Assembly (NCBI RefSeq): GCF_026004115.1
Contig: NZ_BPIM01000001.1
Span: 2,956,501-3,020,500, forward strand
From: Meiothermus sp.
GTDB taxonomy: Bacteria > Deinococcota > Deinococci > Deinococcales > Thermaceae
DNA length: 64,000 bases
Direction of reading: 5' to 3'
In this document: one piece after another, positions 1 to 64,000 of the stretch
Numbering within the stretch: the first letter of the stretch is position 1
Layout: each line of letters begins with the position of its first letter
Program-made: the position numbers and the translations under genes
Notes under the pieces: generated by a model
The model's input: the letters and a program-made list of their open reading frames with translations, nothing else
The model's database searches: none
What the model was told of the DNA's origin: nothing

Positions 1-540
1 GGTAGCGAACCCTCCGGCCCGCACCAGACCGTTCGCGGCCCGCCCCTGTCCGTCGAAGGTCAGGCGGCTGAGCTTGTCGTACCAGGCATCCCAGCGCATC
101 ATAGTGCCGCCAGAAGGGCCATCCCAGACGAGGAGGGTGCTCTCGGGGTGCTCGCCCACTATCTGGGCACCCAGGTAGTCGTCATGGGCGTTGCGCTGGG
201 TGCGAAGGGTGGCAGTGATGCGGTAGCGCCCCGCCGGGAAGTAGAGCACGCTCCAGGGGTTATCCTTCACTGTCTTGAGGTTGTCAAGGGCCCGCTGGAT
301 GGCGGCGGTGTCGTCGCTCACCCCGTCCCCCTTAGCCCCGTAGTCCTTCACGCTTTTCCAGCTCGGGTAAGGGCCGCTGAACTCCTCGCCCCAGTCGGCG
401 GCAGGGGGAGGTGGGGTGCCGGGCGGGGAAGGTGGAGTGCTGGGCGGGGGAGGTGGAGTGCCGGGCTTGGTCTGGGCGCAGCCACCTAGGAGTGCCGCCA
501 GAGCCAGCAGGACGAGCAGGATACAACGAAGAGAGTTCAC
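1..540 (-). CDS. Pectate-lyase-superfamily beta-helix lipoprotein (3' part outside window)
   Basis: A GTG start at 540 follows a strong AGGAGGT Shine-Dalgarno, and the frame is open to the window edge (180 codons seen). The N-terminus is a lipoprotein signal ending in a GGC lipobox near residue 21, so the mature protein should be lipid-anchored outside the cytoplasmic membrane. A proline-rich linker of about 25 residues follows. Then comes the motif SVKDYGAKGDGVSDDTAAIQ, typical of the N-terminal strand of the Pectate_lyase_3 right-handed beta-helix family (polygalacturonase-like and phage-tailspike-like proteins). The family usually binds or cleaves polysaccharide. The catalytic part lies outside the window, so the substrate cannot be named. 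Confidence 0.75.
   Translation of the reverse strand, partial: MNSLRCILLVLLALAALLGGCAQTKPGTPPPPPSTPPSPPGTPPPPAADWGEEFSGPYPSWKSVKDYGAKGDGVSDDTAAIQRALDNLKTVKDNPWSVLYFPAGRYRITATLRTQRNAHDDYLGAQIVGEHPESTLLVWDGPSGGTMMRWDAWYDKLSRLTFDGQGRAANGLVRAGGFAT
407..469. repeat. Three tandem 21-bp units coding for a Pro-rich linker
   Basis: Three consecutive 21-bp units (407-427, 428-448, 449-469) differ at only a few positions. On the minus strand they encode the linker between lipobox and beta-helix domain, roughly PGTPPPP per unit. Copy number could vary between strains without breaking the reading frame. Confidence 0.8.
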
Positions 541-771
541 TTTGAACCTCCTAGGGCGGGGGTGTTGCATGAAACCATTCCACATAACCTCAAATCGAAT
601 CTATCACAAGGACGCTCAGGCAGCCCAGGAAGTGGTGTTAAGTTAATGTTTGATTAATACCGATTTACTCGGTCAGGCTGCGAGTTCTGGCAAAGGAGAT
701 AAATCAGGGGTATAGCGCCAGAGATAAGTTCTCGACGGCATTGGTAGAAGGTCATCTTGTGATTGATGTAC

Positions 772-2316
772 TCAATCCGTGATGCCTGCCATCAGGAGCC
801 CCAGCTTTTCCTCAGTGGCCTCGTTGGCTTTGAGTTCACCCATAATGCGGCCCTCAAACATGACCAGAATACGGTCGGACAGCGAGCGCACCTCGTTGAG
901 GTCGGCAGAGACCAGCAATACGGCCATGCCCGCATCCCTGGCCTTGACTATATTTTCGTGGATGAACTCGATCGCGCCAATGTCCACCCCACGGGTAGGC
1001 TGGGCAGCCACCAGCACCCGGGGCTTGCGGCTTAACTCGCGTCCCACGATTATTTTTTGAGCATTGCCACCCGAGTAGCGGCGGGCGGCCAGCTCGGTGC
1101 TTCGGGGGCGTACATCAAACCGCTCCACAATTTCGCGGCCTTCCTGTTCAATGATGTCAGCATCAATGAAACCTAAGAAGCCTGCGTTGGGCCTCTTGTA
1201 GTGGTCGCCCAAAATCAGGTTCTCGCGGGTAGTAAAGTCCAGCACCAGACCCCTGGAGTTGCGGTCTTCGGGGATGTGCGATACGCCCCATTCACGCACG
1301 ACTCGAGCGTTTGGCCGGAGGGTCTGCCCTTCGTACTCAATGGTGCCCTCATAAGGCCTCAAGCCCGTGATGGCCTCCACCAACTCGGTCTGGCCGTTGC
1401 CCTCCACACCTGCAATGCCCACAATCTCACCTGCCCGTACCTCAAACGAGACCCCATTAAGGCGGTGCTTTTTGTCTTTGCCGGGGATGGTCAGGTTGGA
1501 AACTTTCAGTACCGCCTCGCCGGGCTGGGCCTCGGTTTTGTCCACCGACAAAATCACCTCGCGCCCCACCATCATGCGGGCCAGTTGGGCCACATTGGTT
1601 TCGAGTGTGCTAACCGTACCGACTACCTTGCCATCCCGAATGACGGTCACACGGTTGGATAGCTTGATGACCTCGGCCAGCTTGTGGCTGATAAAAATGA
1701 CGGCGTTGCCCTGGTTCACGAAGCGGTGTAAGAAGTCAAAAAGCTCGTCGGCTTCCTGGGGTGTAAGCACGGCCGTAGGTTCGTCCAGAATCAGGATTTT
1801 TGCTTTGCGGTATAGCGCTTTGAGGATTTCCACCCGCTGCTGCAAGCCCACCGGCAGTTCCTCTACAGGCGTATCGAGGGGCAGGTCGAACTCGAGGTCT
1901 TTCATCAAGCTCTCGACCTCAGCGCGGGCCTGGGCCAGGTTGAGCTGGGCCCCCTGGGTAGGCTCGGACCCCAGAATCACGTTTTCCAGCACGGTAAAAG
2001 GGTCTACCAGCATGAAGTGTTGGTGCACCATCCCAATGCCCTGGGCAATGGCATCGCCCGGTTCAGTGATGTTAACTTTCTGGCCATTAACCCAGATTTC
2101 ACCCTGATCGGGTTTGACCAGGCCGTACACAATCTTCATCAGGGTGGACTTACCCGCTCCGTTTTCGCCCACTACCGCCAGCACCTCGCCCCAGCGCACA
2201 TCCAGCGAGATATGGTCGTTGGCGAGCACCAGGGGGTAGCGTTTGGTGATGTTTTTGAGCTCGAGGGCCACCGCACCCTTTTCCTGCGGTTTGGGGTCGG
2301 AGACGGTATTGTTCAT
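772..2316 (-). CDS. BMP/nucleoside-type ABC transporter ATP-binding protein (double ABC)
   Basis: This 514-residue protein has two fused ABC domains, as in the RbsA/XylG/YufO group that energises sugar and nucleoside importers. The first half has Walker [10 protein letters not shown] (residues about 50-58) and a Walker B ending [10 protein letters not shown]. The second half has a degenerate Walker A (GVEGNGQTE) and signature RYSGGNAQK, which is the normal asymmetry of this family. The start is set at the ATG at 2316, preceded by GAGG, rather than at an upstream in-frame ATG. It lies downstream of the BMP substrate-binding gene but is separated from it by a terminator-like hairpin and a repeat. 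No permease gene follows it in this window. Confidence 0.9.
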
Positions 2317-2366
2317 GCCCCTCATCATACAGTCAAGCCTTACGCTGTCACAGCCGAAGGCCAGTA

Positions 2367-2533
2367 ATACCAAATTCACACGAACCCCTTGCCTTCTTCC
2401 CGGTGAGAGAAGGTGGCGACACCCCGACCACGCTATTTACAAACAGCGATAAGAACGTGATTGGCCGCATCTGGGGTGTCGCCCGATGAGGGAGCCTGGG
2501 ACGCCCTCAAAGCTAACTGCCCAAGTTTGGTAT
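2367..2533. repeat. Possible small inverted-repeat element between ABC genes
   Basis: The segment is bounded by ATACCAAA (2367-2374) and TTTGGTAT (2526-2533). Inside is a perfect 11-bp inverted repeat GGCGACACCCC (2415-2425) / GGGGTGTCGCC (2473-2483). No second copy is seen in the window and no clear target duplication, so it may be a mobile-element remnant or simply a structured intergenic region. Confidence 0.35.
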
Positions 2534-2553
2534 AAACGAAAAGAGAGGAATTG

Positions 2554-2581
2554 AAAAACGCCCAGGGAGAATCCCTGGGCG
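2554..2581 (-). terminator. Rho-independent terminator after the BMP gene
   Basis: Read on the minus strand, a perfect 10-bp stem (2559-2568 with 2572-2581, loop of 3) is followed by five T. It lies 16 bases past the stop of the substrate-binding gene. This would keep binding-protein mRNA more abundant than that of the ATPase downstream. Confidence 0.85.
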
Positions 2582-2596
2582 CTATCTAGAGCCAGA

Positions 2597-3730
<1,134 letters not shown>

Positions 3731-3792
3731 GCGATTCGCCTCCATCTACTTGTGAACAACACAAGTTCTGAACTGGCTGTTAGCCGAAGCGC

Positions 3793-3822
3793 ATTATAGA
3801 GCAGAAATCATGAGGCTTGAAA
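3793..3822 (-). promoter_or_regulatory. Probable promoter of the BMP gene
   Basis: On the minus strand a -10 TATAAT (3793-3798) stands 18 bp from TTTCAA (3817-3822). The -10 is consensus and the -35 is weak. Repeat element family B begins 17 bp upstream of the -35. Confidence 0.55.
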
Positions 3823-3839
3823 GGGGCTTGACAAAAGAA

Positions 3840-4003
3840 CAGGGCCGGTGCGTGAACCCTCGCAAACCTCAGCCAGGAGCACTTCAAGCGCTTAGTGTTG
3901 GAAAAAATGCTCGTAGGTAGGCTACCTGGCTAGGGGTTATACCCCCACCTGGCCTCCCCCGCTGGGGGAGGAATGCGTGGTTTTACTTTATGCACTGGCC
4001 CTG
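3840..4003 (-). mobile_element. Family B MITE-like element with perfect 10-bp target duplication
   Basis: This 164-bp element has terminal inverted repeats CAGGGCCGGTG / CACTGGCCCTG (10 of 11 match) and is flanked on both sides by GACAAAAGAA (3830-3839 and 4004-4013). It carries an internal hairpin built on CTCCCCC/GGGGGAG and no open frame. Read on the minus strand it aligns almost end to end with 45233-45395 and, with a degraded end, with 28831-28981. It is a non-autonomous element; the 10-bp duplication would fit an IS4-like transposase, but no parent element is in the window. Confidence 0.85.
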
Positions 4004-4056
4004 GACAAAAGAAGGAAGCATACCTCTGGCATTTTGAGACCGGCTACGACACCGAT

Positions 4057-6088
<2,032 letters not shown>

Positions 6089-6123
6089 ATCCTCGAACTC
6101 ATACCTCCAAGCGCGCCGAGGTT

Positions 6124-6372
6124 ATACCGGATTCAAAAAGATAGTCATCAAACCAAAAAATCCAGAGGCTATCTTTTTGAATCCTAAGTACAACAACCTT
6201 AGGAATTTGCTCTACCCGAAAAGGGGAGCCCATAAGCTGCGCCGCTTTGAAGACCGGCCACTTCTTTCGCCGAAACCGTCACGACAAAAATCTAATGTGG
6301 GCGCACTTAGAGCACTCCTTTCAGTCGGGTTAGTTCGCCGCCGTATGGCGGCGAACTAACCGAATCTGGTAT
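6124..6372 (+). repeat. Family C hairpin repeat, copy 1 (carries nested family A element)
   Basis: Outer ends are ATACCGGATTC (6124) and GAATCTGGTAT (ending 6372), an inverted repeat matching at 10 of 11 positions. Removing the nested element at 6187-6307 leaves about 125 bp with two strong stems: a 16-bp stem around AAAAAGATAG/CTATCTTTTT and a 14-bp stem GTTAGTTCGCCGCC/GGCGGCGAACTAAC. Related copies lie at 37403, 38521 (partial), 43535 (inverted) and 45072. No direct target duplication is obvious. Its right end touches the stop codon of the convergent G8-domain gene. Confidence 0.85.
6187..6307. mobile_element. Family A MITE, 121 bp, TA target duplication, nested in repeat C
   Basis: The element runs from AGTACAACAAC to GTGGGCGCACT and is flanked by TA (6185-6186, 6308-6309). 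Other copies of repeat C have the uninterrupted sequence CCTAGAGCACTCC at this point, so the empty site is directly visible. The ends form a degenerate inverted repeat (15 of 24 positions). A second copy is at 51255-51376, also flanked by TA. TA duplication points to an IS630/Tc1-mariner-type transposase acting in trans. Confidence 0.85.
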
Positions 6373-8921
6373 TACTTGCAAAGGTCGTTGCGGCAAATGT
6401 CTAGTACGGCCCAGTCGCGGCCTGGCTGATTGCGCACCACCAGCTTCACAAAAACACTGCCGCCTTCACTCCAGTAGCGGTCCCCTGAGCTGGCTTCGAA
6501 ATCGCTCCGGGAAGCCGCACGCGGTAGTTTGTTGCGATTGTCGATCCAGTAGTCACGGTATATGAAGGGTTCCCCAGTGTAGGGTATAGCCAGGGTAATG
6601 AAGTCTTCCGGTGCACTATCATCAAAACGCAGCTTGAGTTTGTTGGGAACGGTTCCTGTCACGCCCAGGGTATAGGTACGGCCCTTGATGACGCTCGCGC
6701 CAAAATTGAGATTATCGCCGCTCCTGGGGGTACCCCACATTCGGAATACCGGATTGCTACCATCGTTGCGGGTCAGCGAGACTGGGGCGATATTGCCGCC
6801 GCTTTCGTTGTAGATGTAAAGCCGACCATAGCTGTAGTTGCAGATGCCCGCATTCCACTCGGCCTGCAATGTGCAGTTGGTGTCGAGCAGGAAGGGATTG
6901 TTGAGGACGATGGCACGACCCGGGCTCCCACTAACCGAGCCATCAACATCCACAAAAACCCCGCCCCGGTAGCCATCGGCGTTGTCGTCGTTGGCCACCT
7001 CCTCGGGGGTGGGCTCTGGTCTGGGAGGAAGGTAGACCGGCTTGGCGTTATTGAAACGCGCTCCCTGCGCAAAATTGCGGCTATCAATGGCAAAATCGGT
7101 AAAGCGCAGGTAGCTCATGGCCGCGGCCTCGCGCGTGGCGGTCTGGCCACCCTGGGCATTCTGGATTTGCAGGGGTTGGAAGTTGACAAACTGCACGTTG
7201 CGGAAGCCAATCTTGCCGTCGTAGAACTCAAAACCCCGGATGGGAAAGTTGTCCTGGATGGGGCCGCCATTGCTGGCTGCCCAGGGCCTGGGCAGACTGC
7301 GGCCATCCGCCCCACGAAACTCCCAGCTTTCGGGGAAGCCCCGGTTGGCACTATCGCCCACTATCAGCGAGTCTTCCAGGGTACTCTCCGAGGAGGCAAA
7401 GGTCACCCCTATGGCATTGTCGGCCAGTTTAGCTCCGACTACTTTATGATTAATACCCCTTAGCCAAGCGGCATTCCCGCGATTTTTGTAGGCGGTAAAG
7501 TTCTTGAACTCGGCCAAAACGGGCGGGTTCTTGGCGTCGTCGTACTGGTTCTGGCCGTCGGCGGGGTTGGTGCGGGGGTTGTAATAGGTGGGCTCGGATT
7601 CCAGGGTGTTTTTGTTGGGGCCGCGGTCTACCATCAGCCCGTCCCAGTTGGAGTGGGCGACATTGCCCGAGAACTCGCCGAGCGGGGTGCGGCGGGGCCA
7701 GATGGTAGTGGTGGCCGAAGGGCCGGTGGGGTTTTCGGGCAGGGCATACCAGAAGCCGGTGTGGTGCGAACCTGCGGCCACATTGTTGCGCACGATGTTG
7801 TCGGGGTGGCCGATCCAGAAGGTGGCGGGGTTGGTGTCGGTGGGAATGATCGGGCGTTCGCCCTGCTGGCTGTTGGGGCGCCGGGTCAGAATGCCCAGGT
7901 TGTTCTCGAGCAAGTTTTTGGTTTCGGCGCTGTCCTCGAGGAAATAACAGTGCCCCACAGCGTTGTAAGCCACGTTGCCCACCACTTCCACTCGGCTGGT
8001 GCCGTGAATGGTGACGCAACGGTTGAAGCTATTGTGGATGGAAGACTGCTTGAGGTACTGCCCCGGAGCGTCGCCCATCAGGTGCCAGTGGATGGGATAG
8101 CGGGCCAGTGTGTTGCGCTGGCCCATGCGCAGCAGCTCCACACCCGAAACACGCAGGGTGCCCCCCTGCATGGACATGATGTGACCTCCAAAACCGCTCT
8201 GGCTCGAGGCCTCGTCCCCCTGGATGGTGATGTTGCGGCTCAGCAAGCCCACCTCCCCGCGTTGATCCACCCCATAGGTAACCTCGCCAAAATGGGGGTA
8301 TCGGAGGGCCGTGTCGAGGGTGATGGTGTTGCCTGCAATGGCGGTGATGGTTCTGACTTCTGCCTGTTCAGGGTTGAAATCGGTGGAGGCCAGCACGATG
8401 CGGTCTCCTACCCGCCATCCACTGGGATCCAGCACGGTTATGCGGTTAGAACCGGCAGCCACGCTCCCGCTCAGTTTGGTCCAGCCATTGCGGGGCTCCC
8501 CATGCAAATCCAGCACACCCCCCATTATCACGCCAATCACTTTGCTGCCCATGCCCATGATATTTTCGTTGGGGTTGTTGCCGGTAAGGGTCAGGACGGC
8601 TCGGTTGCGGAAGGGCTGGCTGGGGGTGCCGATCTCGAGCTTTCCGTGCACCATGATCCAGTCGGCGCTGAGCTGTAAATCCTTGTTGTCAAAGCGCAAT
8701 ACGCCGTAGATTTTAAGCCCCTTGAGTGCCGGCGGGTTGACATCAAGCGTCACGGCCAGGTCGGCGGGGATGTTCACCACCTCACCCTGACGGGGTACTT
8801 GTCCAGCGGGCCAGATTTTGGGATCCGACCATAGCCCCGACCGGGTGGGATTGGTGCCTGTATCTTGCAGCGAACATGCTGTAGCGCTCAGCAAGATTGT
8901 TAGCCAAAGCCAGTGTTTCAC
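6372..8921 (-). CDS. G8-domain right-handed beta-helix lipoprotein (CEMIP-like)
   Basis: The GTG start at 8921 follows GGAGG. The protein has 849 residues with a lipobox LSATAC (Cys16), so it is probably anchored outside the membrane. Residues about 27-150 look like a G8 domain (SGLWSDPKIWPAGQVPRQG and following conserved Gly/Trp pattern). They are followed by a long parallel beta-helix region with repeated asparagine-rich turns and the motif YPIHWHLMGD. This architecture is known from animal CEMIP/TMEM2 and PKHD1-type proteins and from scattered bacteria. CEMIP is involved in hyaluronan breakdown; whether this protein cleaves a polysaccharide is inference. The coding region ends inside repeat C. 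Confidence 0.75.
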   Translation of the reverse strand: MKHWLWLTILLSATACSLQDTGTNPTRSGLWSDPKIWPAGQVPRQGEVVNIPADLAVTLDVNPPALKGLKIYGVLRFDNKDLQLSADWIMVHGKLEIGTPSQPFRNRAVLTLTGNNPNENIMGMGSKVIGVIMGGVLDLHGEPRNGWTKLSGSVAAGSNRITVLDPSGWRVGDRIVLASTDFNPEQAEVRTITAIAGNTITLDTALRYPHFGEVTYGVDQRGEVGLLSRNITIQGDEASSQSGFGGHIMSMQGGTLRVSGVELLRMGQRNTLARYPIHWHLMGDAPGQYLKQSSIHNSFNRCVTIHGTSRVEVVGNVAYNAVGHCYFLEDSAETKNLLENNLGILTRRPNSQQGERPIIPTDTNPATFWIGHPDNIVRNNVAAGSHHTGFWYALPENPTGPSATTTIWPRRTPLGEFSGNVAHSNWDGLMVDRGPNKNTLESEPTYYNPRTNPADGQNQYDDAKNPPVLAEFKNFTAYKNRGNAAWLRGINHKVVGAKLADNAIGVTFASSESTLEDSLIVGDSANRGFPESWEFRGADGRSLPRPWAASNGGPIQDNFPIRGFEFYDGKIGFRNVQFVNFQPLQIQNAQGGQTATREAAAMSYLRFTDFAIDSRNFAQGARFNNAKPVYLPPRPEPTPEEVANDDNADGYRGGVFVDVDGSVSGSPGRAIVLNNPFLLDTNCTLQAEWNAGICNYSYGRLYIYNESGGNIAPVSLTRNDGSNPVFRMWGTPRSGDNLNFGASVIKGRTYTLGVTGTVPNKLKLRFDDSAPEDFITLAIPYTGEPFIYRDYWIDNRNKLPRAASRSDFEASSGDRYWSEGGSVFVKLVVRNQPGRDWAVLDICRNDLCK

Positions 8922-9304
8922 GGGTTCCTCCAGGTGTGGGTTATCGCGAAGAAATGCTGGTACAGCAGTAACATTCTAGACCGATGGTATGACAAATAGT
9001 GGTTGTAGTCCACTCGTTTGGCACTGATTAAGGCAGGGTTTAGCCTCTTAACGCCAGTATGAGAATTTTAGTAGTTTCTCAAGAGAGCAGTTTCGGCTTT
9101 CGCGGCCCTGGCCATAGGAAAAGCAGGTCGGTTCGAGCCACCTTATACCAGTTCTTTTGGGCGAGGCCACTGATTGGGGGAATGATGCCAGGCGCCTTTA
9201 AAGGTTGATTGCTCGTGTATTTCTCCATTTAGACCTTGACGCTAACGCCTGGTACTCGGTCAACCCCTAAAAGGCCTTGTGCATTTGCCAGCTCAAGGCT
9301 TACC
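8922..9304. other. Intergenic region without recognisable genes
   Basis: About 380 bp between the G8-domain gene (minus) and the tRNA-Pro promoter. No reading frame with family resemblance, no RNA gene and no repeat copy was seen, apart from a lone ATACCAG at 9145-9151 resembling a repeat C end. Confidence 0.5.
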
Positions 9305-9333
9305 TAGACAAAGCCTCGAGTCCACTCTATACT
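9305..9333 (+). promoter_or_regulatory. Promoter of tRNA-Pro
   Basis: TAGACA (9305-9310), 17-bp spacer, TATACT (9328-9333), 16 bases before the mature tRNA 5' end. Confidence 0.75.
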
Positions 9334-9349
9334 CATAAACTGCTGGTGC

Positions 9350-9426
9350 CGAGGAGTAGCGCAGCCTGGTAGCGCACCTGCTTCGGGAGCAGGGGGTCGC
9401 TGGTTCGAATCCAGTCTCCTCGACCA
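9350..9426 (+). tRNA. tRNA-Pro (CGG), CCA encoded
   Basis: Acceptor stem CGAGGAG pairs with CTCCTCG. The anticodon stem CCTGC/GCAGG encloses TTCGGGA with anticodon CGG at 9384-9386. The T arm contains GGTTCGAATCC, and CCA is encoded at 9424-9426. A terminator follows directly. Confidence 0.95.
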
Positions 9427-9430
9427 ATAG

Positions 9431-9454
9431 ACCCCACGATTCGTGGGGTTTTTT
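9431..9454 (+). terminator. Terminator of tRNA-Pro
   Basis: Perfect 9-bp stem ACCCCACGA/TCGTGGGGT followed by a run of six T. Confidence 0.9.
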
Positions 9455-9596
9455 GACAAACCTTCCAAGGCTCTTCTCACGGGCTTCAAATAACGATTGG
9501 TGAAACTCAGTTCTGCGATAAACTGCTACCGGGTAGAAACTCCTGAAATGCAGCAGGGCCGGCAGCAGGTCATGGCCCCAGTACAACAGATAAGTC

Positions 9597-9971
9597 ATGA
9601 AACGTTTGCTCGTCTTTTTGTGGGTTCTCACCATCGTCGGTCTGGTGGCGGGCCAGTCGAGCGTTTATCGCCTGCGGGTGGTTTCCTGGAGTTGTAAAGC
9701 CTTTGCTCGAGGGGTACTGGTGCAGGGTACGGTCAAGAATATTAGCTCCCGGTCTTTGCAAGACCTGAGGGCGAGCGTAAGGGTAATTGGGCCTGGGCTT
9801 CGCATGGCCAGCAATTCCGCTGCGTTGCAAGACCGCAACTTGATGCCTGGAGAAGTGGCCCCTTTTGAGGTGCGGATTCGTACTGGTTTTGACTCGGTCA
9901 ATCGGTGTGAGTTGTGGTTTCGCAACCCTCGAGTGGTGCAAATTGCTTCCCTGGTTCCCAGCCCCCGCTGA
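9597..9971 (+). CDS. Small exported protein, FxLYD-like, paralogue 1
   Basis: This 124-residue protein has a clear signal peptide (MKRLLVFLWVLTIVGLVAG, about 19 residues). The mature part is one beta-rich domain with the pattern LRVVSWSCK...GTVKNISSRSLQDLRASVRV...FEVRI...CELWFRNPRVVQI. The N-S-S-x-x-L-x-D/N-hydrophobic stretch resembles FxLYD-type extracellular immunoglobulin-like domains. Two cysteines (about 33 and 105) are shared with the next gene and may form a disulfide. The function is unknown. It is probably a tandem duplicate of 10172-10576. Confidence 0.65.
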   Translation: MKRLLVFLWVLTIVGLVAGQSSVYRLRVVSWSCKAFARGVLVQGTVKNISSRSLQDLRASVRVIGPGLRMASNSAALQDRNLMPGEVAPFEVRIRTGFDSVNRCELWFRNPRVVQIASLVPSPR

Positions 9972-10171
9972 GTATTTCCAAGGAATGCCGGACCCTGCAA
10001 CCAGCCCGGCTCACATGGAGGTGTTGTATCTGTAAGCCCGCCGATGGGCCGATGGGTAGATGGGCCTCACGGCCTTCACATCCTCACAGGATCAGCCGGG
10101 AGGTGGACAGGAAGTATCGGATATGGGGCCTGGTTTTAGGAGTAACGTCGGTTCTTTGGTAGCATTGAGGT

Positions 10172-10576
10172 ATGAACAAAGCCGTTATTTTTGTGGCGTT
10201 GACGTTGTTAATGGGACTGGGTCAGGCGCAGGGTACGGTCTACAAGCTTCGGGTCAGCGAGTGGAGTTGCGCCCTCAACACCAGCGGTGCCATGGTGGCA
10301 CGAGGTACGGTGGTCAATCAGTCGGGGCAAACCCTGAACAATGTTCGAATCAACCTGCGCGTAACCGACAAGGAGGTTACCACGGTGAATGGGGTGCCCA
10401 ATCGCCGGGTTTATGGCACTAATTCAGCCCCCATCGCGGTGCGCAGCCTGGCCAATGGGGCCAGCAGCCGGTTTGAAGTACAGGTCAAGCCCAGTCAAAC
10501 GCGCAATGTGCAATGCCAGATCTGGTTCCGTAGTCCGGACATGGTGCAGATTCCGACTCGAGTTCCCGGGCAGTGA
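10172..10576 (+). CDS. Small exported protein, FxLYD-like, paralogue 2
   Basis: This 134-residue secreted protein is homologous over its whole length to the preceding gene. It has signal peptide MNKAVIFVALTLLMGLGQAQ, then YKLRVSEWSCA, GTVVNQSGQTLNNVRINLRV, FEVQVKPSQTRNVQCQIWFR and a terminal PDMVQIPTRVPG. The central loop is about ten residues longer than in paralogue 1. A TAGCAT box (10160-10165) ends 6 bases before the ATG, which suggests a leaderless transcript, although GAGG also lies just before the start. rsmD follows after 16 bases. The function is unknown. Confidence 0.7.
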   Translation: MNKAVIFVALTLLMGLGQAQGTVYKLRVSEWSCALNTSGAMVARGTVVNQSGQTLNNVRINLRVTDKEVTTVNGVPNRRVYGTNSAPIAVRSLANGASSRFEVQVKPSQTRNVQCQIWFRSPDMVQIPTRVPGQ

Positions 10577-10592
10577 TCCTGAGGGTGCTACG

Positions 10593-11147
10593 GTGCTGCG
10601 AATTCTGGGCGGAACGGCCAAAGGGGTTGTGCTAAAAGTACCGCAATCGGCGCGACCGAGTCCGGTACGGCTACGCAAGGCCCTGTTTGACTATTTGCGT
10701 TTTCGCTATCCACGCAGGGGTAGCTTTCTGGATTTGTATGCGGGCAGTGGCGCAATAGGGCTCGAGGCCGCCTCGGAGGGTTTTGAGACCACCTTGGTGG
10801 AAAAAGATCGTCTGGCCATTCAGTGTCTGCGTGAGAATGCTGCTAAAGCCCGCCTAAAGGTTCGGATTGAGGGGAAGGCTGTGGAGGATTATTTACTGGA
10901 CGCGAAAAGGCGGGATTTGCGCTTTACCGTGGCCTTCATGGCCCCGCCCTACCCCCACAATCTGGTGCAGGATTTTGAGCGTTTGCTCGAGGCTGGAATT
11001 GTCGAACCGGGTGGTATTTATATTTTGCAGCATCCCACCGAACTGACCCTGCCAATGGGGGAGCGTAGAGAGTATGGCTTTAATACCATTAGTATCGTTG
11101 AAGCCAAAACGGTTGCAGATGAAATACAACCCACCACTCAGAAATAA
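10593..11147 (+). CDS. rsmD: RsmD-family 16S rRNA (guanine-N2)-methyltransferase
   Basis: This 184-residue protein resembles RsmD, which methylates G966 of 16S rRNA with SAM as donor. N-terminal motif RILGGTAKG, then RPSPVRLRKALFDYL (family T-D-R-x-x-E-A-L-F region) and the SAM-binding motif FLDLYAGSGAIGLEA are present. The usual catalytic D/N-P-P-F/Y motif reads APPY here (FMAPPYPHN), so the first residue is Ala. The start is set at GTG 10593, which follows GAGGGTG; the open frame extends further upstream but overlaps the previous gene. coaD follows, a common pairing in bacteria. Confidence 0.9.
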   Translation: MLRILGGTAKGVVLKVPQSARPSPVRLRKALFDYLRFRYPRRGSFLDLYAGSGAIGLEAASEGFETTLVEKDRLAIQCLRENAAKARLKVRIEGKAVEDYLLDAKRRDLRFTVAFMAPPYPHNLVQDFERLLEAGIVEPGGIYILQHPTELTLPMGERREYGFNTISIVEAKTVADEIQPTTQK

Positions 11148-11268
11148 ATCCGTGCGTGGGGATTTGGCGGCCCTGCGGTCTCGGGTCAAGTACAATTGAT
11201 GGGCATTATCCTGCAATAGACCTGTTTTAGTGAGACCCGGGCTCCGGCCCTGAATCCCCTTACGCTAG

Positions 11269-11823
<555 letters not shown>

Positions 11824-11826
11824 ACC

Positions 11827-13428
11827 GTGCAAACACATAAAAGCAGATATGGTAGTACCCTGGAGATTGGCCATATTATCGGTGGAGAGGAAGTCTTCGA
11901 TGGCAGGCAGCTCGAGCGCCACAACCCTGCCGACCGGGCCGACCTTACAGCGCGCTTTCCCGAAGCTTCCAAAGAAACTGTGCGAAAAGCTACGTTAGCG
12001 GCCCAAAAAGCTTTCCAGGAGTGGTCGCGCACGCCCGCCCCTGTTCGTGGTGGGGTTTTAATGAACCTGGCTAGTGTGCTGACCCGTGAAAAAGACACCC
12101 TGGTGCGGCTGATGGTGCGCGAGGTGGGTAAGACCTTCAAAGAGGCCGGTGGCGATGTGCAAGAGGCCATCGATACGGCCATCTTCTTTGCCTCGGAAGG
12201 GCGCAGGCTCTACGGCCAGACGGTGCCCAGCGAGATGAAGAACAAAGAACTTTTTACCTTCCGCAGGCCCATTGGCGTGGTGGGCATGATCACGGCAGGC
12301 AACTTTCCCATTGCAGTACCGTCCTGGAAGCTAATTCCGGCTATCCTGACCGGCAACACCGTGGTCTGGAAGCCCTCCGACGACTCTCCCGCACTTTCCT
12401 ATGTTTTTGTCAAGCTCTTCGAGGAAGCCGGACTGCCGCCTGGGGTTATCAATGTGGTGTTTGGCGAAGGCAAAGGATCTACGGGGCAGTGGCTGGTCGA
12501 ACTGATGGACGAGGGCTTGCTCAACAAATTCGCCTTCACCGGCAGTACGGCGGTGGGGCGCTGGATTGGGGAGGTGGCGGGCCGCAATCTTCTGCGCCCG
12601 ACACTGGAACTTGGCGGTAAAAACCCCCTGGTGGTGCTGCGTGACAGCGACCTCGAGCTAGCCGTGGAGGGGGCCTGGTGGAGCGCTTTTGCCACCGGCG
12701 GTCAACGCTGCACCAGCGCGGGCAACATTATTGTAGACGCGCCCATCTACGACGAGTTCAAAAAGCGCTTCCTAGAAAAGACTGAGGCGACGGTGGTGGG
12801 CAATCCCCTCGAGTTCCCCGAGGTGACCTATGGCCCCTTCATAAACACGCGCCTTTTTGAGCGTTGGATCGAACACTATTCCTGGGGTCGGGTGGATGGG
12901 GCCACACTCCTGTTTGGCAAGGCCCGTATTACCGGTTCCAACCCCTATCCCAGCTTCAAGGGCGACCCCGACGCTGGTACTTTTGGCTGGCCTACGGTAT
13001 GGGAGGCCCGGCCCGGCATGAAGCAGTTTGAGCAGGAGATCTTTGGCCCTACCATCAACCTGGTGCGGGTAGAAGGGCTGGACGAAGCCATCTGGGCCGC
13101 CAATGCCCACCCTTATGGCCTTTCCAGTGCGGTCTACACCAACCGCCGCGACTGGGCCTACCGCTTTAAAAATGAAATCAAGGCCGGTATGACCAGCATC
13201 AACAATTCCACCGTGGGCGCCGAGGCCCACCTGCCTTTTGGTGGGGTGAGGGCAAGTGGGAATGGAGCACGTGAAAGCGGTATCTGGGTCATCGAGGAAT
13301 ATACCTACTGGCAGGCCGTCAACGAAGAGTACTCGGGTAAACTCCAACTTGCCCAGATGGACACTGCCTATACCCAGCCCCAGGCCCCAACTGACTGGGC
13401 CAAGTTGCTGGAAGTTTTGGAAGAATAA
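11827..13428 (+). CDS. Aldehyde dehydrogenase with long C-terminal tail
   Basis: This 533-residue NAD(P)-dependent aldehyde dehydrogenase has the family motifs in order: PWKLIPAILTGNTVVWKPS (cofactor binding), FTGSTAVGR, general base Glu261 in LELGGKNP, and catalytic Cys295 in GGQRCTSAGN. The last about 30 residues extend past the usual family end. A Thermus aldehyde dehydrogenase of similar size is known to use a C-terminal arm near the active-site entrance, and this looks like its orthologue. The GTG start at 11827 follows AGAGGTG immediately after coaD. The substrate is not evident from sequence. Confidence 0.9.
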   Translation: MQTHKSRYGSTLEIGHIIGGEEVFDGRQLERHNPADRADLTARFPEASKETVRKATLAAQKAFQEWSRTPAPVRGGVLMNLASVLTREKDTLVRLMVREVGKTFKEAGGDVQEAIDTAIFFASEGRRLYGQTVPSEMKNKELFTFRRPIGVVGMITAGNFPIAVPSWKLIPAILTGNTVVWKPSDDSPALSYVFVKLFEEAGLPPGVINVVFGEGKGSTGQWLVELMDEGLLNKFAFTGSTAVGRWIGEVAGRNLLRPTLELGGKNPLVVLRDSDLELAVEGAWWSAFATGGQRCTSAGNIIVDAPIYDEFKKRFLEKTEATVVGNPLEFPEVTYGPFINTRLFERWIEHYSWGRVDGATLLFGKARITGSNPYPSFKGDPDAGTFGWPTVWEARPGMKQFEQEIFGPTINLVRVEGLDEAIWAANAHPYGLSSAVYTNRRDWAYRFKNEIKAGMTSINNSTVGAEAHLPFGGVRASGNGARESGIWVIEEYTYWQAVNEEYSGKLQLAQMDTAYTQPQAPTDWAKLLEVLEE

Positions 13429-13581
13429 GGGAGACATGCCTGCGAAGGCATCTAGTGGGTACTCAAGGTTTTGTTTTGAATCGGTGGTGGGAAAACACCA
13501 CTTGCCCACACTGCGCTAACTTTGTGAAACCCTAACCGACTGGCACCCTTCAAGGCGTAACATAAAACCGGAGGAATACCT

Positions 13582-14043
13582 ATGCGCAACTGGATTGCAC
13601 TGATGCTGGTAGGCGTTGCCCTCCTGGCGGCCTGTGGCCCTACGGTGCGGGCCGACCCTGGCGAGGTAGTCTACGATGTGGGTAGTGGTTTTCCCCTTGG
13701 AAGTGTTCAGGCTGTGGGGGCCGGACATCCGATTATCGTACGGCTATCCCAATCGGTGGCCTCCTACTATGCCCTGGAAGCCCGTCCGCTTCCAGGCTAT
13801 GGGCGCTGGGTACAGCGTTTGGGAACGGGTTCTACGGCCATATATGTCTCCCAACGGCTCAATGCCCAAGGACAACCGGAAGCAACCATCGAGATGCGCT
13901 GGACCTTTGCAGTTCGGGCCGATGGCTTTGGCGCAGTTCGCCTCGAGACCCTGGCCTCGGAAGCCATTGATGTGGGTTTGGTAGAGGGCCCGGCTTTTGC
14001 CCGGCTCGATCGTGAATTTCGCCGGGTGGCCAGCGCTCGGTAG
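13582..14043 (+). CDS. Small lipoprotein of unknown function
   Basis: This 153-residue protein has a lipoprotein signal MRNWIALMLVGVALLAAC (Cys18) and a strong GGAGG before the ATG. The mature part is predicted beta-rich (repeated short hydrophobic strands, for example HPIIVRLSQSVASYYALEARPLP). No family was recognised. It ends 11 bases from the convergent coxE stop. Confidence 0.7.
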   Translation: MRNWIALMLVGVALLAACGPTVRADPGEVVYDVGSGFPLGSVQAVGAGHPIIVRLSQSVASYYALEARPLPGYGRWVQRLGTGSTAIYVSQRLNAQGQPEATIEMRWTFAVRADGFGAVRLETLASEAIDVGLVEGPAFARLDREFRRVASAR

Positions 14044-14054
14044 GGGTGCTGGGC

Positions 14055-15275
14055 CTATTTGCGCAGTCGCAAGCGGTGGGTAAGTTGGGCGTATTCCTCG
14101 GGGGTGTGGGCAGCGCAGAACCGATCCAGGTAGGGGAGGGCGGTCTTCATGCAGTTGGCGTGGGGGTTGTAGCCTTCGCTCTTTAGCAAAGGGTTCAGCC
14201 AGATCAGGGCTGCGCTGCGCTGGTGTATCTGTCGCAGCGCATAGTCCAGTACTTCCGGTGCACCGGTGTCCAGGCCATCGCTGGCAATGATTACGATGCT
14301 GTCGCCCCGGATTAGGCCCCCGTACTTTTGCTCCAAATGGAGTAGGTTCTCCCCGATTTGGGTTCCACCCCCCCAGGCCTGACCCAACCGGCTGAGCCTA
14401 GGGCGTTCGGAAAAGCTTCCCGCTTTCTCGAGTTCAGGGGTAATGCGCTTCAGACCCGTTGAAAAGACAAATACCTCGACCCGGTTACAGCGCGTGCGCA
14501 GGGCAAAGGCAAATTGCAAGAGCCGGTCGGAGTAGGATTGCATCGAGCGGCTTCCGTCCAGCACAAACACAAAGCGAGGCTGGCGCTTGGGGTGGTGCTG
14601 CCAGGCGGGATAAAGCGGCTCACCCCCGGTGTGCAGGGCTTTTCTCAGGGTGCGTCGAAAGTGGAAACGAGTGCCCCTGGGTGTGCTAACCCAACGGCGG
14701 CTACGGCCCAGCCTGACCTGATTAACCAGTTGCGCCGCAGCATGGAGCATGGCATCCAGGTCTTGCTGGAGAATCTCAACCTCCGGGGTCTCGCTCCCTT
14801 GGGTACGGCTAAACATGGCCTTGAGCAGAGGGGCGGCCCAGTCGTCGGTATCGGCGTCTTCAGCCAACCTGGCTTTGCCCTGCGCCAGTGGGCTTCTTGG
14901 GTCTAGAAGGGTCTCGGAGGGGTTGTTGCGGGCAGGCTGGCTTTTCTGGCCGGTCTCGCCCTGGTTGCCGGGGCTTGCCTTGTGGGCATTGGGCTGGGCC
15001 TCGACTCGCTTGCGGCCGGGCAGAAAAAACTGGAAAAACAGGTCGTCAAAGACCCGTTCTTGCTCGAGGTTGCTACAAAAAACCAGTTTCAAAGCCAGCC
15101 TTACTTCCTGGAGGCTGCCCAGCTGAACGGCTTCTAGCGCCAGCAGGGCATCCGCTACTTCTCCAGGGCCAAGGTTGAACCGCTGGGTAGTGTGTCGCAG
15201 GTGTTCGGCAAAGGCAATCAGGTTCTCGGGCAGATTACCATACGGAAAACGCTGGGGTTCGATAGTGCTGGACAT
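14055..15275 (-). CDS. coxE: CoxE-like von Willebrand factor A domain protein
   Basis: This 406-residue protein has a C-terminal VWA domain with an intact metal-ion-dependent adhesion site: DGSRS (Asp240), the Thr in GGGTQIG, and SDGLD. CoxE works with the AAA+ ATPase CoxD in maturing the [CuSMoO2] centre of CO dehydrogenase in Oligotropha. The N-terminal half carries the family helix NLIAFAEHLRHTTQRF and a variable linker. It is the last gene of the cox operon, 72 bases after coxD. Confidence 0.88.
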   Translation of the reverse strand: MSSTIEPQRFPYGNLPENLIAFAEHLRHTTQRFNLGPGEVADALLALEAVQLGSLQEVRLALKLVFCSNLEQERVFDDLFFQFFLPGRKRVEAQPNAHKASPGNQGETGQKSQPARNNPSETLLDPRSPLAQGKARLAEDADTDDWAAPLLKAMFSRTQGSETPEVEILQQDLDAMLHAAAQLVNQVRLGRSRRWVSTPRGTRFHFRRTLRKALHTGGEPLYPAWQHHPKRQPRFVFVLDGSRSMQSYSDRLLQFAFALRTRCNRVEVFVFSTGLKRITPELEKAGSFSERPRLSRLGQAWGGGTQIGENLLHLEQKYGGLIRGDSIVIIASDGLDTGAPEVLDYALRQIHQRSAALIWLNPLLKSEGYNPHANCMKTALPYLDRFCAAHTPEEYAQLTHRLRLRK

Positions 15276-15347
15276 CGGTTTAACCTGATTTCAAGCTGCC
15301 AAACAGCTAGAAGGGCCTCTTTGATATACCACGTCATGCTCCCGGGC

Positions 15348-16244
15348 CTATGCCACCAGTTCGGCAATGCGCTTTTTGTGGGCCTCCACCAGGGTCAGGT
15401 CGTCCTTATCCTTTAGAATCACACCCCAGGTTTGCTCCAAAACCCCCATATCCAGCGCTTCCTGGTGCAACGATACAAGGGCCTCTGCCCAGTCCAGGCT
15501 CTCGGCCACGCCGGGGGCTTTGTTCAGGGGAAGTTCGCGCAGGTGCGCTACCACCGTGGCGATTTTCTGGGCCAACCGCACGTTGATACCCGGCAGCTTA
15601 GTGCAGATGATTTCGACTTCTTTCTCGAAGCTAGGGTAGTTTTGCCACAGGTACAAGCACCGCCGCCTCAGGGCATCTGACAACTCTCGAGTACGGTTAG
15701 AAGTAAGAATCACGTAGGGGCGGTGGGTGGCTTTTACGGTACCCAGCTCGGGGATGGTGACCTGAAACTCGGCCAGAAGCTCCAGCAAAAAAGCCTCAAA
15801 CTCTTCGTCGGTGCGGTCAATTTCGTCAATCAGGAGCACCGGAGGCTTGTCCTGCGAGATGGCCTCCAGCAACGGGCGCCGCAGCAGGTAGGCTTCGCTA
15901 AAAATCTCGGCCTCGCGCTGGGCTATGCTCGAGCCGCTGTTCTCGGTCAGGCGAATGTGCAGCATCTGCTTGGGATAGTTCCACTCGTAGAGGGCTTGAG
16001 CGGTGTCCAACCCTTCGTAACACTGCAAGCGAATAAGTCTGGTATTCAGCACCTCGGCCAGGGTTTTGGCTACCTGGGTTTTGCCGACCCCGGCAGGGCC
16101 TTCGACGAGCAAAGGTTTGCGCAGGGCCATTACCAACCGCAAGGCAGTGGCCATGGGCAGGTCGGCGATGTAGTTGCGCTCGTGTAAAACGGCCTGGATG
16201 CCCTCGACGGTGGTAAGCAGGGGGTTAATTTCGGCCTGGCTCAT
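15348..16244 (-). CDS. coxD: CoxD-like MoxR-family AAA+ ATPase
   Basis: This 298-residue MoxR-type ATPase has Walker A GPAGVGKT, Walker B LLIDEID, sensor-1 TSNRTRELSDALRRRC, and the YEWNYPKQ segment characteristic of CoxD-like members. In CO oxidisers CoxD acts as a membrane-associated chaperone introducing sulfur into the Mo-Cu centre. The start codon overlaps the stop of the XdhC-type gene by 4 bases (translational coupling). Confidence 0.93.
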   Translation of the reverse strand: MSQAEINPLLTTVEGIQAVLHERNYIADLPMATALRLVMALRKPLLVEGPAGVGKTQVAKTLAEVLNTRLIRLQCYEGLDTAQALYEWNYPKQMLHIRLTENSGSSIAQREAEIFSEAYLLRRPLLEAISQDKPPVLLIDEIDRTDEEFEAFLLELLAEFQVTIPELGTVKATHRPYVILTSNRTRELSDALRRRCLYLWQNYPSFEKEVEIICTKLPGINVRLAQKIATVVAHLRELPLNKAPGVAESLDWAEALVSLHQEALDMGVLEQTWGVILKDKDDLTLVEAHKKRIAELVA

Positions 16245-17371
16245 GCCCTGCCTTTCAGATATTTGTCGGGATTCTTGAGGAACTTGGCCCGGCAGTTGGG
16301 GCAGCTGAAGTAGTAGGTCTGGCCCTGGTATTCTGCGCTGACCGCTTTGGCGATTTCCAACAATTCGCCACTGGTTGGGTCTATGGCCGTTCCGGGCGGT
16401 AGGGGAGCGGGGGAGGGGGGAGCGGCCGACACCTCAGCCGCAACCGACACCACCTGCTGTATCTCCCTCATGACGCTTGGGTCGTTTTGGGGTGAGAAGG
16501 ACATGGGCTGGCTCGAGGTCTGGGTGCTGGCAGGAACTTTTTCCATTGCAACCCCAGCGCTATCGGCCCACTCCTTGCCGCTTTTGTGCAAGATAATTTC
16601 GGCCAGGATCGAGATGGCTACCTCGTCGCGCCCACGTCCGCCCAGGTCGAGTCCGGCGGGGTATTTGAGTCCTGACAAGGCGGTTTTGGGGACGCCCAGA
16701 ATCTCGAGGTTATCCAGCACCGTAGCGCCGCGCTTGCGGCTGGCGACGAGCCCCAGGTAGGCGGGATTGGGCATCCACCTGGCAATTAGGGCCAGTGCGT
16801 CTTCGTCGTAGTGTCCCTGCGAGGCCACCACGATGCTGGTTTTGGCAGGGTTCTGGTTGGGTAGCCAGCCCTCCAGCGCACGCCAGTCCAGCACCTGGAT
16901 GTCGGACTCGAGGCTCACCCCGGCCAGCTCTGGCATATCGCAGGCCAGCGTGACCCTGTAGTTCATCCGTGCCGCAATATGCGCTGTCGTGAGGGCGATT
17001 TGGGAGCCGCCCACTACCAGCAGGCTGGCCTTGGCAACGAGGGGTTCAATGTACACATCCACCGCGCCCTCGCTCGAGCAGGTCATGGGTATGATGACCT
17101 CTTCGGCGTGTTCCAACACCACCTTGGCGGCGGCTTCTGGAGTGATTTTGACCAGACGCGGCTTACCAAGCCGCAAGACCTCGAGGGCCTGCTTACGCAC
17201 AATTTCTCTGGAGCAAGATCCCCCCACATACCCCTCAAAGCGCCCATCCTCGAAGATCAGGGCTTTATCGCCGAGGTGGGAGGAAACTGGGGCCTGCCGC
17301 GAAACCACCGTGGCCAGGGCAAAAGTCTCGCCCTTGCGCCTTAGTTCAGCGATTTTGCTGAAGATGTCCAT
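16241..17371 (-). CDS. XdhC/CoxF-type molybdenum-cofactor maturation protein with C-terminal YHS domain
   Basis: This 376-residue protein combines an XdhC_CoxI N-terminal segment (residues 1-75, GYVGGSCSREIV), an XdhC Rossmann-like domain (LLVVGGSQIALTTAHIAARM and YLGLVASRKRG), and a proline/serine-rich linker of about 60 residues. The last 40 residues match the YHS metal-binding domain (DPTSGELLEIAKAVSAEYQG, then YYFSCPNCRAKFLKNPDKYL). XdhC proteins bind molybdopterin cofactor and help its sulfuration and insertion. It sits between coxG and coxD and is the only XdhC-type protein here, so it may do the work of CoxF and CoxI. Confidence 0.88.
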   Translation of the reverse strand: MDIFSKIAELRRKGETFALATVVSRQAPVSSHLGDKALIFEDGRFEGYVGGSCSREIVRKQALEVLRLGKPRLVKITPEAAAKVVLEHAEEVIIPMTCSSEGAVDVYIEPLVAKASLLVVGGSQIALTTAHIAARMNYRVTLACDMPELAGVSLESDIQVLDWRALEGWLPNQNPAKTSIVVASQGHYDEDALALIARWMPNPAYLGLVASRKRGATVLDNLEILGVPKTALSGLKYPAGLDLGGRGRDEVAISILAEIILHKSGKEWADSAGVAMEKVPASTQTSSQPMSFSPQNDPSVMREIQQVVSVAAEVSAAPPSPAPLPPGTAIDPTSGELLEIAKAVSAEYQGQTYYFSCPNCRAKFLKNPDKYLKGRA

Positions 17372-17477
17372 TTGCTTTACAGCGTAAAACGAGCAGGCTC
17401 AATGAAATCTTTCGCTGGCCACAAATGCGCCATTTTAGCTCAGATTTGTCCTGAGCCTGGCGTGTTGTGGAAAGCAG

Positions 17478-17927
17478 CTAAACTTCGCTCATTTTTTTGC
17501 TCATGTTGGCAAACACGGTCTCGATGAGCCGCTTGGCTTGGGCGTCGAGCACCCGTCCGCCCACTGTAGCTGCTGGCCCGCTGACGGTTGCTTGACCTTG
17601 CCAGTCCAGGAGGGTGGTTTGGTCATCTTGACCCAGGATGTCAGCACTGGCGGTCAGATCTACCGCACTGCCCAGGCCACCGCCACGAATACGTACCATC
17701 ACTTTATTTTCTTCGGGATGGGGGTCAAGTTCGATATTGAACTTGAAAGAACCCCGCACAGGCCCTACAGCTACGCCTACCGTAGCCACCATATTTCTTT
17801 CATCCTTGAACTCTACTGCCTTCAAGTCAGGCAAGCAGGAGGCGACTTTGTGGGGATCCTGGATAAAGCTCCAGACCTTCTCGGGATTGGCTTGAACATT
17901 CTCTTGACCGCTGTACTCCAGTTTCAT
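17478..17927 (-). CDS. coxG: CoxG, CO dehydrogenase subunit G (SRPBCC fold)
   Basis: This 149-residue protein has the CoxG family pattern: MKLEYSGQENVQANPEKVWSFI, CLPDLKAVEF, VGVAVGPVRGSFKFNIEL and a C-terminal ANMSKKM helix. CoxG is a START/SRPBCC-fold protein implicated in membrane attachment of CO dehydrogenase and, in mycobacteria, in quinone handling. It lies 95 bases after coxL, separated by an inverted repeat. Confidence 0.93.
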   Translation of the reverse strand: MKLEYSGQENVQANPEKVWSFIQDPHKVASCLPDLKAVEFKDERNMVATVGVAVGPVRGSFKFNIELDPHPEENKVMVRIRGGGLGSAVDLTASADILGQDDQTTLLDWQGQATVSGPAATVGGRVLDAQAKRLIETVFANMSKKMSEV

Positions 17928-17942
17928 ACGCTAACCTCGAGG

Positions 17943-18010
17943 ATAGCCTATAGCTGATAGCCAACGGCAAAACCAATCTGGGTCGCTATTAGCCATGAGC
18001 TATAGGCTAT
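17943..18010. repeat. 13-bp perfect inverted repeat between coxL and coxG
   Basis: ATAGCCTATAGCT (17943-17955) and AGCTATAGGCTAT (17998-18010) flank 42 bp. The arms are themselves made of CTATAGC-like heptads, and a related stem occurs after rpoC (37321-37344). In the mRNA it would form a stable stem that could protect the coxMSL part or limit readthrough into coxG. Confidence 0.7.
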
Positions 18011-18022
18011 TGACATTCCTCA

Positions 18023-20422
18023 CTAGAACGAATCCACCCCGGCCTGCCGCAGCACCTTCCACACCTTTTCGCGGGTGATGGGCATGTCAATGTGGCGCAC
18101 CCCCAGGTGGGCTAGTGCATCCACCACCGCATTCACAAAGGCAGCTGGGCTTCCGACCGTGGGTGACTCGCCCACGCCTTTGGCCCCGATGGGATGGTGG
18201 GGGCTGGGGGTGACGGTGTGGCCGGTCTCCCATTTGGGGGTCTCGAGCGCGGTGGGCAGCAGGTAGTCGGTAAAATTCGACGAGAGGTTGTTGCCCTGCT
18301 CGTCGAAAGCGATTTCCTGCATGAAAGCCATGGCAAAGCCTTCGGTCAGTCCGCCGTGTACCTGCCCCTCCACAATCATGGGGTTGATGATGGTGCCGCA
18401 GTCGTCAATGGCTACAAAGCGACGCACCTTGACCTCGCCGGTGCCCTTGTCTATGTCCACCACACAGATGTAGGCCCCGTGGGGGAAGGTCAGGTTGGGG
18501 GGGTCGTAGTAGTAGGTGGTCTCGAGGCCCGGCTCCATGCCAGGGGGCAGGTTGGTGTAGGCCGCAAAGGCCACCTCGTTCATAGTCACGCTCTTGCCTG
18601 GTACGCCCTTGACCACAAACTTCTTGTCCACCCACTCCACATCGCCCTCGCCCACCTCCAGCAGGTGCGCGGCAATCTTTTTAGCCTTCTCACGGATGCG
18701 CCTTGCGCCCAGCGCCATGGCGCCTCCTGCGGTGGGGGTGGAGCGGCTGGCATACGTACCCAGGCCGTAGGGGGCGGTGTCGGTATCGCCCTCTTCCACG
18801 ATGATTTTGTCCACATCCAGGCCCAGCTCCTCAGAGACAATCTGCGCCCAGGTGGTCTCGTGGCCCTGACCCTGGTGGCGGGTGCCGGCCCGCACGATGG
18901 CCGAGCCCGAGGGGTGAACCCGGATTTCAGCCCCGTCGAACATCTTGATGCCCAGGATGTCGAAGTCCTTGGAGGGCCCGGCGCCCACAATCTCAGTGAA
19001 GGTGGAGATGCCAATCCCCATCAGCTCGCCTCTGGCCCTTTTCTCGGCCTGTTCCTTGCGCAGCTCGGTGTAGCCAATGCGCTCGAGGGCGACCTTGAGG
19101 GTTTTCTCGTAGTCGCCCGAGTCGTAGGTCCAGCCCAGGGCCGAGGGGTAGGGGAACTGGGAAGGCTGGATGAAGTTTTTGAGGCGCAGCTCGGCGGGAT
19201 CCATCTTCAGCTCGTGGGCCAGCACGTCCATGCTGCGCTCAATCAAATAGCTGGCCTCGGTCACGCGGAAGGAGCAGCGGTAGGCCACCCCGCCCGGGGC
19301 CTTGTTGGTATAGACCGCATCCACCTCGGCGTAGGCTTTCTGGAAGTCGTAGGAGCCGGTACAGATGGAGAAGAGGCCCGCCGGATACTTGCTGGGGTCG
19401 GCAGCGGCGTCGAAGGCCCCGTGGTCGGCCAGGGTGTAGACCTTCATGGCCGTGACCTTGCCTTCCTTGGTTGCTCCAATCTCGATATCCATGTGGAAGT
19501 CGCGGGCAAAGCCGGTGGTGGTGAGGTTTTCTGTGCGGGTCTCGACCCATTTCACCGGCGCCCCCAGCACAATGCTGCCCACGATGGCGCACACGTAGCC
19601 GGGATAAACGGGTACCTTGTTGCCGAACCCACCCCCAATATCCGGCGAGATGACCCGGATGTTGTTTTCGGGAATGCCCGTCACCAGCGAGAGCACCGTG
19701 CGAATGGCGTGGGGAGCCTGGCTGGTCATGTAGACCGTGAGCCGCCCGGTGGCCTTGTTCATATCGCCGATGCAGCCACACGGCTCGAGGGGGGCCGGGT
19801 GGCTGCGGGGGTAGACCATGTGCTGCTTGATGCGGACTTCAGACTGGGCCAGGGCTTTTTCGGTCTCGTCTTTGGAGCCTACGTCCCAGGTCCAGATGTG
19901 GTTGTCGTGACGGCGGGGGCCATGCGCACCCGTCATATTGCCCTTGATATCCTCGCGCAAGACCGGGGCATCGGGGGCGGTGGCCTTGAAGGGGTCTACC
20001 ACCACCGGCAAGGGTTCGTACTCGACCTGTACGGCAGCGGCCCCGTCAGCGGCGGCCTGGCGGCTCTCGGCAAAGACCGCTGCGACTTCCTGGTACTGGT
20101 AGAGCACCTTACCATCGGCCAGCACCATCTGTTTGTCGCCAGCCAGGGTCGGTATCCAGGCCAGGCCAGCGCCGGCCAGCTCTTTGGAAGTGATGACCGC
20201 TTTGACACCTGGAATCTTGAGGGCTTCGGAGGCGTCAATGTTTAGAATCTTGGCGTGGGCATAGGGGCTATGCACAAGGGCCATGTGCAACATGCCGGGC
20301 AGGTTGATGTCGTCGAGGTAGTTACCCTTGCCCACGATGAAGCGCGGGTCTTCCTTGCGTTTAATGGCCTTGCCGAGCCCCTGGATACCCTTGGGCTCGA
20401 GGTTCGCGGATTCAACTGCCAT
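18023..20422 (-). CDS. coxL: Form I aerobic CO dehydrogenase large subunit CoxL
   Basis: This 799-residue molybdenum hydroxylase subunit oxidises CO to CO2 at a Mo-Cu centre. The signature AYRCSFR (residues 380-386) is present; its Cys383 is the copper ligand that separates true form I CODH from related form II and xanthine-dehydrogenase-like proteins, which have AYRGAGR. The C-terminal GVGESPTVGSPA carries the catalytic glutamate. Molybdopterin motifs GGGFGNK and GTRHQGQGH are intact. The start is set at the ATG at 20422 after AGGAG, not at the upstream in-frame start. Gene order M-S-L matches form I operons. Confidence 0.96.
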   Translation of the reverse strand: MAVESANLEPKGIQGLGKAIKRKEDPRFIVGKGNYLDDINLPGMLHMALVHSPYAHAKILNIDASEALKIPGVKAVITSKELAGAGLAWIPTLAGDKQMVLADGKVLYQYQEVAAVFAESRQAAADGAAAVQVEYEPLPVVVDPFKATAPDAPVLREDIKGNMTGAHGPRRHDNHIWTWDVGSKDETEKALAQSEVRIKQHMVYPRSHPAPLEPCGCIGDMNKATGRLTVYMTSQAPHAIRTVLSLVTGIPENNIRVISPDIGGGFGNKVPVYPGYVCAIVGSIVLGAPVKWVETRTENLTTTGFARDFHMDIEIGATKEGKVTAMKVYTLADHGAFDAAADPSKYPAGLFSICTGSYDFQKAYAEVDAVYTNKAPGGVAYRCSFRVTEASYLIERSMDVLAHELKMDPAELRLKNFIQPSQFPYPSALGWTYDSGDYEKTLKVALERIGYTELRKEQAEKRARGELMGIGISTFTEIVGAGPSKDFDILGIKMFDGAEIRVHPSGSAIVRAGTRHQGQGHETTWAQIVSEELGLDVDKIIVEEGDTDTAPYGLGTYASRSTPTAGGAMALGARRIREKAKKIAAHLLEVGEGDVEWVDKKFVVKGVPGKSVTMNEVAFAAYTNLPPGMEPGLETTYYYDPPNLTFPHGAYICVVDIDKGTGEVKVRRFVAIDDCGTIINPMIVEGQVHGGLTEGFAMAFMQEIAFDEQGNNLSSNFTDYLLPTALETPKWETGHTVTPSPHHPIGAKGVGESPTVGSPAAFVNAVVDALAHLGVRHIDMPITREKVWKVLRQAGVDSF

Positions 20423-20480
20423 TGGTGCTCCTTTCAGTTGCCTGGGTAGCAAAAGACCGATAAGTTATTGCTCGTTTTGT

Positions 20481-20969
20481 TTAGTCGTCTGCTGCTGCGC
20501 CTGCGGGTTGTTGCAACATCTGAGCAGCCTGTTGAACTGCTTTAACAATGTTCTGGTAGCCCGTGCAACGGCAGAGGTTGCCAGAGAGCCCAAAGCGAAT
20601 CTCTTCTTCTGTGGGGTTGGGGTTGTGTTGCAGTAAAACGTGGGCCGACATGATCATGCCGGGGGTGCAGTAGCCGCATTGCAAACCGTGCTGATCGTAA
20701 AAGGCTTGCTGAAGCGGGTGTAGCTTTCCACCCTGGGCCATGCCTTCAATGGTGGTGATTTCGTGGCCCTCGGCCATTACCGCAAACATGGTGCAGCTCT
20801 TAACCGCCGTTTTGCCGTCCAGCACCACCGTACACACCCCGCAAGACGAGCTATCGCAGCCGATGTGGGTGCCGGTAAGCCCTGCATCGCGGATGGCATG
20901 AACCAGCAGGGTGCGGGGTTCTACATTGAGCTTTTTTTCAACGCCATTGATTTTCAGGGTGATTTCCAT
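20481..20969 (-). CDS. coxS: CO dehydrogenase small (iron-sulfur) subunit CoxS
   Basis: This 162-residue subunit has two [2Fe-2S] clusters. The N-terminal plant-ferredoxin-type cluster uses [10 protein letters not shown]...C, and the C-terminal helical cluster uses CGYCTPG and NLCRCTGYQ. It carries electrons from the Mo centre of CoxL to FAD in CoxM. It lies 18 bases downstream of coxM and 58 bases upstream of coxL. Confidence 0.96.
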
Positions 20970-20987
20970 GGTTGCTCCCTTGGGTCA

Positions 20988-21866
20988 TCAGGCCACTACC
21001 ACATTCAAGCGCCGCAGGGCCTTGATCAGGCCCCGGCCCACCAGTACCCGGGCCATGTCTTTCTTGTACTCCGCAGAGCCCCGTGCGTCGGGGTTAGGGT
21101 CGGCGATTTTGCGGGCCTCCTCGGCAGCAGCCCGGATCAGCTCGAGTGAAGGCTTCTGGCCGCGCAACAGGTTTTCGCCTTCAGCTACCCGAAGCGCCAT
21201 ATGGGCTACCGCCGTGATGCCGATACCGGCCTCTTTGATGGTTCCATCTGGGTTGAGCTCGATTTGCACGGCGGCGGCGGCGGTGGCGTAATCGCCTACC
21301 TTGCGTTCAATTTTTTCGTAGGCGCCCGAGGTGAGGGAGTTTGGCATTGGGAAACGTGCTTCTACTGCCATTTCCCCTTCGCCGATGGAGGTAGCGAAGC
21401 TGTCCACTAAAAACTGATCAATGGCTTCGACTCGAGGCCCATTTTTGCCTTGAATGACCATTTGCGCGCGAGCCGCAATGGCAGCAGCGGCCCAGTCTCC
21501 AGAGGGGTCGTTATGGCATAGCGAACCCACCACCGTACCCCGGAAACGCACGATGGGGTCGGCTACGACCCTGGAAACATCGCTGATTAGATGATACTTG
21601 CGTTGTATTTGTTCGTTGAACTCCACGTCGGTATCGCGTACCAGTGCACCCATGCGGAGCATCCCGTTTTCCTCGTGCATATACCCCAGGTTGGGGAGCT
21701 TGTTTATATCCACCAGCACGGAGGGTTGGGCCAGGCGATAGCGCATGGCCGGGATAAGGCTTTGCCCCCCGGCCAGCACTCTGGCGTCGTAGCCAAGTTC
21801 AGCCAGGTGGCTGATGGCTTCCTCGAGGGACATCGGGCGCTTGTACTCAAAGGCCGCGGGTATCAT
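20988..21866 (-). CDS. coxM: CO dehydrogenase medium (FAD) subunit CoxM
   Basis: This 292-residue FAD-binding subunit of the xanthine dehydrogenase FAD family has both flavin motifs: AGGQSLIPAMRYRLAQP (residues about 33-49) and TVVGSLCHNDPSGDW (about 110-124). It passes electrons to the quinone pool. The start is set at ATG 21866, 9 bases after GGGAGG; a TTG three codons upstream sits right against that site and is unlikely. It is the first gene of the operon, with a spaced inverted repeat about 40 bases upstream. Confidence 0.94.
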   Translation of the reverse strand: MIPAAFEYKRPMSLEEAISHLAELGYDARVLAGGQSLIPAMRYRLAQPSVLVDINKLPNLGYMHEENGMLRMGALVRDTDVEFNEQIQRKYHLISDVSRVVADPIVRFRGTVVGSLCHNDPSGDWAAAAIAARAQMVIQGKNGPRVEAIDQFLVDSFATSIGEGEMAVEARFPMPNSLTSGAYEKIERKVGDYATAAAAVQIELNPDGTIKEAGIGITAVAHMALRVAEGENLLRGQKPSLELIRAAAEEARKIADPNPDARGSAEYKKDMARVLVGRGLIKALRRLNVVVA

Positions 21867-21903
21867 GTTGTCCAACCTCCCTTTGGTTTTTTCGCTTTTG
21901 CAA

Positions 21904-21943
21904 GCATGGCCAATCTAAAACCTTGCAGTCAGATTGAGCATGC
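21904..21943 (-). promoter_or_regulatory. Spaced 13-bp inverted repeat upstream of coxM (possible operator)
   Basis: GCATGGCCAATCT (21904-21916) and AGATTGAGCATGC (21931-21943) match at 11 of 13 positions, with a 14-bp spacer. It lies 37 bases before the coxM ATG, in the divergent region shared with the MocA-like gene. It could be the site of a dimeric regulator or a leader hairpin. Confidence 0.45.
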
Positions 21944-22167
21944 TGGAGATTACAGTTTGCACCTGAGATCCGGCTTCGACCAGGCAAGGGGTTGTCTTGT
22001 GGGAGGGGCCTTGCGGATTCTGAAAGGTCAACATCCGTAGGTTGCAGAGCCTTGGCAGTGCTATTTTGATTTGTGGATCGCCTGAAAGTTTTTTACGGAA
22101 AGCCCAACCTCTTTTAGCCAGACCTACGTAACATACCCCGATCACTTTCTCGGCGAGTACCCCGTCT

Positions 22168-23067
22168 ATGCCACCGATCGACGCAATTGTGCTCTCTGCC
22201 GGCAGGGCCTCGAGGTTTGGGGTTCCCAAGTTTCTGCTGCCCGCCGGACAGGGCCATATCCTGTTGACTCGAGTTCTGGAGCATGCCCTGTACGTTGCCG
22301 ATGGGCGCATTGCGGTGGTTTTGGGGCGTGAAGCCAGGGTGGCTCGGTTTGCATTGCAACGGTGGCTGGCAACACAGCCGGGTGACCTTTCCTCGAGGGT
22401 TTTCACCGTCCTCAACCGCCACTACCGATATGGCCAGAGCACCTCGCTCAAAGCGGGTATGCGGGCACTTGCCGACGCCCAGGGAGTTCTGGTGTTTCTG
22501 GCCGACATGCCCGCAATGGAAGCGGAAAAACTCACACAGCTCAAGCGGGCCATCTACCACCGCGACCCGCAAAAGCTTGCGGTGGTGGCCAGCGAGCAGG
22601 GCCAGATACGCCCACCTGTTTTTTTGTCCAGGCAGCTATTTCCTGAAGTTCTAAAACTCAAAGGTGATCAAGGCGCTAGAGCAGTTTTGAATGCCCATCA
22701 GGAAAAGATAGAACGGGCGGAGTGGGGCTCCGGGCCCTGGTTTTTTGATATTGATGACTGGCAGACCTACCGGGAGTTGGCCTGGAAACTGGGTTGGGCC
22801 AACGAATTGTTTGTGCCTATACCCCGTGAGAAAATTTCTGCCTCGCTAATACAAGCACGGGTGGACGCGGCCCTGGCTTCAGAAACAGTGCCCTGGCTCA
22901 CGCCTGGGTTGCTGTTGCTGGTCTCGAAAAGTGATGCCCACTGGCTCGAGCTGTCCTTAAGTTATCGAGGTGTGCAGGGGGTCATTCTGGGACCTGCCCA
23001 AACACCCGCTGCTTACCTGGAACTGGTTCGTAGGGCCAGCCTGGCGGCCCTGGCAGCAAATAAATAA
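22168..23067 (+). CDS. MocA/MobA-like molybdopterin nucleotidyltransferase
   Basis: This 299-residue protein begins DAIVLSAGRASRFGVPKFLLP, the nucleotide-binding motif of the MobA/MocA fold, and has FLADMPAM at the metal-binding position (MocA has ADMP, MobA ADQP). MocA attaches CMP to molybdopterin, giving the cytosine dinucleotide form used by CODH-type enzymes. Divergent placement next to coxM supports this role. The C-terminal about 100 residues do not match the short MocA proteins and are unassigned. The start at 22168 has no strong Shine-Dalgarno. Confidence 0.8.
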   Translation: MPPIDAIVLSAGRASRFGVPKFLLPAGQGHILLTRVLEHALYVADGRIAVVLGREARVARFALQRWLATQPGDLSSRVFTVLNRHYRYGQSTSLKAGMRALADAQGVLVFLADMPAMEAEKLTQLKRAIYHRDPQKLAVVASEQGQIRPPVFLSRQLFPEVLKLKGDQGARAVLNAHQEKIERAEWGSGPWFFDIDDWQTYRELAWKLGWANELFVPIPREKISASLIQARVDAALASETVPWLTPGLLLLVSKSDAHWLELSLSYRGVQGVILGPAQTPAAYLELVRRASLAALAANK

Positions 23068-23265
23068 GCGCAGGATTGCCAATACCTTGCAGAAGGATTT
23101 GTTGAAGCCTTCTGTAGCGCAAGCCGGGCCATTACATGCCGTAAGAGCATTTATCACAGCCTGCCAGTGCTTCAGGTCGTAGACTGGGCCTTAGGGAAGA
23201 CATGGTGCATAAGGTGAATAAGCATGGCCCCACCTGGGTACGCCAACCCAAGGTTTATTTAAGCC

Positions 23266-23292
23266 TTGACAACCTCCATCAAGGATTAGCAT
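23266..23292 (+). promoter_or_regulatory. Promoter of the TPR/HD-GYP/GGDEF gene
   Basis: Consensus TTGACA (23266-23271) and TAGCAT (23287-23292), spacer 15 bp. The -10 ends 7 bases before the first GTG, as in leaderless genes. Confidence 0.5.
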
Positions 23293-23299
23293 AGAGGCC

Positions 23300-25966
23300 G
23301 TGGTGGTGCAGCGCGATACCGACCCAACAACCGCCGTTTCGATGTCTGCGCTGTCAAGCATCGAATCTTTGCTACGAGAATCCGAGGCGTGCCTGGCCCA
23401 GGCACCCCAGGAAGCATCCCGTCTGGCTCAGGAAGCCAGAACCCTGGCTCAGCTGCATCAGGTGCTATCGCTCGAGGTTCAAGCCTCTTTCACCCTGGCC
23501 AGGGCTCTTCATTCGCTGGGACAACTGGGCGAGGCTGTCCAGATGGCCCAGGCAGGTGTAGGGCTGGCATCCACATTCGATGAACCCACGCTCAGGCTCG
23601 AGGGTTTGCGGCTATCCGCCACCATTTTGCGAGAGCAGGGCGACCTCAACCAGGCCTCGAGCTACCTCGACGAGGCCGCTTTGCTGGCCCAGCAAGCCAA
23701 TCTACCCGCTGCCGAGGCCGACTGCCTCAACCAGCAGGCCGGAATCCATCACTCCAGGGCCGAGTATGCCCAGGCTCTGGACAAGCTCACTAAAGCCCTC
23801 ACGCTCATGCGAATCCAGGGCAATCAAGTTGCCGAGGCCAATGTCCTCAACAATATCGGAATCCTGCGCACCGAACTGGGGCAGTATCCGCTGGCCCTCG
23901 AGGCATTTCTGGAGGCCTATCAACTGTACCGCCACGAAGGGCATAGCCCTCGCAACCGGGCGGGCAACCTGGCTTCCATTGGCAATCTCTACATGGAAAT
24001 GGGAAATTTCCAACAGGCCGACCGATACTACGAGCTGGCCCTGGCCGAGATCCGCCGCACCCAGGAGAGATTTATCGAATTGCAGATTCTGCAGCTAATC
24101 GCGGAACTGGCCTTCAAGCGCCAGGATTACGCCAGGGCCAGGGATACGCACCAGGGTGTAGTAGTAGCCAGCAAAGAGTTGGGGCTGGAACGGATTTTGC
24201 TTACCTCATTAGAAGGGCTGGCCAAGGCGCAGATGGCGCTGGGTGAGCCCCAGGTTGCCACCCAGACGCTGTTGGAAGTGCTGGAACTGGCCCGCTCTAA
24301 AGACTGGCGTGCCACCGTTCTGGACGTACTGCTCAGCCTGGGGGAGGTCTGCGTCGAACTGAAGGATCTGCGCCAGGCACAGGAGTACGGCTTGGAAGCC
24401 CTGGAACTCTCACGTCAGGCCGAGCGTAAACGCAGTACCTACCTGGCCCACCGCCTGCTGGCACGGGTGCACCGTGCAAGCGGGGAATATCTCCAGGCCA
24501 TCGAACACCTGGAGGAGTACCATCGCCTCGAGCGGGAAGTCTTCAACGAGGAAAGCGAGCGCCAGCGCCAGACCTTGATGAACCACCTCGAGCTCGAGCG
24601 GGTGCGTAACGAGGCGGAAAGCTTGCGGCTGAGAACCGAACTCGAGCGCCAGGCTCGCGAAGAGGCCCAGGCCAAGGTCTTCCAGCGCACCCAGGAGCTC
24701 GAGTTTGCCCAGCTCGAAATTGTTTCTCGCCTGGCCCTAGCCGCCGAGTTCCGCGACGATGCCACCGGCGAGCACACCTACCGGGTAGGCCGCAACGCGG
24801 CCATGATTGCTAAGGAACTCGGCTGGCCCCAGCACGAAGTCGAAACCCTGCGCCTGGCTGCGCGCTTGCATGATGTGGGCAAAATCGGAATCCCGGACGC
24901 GATTTTGCTAAAGCGGGATCGCCTGACGGTGGGTGAGTACGAGCTGATGAAAGACCACACCACTATTGGCGCGCGTATCCTGTCTGGGGGACGCTCCAAA
25001 ATTCTTCGACTGGCGGAAGAAATTGCCCTGTCGCACCACGAACACTTTGATGGCAGCGGTTATCCACGTGGGTTGGTTGGGGATAGCATTCCCATGTCTG
25101 GGCGTATCGTGGCGGTGGCTGACGTGCTGGATGCCCTTACCCACGAGCGCCCCTATAAGCGGGCCTGGTCGGTGGCTGAAGCGCTGGCGGAGATCAAGCG
25201 TCAGAGCGGACGGCAATTCGATCCGACCGTGGTCGAGGCTTGCCTGGCGGTCTTTGCGGTAGTCACCGCCGATGTGGAAGAGCATATGCAGCGCCTGGAC
25301 TCCGACCTTTCGCTCTCGGTACAGCTGGAGAAAGCCCAACTGGGCTGGGTGGATGAAGAAATCGAGCAGCTCAAGCAAAACTTTGAGCAGTTGCTGGCTG
25401 AGCGCACCCGCGAACTCGAGCAAGCTCGCCGTGAAGCCCAGGTACTGGCCCGTCGCATGGAGATGATGGCGCATACCGACGTACTGACCGGTCTGGGCAA
25501 CCGCCGTGCCTTTGAGTCGGACCTCGAGAGTGAGGTAGCGCGTGCGCAGCGGGTCGGTTACTCGCTCAGTGTGCTGGCCCTGGATGTTGATACCCTCAAG
25601 CAGCTCAACGACTCCGAAGGCCACGAACGCGGGGATGCTTTGCTGCGTACCTTCGCGCAGGCCATGCAAGAGTGCTTTTTCGAGCTGGGGCGGGTGTACC
25701 GAATCGGCGGAGATGAATATGCTGCCATTCTGCCCTATGTAGATGCACGCCACCAGGCCGAGATTCTGAGCCGGATTGAAACGGCTATACTCAATACCAA
25801 GAGCCAGGGTTTTCCAACGGCCAGCGTTAGCTCCGGAATGGCTTCTATGCCCGATGAGGCTACCTCCGATGGCGACCTGGTACGGCTTTCTGACCAGCGC
25901 ATGTACCAGGACAAGCTCGAGCGCCGCAGGGCCCGTGAAGCCAATCCCAATTCAACACGCGACTAA
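23300..25966 (+). CDS. TPR-HD-GYP-GGDEF cyclic-di-GMP turnover protein
   Basis: This 888-residue cytoplasmic protein has a TPR array (about residues 20-410), a coiled coil (about 415-470), an HD-GYP phosphodiesterase domain with [11 protein letters not shown] and [14 protein letters not shown], a second short coiled coil, and a C-terminal diguanylate cyclase domain with [10 protein letters not shown] and GGDEY in place of GGDEF. No RxxD inhibitory site precedes GGDEY. Both the degrading and synthesising catalytic motifs look intact, so the protein may switch under control of the TPR partner. Three GTG codons in a row (23300, 23303, 23306) compete as start. It is monocistronic. Confidence 0.9.
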
Positions 25967-25976
25967 AGCGAAGGGG

Positions 25977-26005
25977 TTGACAGAGCTTCCCTACCTCTCT
26001 AAACT
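25977..26005 (+). promoter_or_regulatory. Promoter of the metY-metX leader
   Basis: TTGACA (25977-25982), 17-bp spacer, TAAACT (26000-26005). Transcription would start about 35 bases before the SAM riboswitch; a GC-rich hairpin (CCGCGCCGGGGCGCGG) lies between. Confidence 0.8.
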
Positions 26006-26045
26006 CACCTTTATCCGCGCCGGGGCGCGGCCACAAATAAGCAAG

Positions 26046-26226
26046 TTCTTTTATCCAGAGCGGCGGAGGGAATCGGCCCAGTGAAGTCGCAGCAACCCAC
26101 AAAAGAGCTTTTGTTCATGACCAAAAGTTTTTTTGCAAGGTGCTAATTCCGGCTCGACTGCTGAATGTTGTAGGCACACAACGTTCGAGACTTGGCATAG
26201 TCTGGCAGTCGAGAAAGATAAGAGAA
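26046..26226 (+). promoter_or_regulatory. SAM-I (S-box) riboswitch
   Basis: P1 is formed by TTCTTTTATC (26046-26055) and GATAAGAGAA (26217-26226). Conserved core pieces follow in order: GGAGGGAATCGGCCCA with GTGAAG, GCAACCC, and AAGGTGCTAATTCC, then a variable P4 hairpin and the GAGAAAGATAAGAGA closing segment. SAM-I riboswitches switch off methionine and SAM genes when SAM is abundant. metY and metX directly downstream fit exactly. The assignment is by motif recognition only. Confidence 0.88.
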
Positions 26227-26272
26227 GGGAATGCACGCATCGTGACCCCCTTCCGGCCATAAAAGAACGCCT

Positions 26273-27635
<1,363 letters not shown>

Positions 27636-27681
27636 TGCGTTCCAGTAGGGCGCTGCAGGGTTTGTGGAGAGGAAGGCTGCC

Positions 27682-28821
27682 ATGACCGACTTGCTGGTAC
27701 AAGAGGCCTGGGGCGACCACGAGGCCTTGTTGATCAAGCCACCCAAGAGTCGGGGCCGGGTGCCCCCACCGGTGCCGGCTCAGGCCCTGGTTGCGGGTGG
27801 TTTTCGCCTCGAGTACGGCGGAGCCCTGCCGGAGTTGCTCATGCGCTACGAGACCTACGGACAACTCAACCTCGACCGCAGCAACGCGGTGCTGGTGTTT
27901 CATGCCTGGACGGGCTCGGCGCACCTGGCCGGCACCTACACCAAGGAGACCCTCAGCAGTCTGCCCAGGCTCGACCAGGCTTTTGGGCCCGATGGTTGGT
28001 GGGACGAGCTGGCGGGGCCAGGTCGAATGCTCGATACCGAGAAGTATTTTGTGATTTGCGCCAACCATATTGGTAGTTGTTACGGCTCTACCGGCCCGCT
28101 TTCGCTTAATCCAGCCACAGGTCGCCCTTATGGCCCCGATTTTCCTAAACTCACTGTGCGTGACCTGGCCCGCGCCCAGGCCAAACTTCTGGACTTCCTG
28201 GGCATCGAAAAGGTCACCCTGCTGGGGGGTAGCTTGGGCGGTATGGTGGCCCTCGAGTTTGCCCTTCTTTATCCACACCGGGTCAATCAACTGGTGGTTC
28301 TGGCGGCCCCTCCCTTGCATAGCCCCTGGGCCCGCGCCTTCAATCGGCTCTCGAGGGAGGCGGTGCTGATCGACCCCGGTTACCAGGGGGGCCGCTACAC
28401 CGAGCAGCCACTGGGTTTGCAGCTCGGTAGGGCCCTGGCCATGCTTTCCTTCCGTTCACCCGACTCCTTCCGGCTGCGCTGGCAGCATCACCCCGAGCGT
28501 GGCGAAAGCTACGTGCTGTACCAGGGGGAGAAGTTCGCCCGGCGGTTCGATGCGAATGCCTATCTGGTGCTTTCCGAGGTTATGGACACCCACGATGTGG
28601 GCCGGGGGCGGGGTGGGGTCGAGGCGGCTTTGAAGCAGCTTCGGAGTATCCCAAGCTTGTTTGTGGGCATCAACTCCGACGTCCTTTACACTGCCCAGGA
28701 GGTTCGGGAGATGGCTGCTTTGAGCGGAGCTATCTACCGCGAGATTCACAGCCCACATGGTCATGACGCCTTTCTAATTGAAACGGATCAGGTTGAGCGT
28801 ATTCTGGGCGATTTCCTGTAA
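27682..28821 (+). CDS. metX: Homoserine O-acetyltransferase MetX
   Basis: This 379-residue alpha/beta-hydrolase-fold acyltransferase makes O-acetylhomoserine, the substrate of MetY. It has the nucleophile Ser184 in GGSLGGM, the catalytic Asp in NSDVLY and His in HGHDAF. Substrate-binding FHAWTGSAH and the GPDGWWDELAGPG segment match the family. The start is set at the ATG at 27682 after GAGAGGAAGG. It forms an operon with metY under the SAM riboswitch. Confidence 0.96.
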   Translation: MTDLLVQEAWGDHEALLIKPPKSRGRVPPPVPAQALVAGGFRLEYGGALPELLMRYETYGQLNLDRSNAVLVFHAWTGSAHLAGTYTKETLSSLPRLDQAFGPDGWWDELAGPGRMLDTEKYFVICANHIGSCYGSTGPLSLNPATGRPYGPDFPKLTVRDLARAQAKLLDFLGIEKVTLLGGSLGGMVALEFALLYPHRVNQLVVLAAPPLHSPWARAFNRLSREAVLIDPGYQGGRYTEQPLGLQLGRALAMLSFRSPDSFRLRWQHHPERGESYVLYQGEKFARRFDANAYLVLSEVMDTHDVGRGRGGVEAALKQLRSIPSLFVGINSDVLYTAQEVREMAALSGAIYREIHSPHGHDAFLIETDQVERILGDFL

Positions 28822-28830
28822 ACAGAGGCC

Positions 28831-28981
28831 CGTTGGACAAAACCCCATCTTCCTCCCCCAACGGGGGAGGCTAGGTGGGGGCATAACACCCAGAGAGGCC
28901 ACCTACCTGCGGGCATTTTTCAACACCAAACGTCTGAAGTGCCCCTGGCTGAGGTTTGCGAGGTTTCACGCACCGACCCTG
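28831..28981 (+). mobile_element. Family B MITE-like element, copy with degraded left end
   Basis: From about 28843 to 28981 the sequence closely follows 45233-45395, including the CTCCCCC/GGGGGAG hairpin, the central block CCACCTACCTGCGGGCATTT and the right end CACCGACCCTG. The left terminal repeat is shortened and no target duplication is seen. The hairpin may also serve as a terminator after metX. Confidence 0.75.
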
Positions 28982-29061
28982 CCTAGGGGCCATACGTACT
29001 CCTCAAATATCTCATCTTGTGCTACTATTTTGCACAGCAGCTTGAAGATTCAGGGTGCTTA

Positions 29062-29278
29062 TTGCGTTTATGTGCGCTAATGTGCTAGCATGATATTTGT
29101 GTTTTGTGGCCTGCACCCCTGGTGTGTTCCACAAAAAGCGTAAGAATCAGCCGCCGCAGGGAACTTTTTCGCCTGCGGAAGAACCCTGTTAGCTTACGAA
29201 AACCCCCCACAAGGCCCAGAGCAAGCTGGATCCGTGCTTGAAAGTGCGGAGAAGAGCCACGGGTTATGAGGTGTTTTG
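29062..29278 (+). promoter_or_regulatory. rpoBC promoter and structured leader
   Basis: TTGCGT (29062-29067), 18-bp spacer, TAGCAT (29086-29091) with TGC just upstream of the -10. The leader of about 180 bases contains nested pairings CGTAAG/CTTACG (29139/29193) and CCGCAGG/CCTGCGG (29154/29172), with an alternative CAGGG/CCCTG. The function of the leader is unknown. Confidence 0.5.
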
Positions 29279-32200
29279 ATGAAGATAGAGCGGTTCGGCA
29301 AGATTACAGAAGTTATTCCCCTCCCACCCCTCACCGAAATCCAGGTTGATTCCTTCACCAAAGCCTTACAGGCCCATGTTCCCGCCTCCAAGCGGGAAGC
29401 CATTGGCCTACAAGCCGCCTTCAAGGAGACCTTCCCCATCGAAGAAGGGGAGAAGGGGCGGGGGCTGGTGCTGGATTTCCTCGAGTACCGACTGGGCGAC
29501 CCGCCTTTCAGTCAGGATGAGTGCCGGGAGAAAGACCTGACCTATCAGGCCCCGCTGTACGCCAAGTTGCTGCTGGTGCACAAGGACACCGGCTTGCTTA
29601 AAGAAGACGAGGTCTTCCTGGGCGACCTTCCCCTTATGACCGAAGATGGCTCGTTTATCGTCAATGGGGCTGATCGGGTGATCGTTTCGCAGATTCACCG
29701 CTCGCCAGGGGTATACTTCACCGCCGACCAGACCCGCCCTGGTAAATATGTGGCCTCGGTCATTCCCTTGCCCAAGCGGGGCCCCTGGATCGACCTCGAG
29801 TTCGAGCAGTCTGGCGTGGTGGTGATGAAGGTCAACAAGAAGAAGTTCCCGCTGGCGCTTCTTCTAAAGGTTTTGGGCTTCACCGCCGAAACCCTCAGCA
29901 AGGAACTCTCGGCCTACCCCGACCTGCTTCCGGGTCTATTGGAAGCCCAGTACCGAGGCAACAAAGCCCTCGAGATGGGCGTGGACGAAGCGCTGCTCAA
30001 ACTCTTCACCGAGTTGCGCCCCGGCGACCCGCCCAAGCGCGACAAGGCCATCACCTACCTGCACTCGCTGCTCTCTGACCCGCGCCGCTACGACCTGGGG
30101 GAGGCAGGCAAGTACAAAGCCCAGCAAAAACTGGGCATCAAGCTCTCGGGCCGCATGCTCATCAAATTTGAGAACGGCGAGTTCAAGGACGAAGGCCTGC
30201 TGCCGGTGCTCAAATACCTCTTTGCCCTGCAAAGCGGTGAACCCGGCTACGAAGCCGACGATATTGACCACCTGGGCAACCGTCGCATTCGCACTGTGGG
30301 CGAGCTTTTGGCCGACCAGTTCCGGGTAGGTCTTTCGCGCCTGGCCCGCGGCGTGCGCGAGCGCATGCTCCTTGGTACACCCGAAAGCGCCACCCCGGCT
30401 AAGCTGGTCAATAACCGCCCCCTGGTAGCCGCCATTCGCGAGTTCTTTGGGCGCAGCCAGTTGAGTCAGTTCAAAGACCAGACCAACCCCCTCTCGGAAT
30501 TGCGCCACAAGCGGCGTATTTCAGCGCTGGGCCCAGGCGGTCTGACCCGGGAACGGGCGGGTTTCGATGTGCGCGACGTGCACCGCACCCACTATGGGCG
30601 CATCTGCCCCATCGAGACGCCCGAGGGCGCCAACATCGGCCTGATCTCCTCGCTGGCTTCGTTTGGTCGTATCAACGATCTGGGCTTCATCCTGACCCCC
30701 TACCGCAAGGTGGAAAACGGCAGGGTGACCGATAAGGTCGATTTCATGACCGCCACCGAGGAAGACCGCTTTGCCATTGCCCAGGCCAATACCCCCCTCA
30801 AACCCGATGGGCATTTCGATACCCAGCAGGTGGTGGTGCGCAAGAAGGGCGAGCCCATCGTGATGCGTCCTGAAGAAGTCGAATACATGGACGTTTCGCC
30901 CAAGCAGATTTTCTCGGTCAACACCAACCTGATTCCCTTCCTCGAGCACGACGATGCCAACCGCGCCCTGATGGGCTCCAACATGCAAGCCCAGGCGGTG
31001 CCCCTGCTGCGAGCTCAAAGCCCGGTGGTTATGACCGGCGTGGAAGAGCGGGTGGTGCGTGACTCCCTCACCTCGCTTTACTCCCATGTGGATGGCGTGG
31101 TGGAGTATGTGGATGGTTCCAAGATTCACATCCGAGGTGAGGATAAGGGACTGTACGAGTTCAACCTGCGCCGCTTCACCCGCTCCAACCAGGGCACCGC
31201 TCTTGATCAACGTCCCCGGGTCTCCAAGGGTCAGAAGGTCAAAAAAGGCGACCTCCTCGCCGACGGTCCCGCCTCCGACGAAGGCCGCCTGGCCCTCGGG
31301 CAAAATGTACTCCTGGCCATCATGCCCTTCGATGGCTACAACTACGAGGACGCCATTGTTATTTCCGAAGACCTTCTGCGCCGCGACTTCTACACCTCGG
31401 TGCACATCGAACGCTACGAGATCGAGGCCCGCGACACCAAGCTAGGCCCCGAGCGTGTTACCCGGGACATTCCCAACCTTTCCGAAGCTGCTTTGCGCGA
31501 CCTCGACGAAGACGGGGTGGTGCGAATTGGCGCTGAGGTCAAGGCGGGTGATATTCTGGTGGGCCGTACGAGCTTCAAGGGTGAGACAGAGCCCACCCCC
31601 GAAGAGCGTCTTTTGCGCAGTATCTTCGGTGAAAAGGCCCGCGATGTGAAGGATACCTCCCTGCGGGTGCCTCCCGGCGAGGGGGGCATTGTGGTGCGCA
31701 CCCTGCGCTTACGTCGGGGCGACCCTGGGGTGGAGCTCAAGCCCGGTGTGCGAGAGGTAGTACGGGTGTATGTGGCCCAGAAGCGTAAGCTGCAAGTGGG
31801 CGACAAGCTGGCCAACCGCCACGGCAACAAGGGCGTAGTTTCCAAGATTCTACCCCCCGAAGACATGCCGCACATGCCCGATGGTACCCCGGTAGACATC
31901 GTGCTCAACCCACTGGGCGTTCCCAGCCGCATGAACCTGGGGCAGATTCTGGAAACGCACCTGGGATTGGCCGGCTATGAGCTTGGCCTCAAGTTTATTA
32001 CTCCGGTGTTTGACGGCATCGCCGAAAGTGAAATTAAGGAGATGCTGGGCAAGGCCTTCGACAAGAAGTGGGAGGCCCGTACCAAAGCCGGTTTTGGCCT
32101 TGACAACCGCGAGCGGGAAGTGCTGGCCAGAGCCGCCAAGCTGGGCCTTGTGGACGGTACGAAAGACCCCGCCGAACAGTTACGCGAAGTGGCTCAACAG

Positions 32201-32653
32201 GGCAAGAGCGTGCTGTATGACGGACGTACCGGTGAGCCCATCGAAAGCCCCATTGTGGTGGGAGTGATGTACATCATGAAGCTTTACCACATGGTCGAGG
32301 ACAAAATGCACGCCCGCTCGACGGGCCCTTACTCTCTCATTACCCAGCAGCCCCTGGGCGGCAAGGCGCAGTTCGGGGGTCAGCGCTTTGGGGAGATGGA
32401 GGTGTGGGCGCTGGAGGCCTACGGTGCGGCGCACACGCTGCAAGAAATCCTCACCATCAAGTCCGACGATATTGAGGGTCGAAACGCGGCATATGAGGCC
32501 GTGGTCAAAGGTGAAGATGTGCCCGAGGCCAGCGTACCGGAAAGCTTCAGGGTGCTGGTGAAGGAATTGCAGTCGCTGGGCCTGGATGTCGAGACCTACG
32601 ACGAGAATGCCAGGAATCTAGACATCTTTGAAGGGTTGGCTAGCCGCCGATGA
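29279..32653 (+). CDS. rpoB: RNA polymerase beta subunit
   Basis: This 1124-residue protein is about the size of the Thermus beta subunit. It carries the rifampicin-pocket region [20 protein letters not shown] with wild-type-like residues, and the active-site segments [13 protein letters not shown] and [18 protein letters not shown]. The start at ATG 29279 follows GAGGTG; the TTG one codon before is unlikely. rpoC follows after 69 bases. No rplJ-rplL genes precede it, as in Thermus. Confidence 0.98.
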
Positions 32654-32722
32654 TGATGCGGTTCACTAGCCAGCAACTACCACTCGGCCTATGACTTGAG
32701 ACACAAGTTCACGGAGTGAACG

Positions 32723-35700
32723 ATGATTAAACGAGAAGTTCGCAAAGTAAGAATCGGACTGGCCTCCCCCGATAAGATTCGGAGCTGGAGCTATGGCGAG
32801 GTTGAGAAACCCGAGACCATCAACTACCGCACCCTGAAACCCGAACGCGATGGGCTTTTTGACGAGCGCATTTTCGGGCCGCAGAAAGACTACGAGTGCG
32901 CTTGCGGCAAGTACAAGCGCCAGCGCTTTGAGGGCAAGGTGTGCGAGCGCTGCGGGGTGGAGGTCACCAAGAGCATTGTGCGGCGTTACCGTATGGGGCA
33001 CGTGGAGCTGGCGACCCCGGTGGCGCACATCTGGTATGTAAAAGATGTGCCCTCCAAGATTGGCACCCTCCTAGACCTTTCGGCTCAGGAACTCGAGCAA
33101 GTCTTGTACTTTGCCAAGTACATTACCATTGACCCCAAAGGGGCCATGCTGGGCGGTGTGCCGGTGCAGAAGCGCCAGCTCCTCACCGACGACGAGTACC
33201 GGGAACTGCGCTTTGGTAAGCAAGAGACCTACACCATTCCGGCCGGGGTGGAGACCTTTGTTAAAGACGGTGAAGAGGTCAAAAAGGGCCAGGAGCTGGC
33301 ACCGGGGGTAGTGAGCAAGATGGATGGGCTGGTGCTTTTCCGCTTCCCCCGTCGCATCCGGGTGGAGTACGCCGACAAGGAACAGGCCCGCCTGACCCTC
33401 CCCAAAGCTGCCTGGATCGAGCAGGACAAGTACAAGCCGGGCGAACCCCTGGCCGAGCTCGAGGCCTCCTACCAGATCACCTCTGAGGACTCCGGTGTGG
33501 TGGATGTGGAAGAGGTGGGCGATGGGGCCCTGGTCAAAATCCTGGACCCCGACACCAGTACGGTTAGCGCTATTTATCTGATTCCCGCGGGAATGCACCT
33601 CAAGGTGGGTCAGGGTGAGCTGGTGGGCAATGGCGACGTGCTGGCCCAGGGCAAGGGCCAGCTCAAGATGCCCAAGGGCCTCAAAGTGGAAAAGCTCGAG
33701 GCCGAAACTGCCAAGAAGGAAGTACACCTGAGCTTTACCCTCGAGCGCCCCCGTGTGGCCGACTATCCCCTCCAGCCCCACATGCACGTGCTGGCGGCCG
33801 AGGGTGCGAGCGTGCGCAAAGGTGACAAGCTGGTGGGCGCCATCGAGCCTGAAGAAGAGGTTCACGCCGAGGCCGATGGGGTGGTGCACCTGCACGAGCC
33901 GGCCTCCATTGTGGTGATGAAGGCCAAGCTTTACCCCTTCGAGGACGATGTGGACGTGACCAACGGCGACCGGGTCTCGCCCGGCGATGCCCTGGCCGAC
34001 GGCGGCAAGGTGACCTCGGAAATTTATGGCCGGGTGGAGGTGGACTTCATTCGCATGGCCGTGCGGGTCATCGAGTCCTACGACATCGATGCCAAAATGG
34101 GGGCCCAGGCTATTCAGGAACTGCTCAAGGACATTGACTTGAGCGTGCTCGAGGCCGAACTGGTAGAAGAGATGAAGCACCCCAGCCGCGCCCGTCGGGC
34201 CAAAGCCCGCAAGCGGCTCGAGGTGGTGCGGGCCTTCCGCGACTCCGGCAACCGCCCCGAGTGGATGGTGCTGGAGGCGGTGCCGGTGCTGCCCCCCGAC
34301 CTGCGCCCCATGGTGCAGGTGGACGGAGGGCGCTTCGCGACCAGCGACCTCAACGACCTCTACCGTCGCCTGATCAACCGCAACAACCGTCTGCGCAAGC
34401 TGCTGTCGCAAGGCGCGCCCGAGATGATCATCCGCAACGAGAAGCGCATGCTGCAAGAAGCCGTGGATGCCTTGTTGGACAACGGGCGGCGCGGCACCCC
34501 GGTCACCAACCCCGGCTCCGACCGGGCCCTGCGCTCGCTCACCGATATCCTCTCGGGCAAGCAAGGCCGCTTCCGCCAGAACCTGCTGGGCAAGCGGGTG
34601 GACTACTCGGGCCGCTCGGTGATTGTGGTGGGGCCGCAGCTCAAGCTGCACCAGTGCGGTCTGCCCAAGCGCATGGCCCTGGAGCTCTTCAAGCCCTTTT
34701 TGCTCAAGAAAATGGAGGAGAAGGGCATCGCTAACAACGTCAAGAGCGCCCGCAAGATGCTGGAGCGCTCCCGCGACATCAAGGACGAGGTGTGGGACGC
34801 CCTGGAAGAGGTTATTCACGGCAAGGTGGTGCTCCTGAACCGGGCGCCCACCCTACACCGGTTGGGCATTCAGGCCTTCCAGCCGGTGCTGGTCGAGGGT
34901 CAGTCCATCCAGCTTCACCCCTTGGTTTGCGAGGCTTTCAACGCCGACTTCGACGGCGACCAAATGGCCGTGCACGTGCCACTCTCGAGCTATGCCCAGG
35001 CCGAGGCCCGCATCCAGATGCTCTCGGCCCACAACATCCTCTCGCCGGCCTCGGGTGAACCCGTAGCCAAGCCGGCCCGCGATATCATCCTGGGCCTGTA
35101 CTACATCACCCAGCTCCGTCGCGAGAAGAAGGGCCAGGGCCTGGAGTTCAAGGCCATCGAAGAGGCCTTGCAAGCCTACGAGGAAGGCAAGGTGGCCTTG
35201 AACGCCAAAATCAAGGTGGCGGGCAAAGAAACCAGCGTGGGTCGCCTTAAGTACGTCTTTAGCAGCGTGGACGAAGCCCTCCTGGCCGTGCAGAGCGGGG
35301 TCGTGGATCACCAGGATGTGGTCACGGTGCGCCTGGGTAATAGACTGCTGGAAACCTCACCGGGACGCATGCTTTTCTTGCGCATTGTCAGTGAGGCCGT
35401 TGAGGACGCAGCGGCTGCGGAGGAGCTGGTGAACCTCGAGGTTGCCCAGGAAAAGAACTCGCTCAAAGACCTGGTTTACAAGAGCTTCCTGGTGCTCGGG
35501 GTGGAAAAGACCGCCAAGCTTCTGGACGCGCTCAAGTACTACGGCTTCGTGCTCTCGACCACATCGGGCATCACCATTGGCATCGACGATGCGGTGATTC
35601 CGGCTGAGAAAAAGCAGTTCTTGCAGGAAGCCGATGCCAAGCTGGCCCAAATTGAACAGGCTTTCGAGCTGGGCTTGATGACCGAGGAAGAGCGCTTCCA

Positions 35701-37303
35701 GCAGATTCTGCAGCTCTGGAGCCAGACCACCGAGAAAGTCACCAACGCGGTCTTCAAGAACTTCGAGGAAAACTACCCCTTCAACCCGCTCTACGTCATG
35801 AGCCAGTCGGGGGCCCGCGGCAACCCCCAGCAGATTCGCCAGATTTCCGGCATGCGGGGCCTGATGGCCAAGCCTTCGGGCGAGACCTACCCGGTGCCGG
35901 TTAAGGCGTCCTTCCGAGAGGGTCTCACGGTGCTGGAGTACTTCATCTCGACCCACGGGGCCCGCAAGGGCGGTGCCGACACCGCGCTGCGTACCGCCGA
36001 CTCGGGCTACCTGACCCGCAAGCTGCACGACGTGGCCCACGAGGTGATTGTGCGGGAAGCCGACTGCGGCACGCCCGACTACATCTCGGTGCCGCTTTTG
36101 CAGTTCGACGAGGCCTTCCGCAACAAGCGGCTGCGTAAAAAGAGCGATATCGAGTCGGGGCTATATGGCCGCACAGTGGCCCGCGAGTTTGAAATCAAGG
36201 GCAAGGTGTTTGCCGAAGGGCACCAGCTGAGCCTCGAGGATGTAAACCTCATCGTTAAGGCCGCAGAGGAGCGCCTAATTGAAGAAGTGCCGGTTCGTTC
36301 GCCCCTGACCTGCCGCACCCGCTACGGGGTCTGCCAGCACTGCTATGGCTGGGATCTGTCGGCGGCTAAGCTGGTCTCCATCGGCGAAAGCGTGGGGGTG
36401 GTGGCTGCTGAGTCCATCGGGGAGCCCGGTACCCAGCTCACCATGCGTACCTTCCACACCGGCGGGGTGGCTACCGGCACCGACATTACCCAGGGCTTGC
36501 CGCGCGTAATCGAGCTCTTTGAGGCCCGGCGCCCCAAGGTCAAGGCGGTGATTGCCGAGATCGACGGCACCATTCACATCGAAGAGCACGAGGACAAAAC
36601 CAGCATCTTTGTCAGCAGCGAGGGCTTTTCCAAGGAGTACAAAGTACCCAAGGAAGCCCGTATTACCGTCAAGGAAGGCGAAACGGTGGAGGCCGGACAG
36701 CCCTTGACCCGTGGGGCCATTGACCCCCACCAGCTGCTAGAAGCCAAAGGCCCTGAGGCGGTAGAGCGCTACCTGACCGACGAAATCCAGCGCGTATACC
36801 GGGCCCAGGGGGTGAAGCTGCACGATAAGCACATCGAGACCATCGTGCGACAGATGCTCAAGTATGTAGAGATCACCGATCCCGGCGATAGCCGCTACCT
36901 CGAGGGCCAGGTGATCGAGAAGTGGGATGTGGAATCGGCCAACGAGGCATTGATGGCCGAGGGTAAAGCCCCCGCGAGCTGGAAGCCCATGCTGATGGGC
37001 GTGACCAAGAGCGCCCTCTCGACCAAGAGCTGGCTCTCAGCGGCCAGCTTCCAGCACACCACCCACGTGCTGACCGAAGCGGCTATTGCCGGAAAACTCG
37101 ATGAATTGATCGGCCTCAAGGAAAACGTGATTCTGGGCAAGCTGATTCCCGCCGGTACCGGCTCCGACTTTGTGCGCGATACTCAGGTGGTTGACCAGAA
37201 GACCCTCAGGCGCCTCGAGGAGGCCCGCCGCGAGGCCGAGCAAGTGCCGGTTGGGTCGCGGCGTCCGGGTGTGCGTCCCGAACAACCCGCTCGCGAGGCC
37301 TAG
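32723..37303 (+). CDS. rpoC: RNA polymerase beta-prime subunit
   Basis: At 1526 residues this is close to the Thermus protein and longer than the E. coli one, because of a lineage-specific insertion (about residues 155-450) of repeated barrel-sandwich modules rich in [13 protein letters not shown]-like segments. The N-terminal zinc ribbon CACGK...CERCG, the catalytic [12 protein letters not shown] (Asp742, 744, 746), the bridge and trigger helices (GRPSGETYP-like [10 protein letters not shown]) and the second zinc site [11 protein letters not shown] are intact. Confidence 0.98.
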
Positions 37304-37320
37304 ACCGAGCTCGAGGTACA

Positions 37321-37344
37321 GGCTGTAGGTGTCGGCCTACAGCC
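37321..37344. repeat. Hairpin GGCTGTAGG/CCTACAGCC after rpoC
   Basis: Perfect 9-bp stem with a 6-base loop, 17 bases past the rpoC stop, followed by related CTGTAGCC sequence. There is no T-run, so it may act as a 3' stabiliser or be a remnant of the CTATAGC-type repeat also seen at 17943-18010. Confidence 0.55.
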
Positions 37345-37402
37345 TATAACCTGTAGCCTTTGTGATAGCCAAAAGCGGCTTCCAAAAAGAACGCAAACTC
37401 TA

Positions 37403-37526
37403 ATACCGGATTCAAAAAGACAGTTCACAAAACCAAAAACCCCATAGGTTGTCTTTTTGAATCCTAGAGCACTCCCTTCGATCGGGTTAGTTCGTCACCC
37501 TTCGATGACGAACTAACCGAATCTGA
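37403..37526 (+). repeat. Family C hairpin repeat, copy 2, interrupted by the IS element
   Basis: It starts ATACCGGATTC and has both stems (AAAAAGACA/TGTCTTTTT and GTTAGTTCGTCA/TGACGAACTAAC). The right terminus is split by the IS: the remaining bases TGATAT continue at 38431-38436 after the duplicated TGA. Confidence 0.85.
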
Positions 37527-38430
37527 GAGGCTGTCGTAAAAGGGGGCTATACTTGAGGGGTGGTTCTTCGCAGAGCCTACCCCAGCGACCTGACGGATGA
37601 GGAATGGGCCATCCTGGAGCCCTTGATCCCTGCCCCTAAAGCTGGCGGCCGTCCTGCCAGGGTGCCGAGGAGGGAAATAGTTAACGCCATCCTTTACGTC
37701 CTGGAGAACGGCATCAAATGGCGGGCCATGCCCCATGATCTGCCCCACTGGTCCACCGTCTACCACTACTTCCGCAAGTGGCAGAAGGAGGGCGTATGGG
37801 AGAGAGCCGTCCAAACCCTGGCCCGCCAGGATCGGGAACGAGAAGGGAGACAGGCTTGCCCCAGCGCCTTGGTCATAGACAGTCAGTCTGTGAAGACCAC
37901 GGAAAAAGGGGGCCCCGGGGACATGACGGGGCGAAAAAGGTCAAGGGAAGAAAGCGGCAGATTTTGACGGACACGGGGGGCCGGTTGCTGAAGGCCTTCG
38001 TGCACCCCGCCAACGAGCATGACAAGTGGGGTGGGCAGGCCTTGCTCCTGGGGATGGACCTCTCCATGTGGCCCCGGGTGCGCAAGGTCTTTGTGGACTG
38101 GGGGTACCGGGGCCTCAAGGGGCTGGCTTCTTCCCTGGGGCTGGAGCTTGAGGTGGTGGCCCGTCCCTACGCGGGGGTGCGGGGGGTCTGGGTGCGGGAG
38201 GGGGAGGAGGTGCCGGAGATTCCGCGGGAGGAGGGGTTCAAACCTTTGCCTCAGCGGTGGGTGGTGGAGCGGACCTTTGCCTGGCTTGGGCGGAACCGGC
38301 GGCTGTCTAAGGACTACGAAGAGAACCCCCGGGTGAGCGAGGCCTGGGTGTATCTGGGCATGCTACGCTTGTTGGTGAAGCGGCTGGCCAGGGCCGCGTA
38401 GCTTCCGTGGAGGGCTTTTACGACAGCCTC
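37527..38430 (+). mobile_element. IS5-family insertion sequence (IS1031/IS427-like), intact ends
   Basis: This 904-bp element has perfect 16-bp terminal inverted repeats GAGGCTGTCGTAAAAG at both ends and a 3-bp target duplication TGA (37524-37526, 38431-38433). It contains one transposase gene split over two frames. It landed five bases from the end of a family C repeat, so no gene is disrupted. Base composition is richer in G+C than its surroundings, which suggests arrival from a higher-GC relative such as Thermus. Confidence 0.93.
37560..38401 (+). CDS. IS5-family transposase, two overlapping frames joined by -1 frameshift
   Basis: The first frame (37560-37967) has the N-terminal YPSDLTDEEWAILEPLIP domain and the first catalytic Asp in VIDSQSV. 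The second frame (37778-38401) continues GPRGHDGAKKVKGRKRQIL, with the second Asp in VFVDWGYRG and the Glu in RWVVERTFAWLGRNRR. A -1 shift within the run AAAAAGGGGGCCCCGGGG (37903-37920) restores the family sequence SVKTTEKGGPRGHDG. Programmed frameshifting is normal for this IS group, so the transposase is probably functional. GTG start. Confidence 0.88.
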
Positions 38431-38520
38431 TGATATAGAGCACATCCCTCCCTGTAGGTCGGCGAAAAAAGCATCTGCCTTCCAAGGGGCGCTATCGCCC
38501 TCCGCTACGCGGACAACTTC

Positions 38521-38570
38521 GGCCCTGTTGATTCGTTACCGTTCGGCAACGAGTCAACCGAATCTGGTAT
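38521..38570 (+). repeat. Family C hairpin repeat, partial copy 3 (right half)
   Basis: It carries GTTGATTCGTTA...AACGAGTCAAC and the end GAATCTGGTAT. The left half is replaced by unrelated sequence. The terminal GGTAT plus AAAT gives a TATAAA box upstream of the aldolase gene at 38598. Confidence 0.65.
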
Positions 38571-38597
38571 AAATTCATGCCATAGGGCAAATTGCTT

Positions 38598-39203
38598 ATG
38601 AAAGCCAGCCTTTACCTCGCTTTCCAGCAGATTGGTGCCGATTTATTCTCGGCCGGACTGGCCTCGGCCACTTCGGGGAACTACTCGGTGCGGGAAGGCA
38701 ATGGGCTCTGGATTACCCGCTCAGGCGCGCAGAAAGCCCATCTGACCCCCGACGACCTGATGTTTTTGCCCCTCGAGCCGGACCCTGAGCGAGACCAGGG
38801 CGCCTCGGTGGAGCGGGTGATACACCGGGCCATCTACCGGCAAACTGACGCAACAGCGGTGGTGCATGCCCACCCCCGCCATGCAATTGCGCTGTCGTTT
38901 CACCTCGAGTCCATCCAACCCATCGACCTCGAGGGCCTATACTACTTTGGCCAGATTCCGGTGGCCGCCCCCAAAACCGCCTCGGGAACCCAGGAAGCCG
39001 CCGAAGCTGTAGCCCTGGCGCTAAAAGAACACCCCGCTTGTGTGATTCGTGGGCATGGGGCCTTTGTCAAAAGCAGCCTGGAAAATCCCGATAAAGCTCT
39101 CCTGCAAGCCTACTCGCTCATGACCAGCCTCGAGGAAGCCTGCGAGGTGCTGTTTTTGGAACATTTGTGGCGAGGAAATATCGCCCGAGCTTCCTCGAAA
39201 TAA
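38598..39203 (+). CDS. Class II aldolase/adducin-family protein
   Basis: This 201-residue protein of the fuculose-phosphate aldolase superfamily has the zinc ligands in VVHAHPRHA and IRGHGAFV, and the phosphate-binding TSGNYSVRE near the N-terminus. Members cleave sugar phosphates to dihydroxyacetone phosphate or glycolaldehyde-type products, or act as methylthioribulose-phosphate dehydratase; the present substrate cannot be fixed. The start is at ATG 38598, two codons inside the open frame, without a strong Shine-Dalgarno. Confidence 0.85.
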   Translation: MKASLYLAFQQIGADLFSAGLASATSGNYSVREGNGLWITRSGAQKAHLTPDDLMFLPLEPDPERDQGASVERVIHRAIYRQTDATAVVHAHPRHAIALSFHLESIQPIDLEGLYYFGQIPVAAPKTASGTQEAAEAVALALKEHPACVIRGHGAFVKSSLENPDKALLQAYSLMTSLEEACEVLFLEHLWRGNIARASSK

Positions 39204-39235
39204 GCGTTTGGAGTGCAGCCGAAGCGCTCTCCCGC

Positions 39236-39263
39236 TTGAGACTTGCAAATGAAAGGGTACACT
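39236..39263 (+). promoter_or_regulatory. Leaderless-type promoter
   Basis: TTGAGA (39236-39241), 16-bp spacer, TACACT (39258-39263), five bases before the ATG at 39269. Confidence 0.65.
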
Positions 39264-39268
39264 AGCAG

Positions 39269-39490
39269 ATGAAAGTACTTTTTGTGGAGGGTAAAAACCT
39301 CGATGTGCTGCGAGGTTTAGCGCGGCAATTTCCCCATCCCTACCGGCTTTTGTACCGTGCCGAACAGGAACTCTATCTGCTCGAGGTCTGGGCCCATACC
39401 CCTGAGATGGAGCGCGCTGCGGCCGGGCTGGAGGGTTTTCGCAGCTGGAGTTTTGAGTTGCTCGAGGAGGGGAGTCGTCAACCGGGATAG
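39269..39490 (+). CDS. Small conserved-looking hypothetical protein (73 aa)
   Basis: A compact alpha/beta-looking protein starting MKVLFVEGKNLDVLRGLARQ and ending with an acidic tail. It has its own well-formed promoter whose -10 is five bases before the ATG, which argues that the frame is real. No family was recognised. It is followed after 42 bases by the alpha/beta hydrolase gene. Confidence 0.65.
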   Translation: MKVLFVEGKNLDVLRGLARQFPHPYRLLYRAEQELYLLEVWAHTPEMERAAAGLEGFRSWSFELLEEGSRQPG

Positions 39491-39532
39491 TGGGGGCTTT
39501 CAGTCACTGACTCTAAGCCGTTAAGGAACCTT

Positions 39533-40402
39533 ATGCGTGAAGAAATAGATTTGATTGCTGTGGACGATGGGGTGGAGGTCTACCTCGAGGACACCGGCCC
39601 CTTGGATGCCCCGGCCATCTTGGTACTGCATGGGGGGCCTGGGGGAAGTAGTTATACCCTGCGCGAGGGGCTGGAGGAATACCTGGAAGGCTTCCGGGTG
39701 CTCTACCTCGATCAGCGGGGGGGAGGCCGCAGCCCCGCACTGCCGGAAGAACCGGGCCTTTTTACCATCGATGCACTGGTCGGCGATCTTTTTCATCTGC
39801 GCGATCACCTCGGCATGGATTCTTGGACCCTGCTGGGCCACGGTTTTGGTGGGCTGCTGGCCCTGGACTATGCCCGCCGTTTCCCAAAAACCACCGAGCG
39901 ACTGGTGCTGATTAACCCCTGGACCAACTTTCCCTGGCTGGCCGGCCAGCTCTACCGGGCCTCGCTGGGGTTGCGGGGTATCGAAAGCCACGAAATCGAG
40001 TTGGAACCTGAAGACGCCTACCGGCTGCTCCAGGAAGCTTTTGCCGAGGTAGAACCTAAAGCGGCCTTTGACAAGCTCTTGTTTCCCAACCAGCACAGCC
40101 GCATGGAGTACGAATGGATGGCGGAGGGCTCTACCGTGATGGGCGCCGATACGCCTGGGCGGATGTTCGTGCTAAACGGGCTATGGCGCCTGGACTACAC
40201 CCCTTTTTTGCTGGAAATACAAGTGCCCTGCACGGTATTGTTGGGTGCTTTGGATGCCAGTAGCTACCCCGAAGCCCAGACCATTACCGATCTGGTCGGC
40301 GGGCAGCTCGAAATTATTGAAGGGGCGGGCCACTACCCCTGGATCGACCAGCCCCAGGCTTTTGCCGAGGCCATTCACAGCGCGCTGCTTGGGGTGCACT
40401 AA
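39533..40402 (+). CDS. Alpha/beta-hydrolase fold protein, proline-iminopeptidase-like, nucleophile Ser replaced by Gly
   Basis: This 289-residue protein has the S33/prolyl iminopeptidase-like oxyanion segment LVLHGGPGGSS and DQRGGGRS, and the acid and His positions (LGALDASSYPE, GAGHYPWID). The nucleophile elbow reads GHGFGG (residues 102-107), with Gly104 where GxSxG has serine. The codon is GGT; AGT would be serine. Either the fold is reused without hydrolase activity, or this is an inactivating change. The rest of the frame is intact. Confidence 0.82.
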   Translation: MREEIDLIAVDDGVEVYLEDTGPLDAPAILVLHGGPGGSSYTLREGLEEYLEGFRVLYLDQRGGGRSPALPEEPGLFTIDALVGDLFHLRDHLGMDSWTLLGHGFGGLLALDYARRFPKTTERLVLINPWTNFPWLAGQLYRASLGLRGIESHEIELEPEDAYRLLQEAFAEVEPKAAFDKLLFPNQHSRMEYEWMAEGSTVMGADTPGRMFVLNGLWRLDYTPFLLEIQVPCTVLLGALDASSYPEAQTITDLVGGQLEIIEGAGHYPWIDQPQAFAEAIHSALLGVH

Positions 40403-40518
40403 TACCGGAGTACCGAATTGTAAGACCGTTACGGTTTGTACGAGCAGGCGCCCTTTGTTCAGGCCCAATCTTAGCCCTATGCACACCCACGGGGCCTATT
40501 TAGCCGCACCCTTAAAGA

Positions 40519-41145
40519 GTGATTGACCTGAGGGGCTTCCGGGGTTGGGCTAAGTTGAATGAGCAGCCCTTCTTGCGTCTATTGCGCGAGGAAAAAGTCT
40601 CCAGGCGTGCTTTTGAGCGCTGGTTGGCGCAGGAGCAATACCTGTACCAAGCCATGCTGGACCTGCAGACCGCTTTGCTACGCCAGGCGCCGCAAAAACA
40701 CCGCCTGATTATGGTCAACGCCCTGCTGGTCATGGTAGAAGAGCTGGACTGGCTGGCCGACCTCGAGCTGCCCCCCGTGCCTGTCCACCCCGCCCGCCAG
40801 CATTACCTGGATTTTCTGCAGGGTCTCGAGCACGTCCCTTATGCCATGGGTTGTGTAGCCCACTGGGCCAGGCACCGGGCTTTTTTCGATGCCTGGAGTT
40901 CCCACCCGCCCCAAGAGGCACCAGGCGGTCTGGCCGACCAGGTAGCCCAGCACTGGATGGCCCCTGAAGCGCAGGCCCTGCTGCACGATTTGGGTAGTCT
41001 GGCCCTCGAGGCTTGCGAAGAACTGCGTCCTGCGGAAGTGGATGGGGTCGTGGGCCGGGTGCTGCAACTCGAGCAGTCGGCCTGGGAGATGGCCCTGGAG
41101 TTTGCTCTGGAGGATAGCCTGGGCGAGGGGTCTGGTAAAGCCTAG
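40519..41145 (+). CDS. TenA/thiaminase-II-like (haem-oxygenase fold) protein
   Basis: This 208-residue all-helical protein resembles the TenA/PqqC superfamily: FLRLLREEKVSRRAFERWLAQEQYLYQAML at the N-terminus, EELDWLADLEL in the middle, and VPYAMGCVAHWARHRAFFDAW in the second half. TenA proteins salvage thiamine pyrimidine, but related members have other roles, and no thi genes are nearby. It starts at GTG 40519 with no evident Shine-Dalgarno. Confidence 0.65.
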   Translation: MIDLRGFRGWAKLNEQPFLRLLREEKVSRRAFERWLAQEQYLYQAMLDLQTALLRQAPQKHRLIMVNALLVMVEELDWLADLELPPVPVHPARQHYLDFLQGLEHVPYAMGCVAHWARHRAFFDAWSSHPPQEAPGGLADQVAQHWMAPEAQALLHDLGSLALEACEELRPAEVDGVVGRVLQLEQSAWEMALEFALEDSLGEGSGKA

Positions 41146-41215
41146 CGCCTATGTGTTAAATCCGATACACAAAGCCCTTCAGATACTACTTAGCCTTAGT
41201 CCTGGGAGGTAACCC

Positions 41216-41668
41216 ATGAAAAAGTGGATGCTGTTGCTGGGACTAATGCTGGTAGGCGGGGTATTGGCACAGGTGGCCAGTCTGGCAGAGAATATTCGCG
41301 GGTATGCGGGTTGGACACGGGTTAATGTCAATAAAATCAACACTGCTGGGGCCCACCCCTTGGGTAAGGATGTCTACGTTAATCTGCCCCCGGATCGGCT
41401 TGTGGGTGCGAATGGTAGCTACAATCTGCCCTTCGCCCAAGGCACCATTTTTGTTAAGGAACGTGTCGATCCTACCAGTTTGACCGTTACCAATATTTAT
41501 GTGATGCAAAAGCGCAGCAACAGCGCAGGCGACTGGGCCTGGGCTGCTTATGAGCGTAAAGGCGATGCATTCCAGGGCGGTGCGCTTTCCAACCCGGCCA
41601 TGTGCGTAGACTGCCATCGACAGGCCAGTGCCACCGACCAGGTTTTTACCTCCTGGGGTCGTCGCTAG
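41216..41668 (+). CDS. Cytochrome P460-family c-type haem protein
   Basis: This 150-residue exported protein has signal peptide MKKWMLLLGLMLVGGVLAQ, the P460 motif NIRGYAGWTRVN, a KERVDPT-like strand region, and one haem-binding CVDCH (Cys130-Cys133-His134). Characterised P460 proteins oxidise hydroxylamine or bind NO; many homologues are of unknown role. A strong GGGAGG lies before the ATG. TGTGT-N10-ACACA (41152-41171) lies upstream. It ends base-to-base with the convergent Crp-family gene. Confidence 0.85.
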   Translation: MKKWMLLLGLMLVGGVLAQVASLAENIRGYAGWTRVNVNKINTAGAHPLGKDVYVNLPPDRLVGANGSYNLPFAQGTIFVKERVDPTSLTVTNIYVMQKRSNSAGDWAWAAYERKGDAFQGGALSNPAMCVDCHRQASATDQVFTSWGRR

Positions 41669-42355
41669 TTAGGCACCATCGGCAAAGCCCTCGAGCCAGG
41701 CCTCGAGGGCTTTCAGGTTGACCTGGTAGCGCCCACGGGTTCCTTTGACAAGCCCCAGGTTGCGCAGCTCGCCCAGGGTGTGGGTCACCGTTACCCGGGT
41801 GATGCCGCACATGGCCGCCAGGTCTTCTTGCTTCAGTTCCATGGGCAGATCGCGCCAGGGCGAAAAATCGGGCATGCTGAAGCGCTGGGCCAGCCAGGAA
41901 AAAGTCCGGCCCAGACGAAAAGCAGCCGGTGCCGACGCGACCTCGAGCTGGGCCTCTAGCTGACCTACCCGTTCTGCCAGCACCTGGGCTAACCGCAGGG
42001 GAACATTGGGCAACTCGCGGGAGACCTGCTCCATCTGGCTTTTTTCTACCGGACAGACCATGACCCGGCTCAAACAAACGCCGGTGGACGAGTGAATTGC
42101 AGCCTGATCCAAAAAGTTGATACCCAGCAGATCTCCGTTTCCAGCCACGTACACAATGCGTTCCTGGCCCCCCCCGGCGACCCTCGAGAGCTTTACCTGG
42201 CCTTCAATCAGGATGAGCAGGCTCTGGCAGCTGTCCCCCTCACGGTGCAGCAACTCGCCAGGCTGAAAGACCCGCGGCGGGCAAATCTGCCCCAGCCGCT
42301 GCCGCTCGTGTTCGCTCAGGCGTTCTAAAAAACCAGGTTGATGAAGATAAGGCAT
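41669..42355 (-). CDS. Crp/Fnr-family transcription regulator
   Basis: This 228-residue protein has an N-terminal cyclic-nucleotide-binding-type beta-barrel (FQPGELLHREGDSCQSLLILIEGQVKLSR), a dimerisation helix (about 110-140), and a C-terminal winged helix-turn-helix (MELKQEDLAAMCGITRVTVT). No Fnr-type iron-sulfur cysteine cluster is seen at the N-terminus; three scattered cysteines remain. The effector is unknown. The palindrome ATCCGG-N6-CCGGAT lies just upstream of the start. Confidence 0.9.
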   Translation of the reverse strand: MPYLHQPGFLERLSEHERQRLGQICPPRVFQPGELLHREGDSCQSLLILIEGQVKLSRVAGGGQERIVYVAGNGDLLGINFLDQAAIHSSTGVCLSRVMVCPVEKSQMEQVSRELPNVPLRLAQVLAERVGQLEAQLEVASAPAAFRLGRTFSWLAQRFSMPDFSPWRDLPMELKQEDLAAMCGITRVTVTHTLGELRNLGLVKGTRGRYQVNLKALEAWLEGFADGA

Positions 42356-42360
42356 GTCTT

Positions 42361-42378
42361 ATCCGGATTGTACCGGAT
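42361..42378 (-). promoter_or_regulatory. Palindrome overlapping the crp-like gene promoter
   Basis: ATCCGG (42361-42366) and CCGGAT (42373-42378) flank TACAAT as read on the minus strand, so a regulator bound here would cover the -10 box. Autoregulation is possible. Confidence 0.4.
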
Positions 42379-42471
42379 ACCCCGTCGGTCCTGCTTCGCA
42401 CTCGGGGGTTAGGTTGTCCGCCAGGGGAAAGGCAAAGCGTGAGCAGAACCAATGCCGTTTGGGGCCTCTGG

Positions 42472-43077
42472 CTAACAGACCCCTAAGGTCTTGAAAACCA
42501 GTGTGCAGTAGTGCTTTGAAAGGGACTCGAGGGTCAACTTACCGCCAGGCCGGTACCAGTGATAGGTCCAGTTCAAAGCCGACAGGACAAACAGAGTCGC
42601 CAGCCGTACATCCTCTACCTGAAACTCACCTTCTCTGACCCCGGCTTCGATAATCCTACGGAAGTGCGACTCGTAGTCGTCCCGGCGAGCTTTGATTCGG
42701 CTTTGCAACTCGGGGTTGAGAAACTTCCATTCGTGAAAAAAAACCGTAGCGTTGTCCAACTCGCGCACAATCACCGCCAGATGCCCTCGAATGAGGTGCT
42801 CGAGTTGTTCCTTGGGGGATAGATGGGTCGGAATCGCCCGCGCGTTGCTTAAGAACTCATCCGCTGCGCGGTTCACCAACTCAAATAACAGCTCCTCTTT
42901 CGACTCGATGTGGGCGTAAAGGCTACCCCCTTGCAGATTAACCGCTCGAGCCAAGTCCCGCATCGAGGTAGCGTGAAATCCCTGGCGACTAAATAGCAGA
43001 CCGGCGGCATCCAGGATTTCATCCCGTCGGGTCACCTTTTCCAGCTTATCGTCTTCAAACGAACGGTTGTTCGACAC
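42472..43077 (-). CDS. TetR-family transcription regulator
   Basis: This 201-residue protein has an N-terminal helix-turn-helix (RRDEILDAAGLLFSRQGFHATSMRDLARAV, NLQGGSLYAHIESKEELLFEL) and a C-terminal ligand domain with FFHEWKFLNPELQSRIKARRDDY, a pattern seen in fatty-acid and phenylacetate-responsive TetR proteins (inference). The GTG start at 43077 is 10 bases from a TATACT box, so it has almost no leader. No catabolic genes are adjacent. Confidence 0.88.
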   Translation of the reverse strand: MSNNRSFEDDKLEKVTRRDEILDAAGLLFSRQGFHATSMRDLARAVNLQGGSLYAHIESKEELLFELVNRAADEFLSNARAIPTHLSPKEQLEHLIRGHLAVIVRELDNATVFFHEWKFLNPELQSRIKARRDDYESHFRRIIEAGVREGEFQVEDVRLATLFVLSALNWTYHWYRPGGKLTLESLSKHYCTLVFKTLGVC

Positions 43078-43087
43078 CTTGGCGCAG

Positions 43088-43116
43088 AGTATAGGTTGTG
43101 TTCAGGGCAGCGTCAA
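43088..43116 (-). promoter_or_regulatory. Promoter of the tetR-like gene
   Basis: On the minus strand: TTGACG (43111-43116), 17-bp spacer, TATACT (43088-43093). Confidence 0.75.
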
Positions 43117-43164
43117 CGTATAAAAACAGATTTTGAAACCTCGAGGTCTCTGAGTTTGCGCTTC

Positions 43165-43193
43165 TTGACGCATTAGAGTGCCACGTCTACAAT
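43165..43193 (+). promoter_or_regulatory. Promoter of tRNA-His
   Basis: TTGACG (43165-43170), 17-bp spacer, TACAAT (43188-43193), 20 bases before the tRNA. Confidence 0.8.
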
Positions 43194-43213
43194 ACTTTTT
43201 GCTGTTGCGGCGC

Positions 43214-43291
43214 GGTGAGCGTAGCTCAGCCGGTTAGAGCACCGGTCTGTGGAACCGGGGGCCGTGGGTTCAAGTCCCATCGCTCACCCCA
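43214..43291 (+). tRNA. tRNA-His (GTG)
   Basis: Acceptor GTGAGCG pairs with CGCTCAC, with the extra G at position -1 (43214) opposite C73, the tRNA-His identity element. Anticodon GTG sits in the loop of CCGGT...ACCGG. CCA is encoded. Confidence 0.95.
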
Positions 43292-43356
43292 AATCAGGGA
43301 ATAGAGGTCAGGGAACAGGTAAAACTAAACCTAACCCCTGCTCTCTATCCCTACCT

Positions 43357-43441
43357 GCGCGGATGGTGGAATTGGTAGACACGCAAGACTTAGGATCTTG
43401 TGCCGCAAGGTGTGGGGGTTCAAGTCCCCCTCCGCGCACCA
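43357..43441 (+). tRNA. tRNA-Leu (TAG)
   Basis: Class II tRNA with acceptor GCGCGGA/TCCGCGC, anticodon stem CAAGA/TCTTG with loop CTTAGGA (anticodon TAG), a long variable arm, T arm GGGGGTTCAAGTCCCCC, and encoded CCA. It reads CUA and other CUN leucine codons. It is 65 bases after tRNA-His, probably on the same transcript. Confidence 0.95.
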
Positions 43442-43444
43442 CCG

Positions 43445-43476
43445 AACCCCGGAAGATTCTGGGGTTTCTTGTTTTC
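43445..43476 (+). terminator. Terminator of the tRNA-His/tRNA-Leu unit
   Basis: AACCCC (43445-43450) and GGGGTT pair around a 10-base loop, followed by the T-rich stretch TTTCTTGTTTT. Confidence 0.7.
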
Positions 43477-43534
43477 ATGAGATCGATTCCCAAGACCGCG
43501 AGGTGCAGACCTTGTGCTCGAAACAATCAAGATA

Positions 43535-43653
43535 ATACCAGATTCGGTAAGTTCGTCACCCTTCGGTGACGAACTTACCCGACCGAAGGGAGTGCTCTAG
43601 GATTCAAAAAGACAACCTATGGTTTTTTTGAACTGTCTTTTTGAATCCGATAT
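43535..43653 (-). repeat. Family C hairpin repeat, copy 4 (inverted orientation)
   Basis: Ends ATACCAGATTC and GAATCCGATAT. Stems GTAAGTTCGTCACC/GGTGACGAACTTAC (perfect, with paired changes relative to other copies) and GGATTCAAAAAGACA/TGTCTTTTTGAATCC. Confidence 0.85.
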
Positions 43654-43680
43654 AAAACCCCCCTCCCATCGGGAGGGGGG
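43654..43680 (-). terminator. Terminator of the sqr gene
   Basis: On the minus strand CCCCCCTCCC and GGGAGGGGGG pair around a 3-base loop, followed by TTTT, 16 bases past the sqr stop. Confidence 0.8.
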
Positions 43681-43696
43681 TGGGGATGAAGGGCCC

Positions 43697-44905
43697 TTAC
43701 GGCAGGAACGACCAGCCGTTGCGATACTTGAGCAACAACATTTTTTCCACCAGCACCTTGTTGAAGTCGCCTAGCACGTTGGGCAGCATGACCTGGAACT
43801 GGCGCGGCGGGTAGAGGTGGTTGCCCAGGATGATCACTTCTTTGTTGCCCGCATCCATTACGCACACCGCCGGCATGCTGCCAAAGGATTTGCAGTGCAG
43901 GTTGTTGACATTGCCATGCAGGATTTCACGAATGTTGTGCGCCGCAGTCTTGGCCATTTCGTCGGTGGGGAAGCCGGTTTTGGGCACACCAAAGGCCACA
44001 TCGCCCTTGAAGGGGTTGGGCACCTTGGCCGCGAGCCCCACCGCAAAGACGTTGGGATAGTGGCTACTTTGGTAGCCGTCAGAGACTTCCACAAAGCCTT
44101 TGGAATCCACCAGTTCTGGGGTTTTTTGCATCACCTCCACCCCTTCGAAGGGGGGTACCAGCATGGTGAACTTGGAAGGCAGTACTTCTCCGGTGGAGAG
44201 CACCACGCCGTCCGGACGCACTTCGGTGATGGCCGCATTGGCCCGGTAGTCAATGCCTTGCATCTTCAAGAACGTTTTAAGCATGGCTTCACCGCCGGAC
44301 ATACCGCCAATGCCAAAGTGGCCGAGCTTGGGTTCGGGCGTGACCCAGGTAATGCTGACCTGGTTACGTTTGCCGGCTTTACGAACCTGGTGGTCGAAGT
44401 TGAAGAGGTATTCGTAGCCAGCCCCCATGCAGCTAGCTCCCGGAACTGCGCCGATCACCACCGGGCCTGGGTTTTCCAGGAATTTTTTGTAGGCTTCGTA
44501 GGTTTTCTCGGCATCGGGGGGGGTGAAAATGGAGTGTGAATAGCCTTTGGGCCCCAGTCCCGGAACGGCCTCCCAGGCCAGCCTGGCGCCGGTGGCGATG
44601 ACCAGGAAGTCGTAGTCCAGAACAGTGCCATCGGCCAGCGCCACCTTATTTTCCGCAGGTTTGATTTGGGTGGCTTCGCCTAAGATAAACTCGATGCCCC
44701 CGCGCCGGAAGGTACTCTCTGCATCAAAAGTAATGTCCGAGACCTTGCGACGACCAAAGGGAACCCAGATGAGAGAGGGGATGTAAACAAACTCTTTTTG
44801 CCTCGAGACCACTACAATTCGTGCTTCTTTGCCCAGCTTGCGCTTAAGCTCGAAAGCACTGGTCATTCCGCCGAAGTTTCCGCCGATTACCAGTATGGTT
44901 TTCAT
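43697..44905 (-). CDS. Sulfide:quinone oxidoreductase-like FAD protein
   Basis: This 402-residue flavoprotein has an N-terminal FAD motif (VIGGNFGGMTSAFELKRKLG), the second flavin motif VFAVGLAAKVPNPF, and cysteines in GASCMGAGYEY and NLHCKSFGSMPAVCVMDAG at positions typical of SQR-like enzymes. It would oxidise sulfide to polysulfide or persulfide and reduce the quinone pool at the membrane. The subtype cannot be fixed by eye. The ATG follows AAGGAG. A palindromic operator-like site lies 26-50 bases upstream and a terminator follows. Monocistronic. Confidence 0.85.
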   Translation of the reverse strand: MKTILVIGGNFGGMTSAFELKRKLGKEARIVVVSRQKEFVYIPSLIWVPFGRRKVSDITFDAESTFRRGGIEFILGEATQIKPAENKVALADGTVLDYDFLVIATGARLAWEAVPGLGPKGYSHSIFTPPDAEKTYEAYKKFLENPGPVVIGAVPGASCMGAGYEYLFNFDHQVRKAGKRNQVSITWVTPEPKLGHFGIGGMSGGEAMLKTFLKMQGIDYRANAAITEVRPDGVVLSTGEVLPSKFTMLVPPFEGVEVMQKTPELVDSKGFVEVSDGYQSSHYPNVFAVGLAAKVPNPFKGDVAFGVPKTGFPTDEMAKTAAHNIREILHGNVNNLHCKSFGSMPAVCVMDAGNKEVIILGNHLYPPRQFQVMLPNVLGDFNKVLVEKMLLLKYRNGWSFLP

Positions 44906-44930
44906 GGTTTGCTCCTTGTTTCACAAGGTA

Positions 44931-44955
44931 CTACATACCTATAGGGGGTATGTAG
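44931..44955 (-). promoter_or_regulatory. Palindromic operator upstream of sqr (CsoR/CstR-like)
   Basis: CTACATACC (44931-44939) and GGTATGTAG (44947-44955) form a perfect 9-bp inverted repeat. The core ATACCTATAGGGGGTAT resembles G-tract operators of CsoR-family repressors, whose CstR branch responds to persulfide. Confidence 0.5.
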
Positions 44956-45071
44956 GGTCAGTTGTCCTGTCTGTGGAAAGAAAGCTTTGAGCGCAGCGTT
45001 CTTCAATTCTGTATGCAGTCCCTTTGCGTGCTACTTGGTCAGTACCCTTCAGATGTGAAAGAAGAGGAGTG

Positions 45072-45200
45072 ATACCGGATTCAAAAAGATAATCATCCAA
45101 ACCAAAGATCCCCAGATGCTATCTTATTGAATCCTAGAGCACTCCCTTCAGGCCCTGTTGGTTCGCCGCCATCCGACGCCGAACTAACCGAATCTGGTAT
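45072..45200 (+). repeat. Family C hairpin repeat, copy 5
   Basis: 129 bp from ATACCGGATTC to GAATCTGGTAT, with both stems present but imperfect. It shows the uninterrupted CCTAGAGCACTCCC at the site where copy 1 holds the family A element. Confidence 0.85.
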
Positions 45201-45232
45201 TACAGGGGTGGCAAGCAACTTTGTCTTTCTGC

Positions 45233-45395
45233 CAGGGTTGGTGCATAAAGTAAAACCACGCCTTCCCCCCCCAACGGGGGAGGCTAGGTGGGGGCATAAC
45301 ACCCAGAGAGGTCACCTACCTGCGGGCATTTTTTCAGCACCAAACGTCTGAAGTGCCCCTGGCTGAGGTTTGCGAGGTTTCTCGCACCGACCCTC
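45233..45395 (+). mobile_element. Family B MITE-like element with perfect 10-bp target duplication
   Basis: 163 bp from CAGGGTTGGTG to CACCGACCCTC, flanked by GTCTTTCTGC at 45223-45232 and 45396-45405. It is colinear with the element at 3840-4003 (opposite orientation) and 28831-28981. It lies upstream of tig and has no coding capacity. Confidence 0.88.
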
Positions 45396-45483
45396 GTCTT
45401 TCTGCTTTGGGTGTACCTAAATCCTGCCATATGGTTGTAAACTAAGCACTTGGCGACCCCAGGGGTCGAACTTGAGGTGTGTT

Positions 45484-46698
45484 GTGGCAGAAATTCTGGA
45501 ACGCGAAGGCTACAGGGTGAAAATCAAGGTAGAGGTTCCGGCCAGCCAGGTCGAGCAAACCTATCAATCGGTGCTGAACAGCTACGCCGGCCGGGTCAAG
45601 CTACCAGGTTTCCGCGCAGGTAAAGCCCCGGCAAAGGTCATCGAGGCCAAGATTGGTAAGGAATCTCTACTTGACGAGGTAAAGGAGGCCCTGCGCGACG
45701 AGACCTTTCCCAAGGCTGCGCAGGAACTATCGCTGCTGCCGGTGGGGGCCAGGGTACTTGAAGAGAGCCTGACTTTTGGGCAGCCCTTTGTGTATACCGT
45801 TGAAGTTGAGAACTACCCCGAAGTCAAGCTGCCCGACTGGCAAACCTTCAAGCTCGAGGTCGAAACGCCCGAAGTCACCGATGAAGTGGTGAGCCGCGCC
45901 CTGGACGATTTGCGCAGTCGCTATGGCGAAATGATAGCGGTAGATCGGGAAGCCCAGGAAAATGATCATGTTTTCATCGAGACCGATGATGGGGGGCGCT
46001 TCCCGGTGGTGATGGAGAACGCCCAGCCCCACGTTCGCGAGGCCCTGCTCGGCAAGAAAGCTGGCGACGAGGTGATGGTACCGGTCAAGGATGGCGAAAC
46101 TGTTGTGCGCGAGGTCAAGACCAAAATTCTTGAAGTCAAAGCCTTGCAACTGCCTGAACTGGACGACGAATTCGCTAAAACGGTGGGTGAAGATAACCTG
46201 GAAGCCCTCACCAACAAAGTTCGGGAGAGCCTCAAAGCCCAGTTTGAACGCGAGGCCCGCAACGCCAAGGCCAATCTGTTGCTGGATAAGCTTGCTGAGG
46301 CCATCGAAGCCGAGATTCCGCCTACCATGCTGGCCCGCGAGGAGCAAAGCCTGCTGCAAAGCCTGGCCGATGACCTCAAAGAGCAAAGGCTTGAAATAAA
46401 GGAATATATTGCCCAGCTCGAGAAAGACGGTAAGCTCGAGGAGTTCAAGCAAAACCTAAGCGAGAGCGCTGCCAAGCGCTTGCGCCGCTCGCTAGCCGTT
46501 GAGGCCCTGGCCGAAGAACTCAAAACCGAACTGAGTCAAGAGGAGTTTGAAGATTTCCTGAACGAGATGGCTCGCTCCTACCGCATCACTCCGGCCCGCC
46601 TGCAAAGCGAACTAGGCCGCGATGCCATTGCCCGTCTGCGTATTCAGCGTCTGCACGACAAAGCGCTTCTCGAAGCAGTGGCCAGGATTGAAAGCTGA
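45484..46698 (+). CDS. tig: Trigger factor
   Basis: This 404-residue ribosome-associated chaperone has an N-terminal ribosome-binding domain with VKLPGFRAGKAPAKVI (tail-binding GFRxGxxP motif), a central FKBP-like prolyl isomerase domain (about 150-235) that looks eroded, and a long helical C-terminal domain. The GTG at 45484 is preceded by GAGGTG at 6 bases; upstream TTG is less likely. It heads the tig-clpP-clpX cluster. Confidence 0.96.
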   Translation: MAEILEREGYRVKIKVEVPASQVEQTYQSVLNSYAGRVKLPGFRAGKAPAKVIEAKIGKESLLDEVKEALRDETFPKAAQELSLLPVGARVLEESLTFGQPFVYTVEVENYPEVKLPDWQTFKLEVETPEVTDEVVSRALDDLRSRYGEMIAVDREAQENDHVFIETDDGGRFPVVMENAQPHVREALLGKKAGDEVMVPVKDGETVVREVKTKILEVKALQLPELDDEFAKTVGEDNLEALTNKVRESLKAQFEREARNAKANLLLDKLAEAIEAEIPPTMLAREEQSLLQSLADDLKEQRLEIKEYIAQLEKDGKLEEFKQNLSESAAKRLRRSLAVEALAEELKTELSQEEFEDFLNEMARSYRITPARLQSELGRDAIARLRIQRLHDKALLEAVARIES

Positions 46699-46875
46699 AA
46701 GTCTGCTCAGCGTAAAGGCTCCTGGTGCGCTCCCGGCAGGGAGCGTACACTGCTTGGGATCCATAAGCCTGCCGACTTTGCATTGGTATTTGAGTAGCCC
46801 ACATTGTGCGGTAAAAAATCGTTATGTGCGCCAACGCCCTCTTGACCTGCCATTCAGGCATACAATAGAGCCGAT

Positions 46876-47463
46876 ATGGTAGTTCCCTACGTCATCGAAC
46901 AAACTGCCCGTGGTGAGCGCGTCTACGATATCTATAGCCGCCTGCTCAAAGACCGCATCATTTTCCTGGGTACGCCCATAGACGCGCAGGTAGCCAATAC
47001 CATTGTGGCACAAATTCTCTTCTTGGCCGCGCAAAACCCTAATCAGGAAATCCGTATGTATATCAACTCACCTGGGGGGGATGTGGACGCCGGGTTGGCA
47101 ATTTATGACACCATGCAGTTTGTCTCGGCGCCGGTCTCGACCATTTGTGTGGGTCTGGCCGCTTCCATGGGAGCGGTTTTGCTTGCGGCGGGGGCACCCG
47201 GCAAGCGCTATGCACTGCCGCACTCCAAGGTCATGATTCACCAACCCTGGGCTAGAGGACTGGGCGGACAAGCCACTGATATTGCCATCCAAGCCGAGCA
47301 AATCCTTAAGACCCGTAAAGTCCTAAATGGTATCATTGCTCGCCACACCAATCAGCCCATGGAAAAGGTCGAGCGCGATACCGAGCGTGACTACTACCTT
47401 ACCGCCGAAGAGGCCGCCAGCTATGGATTGGTAGACCAGGTGGTTACCCGTGAGACGCAGTAA
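46876..47463 (+). CDS. clpP: ATP-dependent Clp protease proteolytic subunit ClpP
   Basis: This 195-residue serine protease forms the tetradecameric degradation chamber used by ClpX. The catalytic triad is visible: Ser97 in GLAASMGA, His122 in MIHQPW, and Asp172 in ERDYYL. The N-terminus [22 protein letters not shown] is typical. TTGACC (46842) and TACAAT (46861) lie upstream with short spacing. The gene overlaps clpX by 14 bases. Confidence 0.97.
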
Positions 47464-48646
47464 GCCTTCTTGTAGTTTCTGTGGGCGCAAACACCCGGAG
47501 GTCGCCCATTTGATCGAGTCACCGCTGGGCGAGGTCTTCATCTGCAATGAATGCGTGGAACGGGCCAACGACCTGCTGGAAGCCGAACCCAAGCAAAGCT
47601 TTGTCGGCCCCAGCCATCTGCCCAAACCGGCCGAGATTAAGAGCTTCCTAGACCAGTACGTAATCGGACAGGAATTGCCCAAGAAAACCCTTTCGGTAGC
47701 GGTATATAACCACTATAAGCGCCTGATGCACCCCGAGGCCGAGGTGCAAAAGTCCAACGTGCTCCTTATTGGCCCTACCGGAACCGGCAAAACCCTGCTG
47801 GCCGAGACCCTGGCCCGGATGCTGGATGTGCCTTTTGCCATCGCCGATGCCACTACCCTGACTGAAGCCGGTTATGTGGGCGAGGACGTAGAAAACGTCT
47901 TGCTGCGGCTTTTGCAGGCAGCCGATTTTGACGTTCAGGCTGCCGAGAAGGGCATTATCTACATTGACGAAATTGATAAGATTGCCCGCAAGTCGGAGAA
48001 CCCCAGCCTGACCCGAGATGTCTCGGGAGAGGGGGTTCAGCAGGCCCTCTTGAAGATTGTGGAGGGCACCATTTCCAATGTACCGCCCCAGGGTGGGCGC
48101 AAGCACCCCCACCAGGAATTCATTAGCCTCAATACCAAGAACATTTTGTTCATTCTGGGCGGAGCCTTCGATGGCCTCGAGCGCATTGTGCTTTCCCGGG
48201 TAGACCAGAACCCCATCGGCTTCACCCGCCCCAAGAAAACCGAAGAGAAGCCCGAGCCCATCCCGGAAGATCTGGTGCGCTATGGTCTGATCCCCGAGTT
48301 TGTGGGCCGCATGCCGGTCATGGTACAGCTCGAGGCCCTTGACGAAGAAGCCCTGGTTCGCATCCTGACCGAGCCCAGGAACGCCCTCATACGCCAGTAC
48401 CAGGAGTTGCTTCGTATGGAAGGCATTGATATTCGCTTCACGCCGGGCGTGCTACGCGAAATTGCCCGCCGGGCGCTAAAGCGCGGCACCGGGGCCCGCG
48501 GCCTGCGGTCGGTGATCGAAAAGGCTATGGTCGAACTGATGTACGAGCTGCCCGGCTCTGGGGTTTCGGAAGTGGTTTTTGACCTGCCCCACCTGGATAA
48601 ACCGCTCATGGCCCTCGAGGAAGCCCGGTTGCGCCAGGCTTCCTGA
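47450..48646 (+). CDS. clpX: ATP-dependent Clp protease ATP-binding subunit ClpX
   Basis: This 398-residue AAA+ unfoldase feeds substrates to ClpP. The N-terminal zinc-binding domain uses Cys8, Cys11, Cys32 and Cys35. Walker A is GPTGTGKT, Walker [11 protein letters not shown], and the ClpP-docking IGF loop appears as NPIGFTRP. Pore loop GYVGEDVE and the C-terminal [13 protein letters not shown] are present. GTG start inside the end of clpP. Confidence 0.97.
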
Positions 48647-48745
48647 GCAAGCTGGCCAACAGGTCGGCTGAGTCATTCAGGATTGCTTCTGGGAACCTCC
48701 TCACAACGACTGGCGCTAAAACAAGATTAGGCCAGCACGATGCGC

Positions 48746-49432
48746 TCAGGGCTTGGCCGGGCTACTGGCCCCACCCTGGTCATTGCCCGAGGCTTGACCC
48801 GCTAGCGCTTTGTCGAGGATTTCCCGCCAGCTATCGTAAGATCGCTGGCCGGTGTATTTTTCGCCATTCACAAAGAAGCTCGGCGTGCCGGTCAGCCCCA
48901 GGTCGCCTGCCAGCTTCTGGTCAGCCAGCACGCCTGCCCGTTTACTACCCGATTTGAGGCACTGCGAGAAGGTTGCGGGTGCCATCCCGATCTGACTTGC
49001 TAGGTCGGCCAGGTAGTTATCGAGGGCCTCTCCGCTAAAACCCGCCCACTGCAGTTGCGCCCGAAAAAGGGCTTCGTGGTATTCAATGTACAAGTTATTG
49101 TCGGCAGCGCAGGCAGCGGCTTCACCTGCCCGAATAACGTTTTCCTGTCCCCCAAAGGGAAAATCACGGAAAATATAGCGTACCTTACCGGTATCTATGT
49201 AGTCCCGCTTGATGAGGGGAAATACATCGTTGGCGTGATCTCGGCAGTGGCCACACAGGTAGTTGGAGAAGTCCACCACCGTCACTTTGGCATCGGGGTT
49301 TCCGATCACAAACCTAGCGCCCTTGGCTGGGTCGGCGACATTGGCAGAGGGTTGGGGGCGGAGCACTATGAAGAGCACTGCGGCGATAACAGCAGCCAGG
49401 AGTGCGACCACAATAAATAGGGTTCTTTGCAT
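48746..49432 (-). CDS. DsbA-like membrane-anchored thiol oxidoreductase
   Basis: This 228-residue protein has an N-terminal membrane anchor (residues about 5-25) and an extracytoplasmic thioredoxin fold with redox motif CGHC (Cys60-Cys63), the helical insertion typical of DsbA, and cis-proline segment TGTPSFFVNG. It resembles BdbD/DsbA-type proteins that introduce disulfides into exported proteins. A DsbB partner is not in the window. Convergent with clpX. Confidence 0.88.
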   Translation of the reverse strand: MQRTLFIVVALLAAVIAAVLFIVLRPQPSANVADPAKGARFVIGNPDAKVTVVDFSNYLCGHCRDHANDVFPLIKRDYIDTGKVRYIFRDFPFGGQENVIRAGEAAACAADNNLYIEYHEALFRAQLQWAGFSGEALDNYLADLASQIGMAPATFSQCLKSGSKRAGVLADQKLAGDLGLTGTPSFFVNGEKYTGQRSYDSWREILDKALAGQASGNDQGGASSPAKP

Positions 49433-49533
49433 ACATTAGATTCTATTGCTTACAGATGAAAAAATGCACCAGGCAACCCAGTGGCCGCTCTAGCGGTTGT
49501 TGCTTGTTGCCCACCGCCGGGCCCGGCAGCCCC

Positions 49534-50496
<963 letters not shown>

Positions 50497-50564
50497 TTAG
50501 GTCCAAAGTTGGTAAAGAGAGGCTGGCCAGGGTTAGACGACTGGAAGCACAGCCTTCCTGCGAA

Positions 50565-50972
50565 TTAGCGATTCGATCTACTGGCGTTGCCCTGGCTTCT
50601 GCGCTTGATTTCGTGTTCGCCTCCCCGCCATAACCGGAAAGCCGACTCCTCCCTGGCCCCAAAAGCCCTCGCCAAGCCCCGCAATACCGATTCGGGGTCT
50701 ACGTCGGGCTTATAAAAGTAAAGATCGAGGGCTGCCGAGGCGTCATCCTCGGGCCAGGTGTGAATCATGACCGCTGCAACGGGCGAAAGAATGGCTGCCG
50801 AGAGTCCCTGGGGGTAGAACTTATAAACCGTGGCCTGCACACTTCCAGGAGGCGCCCCCAGCTTGAAGACCGCGTCCTTGAGCGCAACCTCCACCAGCTT
50901 GGGATTTTCCAGCACTTCCAGGTTGCAGCCATAAATCTCGGCCACCCAGCGGCCCCCAGTCATCGCTGTCAC
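50565..50972 (-). CDS. speD: SAM decarboxylase (SpeD) homologue lacking the pyruvoyl-forming serine
   Basis: This 135-residue protein is clearly of the class 1B SpeD family (FYPQGLSAAI, MIHTWPEDD, AALDLYFYK). The usual self-cleavage motif E-S-H-x-x-I-H-T-W-P-E reads V65-A66-A67-V-M-I-H71-T-W-P-E, so the serine that becomes the pyruvoyl cofactor is Ala. The catalytic cysteine position after the conserved Asp is also an aromatic residue. It therefore cannot make pyruvoyl at the usual site. A prozyme-like partner of another SpeD is one explanation. A TATAGT box ends 5 bases before the GTG (leaderless). Confidence 0.85.
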   Translation of the reverse strand: MTAMTGGRWVAEIYGCNLEVLENPKLVEVALKDAVFKLGAPPGSVQATVYKFYPQGLSAAILSPVAAVMIHTWPEDDASAALDLYFYKPDVDPESVLRGLARAFGAREESAFRLWRGGEHEIKRRSQGNASRSNR

Positions 50973-50983
50973 GGCAAACTATA

Positions 50984-51254
50984 GTAACACATGGGGATAA
51001 GGCCGCAGATTCTAACCGTCGAGCAATCGCCTTTGGCCGAGCTATAGAGTTATCTTGATGGTATACGAAAAACTGCCGTACTCTGCTTCGAAACAAAGCC
51101 CCACCTCGAGGGGCCTCGAGTAAAAAAACTTCGCAGTGGTCTGGTAACCAGGAATTCGGTATGCACAGCAGTCCTTCTCGATGAGCTGCACATCGCAATT
51201 TTGGGCAGTCAACGTGCTTCAACACGTACCGCAAAATAAGTTACCTATGCACTA
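50984..51254. other. Intergenic stretch without recognisable genes
   Basis: About 270 bp between the speD promoter and a family A element. It contains a CTCGAGG-type palindrome at 51107-51120 but no convincing reading frame, RNA gene or terminator. Confidence 0.45.
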
Positions 51255-51376
51255 AGTACAACAACGTTAGGAATTTGCTCTACCCGAAAAGGGGAGCCCA
51301 TAAGCTGCGCCGCTTTAAAGACCGGCCACTTCTTTCACCGAGACCGTCACCACAAAAAATCTAATGTGGGCGCACT
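51255..51376. mobile_element. Family A MITE, second copy, TA target duplication
   Basis: 122 bp nearly identical to 6187-6307 (one extra A in an A-run, a few substitutions), flanked by TA at 51253-51254 and 51377-51378. High identity between the copies suggests recent movement. Confidence 0.85.
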
Positions 51377-51489
51377 TAGGTAGCTTGCAACCGTTTAGAC
51401 AGGCTTCGGTACCGGCTTGCTCGACAAACCTGCGCAGACCCATACGAAACTGGTTTTTGGCTACAAGTTGGGACTTGCCCAGGCCTGGC

Positions 51490-52014
51490 TTAAATAACCT
51501 TGGACCGATTGGCCTGGGATGGGGTAGCTTTGGGAAGAGCGGGCTCGGTTTGCACAAGCCAGCGCAAGGTCAGGCTGATTTGCACGAGCAGCACTAAGAA
51601 AATCAGAACTCCAATGGTATCGGTGGGCTCGGCTCCACTCATCAACCAGCCGACGGGGCTTGGTGCGGGCAGGCCAACGGTGTGGGTCAGGATATAAATC
51701 AGGGCCGTCAGACCGCCTACTACGAGCGCAATCAGCAAAAAAGGCCGGGCCTGGGATTTTGGAATCGTGCCGTTGTGCATGAATCCCAGCATCAGTACAA
51801 AAAACCCCGTAGCCATTAGCAGCGAGATGCCCCACAGCATGATTTGAGCATAAAAGAAAGCCTGGGGCTGCTCGAGCAACAACTGATCCAGCCCAATAGC
51901 CCCACAAGGCCCTCCACCCAGTGGCGTACCCGCCCAGCCCAGCAACTGCAGGGCGAAGGGGGCAAACATCAAGCCGACCAGTAGCCCCAGTTGGCGGTCG
52001 CTAATACCGAACAT
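51490..52014 (-). CDS. Four-helix membrane protein of unknown function
   Basis: This 174-residue protein has about four hydrophobic segments (residues 8-28, 55-80, 92-112, 135-155), short loops and a polar C-terminal tail. The N-terminal loop contains GGGPCGAIG. No family was recognised. No Shine-Dalgarno is obvious before the ATG. Confidence 0.65.
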   Translation of the reverse strand: MFGISDRQLGLLVGLMFAPFALQLLGWAGTPLGGGPCGAIGLDQLLLEQPQAFFYAQIMLWGISLLMATGFFVLMLGFMHNGTIPKSQARPFLLIALVVGGLTALIYILTHTVGLPAPSPVGWLMSGAEPTDTIGVLIFLVLLVQISLTLRWLVQTEPALPKATPSQANRSKVI

Positions 52015-52149
52015 GTGCTAATGGTGGCCTGATTCTTGAGGGTTGTGTAGGGAGAAATATCCCGATGTATCCCTCCGAAACCAAACTTACCCATAAAGGC
52101 CAATCAGCTTTCTGTGCTGTAGCTGAGCGAAGCGACCGATGAGGGCAGC

Positions 52150-52962
52150 TCAGGTCTGCCCATTGAGGGCCAGCACATGCGCGATGGCTTGAGCGAAGCC
52201 ATCCTCGCGCACGTGGCCGGTGACGTGGTCGGCCACAGCGATAATTTCATCTACTGCGTTGCCCATAGCAATGCCGAGTCCCGCATCGCGGATGGCCTCG
52301 AGGTCGTTATGGCTATCACCAATCATGGCCACTTCCTCTAGAGAAAGCCCGTAATAATGGGCCAGCCAGCGAAGCCCGTACAGCTTGTTCACCCCCTTTT
52401 TGATGACGCCCACAATGGCCTCGCGGGGGTTCAGGTACTCGGCCAGGTCAATCTCGGTTAGGGCTTCCAGGTCGGGCTTGACCGTTTCCCACAGGCTCAG
52501 ATCGGGCACCACAAACCACAGCCGCACCAGAGTTTCCTCAATTTCCTCAACCAGGGCCGAGCGGGCCGTCACCCCGGTGGTCTCGATGTGGGTCAAGAGC
52601 TCGGGAGGCATGAGCGCGTCTTCGTAGTAGCGGCCACCCTTGGCCCCCATGAGGTCAAAGGGCAGCCGATATTTGCGAGCAATAGCGATGATTTCCTTCA
52701 AGTGGGGTACCGGCTCGGCATGGAGCGACCTGCCCCCGGCGTCGCAAATGGAGGCGCCATCGTTGAAGACATGGGGCCCGTCGGGTTGCAAGCGTTGGGC
52801 GTATTGCAGGCCATGGCCCCCCTGCGGACGACCTGTACAAACCGCAAATTTCAAGCCCGCCTTTTGGCCTTGCTCGATGGCAGCCCAGGCCGATTCGGGC
52901 ACGCCCAGGATGCGTCCGGCGTAAAAGGTTCCGTCGAGGTCCAGGGCCACAAGTTTGATCAT
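52150..52962 (-). CDS. Cof-type HAD hydrolase 1
   Basis: This 270-residue phosphatase of the Cof/IIB HAD subfamily has nucleophile Asp8 in DLDGTF, motif II in CTGRP, Lys in VIKKGVNK, and motif IV in IGDSHNDLEAIRDAGLGIAMGNA. Typical substrates are sugar phosphates or pyridoxal phosphate; none is indicated. It is a paralogue of the next gene upstream on the same strand, with 59 bases between them. Confidence 0.9.
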   Translation of the reverse strand: MIKLVALDLDGTFYAGRILGVPESAWAAIEQGQKAGLKFAVCTGRPQGGHGLQYAQRLQPDGPHVFNDGASICDAGGRSLHAEPVPHLKEIIAIARKYRLPFDLMGAKGGRYYEDALMPPELLTHIETTGVTARSALVEEIEETLVRLWFVVPDLSLWETVKPDLEALTEIDLAEYLNPREAIVGVIKKGVNKLYGLRWLAHYYGLSLEEVAMIGDSHNDLEAIRDAGLGIAMGNAVDEIIAVADHVTGHVREDGFAQAIAHVLALNGQT

Positions 52963-53021
52963 AAAAGAACTCCTTAAAGCATAAAAACTTCACAAGCATG
53001 TATTATCGTGAATAAAATCAC

Positions 53022-53846
53022 TTACTGCTGCGCAGGTGACCTCATCAAAATATCCAAGGCTTGCTCGAGGCCACACTCGTCAACTTTCCTTACCACCAAG
53101 TCGGCGGCTTGCTGCACGCTTGCAGGCGCGTTGCCCATAGCGATGCCCAGTCCGGCGGCCTGGATTAGTTCAAGGTCGTTTTCACCATCACCAACCATGG
53201 CGCACCGGCTCAAATCGAGCCCTAACTGAGCCGCCACCCATTCCGCGGCCGCCCGTTTGGAGACCCCCCTTGCGGTTACTGAACTAAAACCTACCCCAGG
53301 CATACCCGGGCTGGTAGCTTCGTGGAGCTCAACCTCCGGCATGCGCAGAATCTGCTCGCGTATCTGCGACCAGGCGGGGGAGGGGCGCCAGACAAACTGC
53401 ACCCGTACCACCCGTTCGGCCACCTCACCCAAATCGTGCTGCTCGGCTTGGAAGCCCAGCATGGTTTCGTGGTAGAGCAGGTCGGGGTGCGTGCTCTCGC
53501 GGTAGAAACTGCCCTCGGCGGTGTATACCTCAAAGGGAACCGCGTGCAGTCGGCTGAGCTCGAGCAGCCTTTTATAAGCCTGCATGGGCAGCGCCGAGAC
53601 CTGTACTACCTCTCGGTGCCCCGAAACAATCACCGCCCCCGACTCAAAAATATGAAAGCCTTGGGGGTCAAGCCGCTCGGCGTACTCGAGGGCGAAACCG
53701 CGCCCGGGCCGCCCCGTGCAGATGCTCAGATGCAGCCCTGCTTTTCTGGCGCGTTCTGCGGCCTCCCAGGCGCACTCGGGCACACCGCCGGGGCCGAACA
53801 GGGTGCCATCCACGTCTATCAGCACAAGCCGGATCGATCTATTCAT
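53022..53846 (-). CDS. Cof-type HAD hydrolase 2
   Basis: This 274-residue paralogue of the preceding protein has Asp11/Asp13 in IDVDGTLFG, CTGRPGRGFALEYAERL, VTARGVSKRAA for the conserved lysine, and GDGENDLELIQAAGLGIAMGNA. The two share the same insert domain layout, indicating tandem duplication. Start set at ATG 53846; an in-frame TTG upstream is possible. Confidence 0.88.
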   Translation of the reverse strand: MNRSIRLVLIDVDGTLFGPGGVPECAWEAAERARKAGLHLSICTGRPGRGFALEYAERLDPQGFHIFESGAVIVSGHREVVQVSALPMQAYKRLLELSRLHAVPFEVYTAEGSFYRESTHPDLLYHETMLGFQAEQHDLGEVAERVVRVQFVWRPSPAWSQIREQILRMPEVELHEATSPGMPGVGFSSVTARGVSKRAAAEWVAAQLGLDLSRCAMVGDGENDLELIQAAGLGIAMGNAPASVQQAADLVVRKVDECGLEQALDILMRSPAQQ

Positions 53847-53890
53847 AAAAGTCTGCTTTGGCAAGCGATAACTGTAAATGCCGGAGGTGC

Positions 53891-54802
53891 TCAGTTGAGG
53901 CTGCCGCCCAGCTCCACCACGCCGTTTTCCGCTACCACCGCGGTGCCGCCAATGAATACGCCCAGGATGTTCCCGGCAGGGCCATACTCCACCCGTACAT
54001 CCACCTGGCCCGGGCCGCCCATGCGGTGGCCCTGGGTAACGGTCAGGTTGACCTCACCCTCCCAGCGCGGCACCACCCCTGCCCGGGCCAGCAGCGCACC
54101 CAGGGCCGCGTTGGGTGAGCCGGTCACAGGGTCTTCGGGGATGCCCAGGGCTGGGGCAAAGGTGCGGGCATAGAAGCGACGGGGGCCATAGGGGGCGTAG
54201 ACATGCACGGCGGCGACCTCGAGCTTGCTGGACAGCTCGGCCAGTTTTTCCATGTCGGGCTCCAGAGCATCCACCAGCCCCGGCGCCACTACCGGCATGA
54301 AGAGCGTCCACAGGCCGGTAAAGGTGATCCCATAAGGCAGGCCCCGGTGCAGGTAACGTTCATTGGCGCCCATCAGCTCGATAAACTCCTGTAAAACCTT
54401 CCAAGAAGGGGGGTCACGGAAGCGGGGGCTGGGGCTTTGCACCCGGGCCCGGCTGTCCTCGAGCTCTGCCGAGAGCGACTCCCCGATGGTGCGCAAATAG
54501 ATTTTTTTGACCCCCGCAGGCAGCTTTTCTTCTCTGGCCAGGGTGACCACCAGGGCCACCGCAGCATGACCGCTAAACTCCACCTCGCCGTTGGCCGCAA
54601 AGAAGCGCACCCCAAACCCGGTGCCATCCCAGTCGGTCACAAAAGCGGCCTGGGGCTGCCCCAGTTTGGTGGCCACAAGCTGCATCTCCTCGGTGCTCAT
54701 GCCACGGGCATCCAGCACCAGCGCTACCCGGTTGCCCCCGCCGGGGATTGCTGTAAATGCATCGACCAGCAAGTATGGGATGCGGTACTGGGCGCTAGAC
54801 AT
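53891..54802 (-). CDS. PhzF-family isomerase/epimerase-like protein
   Basis: This 303-residue protein has the duplicated PhzF hot-dog/diaminopimelate-epimerase-like fold: VDAFTAIPGGGNRVALVL with the following Glu-containing segment at the N-terminus, FFAANGEVEFSGHAA, and PEDPVTGSPNAALGALLA in the second half. The family includes phenazine biosynthesis PhzF and many enzymes of unknown substrate. No phenazine genes are nearby. Confidence 0.9.
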   Translation of the reverse strand: MSSAQYRIPYLLVDAFTAIPGGGNRVALVLDARGMSTEEMQLVATKLGQPQAAFVTDWDGTGFGVRFFAANGEVEFSGHAAVALVVTLAREEKLPAGVKKIYLRTIGESLSAELEDSRARVQSPSPRFRDPPSWKVLQEFIELMGANERYLHRGLPYGITFTGLWTLFMPVVAPGLVDALEPDMEKLAELSSKLEVAAVHVYAPYGPRRFYARTFAPALGIPEDPVTGSPNAALGALLARAGVVPRWEGEVNLTVTQGHRMGGPGQVDVRVEYGPAGNILGVFIGGTAVVAENGVVELGGSLN

Positions 54803-54874
54803 GGCTTACCCCCATCGCCGTTCGGTTCGGAATATCCCCCAGGTTGGGGCATGGGGTTATGGTGTCTTTGGGTT

Positions 54875-56617
54875 TCATGCCTTACCCCGTATGGCCAGCC
54901 CGACCGCAGCCAGCTGGGTCTCGTCCACAGGGGCAGGGGCGCCGGTGAGCGGTTCTTTTCCCTCTTTGTTTTTGGGGAAGGCAATGACCTCCCGAATAGA
55001 ATCCTCGCCGGCCAGGTGCGCTACGAAACGGTCGAGTCCCCAGGCGATGCCGCCGTGGGGGGGTGCGCCGTAGGAGAGGGCCTCGAGCAAAAAGCCAAAC
55101 TTCTCCTGGGCCTCCTGGGGGCCGATGCCCAGCAGGCTAAACATGCGCTCTTGTAAGTCGCGTCCATGGATGCGGATGGAGCCGCCCCCAATTTCGCTGC
55201 CGTTGAGTACAAAGTCGTAGGCGTAGGCCCGCACCTGGCCGGGGTTGTTCTCCAGCAGCGGCAGGTCTTCGAGGTTGGGGCTGGTAAAGGGGTGGTGCAT
55301 GTAGGTCCACCGGTTGGCTTCTTCGTCCCACTCCAGGAGAGGGAAGTCCACCACCCATAAAAACTTGTAGCCGGGCTCGATCAGCTTGAGCCGCTTGCCG
55401 AGCTCGAGCCGCACCGCCCCCAGGCCCTCGACCGCCTTACGCCAGGGTCCGGCCACGAACAGTACGGTCTGGCCCTCCGATACCGCTATTTTCTCACGCA
55501 GGTCGGGCGGTATGAACCTGGCAATACCTCCCGTGAACGCGCCATTTTCCAGCCGGGCCCAGGCCAGACCCGCTGCCCCTTTGGACTTGGCGAGGGCCTC
55601 GAGCTCCTCGATCTCCTTGCGGGGTAGCAGGGCCGGCACCACCAAGACCTTGACGGTCTCGGCGCTGGCAAAGGCCCTGAACTCACCGCCTTTGAACACT
55701 TCCGTTGCGTCTTGCAACTCCAGGTCAAAGCGCAGGTCGGGTTTGTCGGAGCCGTAGCGGTTCATCACTTCGGCATAGGTGAGGCGCGGGAAGGGAAGGC
55801 TAAGCTCCACCCCCAGGGCTTCCTGGAGGATGTAGGCGGCCAGCCGCTCGTTGAGGGCAATGATGTCCTCCTGGGTCACGAAGGACAGCTCCATATCGAG
55901 CTGGGTGAAGTCGGGCTGGCGGTCGGCCCGCAGGTCTTCGTCGCGGAAGCAGCGGGCGATCTGGAAATAGCGGTCGTAGCCCGCCACCATCAGCATCTGT
56001 TTGAAGAGCTGGGGCGACTGGGGCAGGGCATAAAAGTGGCCGGGCTCCAGCCTCGAGGGCACCAGAAAGTCCCGCGCGCCTTCAGGGGTCGAGCGGGTCA
56101 GGTAGGGGGTTTCCACGCCGATGAAGCCCTCGGCATCCAGAAAGCGGTAGATTGCGGCAATCACTTTGTGCCTTAGCCGCAGGTTGTCGTGCAGCCGCTT
56201 TCGACGGAGGTCTACCACACGGTTTTTCAGACGCACTTCCTCATTTACGCTCTGGTCCTGCTCACCCCGCCAGCCAGCATCGATGGGGAAGGGGGGTGTC
56301 TTGGCTTCAGCCAGCACCTCGAGGCCCTCCGCCACCACCTCCACCGCACCGGTGCTCAGTTTTGGGTTGACCTGTTCGGCAGGGCGGCTACGAACCACCC
56401 CCTCAATCCGCACCACCCATTCCGAGCGCACCTTATCTGCTTCACTAAAACAGGATGAATCGGGCTTGACGATAACCTGAACGATGCCCTCGCGGTCCCG
56501 CAGGTCAATAAAAATGAGCCCCCCCAGGTCGCGCCTGCGGTTGACCCAGCCTTCCAGGACTACTTTTTCTCCGACGTGTTGTTCGCGTAATTGGCCACAA
56601 TAGAGCGTACGGCGCAT
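54875..56617 (-). CDS. aspS: Aspartyl-tRNA synthetase
   Basis: This 580-residue class II synthetase of the bacterial type has an N-terminal OB-fold anticodon-binding domain ([22 protein letters not shown]), catalytic motifs 2 and 3 ([21 protein letters not shown] and [10 protein letters not shown]), and an inserted GAD domain (about 280-410). The start is set at the ATG at 56617 ([16 protein letters not shown]), matching the Thermus discriminating AspRS; the ATG four codons earlier is possible. Confidence 0.97.
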
Positions 56618-56750
56618 AGGCTTTAGCATACCTTTTTGTGAAAACTTCTCAAATTGCGAAGACGTATATAGCTAGTTAGTAAAGATTTCACGAGCTTTGA
56701 TTATCGTGAAAATGTACACAAATCAAAGATATAGGTGGGGCTACGCGAAC

Positions 56751-56779
56751 TTGCAAATATTGTAATATTATACTATAAT
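56751..56779 (+). promoter_or_regulatory. Leaderless promoter and operator-like palindrome of arsR-sulP
   Basis: TTGCAA (56751-56756), 17-bp spacer, perfect TATAAT (56774-56779), then 6 bases to the ATG at 56786. The AT-rich imperfect palindrome TAATATTATA-C-TATAATTATA covers the -10, a likely autoregulatory ArsR site. Confidence 0.8.
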
Positions 56780-56785
56780 TATATC

Positions 56786-57127
56786 ATGGCGGAATCGGCC
56801 CTCCATCGCTTCAAAGCGGAGTTTTTCAAGGCACTCAGCCACCCTTTGCGGCTGGCTATTCTAGACAGCCTGCGCAAAGGGGAGAAGAGCGTAGGTCAAC
56901 TGGTGGCTGAACTTAATGCCGACCAGCCTGCGGTTTCGCAGCAGCTATCTGTCTTGCGCCAGCGGGGGTTCGTGGAAACCCGAAAGGAAGGCACCACTAT
57001 CTTTTACCGCACCGCTGACCCGGAGGTGTACGTCTTTCTTGACCTGGGTCGAACCATTTTCGAACGACAACTGGCCCAGTCCGGCGAGATGCTGGCCCAG
57101 ATCCGACGGGAGGTGAAGCCGGGGTGA
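56786..57127 (+). CDS. ArsR-family transcription regulator
   Basis: This 113-residue winged helix protein has FFKALSHPLRLAILDSLRKGEKSVGQLVAEL, NADQPAVSQQLSVLRQRGFV, and the wing TRKEGTTIFYRTADPEV. No CxC metal site is in the recognition helix, so a non-metal or redox signal is possible. Start set at the ATG at 56786 next to the leaderless promoter. It overlaps the SulP start by 4 bases, so it probably controls that transporter. Confidence 0.92.
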   Translation: MAESALHRFKAEFFKALSHPLRLAILDSLRKGEKSVGQLVAELNADQPAVSQQLSVLRQRGFVETRKEGTTIFYRTADPEVYVFLDLGRTIFERQLAQSGEMLAQIRREVKPG

Positions 57128-58632
57128 TTGACAACAGCTGGCTGAAGAGCCTCGAGCTCCTCAACCCCATTCCAGCCTGGCGCCAGGAGTTCGCCGACTA
57201 CAACCCAACCCGCCTCCAGCAGGACCTGCTGGCCGGTCTGACCGTGGGGGTAGTTGCGCTACCCCTGGCCCTGGCTTTTGGGGTGACCAGTGGGGCGGGA
57301 GCTGCCGCCGGACTTTTTACCGCCATTGTGGCTGGCTTCACAGGCTCGGTGATGGGTGGTTCCCGTTACAACATCACCGGCCCCACCGGAGCCATGACGG
57401 TGGTTCTCCTGCCAATCATTGCCCAGTACGGGGTAGACAAGATTTTTCTGGTAGGCATCATGGCCGGCCTGATCCTGCTGGTCATGGGCCTGCTGCGCTT
57501 TGGTCGCCTCATTCAACTCATCCCTTACCCGGTGGTGATTGGCTTTACCAATGGCATTGCCATCATCATTTTCCTGCAGCAAGTTCCGGCGATGCTGGGC
57601 GTGGCAACGCCCAGAGGCGAACATATCCTGCCCATCACCCTGAAGGCTTTGCAGGATTATCTTCGCCAACCCGAAATGGCCGCCCCGCTCCTGACTCTGC
57701 TCACGGTGGGTCTAATTTTGTTGTGGGGCCGCTATGTCAAGCACATTCCAGGTAGCATTGTGGCCCTCATTGCAGTAACGCTGGTGAGCTTACTTTTTGA
57801 TGTGCCCCGCATCGGCGAGATTCCTACCACTCTGCCTGCGCCCCATCTGCCCGCCTGGAGTTTTACCGATGTGAGCCGCCTGTTCAGCCCTGCTTTGGCG
57901 GTAGCTCTGCTGGCCGGTATCGAAACCCTGCTTTCGGCTGTTGTGGCCGACAGCATGACTATCCGTGAACGCCACGACCCCGACCGGGAGGTGATTGGCT
58001 CGAGCTTCGCCAATCTGCTGGCCCCCATCTTTGGGGGAATTCCGGCCACCGGAGCCATCGCCCGGACGGCGGTCAATGTTCGCTCGGGGGCGCAAACCCG
58101 ACTTTCGAGCATCATTCATGCGCTCTTCTTGCTCCTGGTGGTGGTGCTGCTGGGGCCGCTGGCGCAAGTGATTCCCCTCGCTGCCCTGGCGGGCATTCTG
58201 ATGATGGTGGCGGTGCGGATGATCGAGTGGGAGGCTGTGCAGGCCATCTTGCGCTCGACCAAAAGTGACCTGAGCACCATGCTGGTCACCATGGGCATGA
58301 CGGTGGCCTTCGACCTGGTGCTGGCCATCGAGGTGGGGTTGGTGCTGGCCGGGATTTTGTTCATCCAGCGAATGCGTAACTCCCTGAGCCTGGAGCCCAT
58401 GGATCTAGCACCCCAGGTTCCGGCGCACCTCGAGGTCGACCACGACCTGCTGCGCGAGCGGGTGGTGGCTTTCCGGGTAGACGGGCCGCTGTTCTTTGCG
58501 GCAGCAGGCGAGTTTATCAACAACCTGACACAAATCTCCAAGGTAGACGCGCTGATTCTGCGGATGCGGCGGGTTAAGGTCATCGATGCGAGCGGGGCCA
58601 ACGCCCTCTTGACCATGAAGCAAGCCCTGTAG
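57124..58632 (+). CDS. SulP-family anion transporter, STAS domain truncated by in-frame TAG
   Basis: SulP proteins import sulfate, bicarbonate or other anions. The 502 residues before the TAG contain the full membrane domain: QQDLLAGLTVGVVALPLALAFG, GSRYNITGPTGAMTVVLLP, VIGFTNGIAIIIFLQQ, and AGIETLLSAVVADSM. The STAS domain starts at about 430 (HLEVDHDLLRERVVAFRVDGPLFFAAA) but stops in ANALLTMKQAL. The same frame continues for 66 more codons with perfectly fitting STAS sequence. GTG start overlapping the arsR stop. It may be a recent mutation, readthrough, or a working truncated form. Confidence 0.9.
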   Translation: MIDNSWLKSLELLNPIPAWRQEFADYNPTRLQQDLLAGLTVGVVALPLALAFGVTSGAGAAAGLFTAIVAGFTGSVMGGSRYNITGPTGAMTVVLLPIIAQYGVDKIFLVGIMAGLILLVMGLLRFGRLIQLIPYPVVIGFTNGIAIIIFLQQVPAMLGVATPRGEHILPITLKALQDYLRQPEMAAPLLTLLTVGLILLWGRYVKHIPGSIVALIAVTLVSLLFDVPRIGEIPTTLPAPHLPAWSFTDVSRLFSPALAVALLAGIETLLSAVVADSMTIRERHDPDREVIGSSFANLLAPIFGGIPATGAIARTAVNVRSGAQTRLSSIIHALFLLLVVVLLGPLAQVIPLAALAGILMMVAVRMIEWEAVQAILRSTKSDLSTMLVTMGMTVAFDLVLAIEVGLVLAGILFIQRMRNSLSLEPMDLAPQVPAHLEVDHDLLRERVVAFRVDGPLFFAAAGEFINNLTQISKVDALILRMRRVKVIDASGANALLTMKQAL

Positions 58633-58830
58633 CGAAAAGGCATTAAGTTTCTTATCTCTGGGTTACAACCGCAACCCAGGGAAGTGCTGGCGCGCATGGG
58701 CTTGCTTGACGAAATAACGACCCATGGGCACCACCTGTTCGAAACCACCGACCAGGCCATCGCCCACGCTTGGAGCCACGTAGAGCGAAACCGACCAGCA
58801 CAATCAGAAAGTAAACCCATCGGCCCCTAG
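58633..58830 (+). pseudogene. Remainder of the SulP STAS domain after the amber codon
   Basis: The 66 codons after TAG (58630-58632) read RKGIKFLISGLQPQPREVL, RMGLLDEI, and LFETTDQAIAHAWSHV, the normal end of a SulP STAS domain, then stop at 58828-58830. No separate start with a Shine-Dalgarno is evident. A CAG or AAG to TAG change would explain the break. Confidence 0.85.
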
Positions 58831-58853
58831 CGGGCTGATGAAAAAGGCAATGG

Positions 58854-60140
58854 CTACTTGGGGTCGGGGCCCTCAAAGAGGCTGTGCAGTTGCAGGGGCT
58901 CGAGCTCCTTCTGCGCACCGCTTTCCAGGTGTTTGAGGGTGATGACCCCCCTGGCCCGTTCGCCTTCACCCAGGAAGCCCACGTAGCGGGCTCCTTTCTT
59001 GAGGGCGTCCTCGAGGGCCTTGCGCGGGCTTTTGGGGGTATAGCCAATCTCCACGCTCACCTTAGGACGCAAGCTTTCGGCCAGGGCCAGGGCCTCAATC
59101 TGGGCGGGTTCGTCTAGGGGGGCCAGGTAAAGCGTGGGGGAGGGGTCGGGAGGGATCGCAACGCCCTCTTGCTCGAGGGCAATGGCCACCCGCTCGATGC
59201 CTATGCCAAAGCCCACCCCCGGTACCCGGGGACCGCCCAGCATTTCGGAAAGACCGTCGTAGCGACCTCCACCCCCCAGGGCCGACTTGGCCCCGATCTG
59301 AGCATGGTGGACTTCCCAGGCGGTGCGGACATAGTAATCCAGGCCGCGCACAATGCTGGGGTCAACGCTGAACGAAATCCCCAACCGTTCCAGGTAGGAA
59401 CACACCTTCTCGTGGAAGGCCCGCGAGGCTTCACCCAGAAACGCCAGCATGGGCTTGACCTGCAAATCGGCCACAATCTGCTGGTCGATCTCGCTCTTGG
59501 AGTCCAGAATCCGCATGGGGTTGGCTTCCAGGCGCACCCTGGAGTCCTCCGAGAGCTTCTCGGCGTGGGGCCTGAACAGCTCCCGCAGGTACTCGTTGTA
59601 GCGCAGGCGGTCTTCGGGGTCGCCGACCGAGCCCAGCTTGACCTCGAGGTTTTTCAAGCCCAACGTTTTGTAAATGCGCACCATCAGCGCAATGGCCTCC
59701 GCGTCCAGGAGAGGGTCAGCGAGGCCCAGGGCTTCGTAGTCTACCTGATGAAACTGCTTGTAGCGACCCTTTTGCTGGCGTTCTGCCCGGAAAATGGGCC
59801 CCCAGGTAAAAAGCCGCACCGGCTGGGGCCAGACCTTCATGCCGTGTTCGTTGTAGGCCCGCACGATGGAGGCCGTGGGCTCCGGACGCAGCCCCAGCAC
59901 CCGGCCTCCACGGTCCTCGAGCACGTACATCTCCTTCTTGACCACAATGTCCGAGGTCAGGCCCACGCCTTTTTGCAGAACCTCCAGGTACTCGAAGATG
60001 GGGGTATGGATCATCTGCGCTCCGGCCCCCCGCAACACCTCCTCGGCAGTCTGGGTAATGTAGCGAAAGACCGGCTCACGGAAAGGGTATTCTCTGGCCT
60101 GGGCAAAGATGTCGTTGGTTCCGGGTACCGCCTTCAACAT
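58854..60140 (-). CDS. hisS: Histidyl-tRNA synthetase
   Basis: This 428-residue class II synthetase has motif 1 near FREPVFRYITQTAEEVL, motif 2 RLFTWGPIFRAERQQKGR, the HisRS signatures GLDYYVRTAWEV and GGGGRYDGL, motif 3 GFGIGIERVAIAL, and a C-terminal anticodon-binding domain. The start is set at ATG 60140 (MLKAVPGTNDIF); the open frame extends far upstream without family match. A TAGAAT box ends 7 bases before the ATG. Confidence 0.97.
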   Translation of the reverse strand: MLKAVPGTNDIFAQAREYPFREPVFRYITQTAEEVLRGAGAQMIHTPIFEYLEVLQKGVGLTSDIVVKKEMYVLEDRGGRVLGLRPEPTASIVRAYNEHGMKVWPQPVRLFTWGPIFRAERQQKGRYKQFHQVDYEALGLADPLLDAEAIALMVRIYKTLGLKNLEVKLGSVGDPEDRLRYNEYLRELFRPHAEKLSEDSRVRLEANPMRILDSKSEIDQQIVADLQVKPMLAFLGEASRAFHEKVCSYLERLGISFSVDPSIVRGLDYYVRTAWEVHHAQIGAKSALGGGGRYDGLSEMLGGPRVPGVGFGIGIERVAIALEQEGVAIPPDPSPTLYLAPLDEPAQIEALALAESLRPKVSVEIGYTPKSPRKALEDALKKGARYVGFLGEGERARGVITLKHLESGAQKELEPLQLHSLFEGPDPK

Positions 60141-60147
60141 GAATCTT

Positions 60148-60177
60148 ATTCTAAGGGGCCCGCGTGCTCGGGGGCCC
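60148..60177 (-). promoter_or_regulatory. hisS -10 box and GC hairpin after the diguanylate cyclase gene
   Basis: On the minus strand a GGGCCC/GGGCCC stem (60172-60177 and 60156-60161) is followed by TAGAAT (60148-60153). The stem may terminate the upstream gene while the TAGAAT starts a leaderless hisS transcript. Confidence 0.45.
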
Positions 60178-60198
60178 TCCCGCAAGCAGGCTAAAGCC

Positions 60199-62394
60199 TT
60201 ACCCAACCCCTTTTTTATCGTCGTACATGCGCCGATCGGCCAGGTTGAGCAGCATCTGTGCGCTATCGGCTTCCTGGGGGAAACTGGCCGCGCCGATGTT
60301 GGCTGAAAGGCAAAAGCCTTCAAAGCAGATGGTTGAGAGGGCCTCGAGCAGCCGGCTGGCTGCAGCCCTGGCCCCCTCCAGGTCGGTCTGCGGCAACAGC
60401 ACTGCAAACTCGTCGCCGCCCCAACGGAAGACCATATCACCTAAGCGTTGTTCCTGGGCCAGTACCCTGGCCACCGCCACCAGGGCCTGATCCCCCACGG
60501 TGTGGCCAAACTGGTCGTTGATGGGCTTGAAGTTCTTAAGATCAATCACCAGCAGCGAGAGTGGATACCGGTAGCGCCGGGCCCGCTCGAACTCCTCCCG
60601 CAGGCGCAGATCAAAAGCCCGTCGGTTGTAAAGGCCAGTGAGCCCATCGGTCAGCGCGGCTTTTTGCAAAGTCGACCGATTTTGCAGTTCGTGTATCAAA
60701 GTGGCAATCGGCACAGCAAACAAACGGGCTACCGCCAGGGAGTCTTCGGCAAATGCCTCGGGGTCGTGCAGGCTATCCAGATTAAGATAGGCCAGCACCC
60801 GGCCCTGATGGCCCACAGGAAGGCACAGGTTGGCCTGTAAGCCCGGACGCAAGGTTTGTTGACCGCTGCGAATGCGGGGCTGGCCTGAAAGCGCCTTGGC
60901 TGGTTCCAAACCAAACCACTCGATAAAGCTGCTCTCGTCCTGCGTTTCTTCGCAGGCCTGCCCAGAGCCCACCCAGGCCCCACAGCGATAGGCGGCCCCA
61001 TCCCACACCCACAGGCTCCCGGCCTCGCTGCCGGGTACCAGCTCCACAGCCGCCTCGAGGATATGGGCATAGACCTGTTGGGAGGGCACCGACCAGGCCT
61101 CGGTGAGCAGGCGGCTAATCCGCTGGTGCAGTTCCTCCAGCAGGGCCCGCTCCAGGGCAGAGCTGAGGAGCCGCTCTACCCCTAAAAGAATTTCCCTTTT
61201 GCCGCGTGACCAGGCCACCCGGGCCCGCTTGCCTAGAACCAGCACCACCCGGCCCTTCATGGCGTCGCGGACGTGTACTGGGTAGGCCACCAAGGTTTCA
61301 AAACCGAGCTGCTGGAGTTCCGGCAAGGCCGCGGGATGGACAGAATAGTTTTCCGCAAAGCAAGGCTCCCCGCTGTGGTAGGCCTGCCAGGCGACACTCT
61401 GACGGTTGACGAGTTCTTGGGCTAGAGGGGTCAGGGCGGGCCGCAAATCTTTGGGCAGGTACCAGGCAAGACCCCGCAAGGTGCCTTTTACATACTGCAT
61501 TACTGCGCCGGCTTCCATATCCAGCGCAGACAACAGGTGGCGTAGGGCCACCTGGGCCACTTGTTGTTTGTTGCTGGCGGCCGAGAGCTGGTCGGCCACA
61601 TTGAGCAGAAGCCTGCGCAGCTCGAGGTCTTGCAGGTGCTCGAGCTGGCGGCTCACGGTCTGGGCTAGGCGGGAGAAAAGCTCGAGTTCCTCCGGGCGCC
61701 AGGCCTCCCCCCGCAAAAACTGCAATACCGCGACCGGCTCGTCCCGCATGCGCAGGGCCACCGCCAGTTCGTAGGGGCCCGGGGTGTCTAGCCTTCCGGG
61801 AGCAGAATGGCCCAGTTTTTTGGGGCCTCGTCGCGCAGCGTCCATGTCGGGCCAGACCAGGTGGCGAACCCCCAGGGCCTGCCGCACCAAAGGTGTGGGC
61901 AGGTCGCTGGTGTTGAGCGGGCCTGTCTGGAGGAGCTCCAGCTGTTGGGCCCCCCGGGGAATCCAGATACGCAACTGGCTGCCCCGCAAAAGCTGCGAGA
62001 ACATGCCCGGCAGCTCCCGCAAAAGCTGCTCGCGGCTCAGAAAGCGTGGCACGAGTTCCAGGCCTTGTAAAAAGACATCCTGAATTTGCGCCAGCTGTTT
62101 GGCCCGCCGGTGGGCCTTGCGCAGGCTGTGGCCAACCTGGTCGGCCAGGTAAGCCGACAGCAGCAGAATGAAGGCCATCACCAGATAATCCTGGGGGTTG
62201 GAGGGGTAAAAGTTTAGCAAAAGCACCGCGCCCAGCGCTGCGACCGTGCCGATCCAGAGGCCGTGCACGCTGGCCGCCGTTGCCGTAAAAAACATGAACC
62301 AGGGCAACGCATAAATGCCGGCCAATCCCAGACCATAGACCGCTGCAGCTGCGGCCAATGAGGCAGCAAGAATAGCGGGGTAGGGGATGGTCAT
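60199..62394 (-). CDS. Membrane-associated GAF-GGDEF diguanylate cyclase
   Basis: This 731-residue protein has an N-terminal hydrophobic region (residues about 5-90, roughly three or four membrane helices), a cytoplasmic coiled segment, two or three GAF-like sensor domains (about 95-230, 255-410, 430-560), and a C-terminal GGDEF domain with LVIDLKNFKPIND and RWGGDEFAVLLP. An RLGD inhibitory site precedes GGDEF by five residues, so product feedback is likely. It makes cyclic di-GMP in response to an unknown signal. Confidence 0.9.
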   Translation of the reverse strand: MTIPYPAILAASLAAAAAVYGLGLAGIYALPWFMFFTATAASVHGLWIGTVAALGAVLLLNFYPSNPQDYLVMAFILLLSAYLADQVGHSLRKAHRRAKQLAQIQDVFLQGLELVPRFLSREQLLRELPGMFSQLLRGSQLRIWIPRGAQQLELLQTGPLNTSDLPTPLVRQALGVRHLVWPDMDAARRGPKKLGHSAPGRLDTPGPYELAVALRMRDEPVAVLQFLRGEAWRPEELELFSRLAQTVSRQLEHLQDLELRRLLLNVADQLSAASNKQQVAQVALRHLLSALDMEAGAVMQYVKGTLRGLAWYLPKDLRPALTPLAQELVNRQSVAWQAYHSGEPCFAENYSVHPAALPELQQLGFETLVAYPVHVRDAMKGRVVLVLGKRARVAWSRGKREILLGVERLLSSALERALLEELHQRISRLLTEAWSVPSQQVYAHILEAAVELVPGSEAGSLWVWDGAAYRCGAWVGSGQACEETQDESSFIEWFGLEPAKALSGQPRIRSGQQTLRPGLQANLCLPVGHQGRVLAYLNLDSLHDPEAFAEDSLAVARLFAVPIATLIHELQNRSTLQKAALTDGLTGLYNRRAFDLRLREEFERARRYRYPLSLLVIDLKNFKPINDQFGHTVGDQALVAVARVLAQEQRLGDMVFRWGGDEFAVLLPQTDLEGARAAASRLLEALSTICFEGFCLSANIGAASFPQEADSAQMLLNLADRRMYDDKKGVG

Positions 62395-62466
62395 CTGCTT
62401 TCCTATAATGGCCCCCAGTTTAGCAAATTAAGCGCTTCAAAACAGGCTAGAATAACCATCAGCCTA

Positions 62467-62545
62467 GCCTGACTGGATTTGACTTGAAATCCGGTCTGCA
62501 AGCGGGCGCGCCTTCGGACAAACGCACCACCGGTTTCAATCAGGC
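62467..62545 (+). other. Possible structured RNA or leader element upstream of the SLH gene
   Basis: GCCTGA (62467-62472) pairs with TCAGGC (62540-62545), enclosing a hairpin GGATTT/AAATCC (62475-62492) and a CCGGT/ACCGG pairing. The layout is that of a small multibranch RNA, but it matches no family recognised by eye and is not a tRNA. Confidence 0.3.
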
Positions 62546-62561
62546 CCAGGGATGCCAGAAG

Positions 62562-62577
62562 GTGGACTCGAGTCCAC
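62562..62577. promoter_or_regulatory. 16-bp perfect palindrome upstream of the SLH gene
   Basis: GTGGACTCGAGTCCAC is a perfect palindrome 49 bases upstream of the -10-like TAGTAT (62626-62631). It may be an operator, but the core CTCGAG is very frequent throughout the window. Confidence 0.35.
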
Positions 62578-62638
62578 GTAACGCTTATTGGTGATGGATG
62601 GGTAATACTTCACTTTGCTAACAGCTAGTATTTCCTTC

Positions 62639-64000
62639 ATGAGATTTTTTGTATACGTAACGTTTGTTGTAACATTGTGGGCTGGGGCTCTACCCAACGA
62701 CATACCCAAAGACCACTGGGCTGCGCCCGCCGTGGCCGAAGTGGTAGCGAGAGGCTGGCTGCAGGGCTACCCAGGGGGTGCATTCAAGGGTGAGCTGAGC
62801 CTGGATCGCTACCAGCTGGCCACCACGCTGGCTCGAGTGCTTGCCGACAGCCCTTTACCCGTGCGCGAGAGCGAGGTGCGCTTTAAGGATGTTAAGCCCA
62901 ACCATTGGGCCTTGCCGGGTATTCGGCGGATGGTAGGGGAGGGACTTGTGCTGGGCTTCCCTGATCAGACCTATCGGGGAGCGTCGGTTCTTACGCGGTA
63001 CCAGCTTAGCCTGGTGCTCGACAAGCTATTGCAAAGTCTGGGAATCGCCGCTCCGGCCCGGGCGCTTCGTCCGGACGATTTACCGGCCGGTCACTGGGCC
63101 GAAGGAGCGGTGATGCGGATGATCGGATTGGATGTTTTGCCCATGGGCGCAGACGGTTTATTCAGGGGAAACCAGCCGGTCAACCGTTACCAGATGGCCC
63201 GTGCGCTATGGCGTGTCGGGCAGCTTGGGTTGTCGAGCCAGGAGGCGTCTGCCCAGATTGGCGTGGCGTCCGCCTTGCCGAACAACACCCCACAGTCCCC
63301 TAGCTCGAGCGCCCTACCTGCTGGTCAAACCGGGGTTAACTCCAGTGTCCAAGCGAGCCAGCAGACACCGTTGGTTCCGGTGGAGGTTACAACGGCCTCG
63401 GTTCCAGAGGGTACGGCGCTGTCCAGCCTTAGCGCAGCACCTTTGCCAGAGGGATGGGCTTCGGCCATCCTTGAGCAAAGCCTGATTCACCTTGGCCAGG
63501 ATCGGGGGAGTGGCCGGGTCTGGGCAACCCTCAAGCACCAGGGACAGCAGGCCATTGCCCTATTGAGGTTGGATGAAAGCCCCCGCCTCGAGGCCTTCTA
63601 TCCCCTCAACGAGGCCGTGGCCGTGGCCAGCGAGGGTTGGGCCTGGCTCGAGGGGGGTCGGCAGCTTCTGTTCTGGGATGCTAAAGCTCAAAAAACCCGG
63701 CTCTATGGCCCCATTGGGCAGTCCGGGGCGCGCGAGGCCCTGCCGCCGGTGTTTGCCGCCGGGGTGCAGGAAGGCTTGCTGGGCGGAGTAGCCCTGGACG
63801 AAAGCCGCAACTACCTGGCCCTCATGAGCGGGCGGCCCCTCTGTTTGCCCGATTGCGAAAAAGCCGCCTCCTCGCAGGTGCTACGGCTGGTGCTCCTGGG
63901 CCTGAACCCCGATGGGCTTTTCGCAGAATACGCCTACTTACTGGACGACCCCAAAAACCGGGTGGTGGGCCTGGCTTGGCCCAAGCCTCGGTTGTTGCTG
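62639..64000 (+). CDS. SLH-domain surface protein (3' end outside window)
   Basis: The ATG at 62639 opens a frame that stays open to the window edge (454 codons). A signal peptide (MRFFVYVTFVVTLWAGA) is followed by three SLH modules: DIPKDHWAAPAVAEVVARG..., RFKDVKPNHWALPGIRRMV..., and RPDDLPAGHWAEGAVMRMI.... SLH modules attach proteins to the cell wall polymer or connect the outer layer to peptidoglycan. A low-complexity Ser/Pro/Gln linker (about 205-255) precedes a domain with repeated short beta strands that was not recognised. TAGTAT ends 7 bases before the ATG, so the mRNA is probably leaderless. Confidence 0.88.
   Translation, partial: MRFFVYVTFVVTLWAGALPNDIPKDHWAAPAVAEVVARGWLQGYPGGAFKGELSLDRYQLATTLARVLADSPLPVRESEVRFKDVKPNHWALPGIRRMVGEGLVLGFPDQTYRGASVLTRYQLSLVLDKLLQSLGIAAPARALRPDDLPAGHWAEGAVMRMIGLDVLPMGADGLFRGNQPVNRYQMARALWRVGQLGLSSQEASAQIGVASALPNNTPQSPSSSALPAGQTGVNSSVQASQQTPLVPVEVTTASVPEGTALSSLSAAPLPEGWASAILEQSLIHLGQDRGSGRVWATLKHQGQQAIALLRLDESPRLEAFYPLNEAVAVASEGWAWLEGGRQLLFWDAKAQKTRLYGPIGQSGAREALPPVFAAGVQEGLLGGVALDESRNYLALMSGRPLCLPDCEKAASSQVLRLVLLGLNPDGLFAEYAYLLDDPKNRVVGLAWPKPRLLL

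Follow-up and report, generated by a model that had tools for sequence, protein, structure and literature searches.

What kind of element is the short repeat that occurs three times in this stretch of Meiothermus DNA, and which enzyme moved it? The window, that is, the whole stretch of 64,000 nucleotides analysed here (C1:2956501-3020500), harbors copy 1 (164 bp, 3840-4003, plus strand) with the left end CAGGGCCGGTGCGTGAA and, read as the reverse complement, the right end CAGGGCCAGTGCATAAA. This copy is flanked by the 10-mer GACAAAAGAA at both 3830-3839 and 4004-4013, and the same 10-mer is present once at the uninterrupted orthologous site of M. hypogaeus. Copy 2 (163 bp, 45233-45395, minus strand) is inverted compared to copy 1, has an altered final base (CCCTC for CCCTG) and is located between two occurrences of GTCTTTCTGC (45223-45232 and 45396-45405). 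Copy 3 (28839-28981, minus strand) retains an intact right end (CACCGACCCTG) at 28981, its left end being decayed, with homology that begins near 28839; no target duplication was recognisable at its flanks. The earlier note had placed copies 1 and 2 at these same positions, each between perfect 10-bp duplications, and had described the third as degraded at one end, all of which is borne out.

The genome (3.35 Mb, three contigs) was searched by BLAST with the element, resulting in 42 matches that correspond to 40 copies, since two copies are interrupted by other inserts. A search for the terminal repeats added nine further copies, mostly decayed, which brings the genome total to approximately 49; allowing up to two mismatches, the terminal-repeat pattern matched the genome 103 times, compared to four matches for a reversed-pattern control. 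The element is bounded on both sides by a 17-bp terminal inverted repeat (CAGGGYYGGTGCRTRAA), the left end being CAGGGTCGGTGCGTGAAC and the right end CAGGGCTGGTGCATAAAGTA. In size (164 bp, well below the limit of ~600 bp), gene content (no transposase gene) and copy number (about 49) it corresponds to a MITE.

Flanking repeats were tabulated for 55 end pairs, 47 from this genome and eight from M. hypogaeus. A perfect 10-bp duplication was present in 18 of them, at least 9 of 10 bases agreed in 24 and at least 8 of 10 in 30, compared to zero, one and six, respectively, among 2970 control pairs in which the lefts and rights of different copies were combined. This length is specific, as only two of the 55 end pairs showed a perfect match at 9 bp and one at 11 bp. 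No strong sequence preference was seen among the target sites. Other copies thus do carry the 10-bp repeats, as a genome-wide tabulation suggested in the earlier note was meant to establish, and the outcome that note had named as fatal to its reading, copies elsewhere that lack them, was looked for and did not materialise.

To look for empty sites, the flanks of six copies (L001, which is copy 1 of the window, L010, L017, L020, L021 and L023) were fused so that the duplication was left in a single copy, and the resulting sequences were compared with 18 Meiothermus genomes. Each of the six sites was uninterrupted in at least one relative, and base-level alignments revealed one 10-bp target copy at each; in the L020 orthologue of one relative (G002) the target itself has diverged. 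Copy 1 of the window is absent from M. hypogaeus, where the flanks are 95% identical, and from several other species. Because the relatives present empty sites with a single 10-bp target, the copies arose by transposition. The element is short and non-coding, with inverted-repeat ends, many copies, 10-bp duplications and sites that are empty in relatives, so that its identification as a MITE stands.

The family was found in two of the 18 genus genomes, namely this one and M. hypogaeus DSM 23238 (G003), and searches returned no match to the MITE on plasmids or phages. Four insertions are common to both species (L039/L042, L036/L046, L058/L047 and L037/L049), all of them diverged copies. Seven further copies (L008, L014 and L017-L021) form a subfamily with 98-100% identity, the tested members of which are lineage-specific. 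As the diverged copies are orthologous and the tested near-identical ones are not, more than one wave of insertion must have occurred, and the lineage-specific, near-identical copies place at least one burst after the split from M. hypogaeus. Two copies (L017 and L019) are 100% identical, indicating that movement was recent.

The interior of the element holds a hairpin, located in copy 1 at 3953-3971 (CCTCCCCC-GCT-GGGGGAGG), in copy 2 at 45265-45283, where one arm reads CCCCCCCC and one pair is lost, and in copy 3 at 28852-28870. The earlier note had proposed that it could act as a portable terminator next to genes and had considered a structured RNA as an alternative to a MITE; in either case the element would be retained for its hairpin. 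The conservation of the family supports such an idea up to a point: alignment columns 101-135, which hold CCTCCCCC-GTT-GGGGGAGG and to which the hairpin of copy 1 belongs, are as conserved as the ends, and this block is the most conserved part of the interior (approximately 94-95% of copies). Copy 1 as a whole also folds better than its shuffled versions (z -5.9), although much of this fold is explained by the terminal inverted repeats and copy 2 reaches a z of -2.9. On the other hand, no T-run as expected of an intrinsic terminator follows the hairpin on either strand, and no compensatory changes were observed among 43 copies in the hairpin pairs, which do vary.

The gene context does not favor a terminator either. 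Based on simple ORF-based gene calls, 37 of 40 insertions are intergenic, while about 23% of nearby positions are; by the same calls, the gap between divergent genes is the commonest location (13 of 40), compared to six insertions between convergent genes. This intergenic bias and these gene orientations fit a removal of harmful insertions rather than a terminator kept at gene ends. A structured RNA was rejected as well, since the MITE has no match in Rfam and its sites are empty in relatives; the earlier note had named conservation of its loci across genera as a refutation of its reading, and within the genus no such conservation was observed. Overall, an element retained as an RNA or a terminator is very unlikely. 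Elsewhere in the window, a SAM riboswitch (Rfam RF00162) is located at 26048-26167 on the plus strand.

The ends of the MITE are informative about the enzyme that moved it. ISAs1 elements have been described with terminal repeats of 14-22 bp that start with CAGGG and with 10-bp repeats (PMC11946415), and ISArsp11 of this family has ends CAGGGCTGATGC... and a 10-bp repeat (PMC6305408). The MITE ends begin with CAGGG and their repeat length falls inside this range; the 10-bp duplication agrees with a family range of about 8-10 bp (9-10 bp in other members). CAGGG ends together with 10-bp duplications were also found in ISAs1 elements of Azospirillum (L140), Streptomyces (L142) and Methylobacterium (L144).

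Outside this genome and M. hypogaeus, the end pattern matched 15 times in 50 family genomes (control: two), and several of these matches sit at ISAs1 transposase remnants. In total, six Thermaceae genomes (G001, G003, G006, G013, G014 and G018) present the repeat next to a decayed C-terminus of an ISAs1 transposase: the gene match (...FELLARLGVV) stops 4 bases short of the repeat in five of them and 7 bases short in G013. Both ends are preserved in one, Meiothermus sp. KatS3mg071 (G014), in which a 735-bp remnant consists of a transposase fragment flanked by the repeat on both sides; this fragment matches NF033564 (ISAs1, E 4.6e-12) and PF13808. The 3′ ends of the IS agree with the left end of the MITE at 16-17 of 18 bases and with its right end at 13-15, while for the 5′ ends the agreement is 18 of 20 bases with the right end and 14 with the left end. 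Beyond approximately 18-20 bp, nothing clear is common to the MITE and the IS remnants. The ends, the duplication and the linked gene remnants assign the MITE to the ISAs1 family, although its matches in relatives comprise decayed elements only.

This assignment corrects the earlier note, which had derived an IS4-like helper from the duplication. Several IS4 groups do give 10- to 12-bp duplications, and older annotations label some ISAs1 elements as “IS4” (PMC11946415), but this length is the sole sequence support for mobilisation by an IS4-family transposase. CAGGG ends are a signature of ISAs1, the asymmetry of the two ends follows that of the IS, and the terminal repeat adjoins ISAs1 transposase remnants in six genomes, so an IS4 helper is highly improbable.

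A helper was searched for in this genome with the family profile and the end patterns. The only ISAs1 found consists of two copies (L055 and L056) with ends AGGCTTTTATCATATG, identical apart from an insert of approximately 503 bp (L056 2209-2711) that holds part of another transposase-like frame and splits one of them. As its ends differ, this resident element was rejected as the direct parent of the MITE. It could still have mobilised the copies through cross-recognition, being the sole ISAs1 found in the genome, in two identical copies and with a duplication of similar length. However, its ends have just CAGG in common with those of the MITE, and the remnants whose ends do match fall into another subgroup of ISAs1, with which the resident elements gave no match at E 0.001; these differences make this route unlikely. 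We consider it similarly doubtful that the hairpin block is a working part of the element, either as a transposition signal beyond the ends or as a transcription signal, and that the family keeps moving, with no matching helper in the genome, through a borrowed transposase whose own ends differ.

An intact ISAs1 with CAGGGYYGGTGCRTRAA ends was found neither in 111 genomes of the phylum, nor in 85,000 species genomes (close relatives only), nor among the plasmid matches examined. Matches in Streptomyces, Azospirillum, Methylobacterium and Thermus plasmids were considered as the parent IS and discarded, as the examined ones end in CAGGGCGATTC... and CAGACTTGACC... Of the IS with matching terminal repeats that the earlier note had proposed to look for, remnants were therefore recovered but no intact element. 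Since the MITE has identical copies and no matching helper was found, presumably either the helper was lost recently or another transposase served.

The ISAs1 transposases of Thermaceae (L055 2420-2560, L067, L069, L083, L109, L110, L111 and L115) are encoded in two overlapping frames with the same split point, and an A4-6G6 run (e.g., CAAAAGGGGGGCAC) is located at the overlap, an arrangement reminiscent of programmed -1 frameshifting or of slippage during transcription.

Taken together, the element is very probably a non-autonomous MITE of the ISAs1 family moved in trans by an ISAs1 transposase. According to this model, the MITE would retain just the two terminal repeats (CAGGGYYGGTGCRTRAA) recognised by the transposase, the left one being the counterpart of the 3′ end of the parent IS and the right one that of its 5′ end. 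The transposase, supplied in trans, would make a 10-bp staggered cut at insertion, giving rise to the 10-bp target duplications, and gene-breaking insertions would mostly be lost afterwards. We infer that the mover was an ISAs1 transposase with these ends, an enzyme no longer recognisable in this genome.

Other small repeats were observed near or within the MITE copies. A second dispersed family, with ends like ATACCRGATTC...GAATCTGGTAT, is present in the window at 6121-6374, 37400-37529, 38517-38570, 43533-43630 and 45069-45202, and four MITE copies (L029, L033, L057 and L062) are located in or beside its members. A third small repeat (TACCAA...TTGGTA, approximately 170 bp) lies within a MITE copy (L038 1040-1230) and within an ISAs1 remnant with a MITE-like left end (L097 1579-1755). 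A fourth short inverted-repeat element of approximately 95 bp, GGTTCCCA...TGGGAA-like, occupies about the same internal position in two MITE copies (L041 1045-1140 and L061 1290-1385).

With the ISAs1 family (NF033564; ISArsp11, Frankia Francci3_2330/2941 and Aeromonas ISAs1) the MITE shares the CAGGG start and the 10-bp duplication, and in sister species ends of its type adjoin the remains of ISAs1 transposase genes; it differs in being 164 bp long, gene-free and unable to move by itself. Among bacterial MITEs, MITEPye1 of Paracoccus yeei has an IS1182-family helper (PMC11578231) and TIMEs have Tn3-family helpers (PMC4133298). Like these, the present element is short, non-coding and mostly intergenic and carries the terminal repeats of a transposon that is, or once was, resident, whereas here the helper family is ISAs1, the copies number about 49 and the helper has apparently been lost from the genome. 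The literature on MITEs together with Meiothermus, Thermus or ISAs1 yielded no description of this element, nor was a previous account of any ISAs1-type MITE found in the literature searched, which is not proof of absence.

The new MITE family of ISAs1 type in Meiothermus is real and recently active, and it is an ordinary, well-documented kind of genomic parasite. It gives Meiothermus a MITE family whose helper family can be named. The presence or absence of M. hypogaeus orthologues could make individual copies useful as markers of strains and species, and cross-mobilisation has a clear test case in the recent copies, which lack a resident helper.

Follow-up and report, generated by a model that had tools for sequence, protein, structure and literature searches.

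A TA-flanked repeat inserted in a second repeat of Meiothermus is very probably an orphaned MITE of IS630/Tc1-mariner type

Short repeats with TA ends have been described from Streptococcus pneumoniae and from Neisseria. The RUP repeat of S. pneumoniae is a non-coding sequence of 107 bp with TA ends and terminal inverted repeats (TIRs) like those of IS630-Spn1; its mobilization in trans has been proposed, and insertions of RUP in IS elements are mentioned in the accounts cited here (PMC2229807, PMC3049150). Correia/NEMIS elements of Neisseria are described as about 107-155 bp long, with TA ends, TIRs and both filled and empty sites, their short form containing read-through frames (PMC2229807). 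Here, we characterize a repeat family from Meiothermus, called family A, which is a new family of an already known type of mobile DNA. Likened by description, RUP/IS630-Spn1 is the nearest published analogue of family A that we have seen, with the difference that the proposed partner of RUP occurs in the same species, whereas that of A was not found in its own genome (PMC2229807, PMC3049150). As far as the description goes, Correia/NEMIS elements resemble A in size, TA ends, TIRs, filled and empty sites and read-through frames, but reside in a different host (PMC2229807). ISY100 of Synechocystis likewise uses a TA target and generates a TA duplication, but is full-length and autonomous (PMC2170065), while A carries no gene. 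A search of the published literature on Meiothermus/Thermaceae MITEs, IS630 and MITE-IS630 pairs yielded no description of family A.

The window, i.e., the whole stretch of 64,000 nucleotides analyzed here, belongs to a genome of 3.35 Mb in three contigs (G000). The first copy of family A in it (W1) has a core of 121 bp on the plus strand (6187-6307; left end AGTACAACAACCTTAGGAATTTG, right end CAAAAATCTAATGTGGGCGCACT) and is bordered by TA target duplications at 6185-6186 and 6308-6309, so that the copy with both TAs, as read directly from the sequence, comprises 125 bp (6185-6309). It breaks a repeat of family C, also on the plus strand, after the motif GAATCC into a left part at 6125-6184 (TIR TACCGGATTC) and a right part at 6310-6371, which ends GAATCTGGTA. 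Two other plus-strand copies of family C in the window, at 37400-37525 (CCTAGAGCACTCC; right tip cut by an IS5-like end) and 45069-45204, have the TA site intact: at 37403 and 45072 they read GAATCCTAGAGCACTCC without a break and with a single TA at the insertion point, on which the assignment of the two flanking TAs as a duplication is based. This confirms the preliminary description, according to which a TA-flanked element of 121 bp interrupts family C at 6185-6309 and a second TA-flanked copy lies at 51255-51376. The latter copy, again on the plus strand, has a core of 122 bp owing to one extra A and spans 51253-51378 with its TAs at 51253-51254 and 51377-51378. The family C repeat had been placed at 6124-6372, where it is indeed found; together with its own target duplication, a TTA of the TNA type at 6122-6124 and 6372-6374, it is slightly wider (6122-6374). 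The order of insertion at this locus is clear, with C arriving first in the spacer after ligA and A inserting into C afterward, and the nested arrangement thus puts two events in time order.

Further genomic copies, on which the MITE reading had been made to depend, are present in number: family A has 21 copies in its own genome (E-values 3.9e-60 to 1.4e-46), which is far beyond chance. TA is found on both edges of 20 of them, and flanks other than TA, named beforehand as a point against a MITE, were seen just once, in a copy with decayed ends (L024). The wider context is CTA..TAG in 15 of the 21 copies, CTA..TAA in two, and TTA..TAG, ATA..TAG and GTA..TAG in one each. Since CTAG accounts for only 69 of the 1961 TA sites in the window (3.5%), the 15/21 share has a P of ~7e-18. 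The ends of the family, TAAGTACRACAACGTTAGGAATTTG and TAAGTGCGCCCACATTAGATTTTTG, form an imperfect TIR with 17 of 25 positions shared between left and right. As expected of MITEs, the elements are short, multi-copy and A+T-rich (G+C content 48.8%, compared with 58.8% for the window), and they lack a protein-coding gene, no frame exceeding 41 codons. In the consensus, two of the forward frames contain no stop from end to end, and most copies add 123 bp net (41 codons), which would permit an in-frame fusion. None of the four scanned ORFs crossing or running into A (L005, L006, L007, L037) gave a Pfam match; a further ORF (L034) ends inside an A copy. Strong secondary structure of the transcript is often listed for MITEs, although it is not decisive; folding of two copies on both strands revealed none above that of shuffled sequences (z = 0.22, -0.58, -0.21, and -0.12).

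Empty sites were sought in two ways. For W1, the orthologous ligA loci of 17 relatives within the genus were compared by blastn, and 0/17 contained A or C; in the nearest relative, G002, with 89% identity over the ligA stretch, ligA and the next gene are separated by a short spacer. Presence of the element at the same site in every strain and species, named beforehand as a point against a MITE, was hence not borne out by these loci. For 13 of the 21 copies, the joined flanks were searched in nine genomes, leaving out the eight copies whose flanks hold C or another repeat (W1, L009, L011, L012, L017, L019, L021, L028). In 10 of the 13, relatives or paralogues align across the junction without A, and six of these 10 sites show a single TA exactly at the junction (L013, L014, L015, L018, L023, L027), the alignments for L013 and L014 extending over 302 bp with no gap. 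The empty sites of L027 are paralogues within the own genome, and those of L018 and L015 are both paralogous and found in G002, the own-genome paralogue of the L015 site having CA as its dinucleotide. At the other four (L016, L020, L025, L026) the relative has CG, GA, TG, TC or CC, which we read as later mutation. For L022 and L024, the alignments were one-sided and began a few bases ahead of a TA, and L010 was not among the alignments.

Taken with the TA duplications and the empty sites, the resemblance of the ends to those of IS630 elements supports the earlier assignment of family A as an IS630/Tc1-mariner-type MITE. The 18 genomes of the genus were searched for IS630-type (DDE_3) genes, and the fetched loci were scanned for A-like ends. 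Such ends were found only in G002 and G009, where they adjoin the stop codon of the transposase and the IS630 copies are cut by contig ends; the other fetched loci of the genus, including those of G007, G012, and G016, had no A-like end within eight mismatches. In a third genome, G022, of the same bacterial family, an IS630 element of 1069 bp occurs in three copies that do not differ from each other over this length; each is bordered by TA on both sides, and two frames encode HTH_32/HTH_33/HTH_23 and DDE_3. This element shares TA flanks and A-like ends with family A, but differs in its length and its transposase; 19 of 25 positions are in common at the right ends and 17 of 25 at the left ends. 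Column shuffling gave P < 1e-5 (right) and 1.3e-4 (left) for these matches, both values being uncorrected for the search through which the loci came to light. In all three genomes the IS630 ends read TAAGTA..., and the comparison with A covers the ends. A full-length IS630 element with the same ends, the check proposed at the outset, was thus encountered in part: related genomes contain DDE_3-encoding elements with similar ends, but these are not identical, and no element with exactly the two ends of A was found, the best IS ends differing at 6 and 8 of 25 positions.

The own genome does not contain an autonomous partner. Its sole DDE_3 gene (L043) is broken by an in-frame stop, has ends reading TAAGAA... 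that match those of A and G004 at 8-12 of 25 positions, and was rejected as a parent. Used as a protein query at E ≤ 1e-30, the G002 transposase found relatives in six of the 111 phylum members searched and no match in the own genome, where A-type ends are those of the 21 copies, except for two hits with two mismatches each. A GTDB-wide scan with the left-end pattern returned two loci in Meiothermus MAGs and four single hits in other phyla with no second end visible, and the viral contigs, plasmids and phages searched contained no match to A.

From these sequence comparisons, we estimate a probability of roughly 0.9 that family A is a non-autonomous MITE of IS630/Tc1-mariner type, orphaned in its own genome. 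Its movement was probably brought about in trans, by a transposase since lost. By analogy with the chemistry of ISY100, as far as it is laid out in the source, an IS630 transposase would have bound both ends of A, excised the element and joined it to a TA, and repair of the staggered joint would have produced the TA duplication (PMC2170065); on A, the enzyme would have acted in trans. As the transposase gene is now absent from the own genome, the 21 copies would be left over from one or several bursts.

Related elements were detected elsewhere in the genus. The left-end pattern of A gave 20 hits in G000, 16 in G004, which are diverged relatives, and one each in four other genomes, and the right-end pattern also retrieved relatives in G005 (seven) and G015 (four) as well as one hit each in G038 and G100. 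The elements of G004, G005, and G015 have the same two kinds of end and a consensus of 124 bp, with 78/123 positions identical to A for G004 and 68/123 for G005/G015. Their sequences are species-specific and thereby distinct from A, the G004 copies being more diverged among themselves. The clan thus occurs in 4 of the 18 genomes of the genus, and it is missing, by both end patterns, from G002 and G009, the carriers of the matching IS630. Among these 18 genomes, some of them drafts, the four with the clan and the two with matching IS630 ends do not overlap, small as the numbers are; since draft assemblies lose repeats, absence of the transposase from G004, G005, and G015 is weak evidence. Such a distribution lends itself to the question of how long a MITE persists after its transposase is gone. 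Meiothermus thereby gains a complete worked case, which comprises the element with its target, duplication and empty sites, its sister families in three other species, and three further genomes with a candidate partner.

It is also conceivable, if rather unlikely, that this MITE continues to move today, served by a transposase from a replicon or strain that the assembly does not include. Pairwise divergence among the copies averages 3.8% (range 0 to 8.8%) and 8 of the 210 pairs are identical; such sets of identical copies lie at unlinked sites, e.g., L013/L014/L019 and L020/L021/L022, which would fit continued movement. Against this stands the lack of a matching transposase in the three-contig own genome. 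Recent activity had initially been suggested on the basis of two almost identical copies in the window. These agree at 120 of 126 aligned positions (~95%), which is short of near identity; they belong to separate subfamilies among the three groups recognized by eye (W1 with L009-L012; L020-L022 with L027 and L028; the remainder) and are therefore not the best sign of recency, which the identical copies elsewhere provide. An autonomous partner, absent from the own genome, is needed for present activity, but not for MITE status.

Far less probable is that the orphaned MITE owes its movement to another TA-duplicating family, such as a group of the IS5 family, its likeness to IS630 ends being a matter of convergence. 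Short duplications containing TA occur outside IS630, too, and the own genome carries IS5-type (DUF4096) genes at six places but no intact IS630. Moreover, family C in this genome has a TNA duplication. However, the ends of A match those of IS630 elements at 19/25 and 17/25 positions, the likeness being seen in three genomes with the same placement with respect to the transposase gene, and a TA target with a 2-bp duplication is described as the habit of IS630 (PMC2170065).

Family C itself is abundant, with at least 56 matches in the own genome, where scoring covered 40 of the 205 first-look candidates, and with matches in 14 of the 18 members of the genus; its TIR is TACCRGATTC. Its duplication was assessed at 18 of 20 fetched loci (L212-L231, the truncated L230 and L231 being left out), with the ends of two of the 18 unreadable. 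The same 3-mer flanked both sides in 12 of the 16 readable copies, and TNA fits 16/16 of the left and 15/16 of the right 3-mers. With mostly identical and nearly always TNA-type flanks, C looks MITE-like as well, with a 3-bp TNA duplication. A duplication of this kind is the habit of the IS1031 group of IS5. No parent was found for family C: around the six DUF4096 places of the own genome, C-like ends occur only at L262 and L267, and both belong to ordinary C copies and were discarded as parental ends. Elsewhere in the genus, inspection by eye showed A-like sequence inside C ends (L241 in G015, L258 in G004) and C-like sequence inside A-like elements (L240 and L252 in G004), i.e., both nesting orders occur. 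The element that cuts the right tip of the C copy at 37403 is IS5-like (~37526-38437, DUF4096 gene, ends GAGAGGCTGTCGTAAAA), and a different C-like fragment lies on its far side.

According to an ORF heuristic (≥90 aa), 11 of the 21 copies of A lie between convergent ORFs. This position, mostly outside genes, is what a structural or regulatory repeat spread by recombination (REP/BIME-like, terminator, or small RNA) would show, but such a reading is hardly credible, since it is largely refuted by the exact duplication of TA and by empty sites with a single TA, and the two folded copies formed no hairpin stronger than shuffles, which rules out an RNA or hairpin element. Three of the 21 copies of the MITE lie exactly in stop codons, the genes ending on the first bases of the element: L011 (G000:C1:2318812) in that of a short-chain dehydrogenase (SDR) gene (L004), L017 (G000:C1:1288598) in that of a rhodanese-like protein gene (L031) and L022 (G000:C1:1125996) in that of an MFS transporter gene (L036). 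Judged by eye from the flanks, the former stop TAG is now TAA in all three genes, and the corresponding position of the MFS gene in G005 is an intact TAG (by eye, reverse strand). As both ends of A read TAAGT, the stop is kept in either orientation. The preferred CTAG target together with the net insertion of 123 bp might tentatively suggest that selection in a compact genome has favored insertions of A that do no harm, which we consider doubtful. Any TA-target element with ends starting in A or G would do likewise, so that landing in stop codons may be chance. The alternative to such selection would be chance combined with the loss of harmful insertions.

Several other repeats were noticed along the way. 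A separate family (GGTAACCAGGAATTCGGTATGCAC...) borders several A copies, in the window at ~51130-51252 and in the flanks of L009, L017, L021, and L028. A further two-copy repeat is located at 28839-28980 and 45252-45394, with stretches of 82 and 65 nt that are 94 and 97% identical. Finally, 74-nt stretches at 52256-52329 and 53128-53201 share 77% identity at a distance of 872 bp, possibly as parts of tandem paralogous genes.

Follow-up and report, generated by a model that had tools for sequence, protein, structure and literature searches.

In the Thermus lineage, the active-site residues of class 1b S-adenosylmethionine (SAM) decarboxylase (AdoMetDC, SpeD) are divided reciprocally between two separately encoded proteins, a dead SpeD whose gene adjoins speE and a live SpeD encoded elsewhere in the genome, and this division is the new point of the present analysis. 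The residue pattern suggests that both proteins probably join in an asymmetric heterodimer and build a single composite active site between them, which would feed the aminopropyltransferase SpeE. With somewhat less confidence, we favor the idea that bacteria of the Thermus lineage possess an obligate AdoMetDC heterodimer, in which two class 1b chains from separate genes share one site, and that this explains the published speD1 knockout.

The dead SpeD was encountered in a window of 64,000 nucleotides of Meiothermus sp. DNA, the whole stretch that was analysed, and the features concerned are listed in Table 1. Residue numbers E62, S63, H64, C83, F49, S55, H68, and E72 follow the SpeD from T. 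maritima. The predicted protein scored 76.1 bits with the AdoMet_dc domain family PF02675 (cut-off 25) and 53.8 bits with TIGR03330, which is below the equivalog cut-off of 75.65 bits, and sequence comparison with T. maritima SpeD gave an E value of 3e-16 and 36% identity. An AlphaFold2 model (pLDDT 83.8, pTM 0.77) had T. maritima AdoMetDC as its top fold match (Z 14.5). According to the original prediction, the E-S-H motif is replaced by V-A-A and the later cysteine by an aromatic residue while the family scaffold is kept, and both the alignment, in which the aromatic residue is Tyr, and the PF02675 match agree with this. Neither the self-cleaving serine (Ala/Gly in 53/53 orthologs) nor the catalytic Cys83 (Tyr/Phe in 53/53) by which class 1b members are recognized is present, and the pyruvoyl-forming serine of SpeDA/SpeDC, which are arginine or ornithine decarboxylases, is absent as well. 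With E62, S63, H64, and C83 all missing, the further claim that such a protein cannot be a normal SAM decarboxylase was borne out and, judged from its sequence, the dead SpeD is unable to self-process by the normal route.

Table 1. Features of the dead speD-speE region in the window.
Feature	Position	Strand	Basis
speE, polyamine aminopropyltransferase, directly downstream of dead SpeD	49534..50472	(-)	ORF, gene order
Dead class 1b SpeD homologue (SpeD1 type), 135 aa, GTG start	50565..50972	(-)	ORF, PF02675, TIGR03330, alignment, model
Y87 replacing catalytic Cys83	50712..50714	(-)	Ortholog column (Y 52, F 1 of 53)
Segment with kept residues F52, S58, H71, E75 (T. maritima F49, S55, H68, E72), predicted to act in trans	50748..50819	(-)	Each 53/53
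V65-A66-A67 replacing pyruvoyl-forming E62-S63-H64	50772..50780	(-)	Alignment to T. maritima SpeD
-10-like TANNAT just upstream of GTG start	50978..50986	(-)	Kept in Meiothermus; sequence comparison only

The orthologs of the dead SpeD comprise 53 distinct sequences in three families. Their column for the pyruvoyl-forming serine contains 50 Ala and 3 Gly and in no case Ser, the E62 column is Val in all of them and the C83 column contains Tyr in 52 and Phe in one, and F49, S55, H68, and E72 are each kept by 53/53. The dead gene shows a median pairwise dN/dS of 0.23 (379 pairs with dS below 1). As none of the 53 orthologs has an intact Ser, the altered motif is not a recent mutation, and the change common to 53/53 together with the median dN/dS of 0.23 rules out recent pseudogenization; the uniformity of the pattern and the same ratio also rule out chance or decay as the source of the dead motif. 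Recent duplication within the family was likewise rejected, because dead and live copies share 16% identity and fall into separate clades with a support of 0.99 each, and the sister grouping of the dead clade in the SpeD tree has a support of only 0.10. One genome-wide scan beyond the Deinococcota with narrow patterns returned no SpeD of the dead type outside the Thermaceae. The dead SpeD might still be a pyruvoyl enzyme if cleavage had shifted, for instance to the serine at position 60 (residue S63 of the protein in the window), which is Ser in 53/53 dead copies and hydrophobic elsewhere, but E62 (the base), H64, and C83 (the acid) are missing too, a proline follows S60 in 52/53 and we know of no precedent for a pyruvoyl cleavage site moving by three residues, all of which makes such a shift highly improbable.

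A second, intact speD was found in the same genome at G000:C1:534906-535241; its product has intact ESH and Cys residues and is the sole other SpeD there. In the class sample, 56 of the 57 genomes bearing the dead gene possess the pair of dead and live SpeD and the only one without the live copy (G042) is 65% complete, which means that both occur together in every adequately complete genome with the dead one. Two genomes of the Meiothermus group (G006 and G019, 92-100% complete) are devoid of both SpeD copies and of speE, a loss that is surprising for this group, and in genus g13, which judged from its gene content is probably Oceanithermus, the class 1b pair is absent and a class 1a SpeD (E. 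coli type) is present. Since G006 and G019 lack the pair as well as speE and g13 lacks the pair, retention or loss follows the pair and the pathway and not the dead gene alone. At the g13 loci (L143, L144, L145, and L150), the class 1a SpeD is encoded downstream of a divergent speE and has apparently replaced the class 1b pair.

For comparison, 31 class 1b SpeDs from other bacteria, one archaeon, phage contigs, and solved structures were used, and seven catalytic columns (F49, E62, S63, H64, H68, E72, and C83) do not vary among the 31. All 54 live copies retain E62, S63, H64, and C83, the same four residues that are lost in the dead copies, which in turn keep F49, S55, H68, and E72 (n=53). The E72 column of the 54 live copies is occupied by Lys (29), Ser (12), Glu (5), Ala (3), and by Asp, Gln, Leu, Arg, and His in one each, and position 72 ranks as the sixth most variable among 95 columns. 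Fitch changes at this position amount to 11 in the live clade on a tree length of 4.3, compared to 0 on 7.9 in the dead clade and 0 on 25.8 in the outgroup. Tyr occupies position 49 in 51/54 live copies, and position 55 is usually Thr, with Ala in six g14 sequences. Replacement of Ser55 by Thr was dropped as a candidate loss, as most other SpeDs (22/31) have Thr at this position. The losses in the dead copies are common to all three families and the drift of the live copies at position 72 is repeated and lineage-specific, an order of events that fits relaxed selection on the live copy. This relaxation is partial, as H68 is kept in 53/54 live copies (Gln in G053), Thr is usual at position 55 and five copies keep E72, and this partiality counts against a heterodimer.

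By motif spacing (F, Ser at +6, then His, and Glu at +4 from it), the F49, S55, H68, and E72 residues retained by the dead SpeD presumably correspond to F223, S229, H243, and E247 of the human enzyme. Eukaryotic AdoMetDC is a fusion of two class 1b units and carries no pyruvoyl in the C-terminal unit (PMC10407285, PMC5201418). In the human enzyme, S229, whose counterpart is S55 of T. maritima, is needed for activation and processing, and H243 acts in the second processing step (PMC3975893), whereas F223 and E247 position SAM (PMC3686867). Because the human C-terminal half is equivalent to the second protomer of the bacterial dimer, the matching residues F49, S55, H68, and E72 should act in trans on the pyruvoyl of a partner. 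In a comparison run with the dead model only, the dead SpeD aligned to residues 170-323 of human AdoMetDC, its C-terminal half, also in 1msv and 1jl0, which are unprocessed structures, and to residues 176-332 of the potato enzyme; most of the processed structures have the N-terminal half split between chains. Like the C-terminal half of the class 2 enzymes from human and potato, the dead SpeD is a half-sandwich without pyruvoyl, in which the cleavage site is absent and the F/S/H/E set is retained. The class 2 half gives human F223, S229, H243, and E247 to the active site of the other half, to which it is fused in one chain, whereas the dead SpeD is a separate ORF of 135 residues with a class 1b sequence, and the live copy lies at G000:C1:534906.

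From residue loss, residue retention, co-occurrence, gene order, and drift, all of which were directly observed, we infer that the dead SpeD, which does not cleave itself, pairs face to face with the self-cleaving live SpeD encoded elsewhere. The live chain would provide the cis set, consisting of E62, S63 (the future pyruvoyl), H64, and the acid C83, and would depend on the dead chain for the trans set, in which S55 and H68 would serve processing and F49 and E72 would hold SAM. Such a heterodimer would have one working composite site and would be the separate-gene equivalent of the fused class 2 halves known from plants, animals, and trypanosomes, and its product, decarboxylated SAM, would go to the SpeE encoded just downstream of the dead gene. 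Counting against this proposal, a S55A mutant of T. maritima SpeD still self-processes (PMC3975893), so that a partner need not be required for processing. The class 1b SpeD from T. maritima has the same fold as the dead SpeD but, unlike the proposed pair, is a homodimer that is symmetric and has two pyruvoyl sites, both self-made. A bacterial pair of live and dead class 1b units also occurs in the fusion of SpeD and degraded SpeD from Victivallis vadensis, which is an active AdoMetDC (PMC10407285); there, in contrast to the Thermus group, the pair is fused and its dead domain has been proposed to stem from SpeDC, an ornithine decarboxylase. Trypanosomatid deoxyhypusine synthase with its pseudoenzyme is reported as another case, in which a dead and an impaired paralogue complement each other in a shared active site (cited in PMC10981699), although its family is unrelated to AdoMetDC.

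The original prediction had considered a bacterial counterpart of the trypanosomatid prozyme, and this part stands, as does the existence of a live partner encoded in the same genome, whereas with regard to mechanism the residue pattern points to sharing of an active site. Such sharing is favored over a pure allosteric activator, because the dead copy keeps the residues of the pyruvoyl-free half and E72 of the live copy drifts. Prozyme-like allostery, by which the dead SpeD would bind the live SpeD and switch its conformation without giving active-site residues, is unlikely, as it leaves both the 53/53 conservation of F49, S55, H68, and E72 and the drift of E72 in live copies only unexplained and as, to our knowledge, class 1b SpeDs are without the autoinhibitory N-terminus of class 2. 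It draws on the resemblance of a dead paralogue, a live partner and the speD1-deletion phenotype to the prozyme (PMC5201418), which likewise accompanies a live AdoMetDC as a relative without catalytic activity and whose loss of function also cuts polyamines. The prozyme belongs, however, to class 2 and acts allosterically, in T. brucei by relieving autoinhibition (PMC5201418), whereas the dead SpeD is of class 1b and, with 135 residues, consists of a single half instead of the class 2 double-domain architecture. Leishmania donovani ADL, a prozyme-type copy, is reported to have retained no SAM-positioning residue (PMC3686867). A 2016 structural paper restricted the prozyme to trypanosomatids (PMC5201418), a statement with which a bacterial dead partner sharing an active site would contrast.

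As anticipated, the dead speD adjoins speE, with a gap of 92 bp on the same strand in the window, and at all 46 loci examined it lies directly upstream of speE on the same strand, the gap being 2-12 bp in Thermus. A TANNAT element is found a few bases 5' of the GTG start at Meiothermus and Thermus loci, and it is possible that it serves as promoter of a leaderless transcript of the dead speD-speE operon. The constant position upstream of speE would also suit a role as SpeE subunit. The dead SpeD would then be the unfused equivalent of the N-terminal domain of human spermine synthase, which has a SpeD-like fold and mediates dimerization (PMC11203672), and this domain was among the fold matches of the model (3c6k, Z 8.5, rmsd 3.5, 96 aligned residues). 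That domain is fused to its aminopropyltransferase whereas the dead SpeD is a separate ORF, and we consider a SpeE subunit distinctly unlikely, as the aminopropyltransferase from T. thermophilus is active in E. coli without dead SpeD (PMC11107197) and as the kept processing residues and the drift of the live SpeD would be left unexplained. Alternatively, a homodimer of the dead SpeD might bind the nucleoside via F49 and E72 as a sensor or carrier of SAM or decarboxylated SAM and regulate or channel decarboxylated SAM to SpeE, for which the retained SAM-positioning residues and the adjoining speE would speak; this is very unlikely, because S55 and H68, the processing residues, would not need keeping and E72 of the live copy would not be freed.

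In T. thermophilus, deletion of speD1 causes a lack of long and branched polyamines and of growth above 75 °C (reviewed in PMC6418473, PMC9957541). SpeD1 is TTC0473, SpeE is TTC0472, and SpeD2 is TTC1093 (PMC4021367); in a later paper the SAM decarboxylase is given as SpeD2 (PMC10981699). In every Thermus genome examined the SpeD adjoining speE is the dead one, and two primers for the speE region of strain HB8 (PMC9654539) match T. parvatiensis exactly, in the case of P2 over its speE-start core, and flank the dead gene. From the TTC0473/TTC0472 numbering, the Thermus gene order and the flanking primers, and thus from gene order rather than from the sequence of SpeD1 itself, speD1 is very probably the dead copy. 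Provided that this is the case, loss of speD1 very probably stops polyamine synthesis despite the remaining SpeD2. An alternative for the phenotype is that the knockout could be polar on speE, given the gap of 2-12 bp in Thermus. If the heterodimer is true, AdoMetDC has been split in bacteria into catalytic and complementing halves without fusion, an intermediate that is still unfused would be at hand to explain how the eukaryotic class 2 AdoMetDC arose, T. thermophilus SpeD1 would no longer be correctly annotated as a decarboxylase and the published requirement for speD1 at high temperature would obtain a mechanism.

Besides the pair, other altered SpeD homologues were noted. At one locus (L142 in G062) a remnant of a live-type SpeD has R-G-H in place of ESH and lacks the Cys, and at L138, L139, L141, L146, and L147 live-type SpeD homologues have Val, Arg, His, or Pro at the position of the catalytic Cys, with no close speE within the fetched stretch. 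In marine viral contigs (L153-L161 and L163), an intact SpeD has a further SpeD-like ORF next to it or nearby, in which T-S-N replaces ESH and the Cys is retained; its product may be an amino-acid decarboxylase of the phage, or the two may form another split pair.
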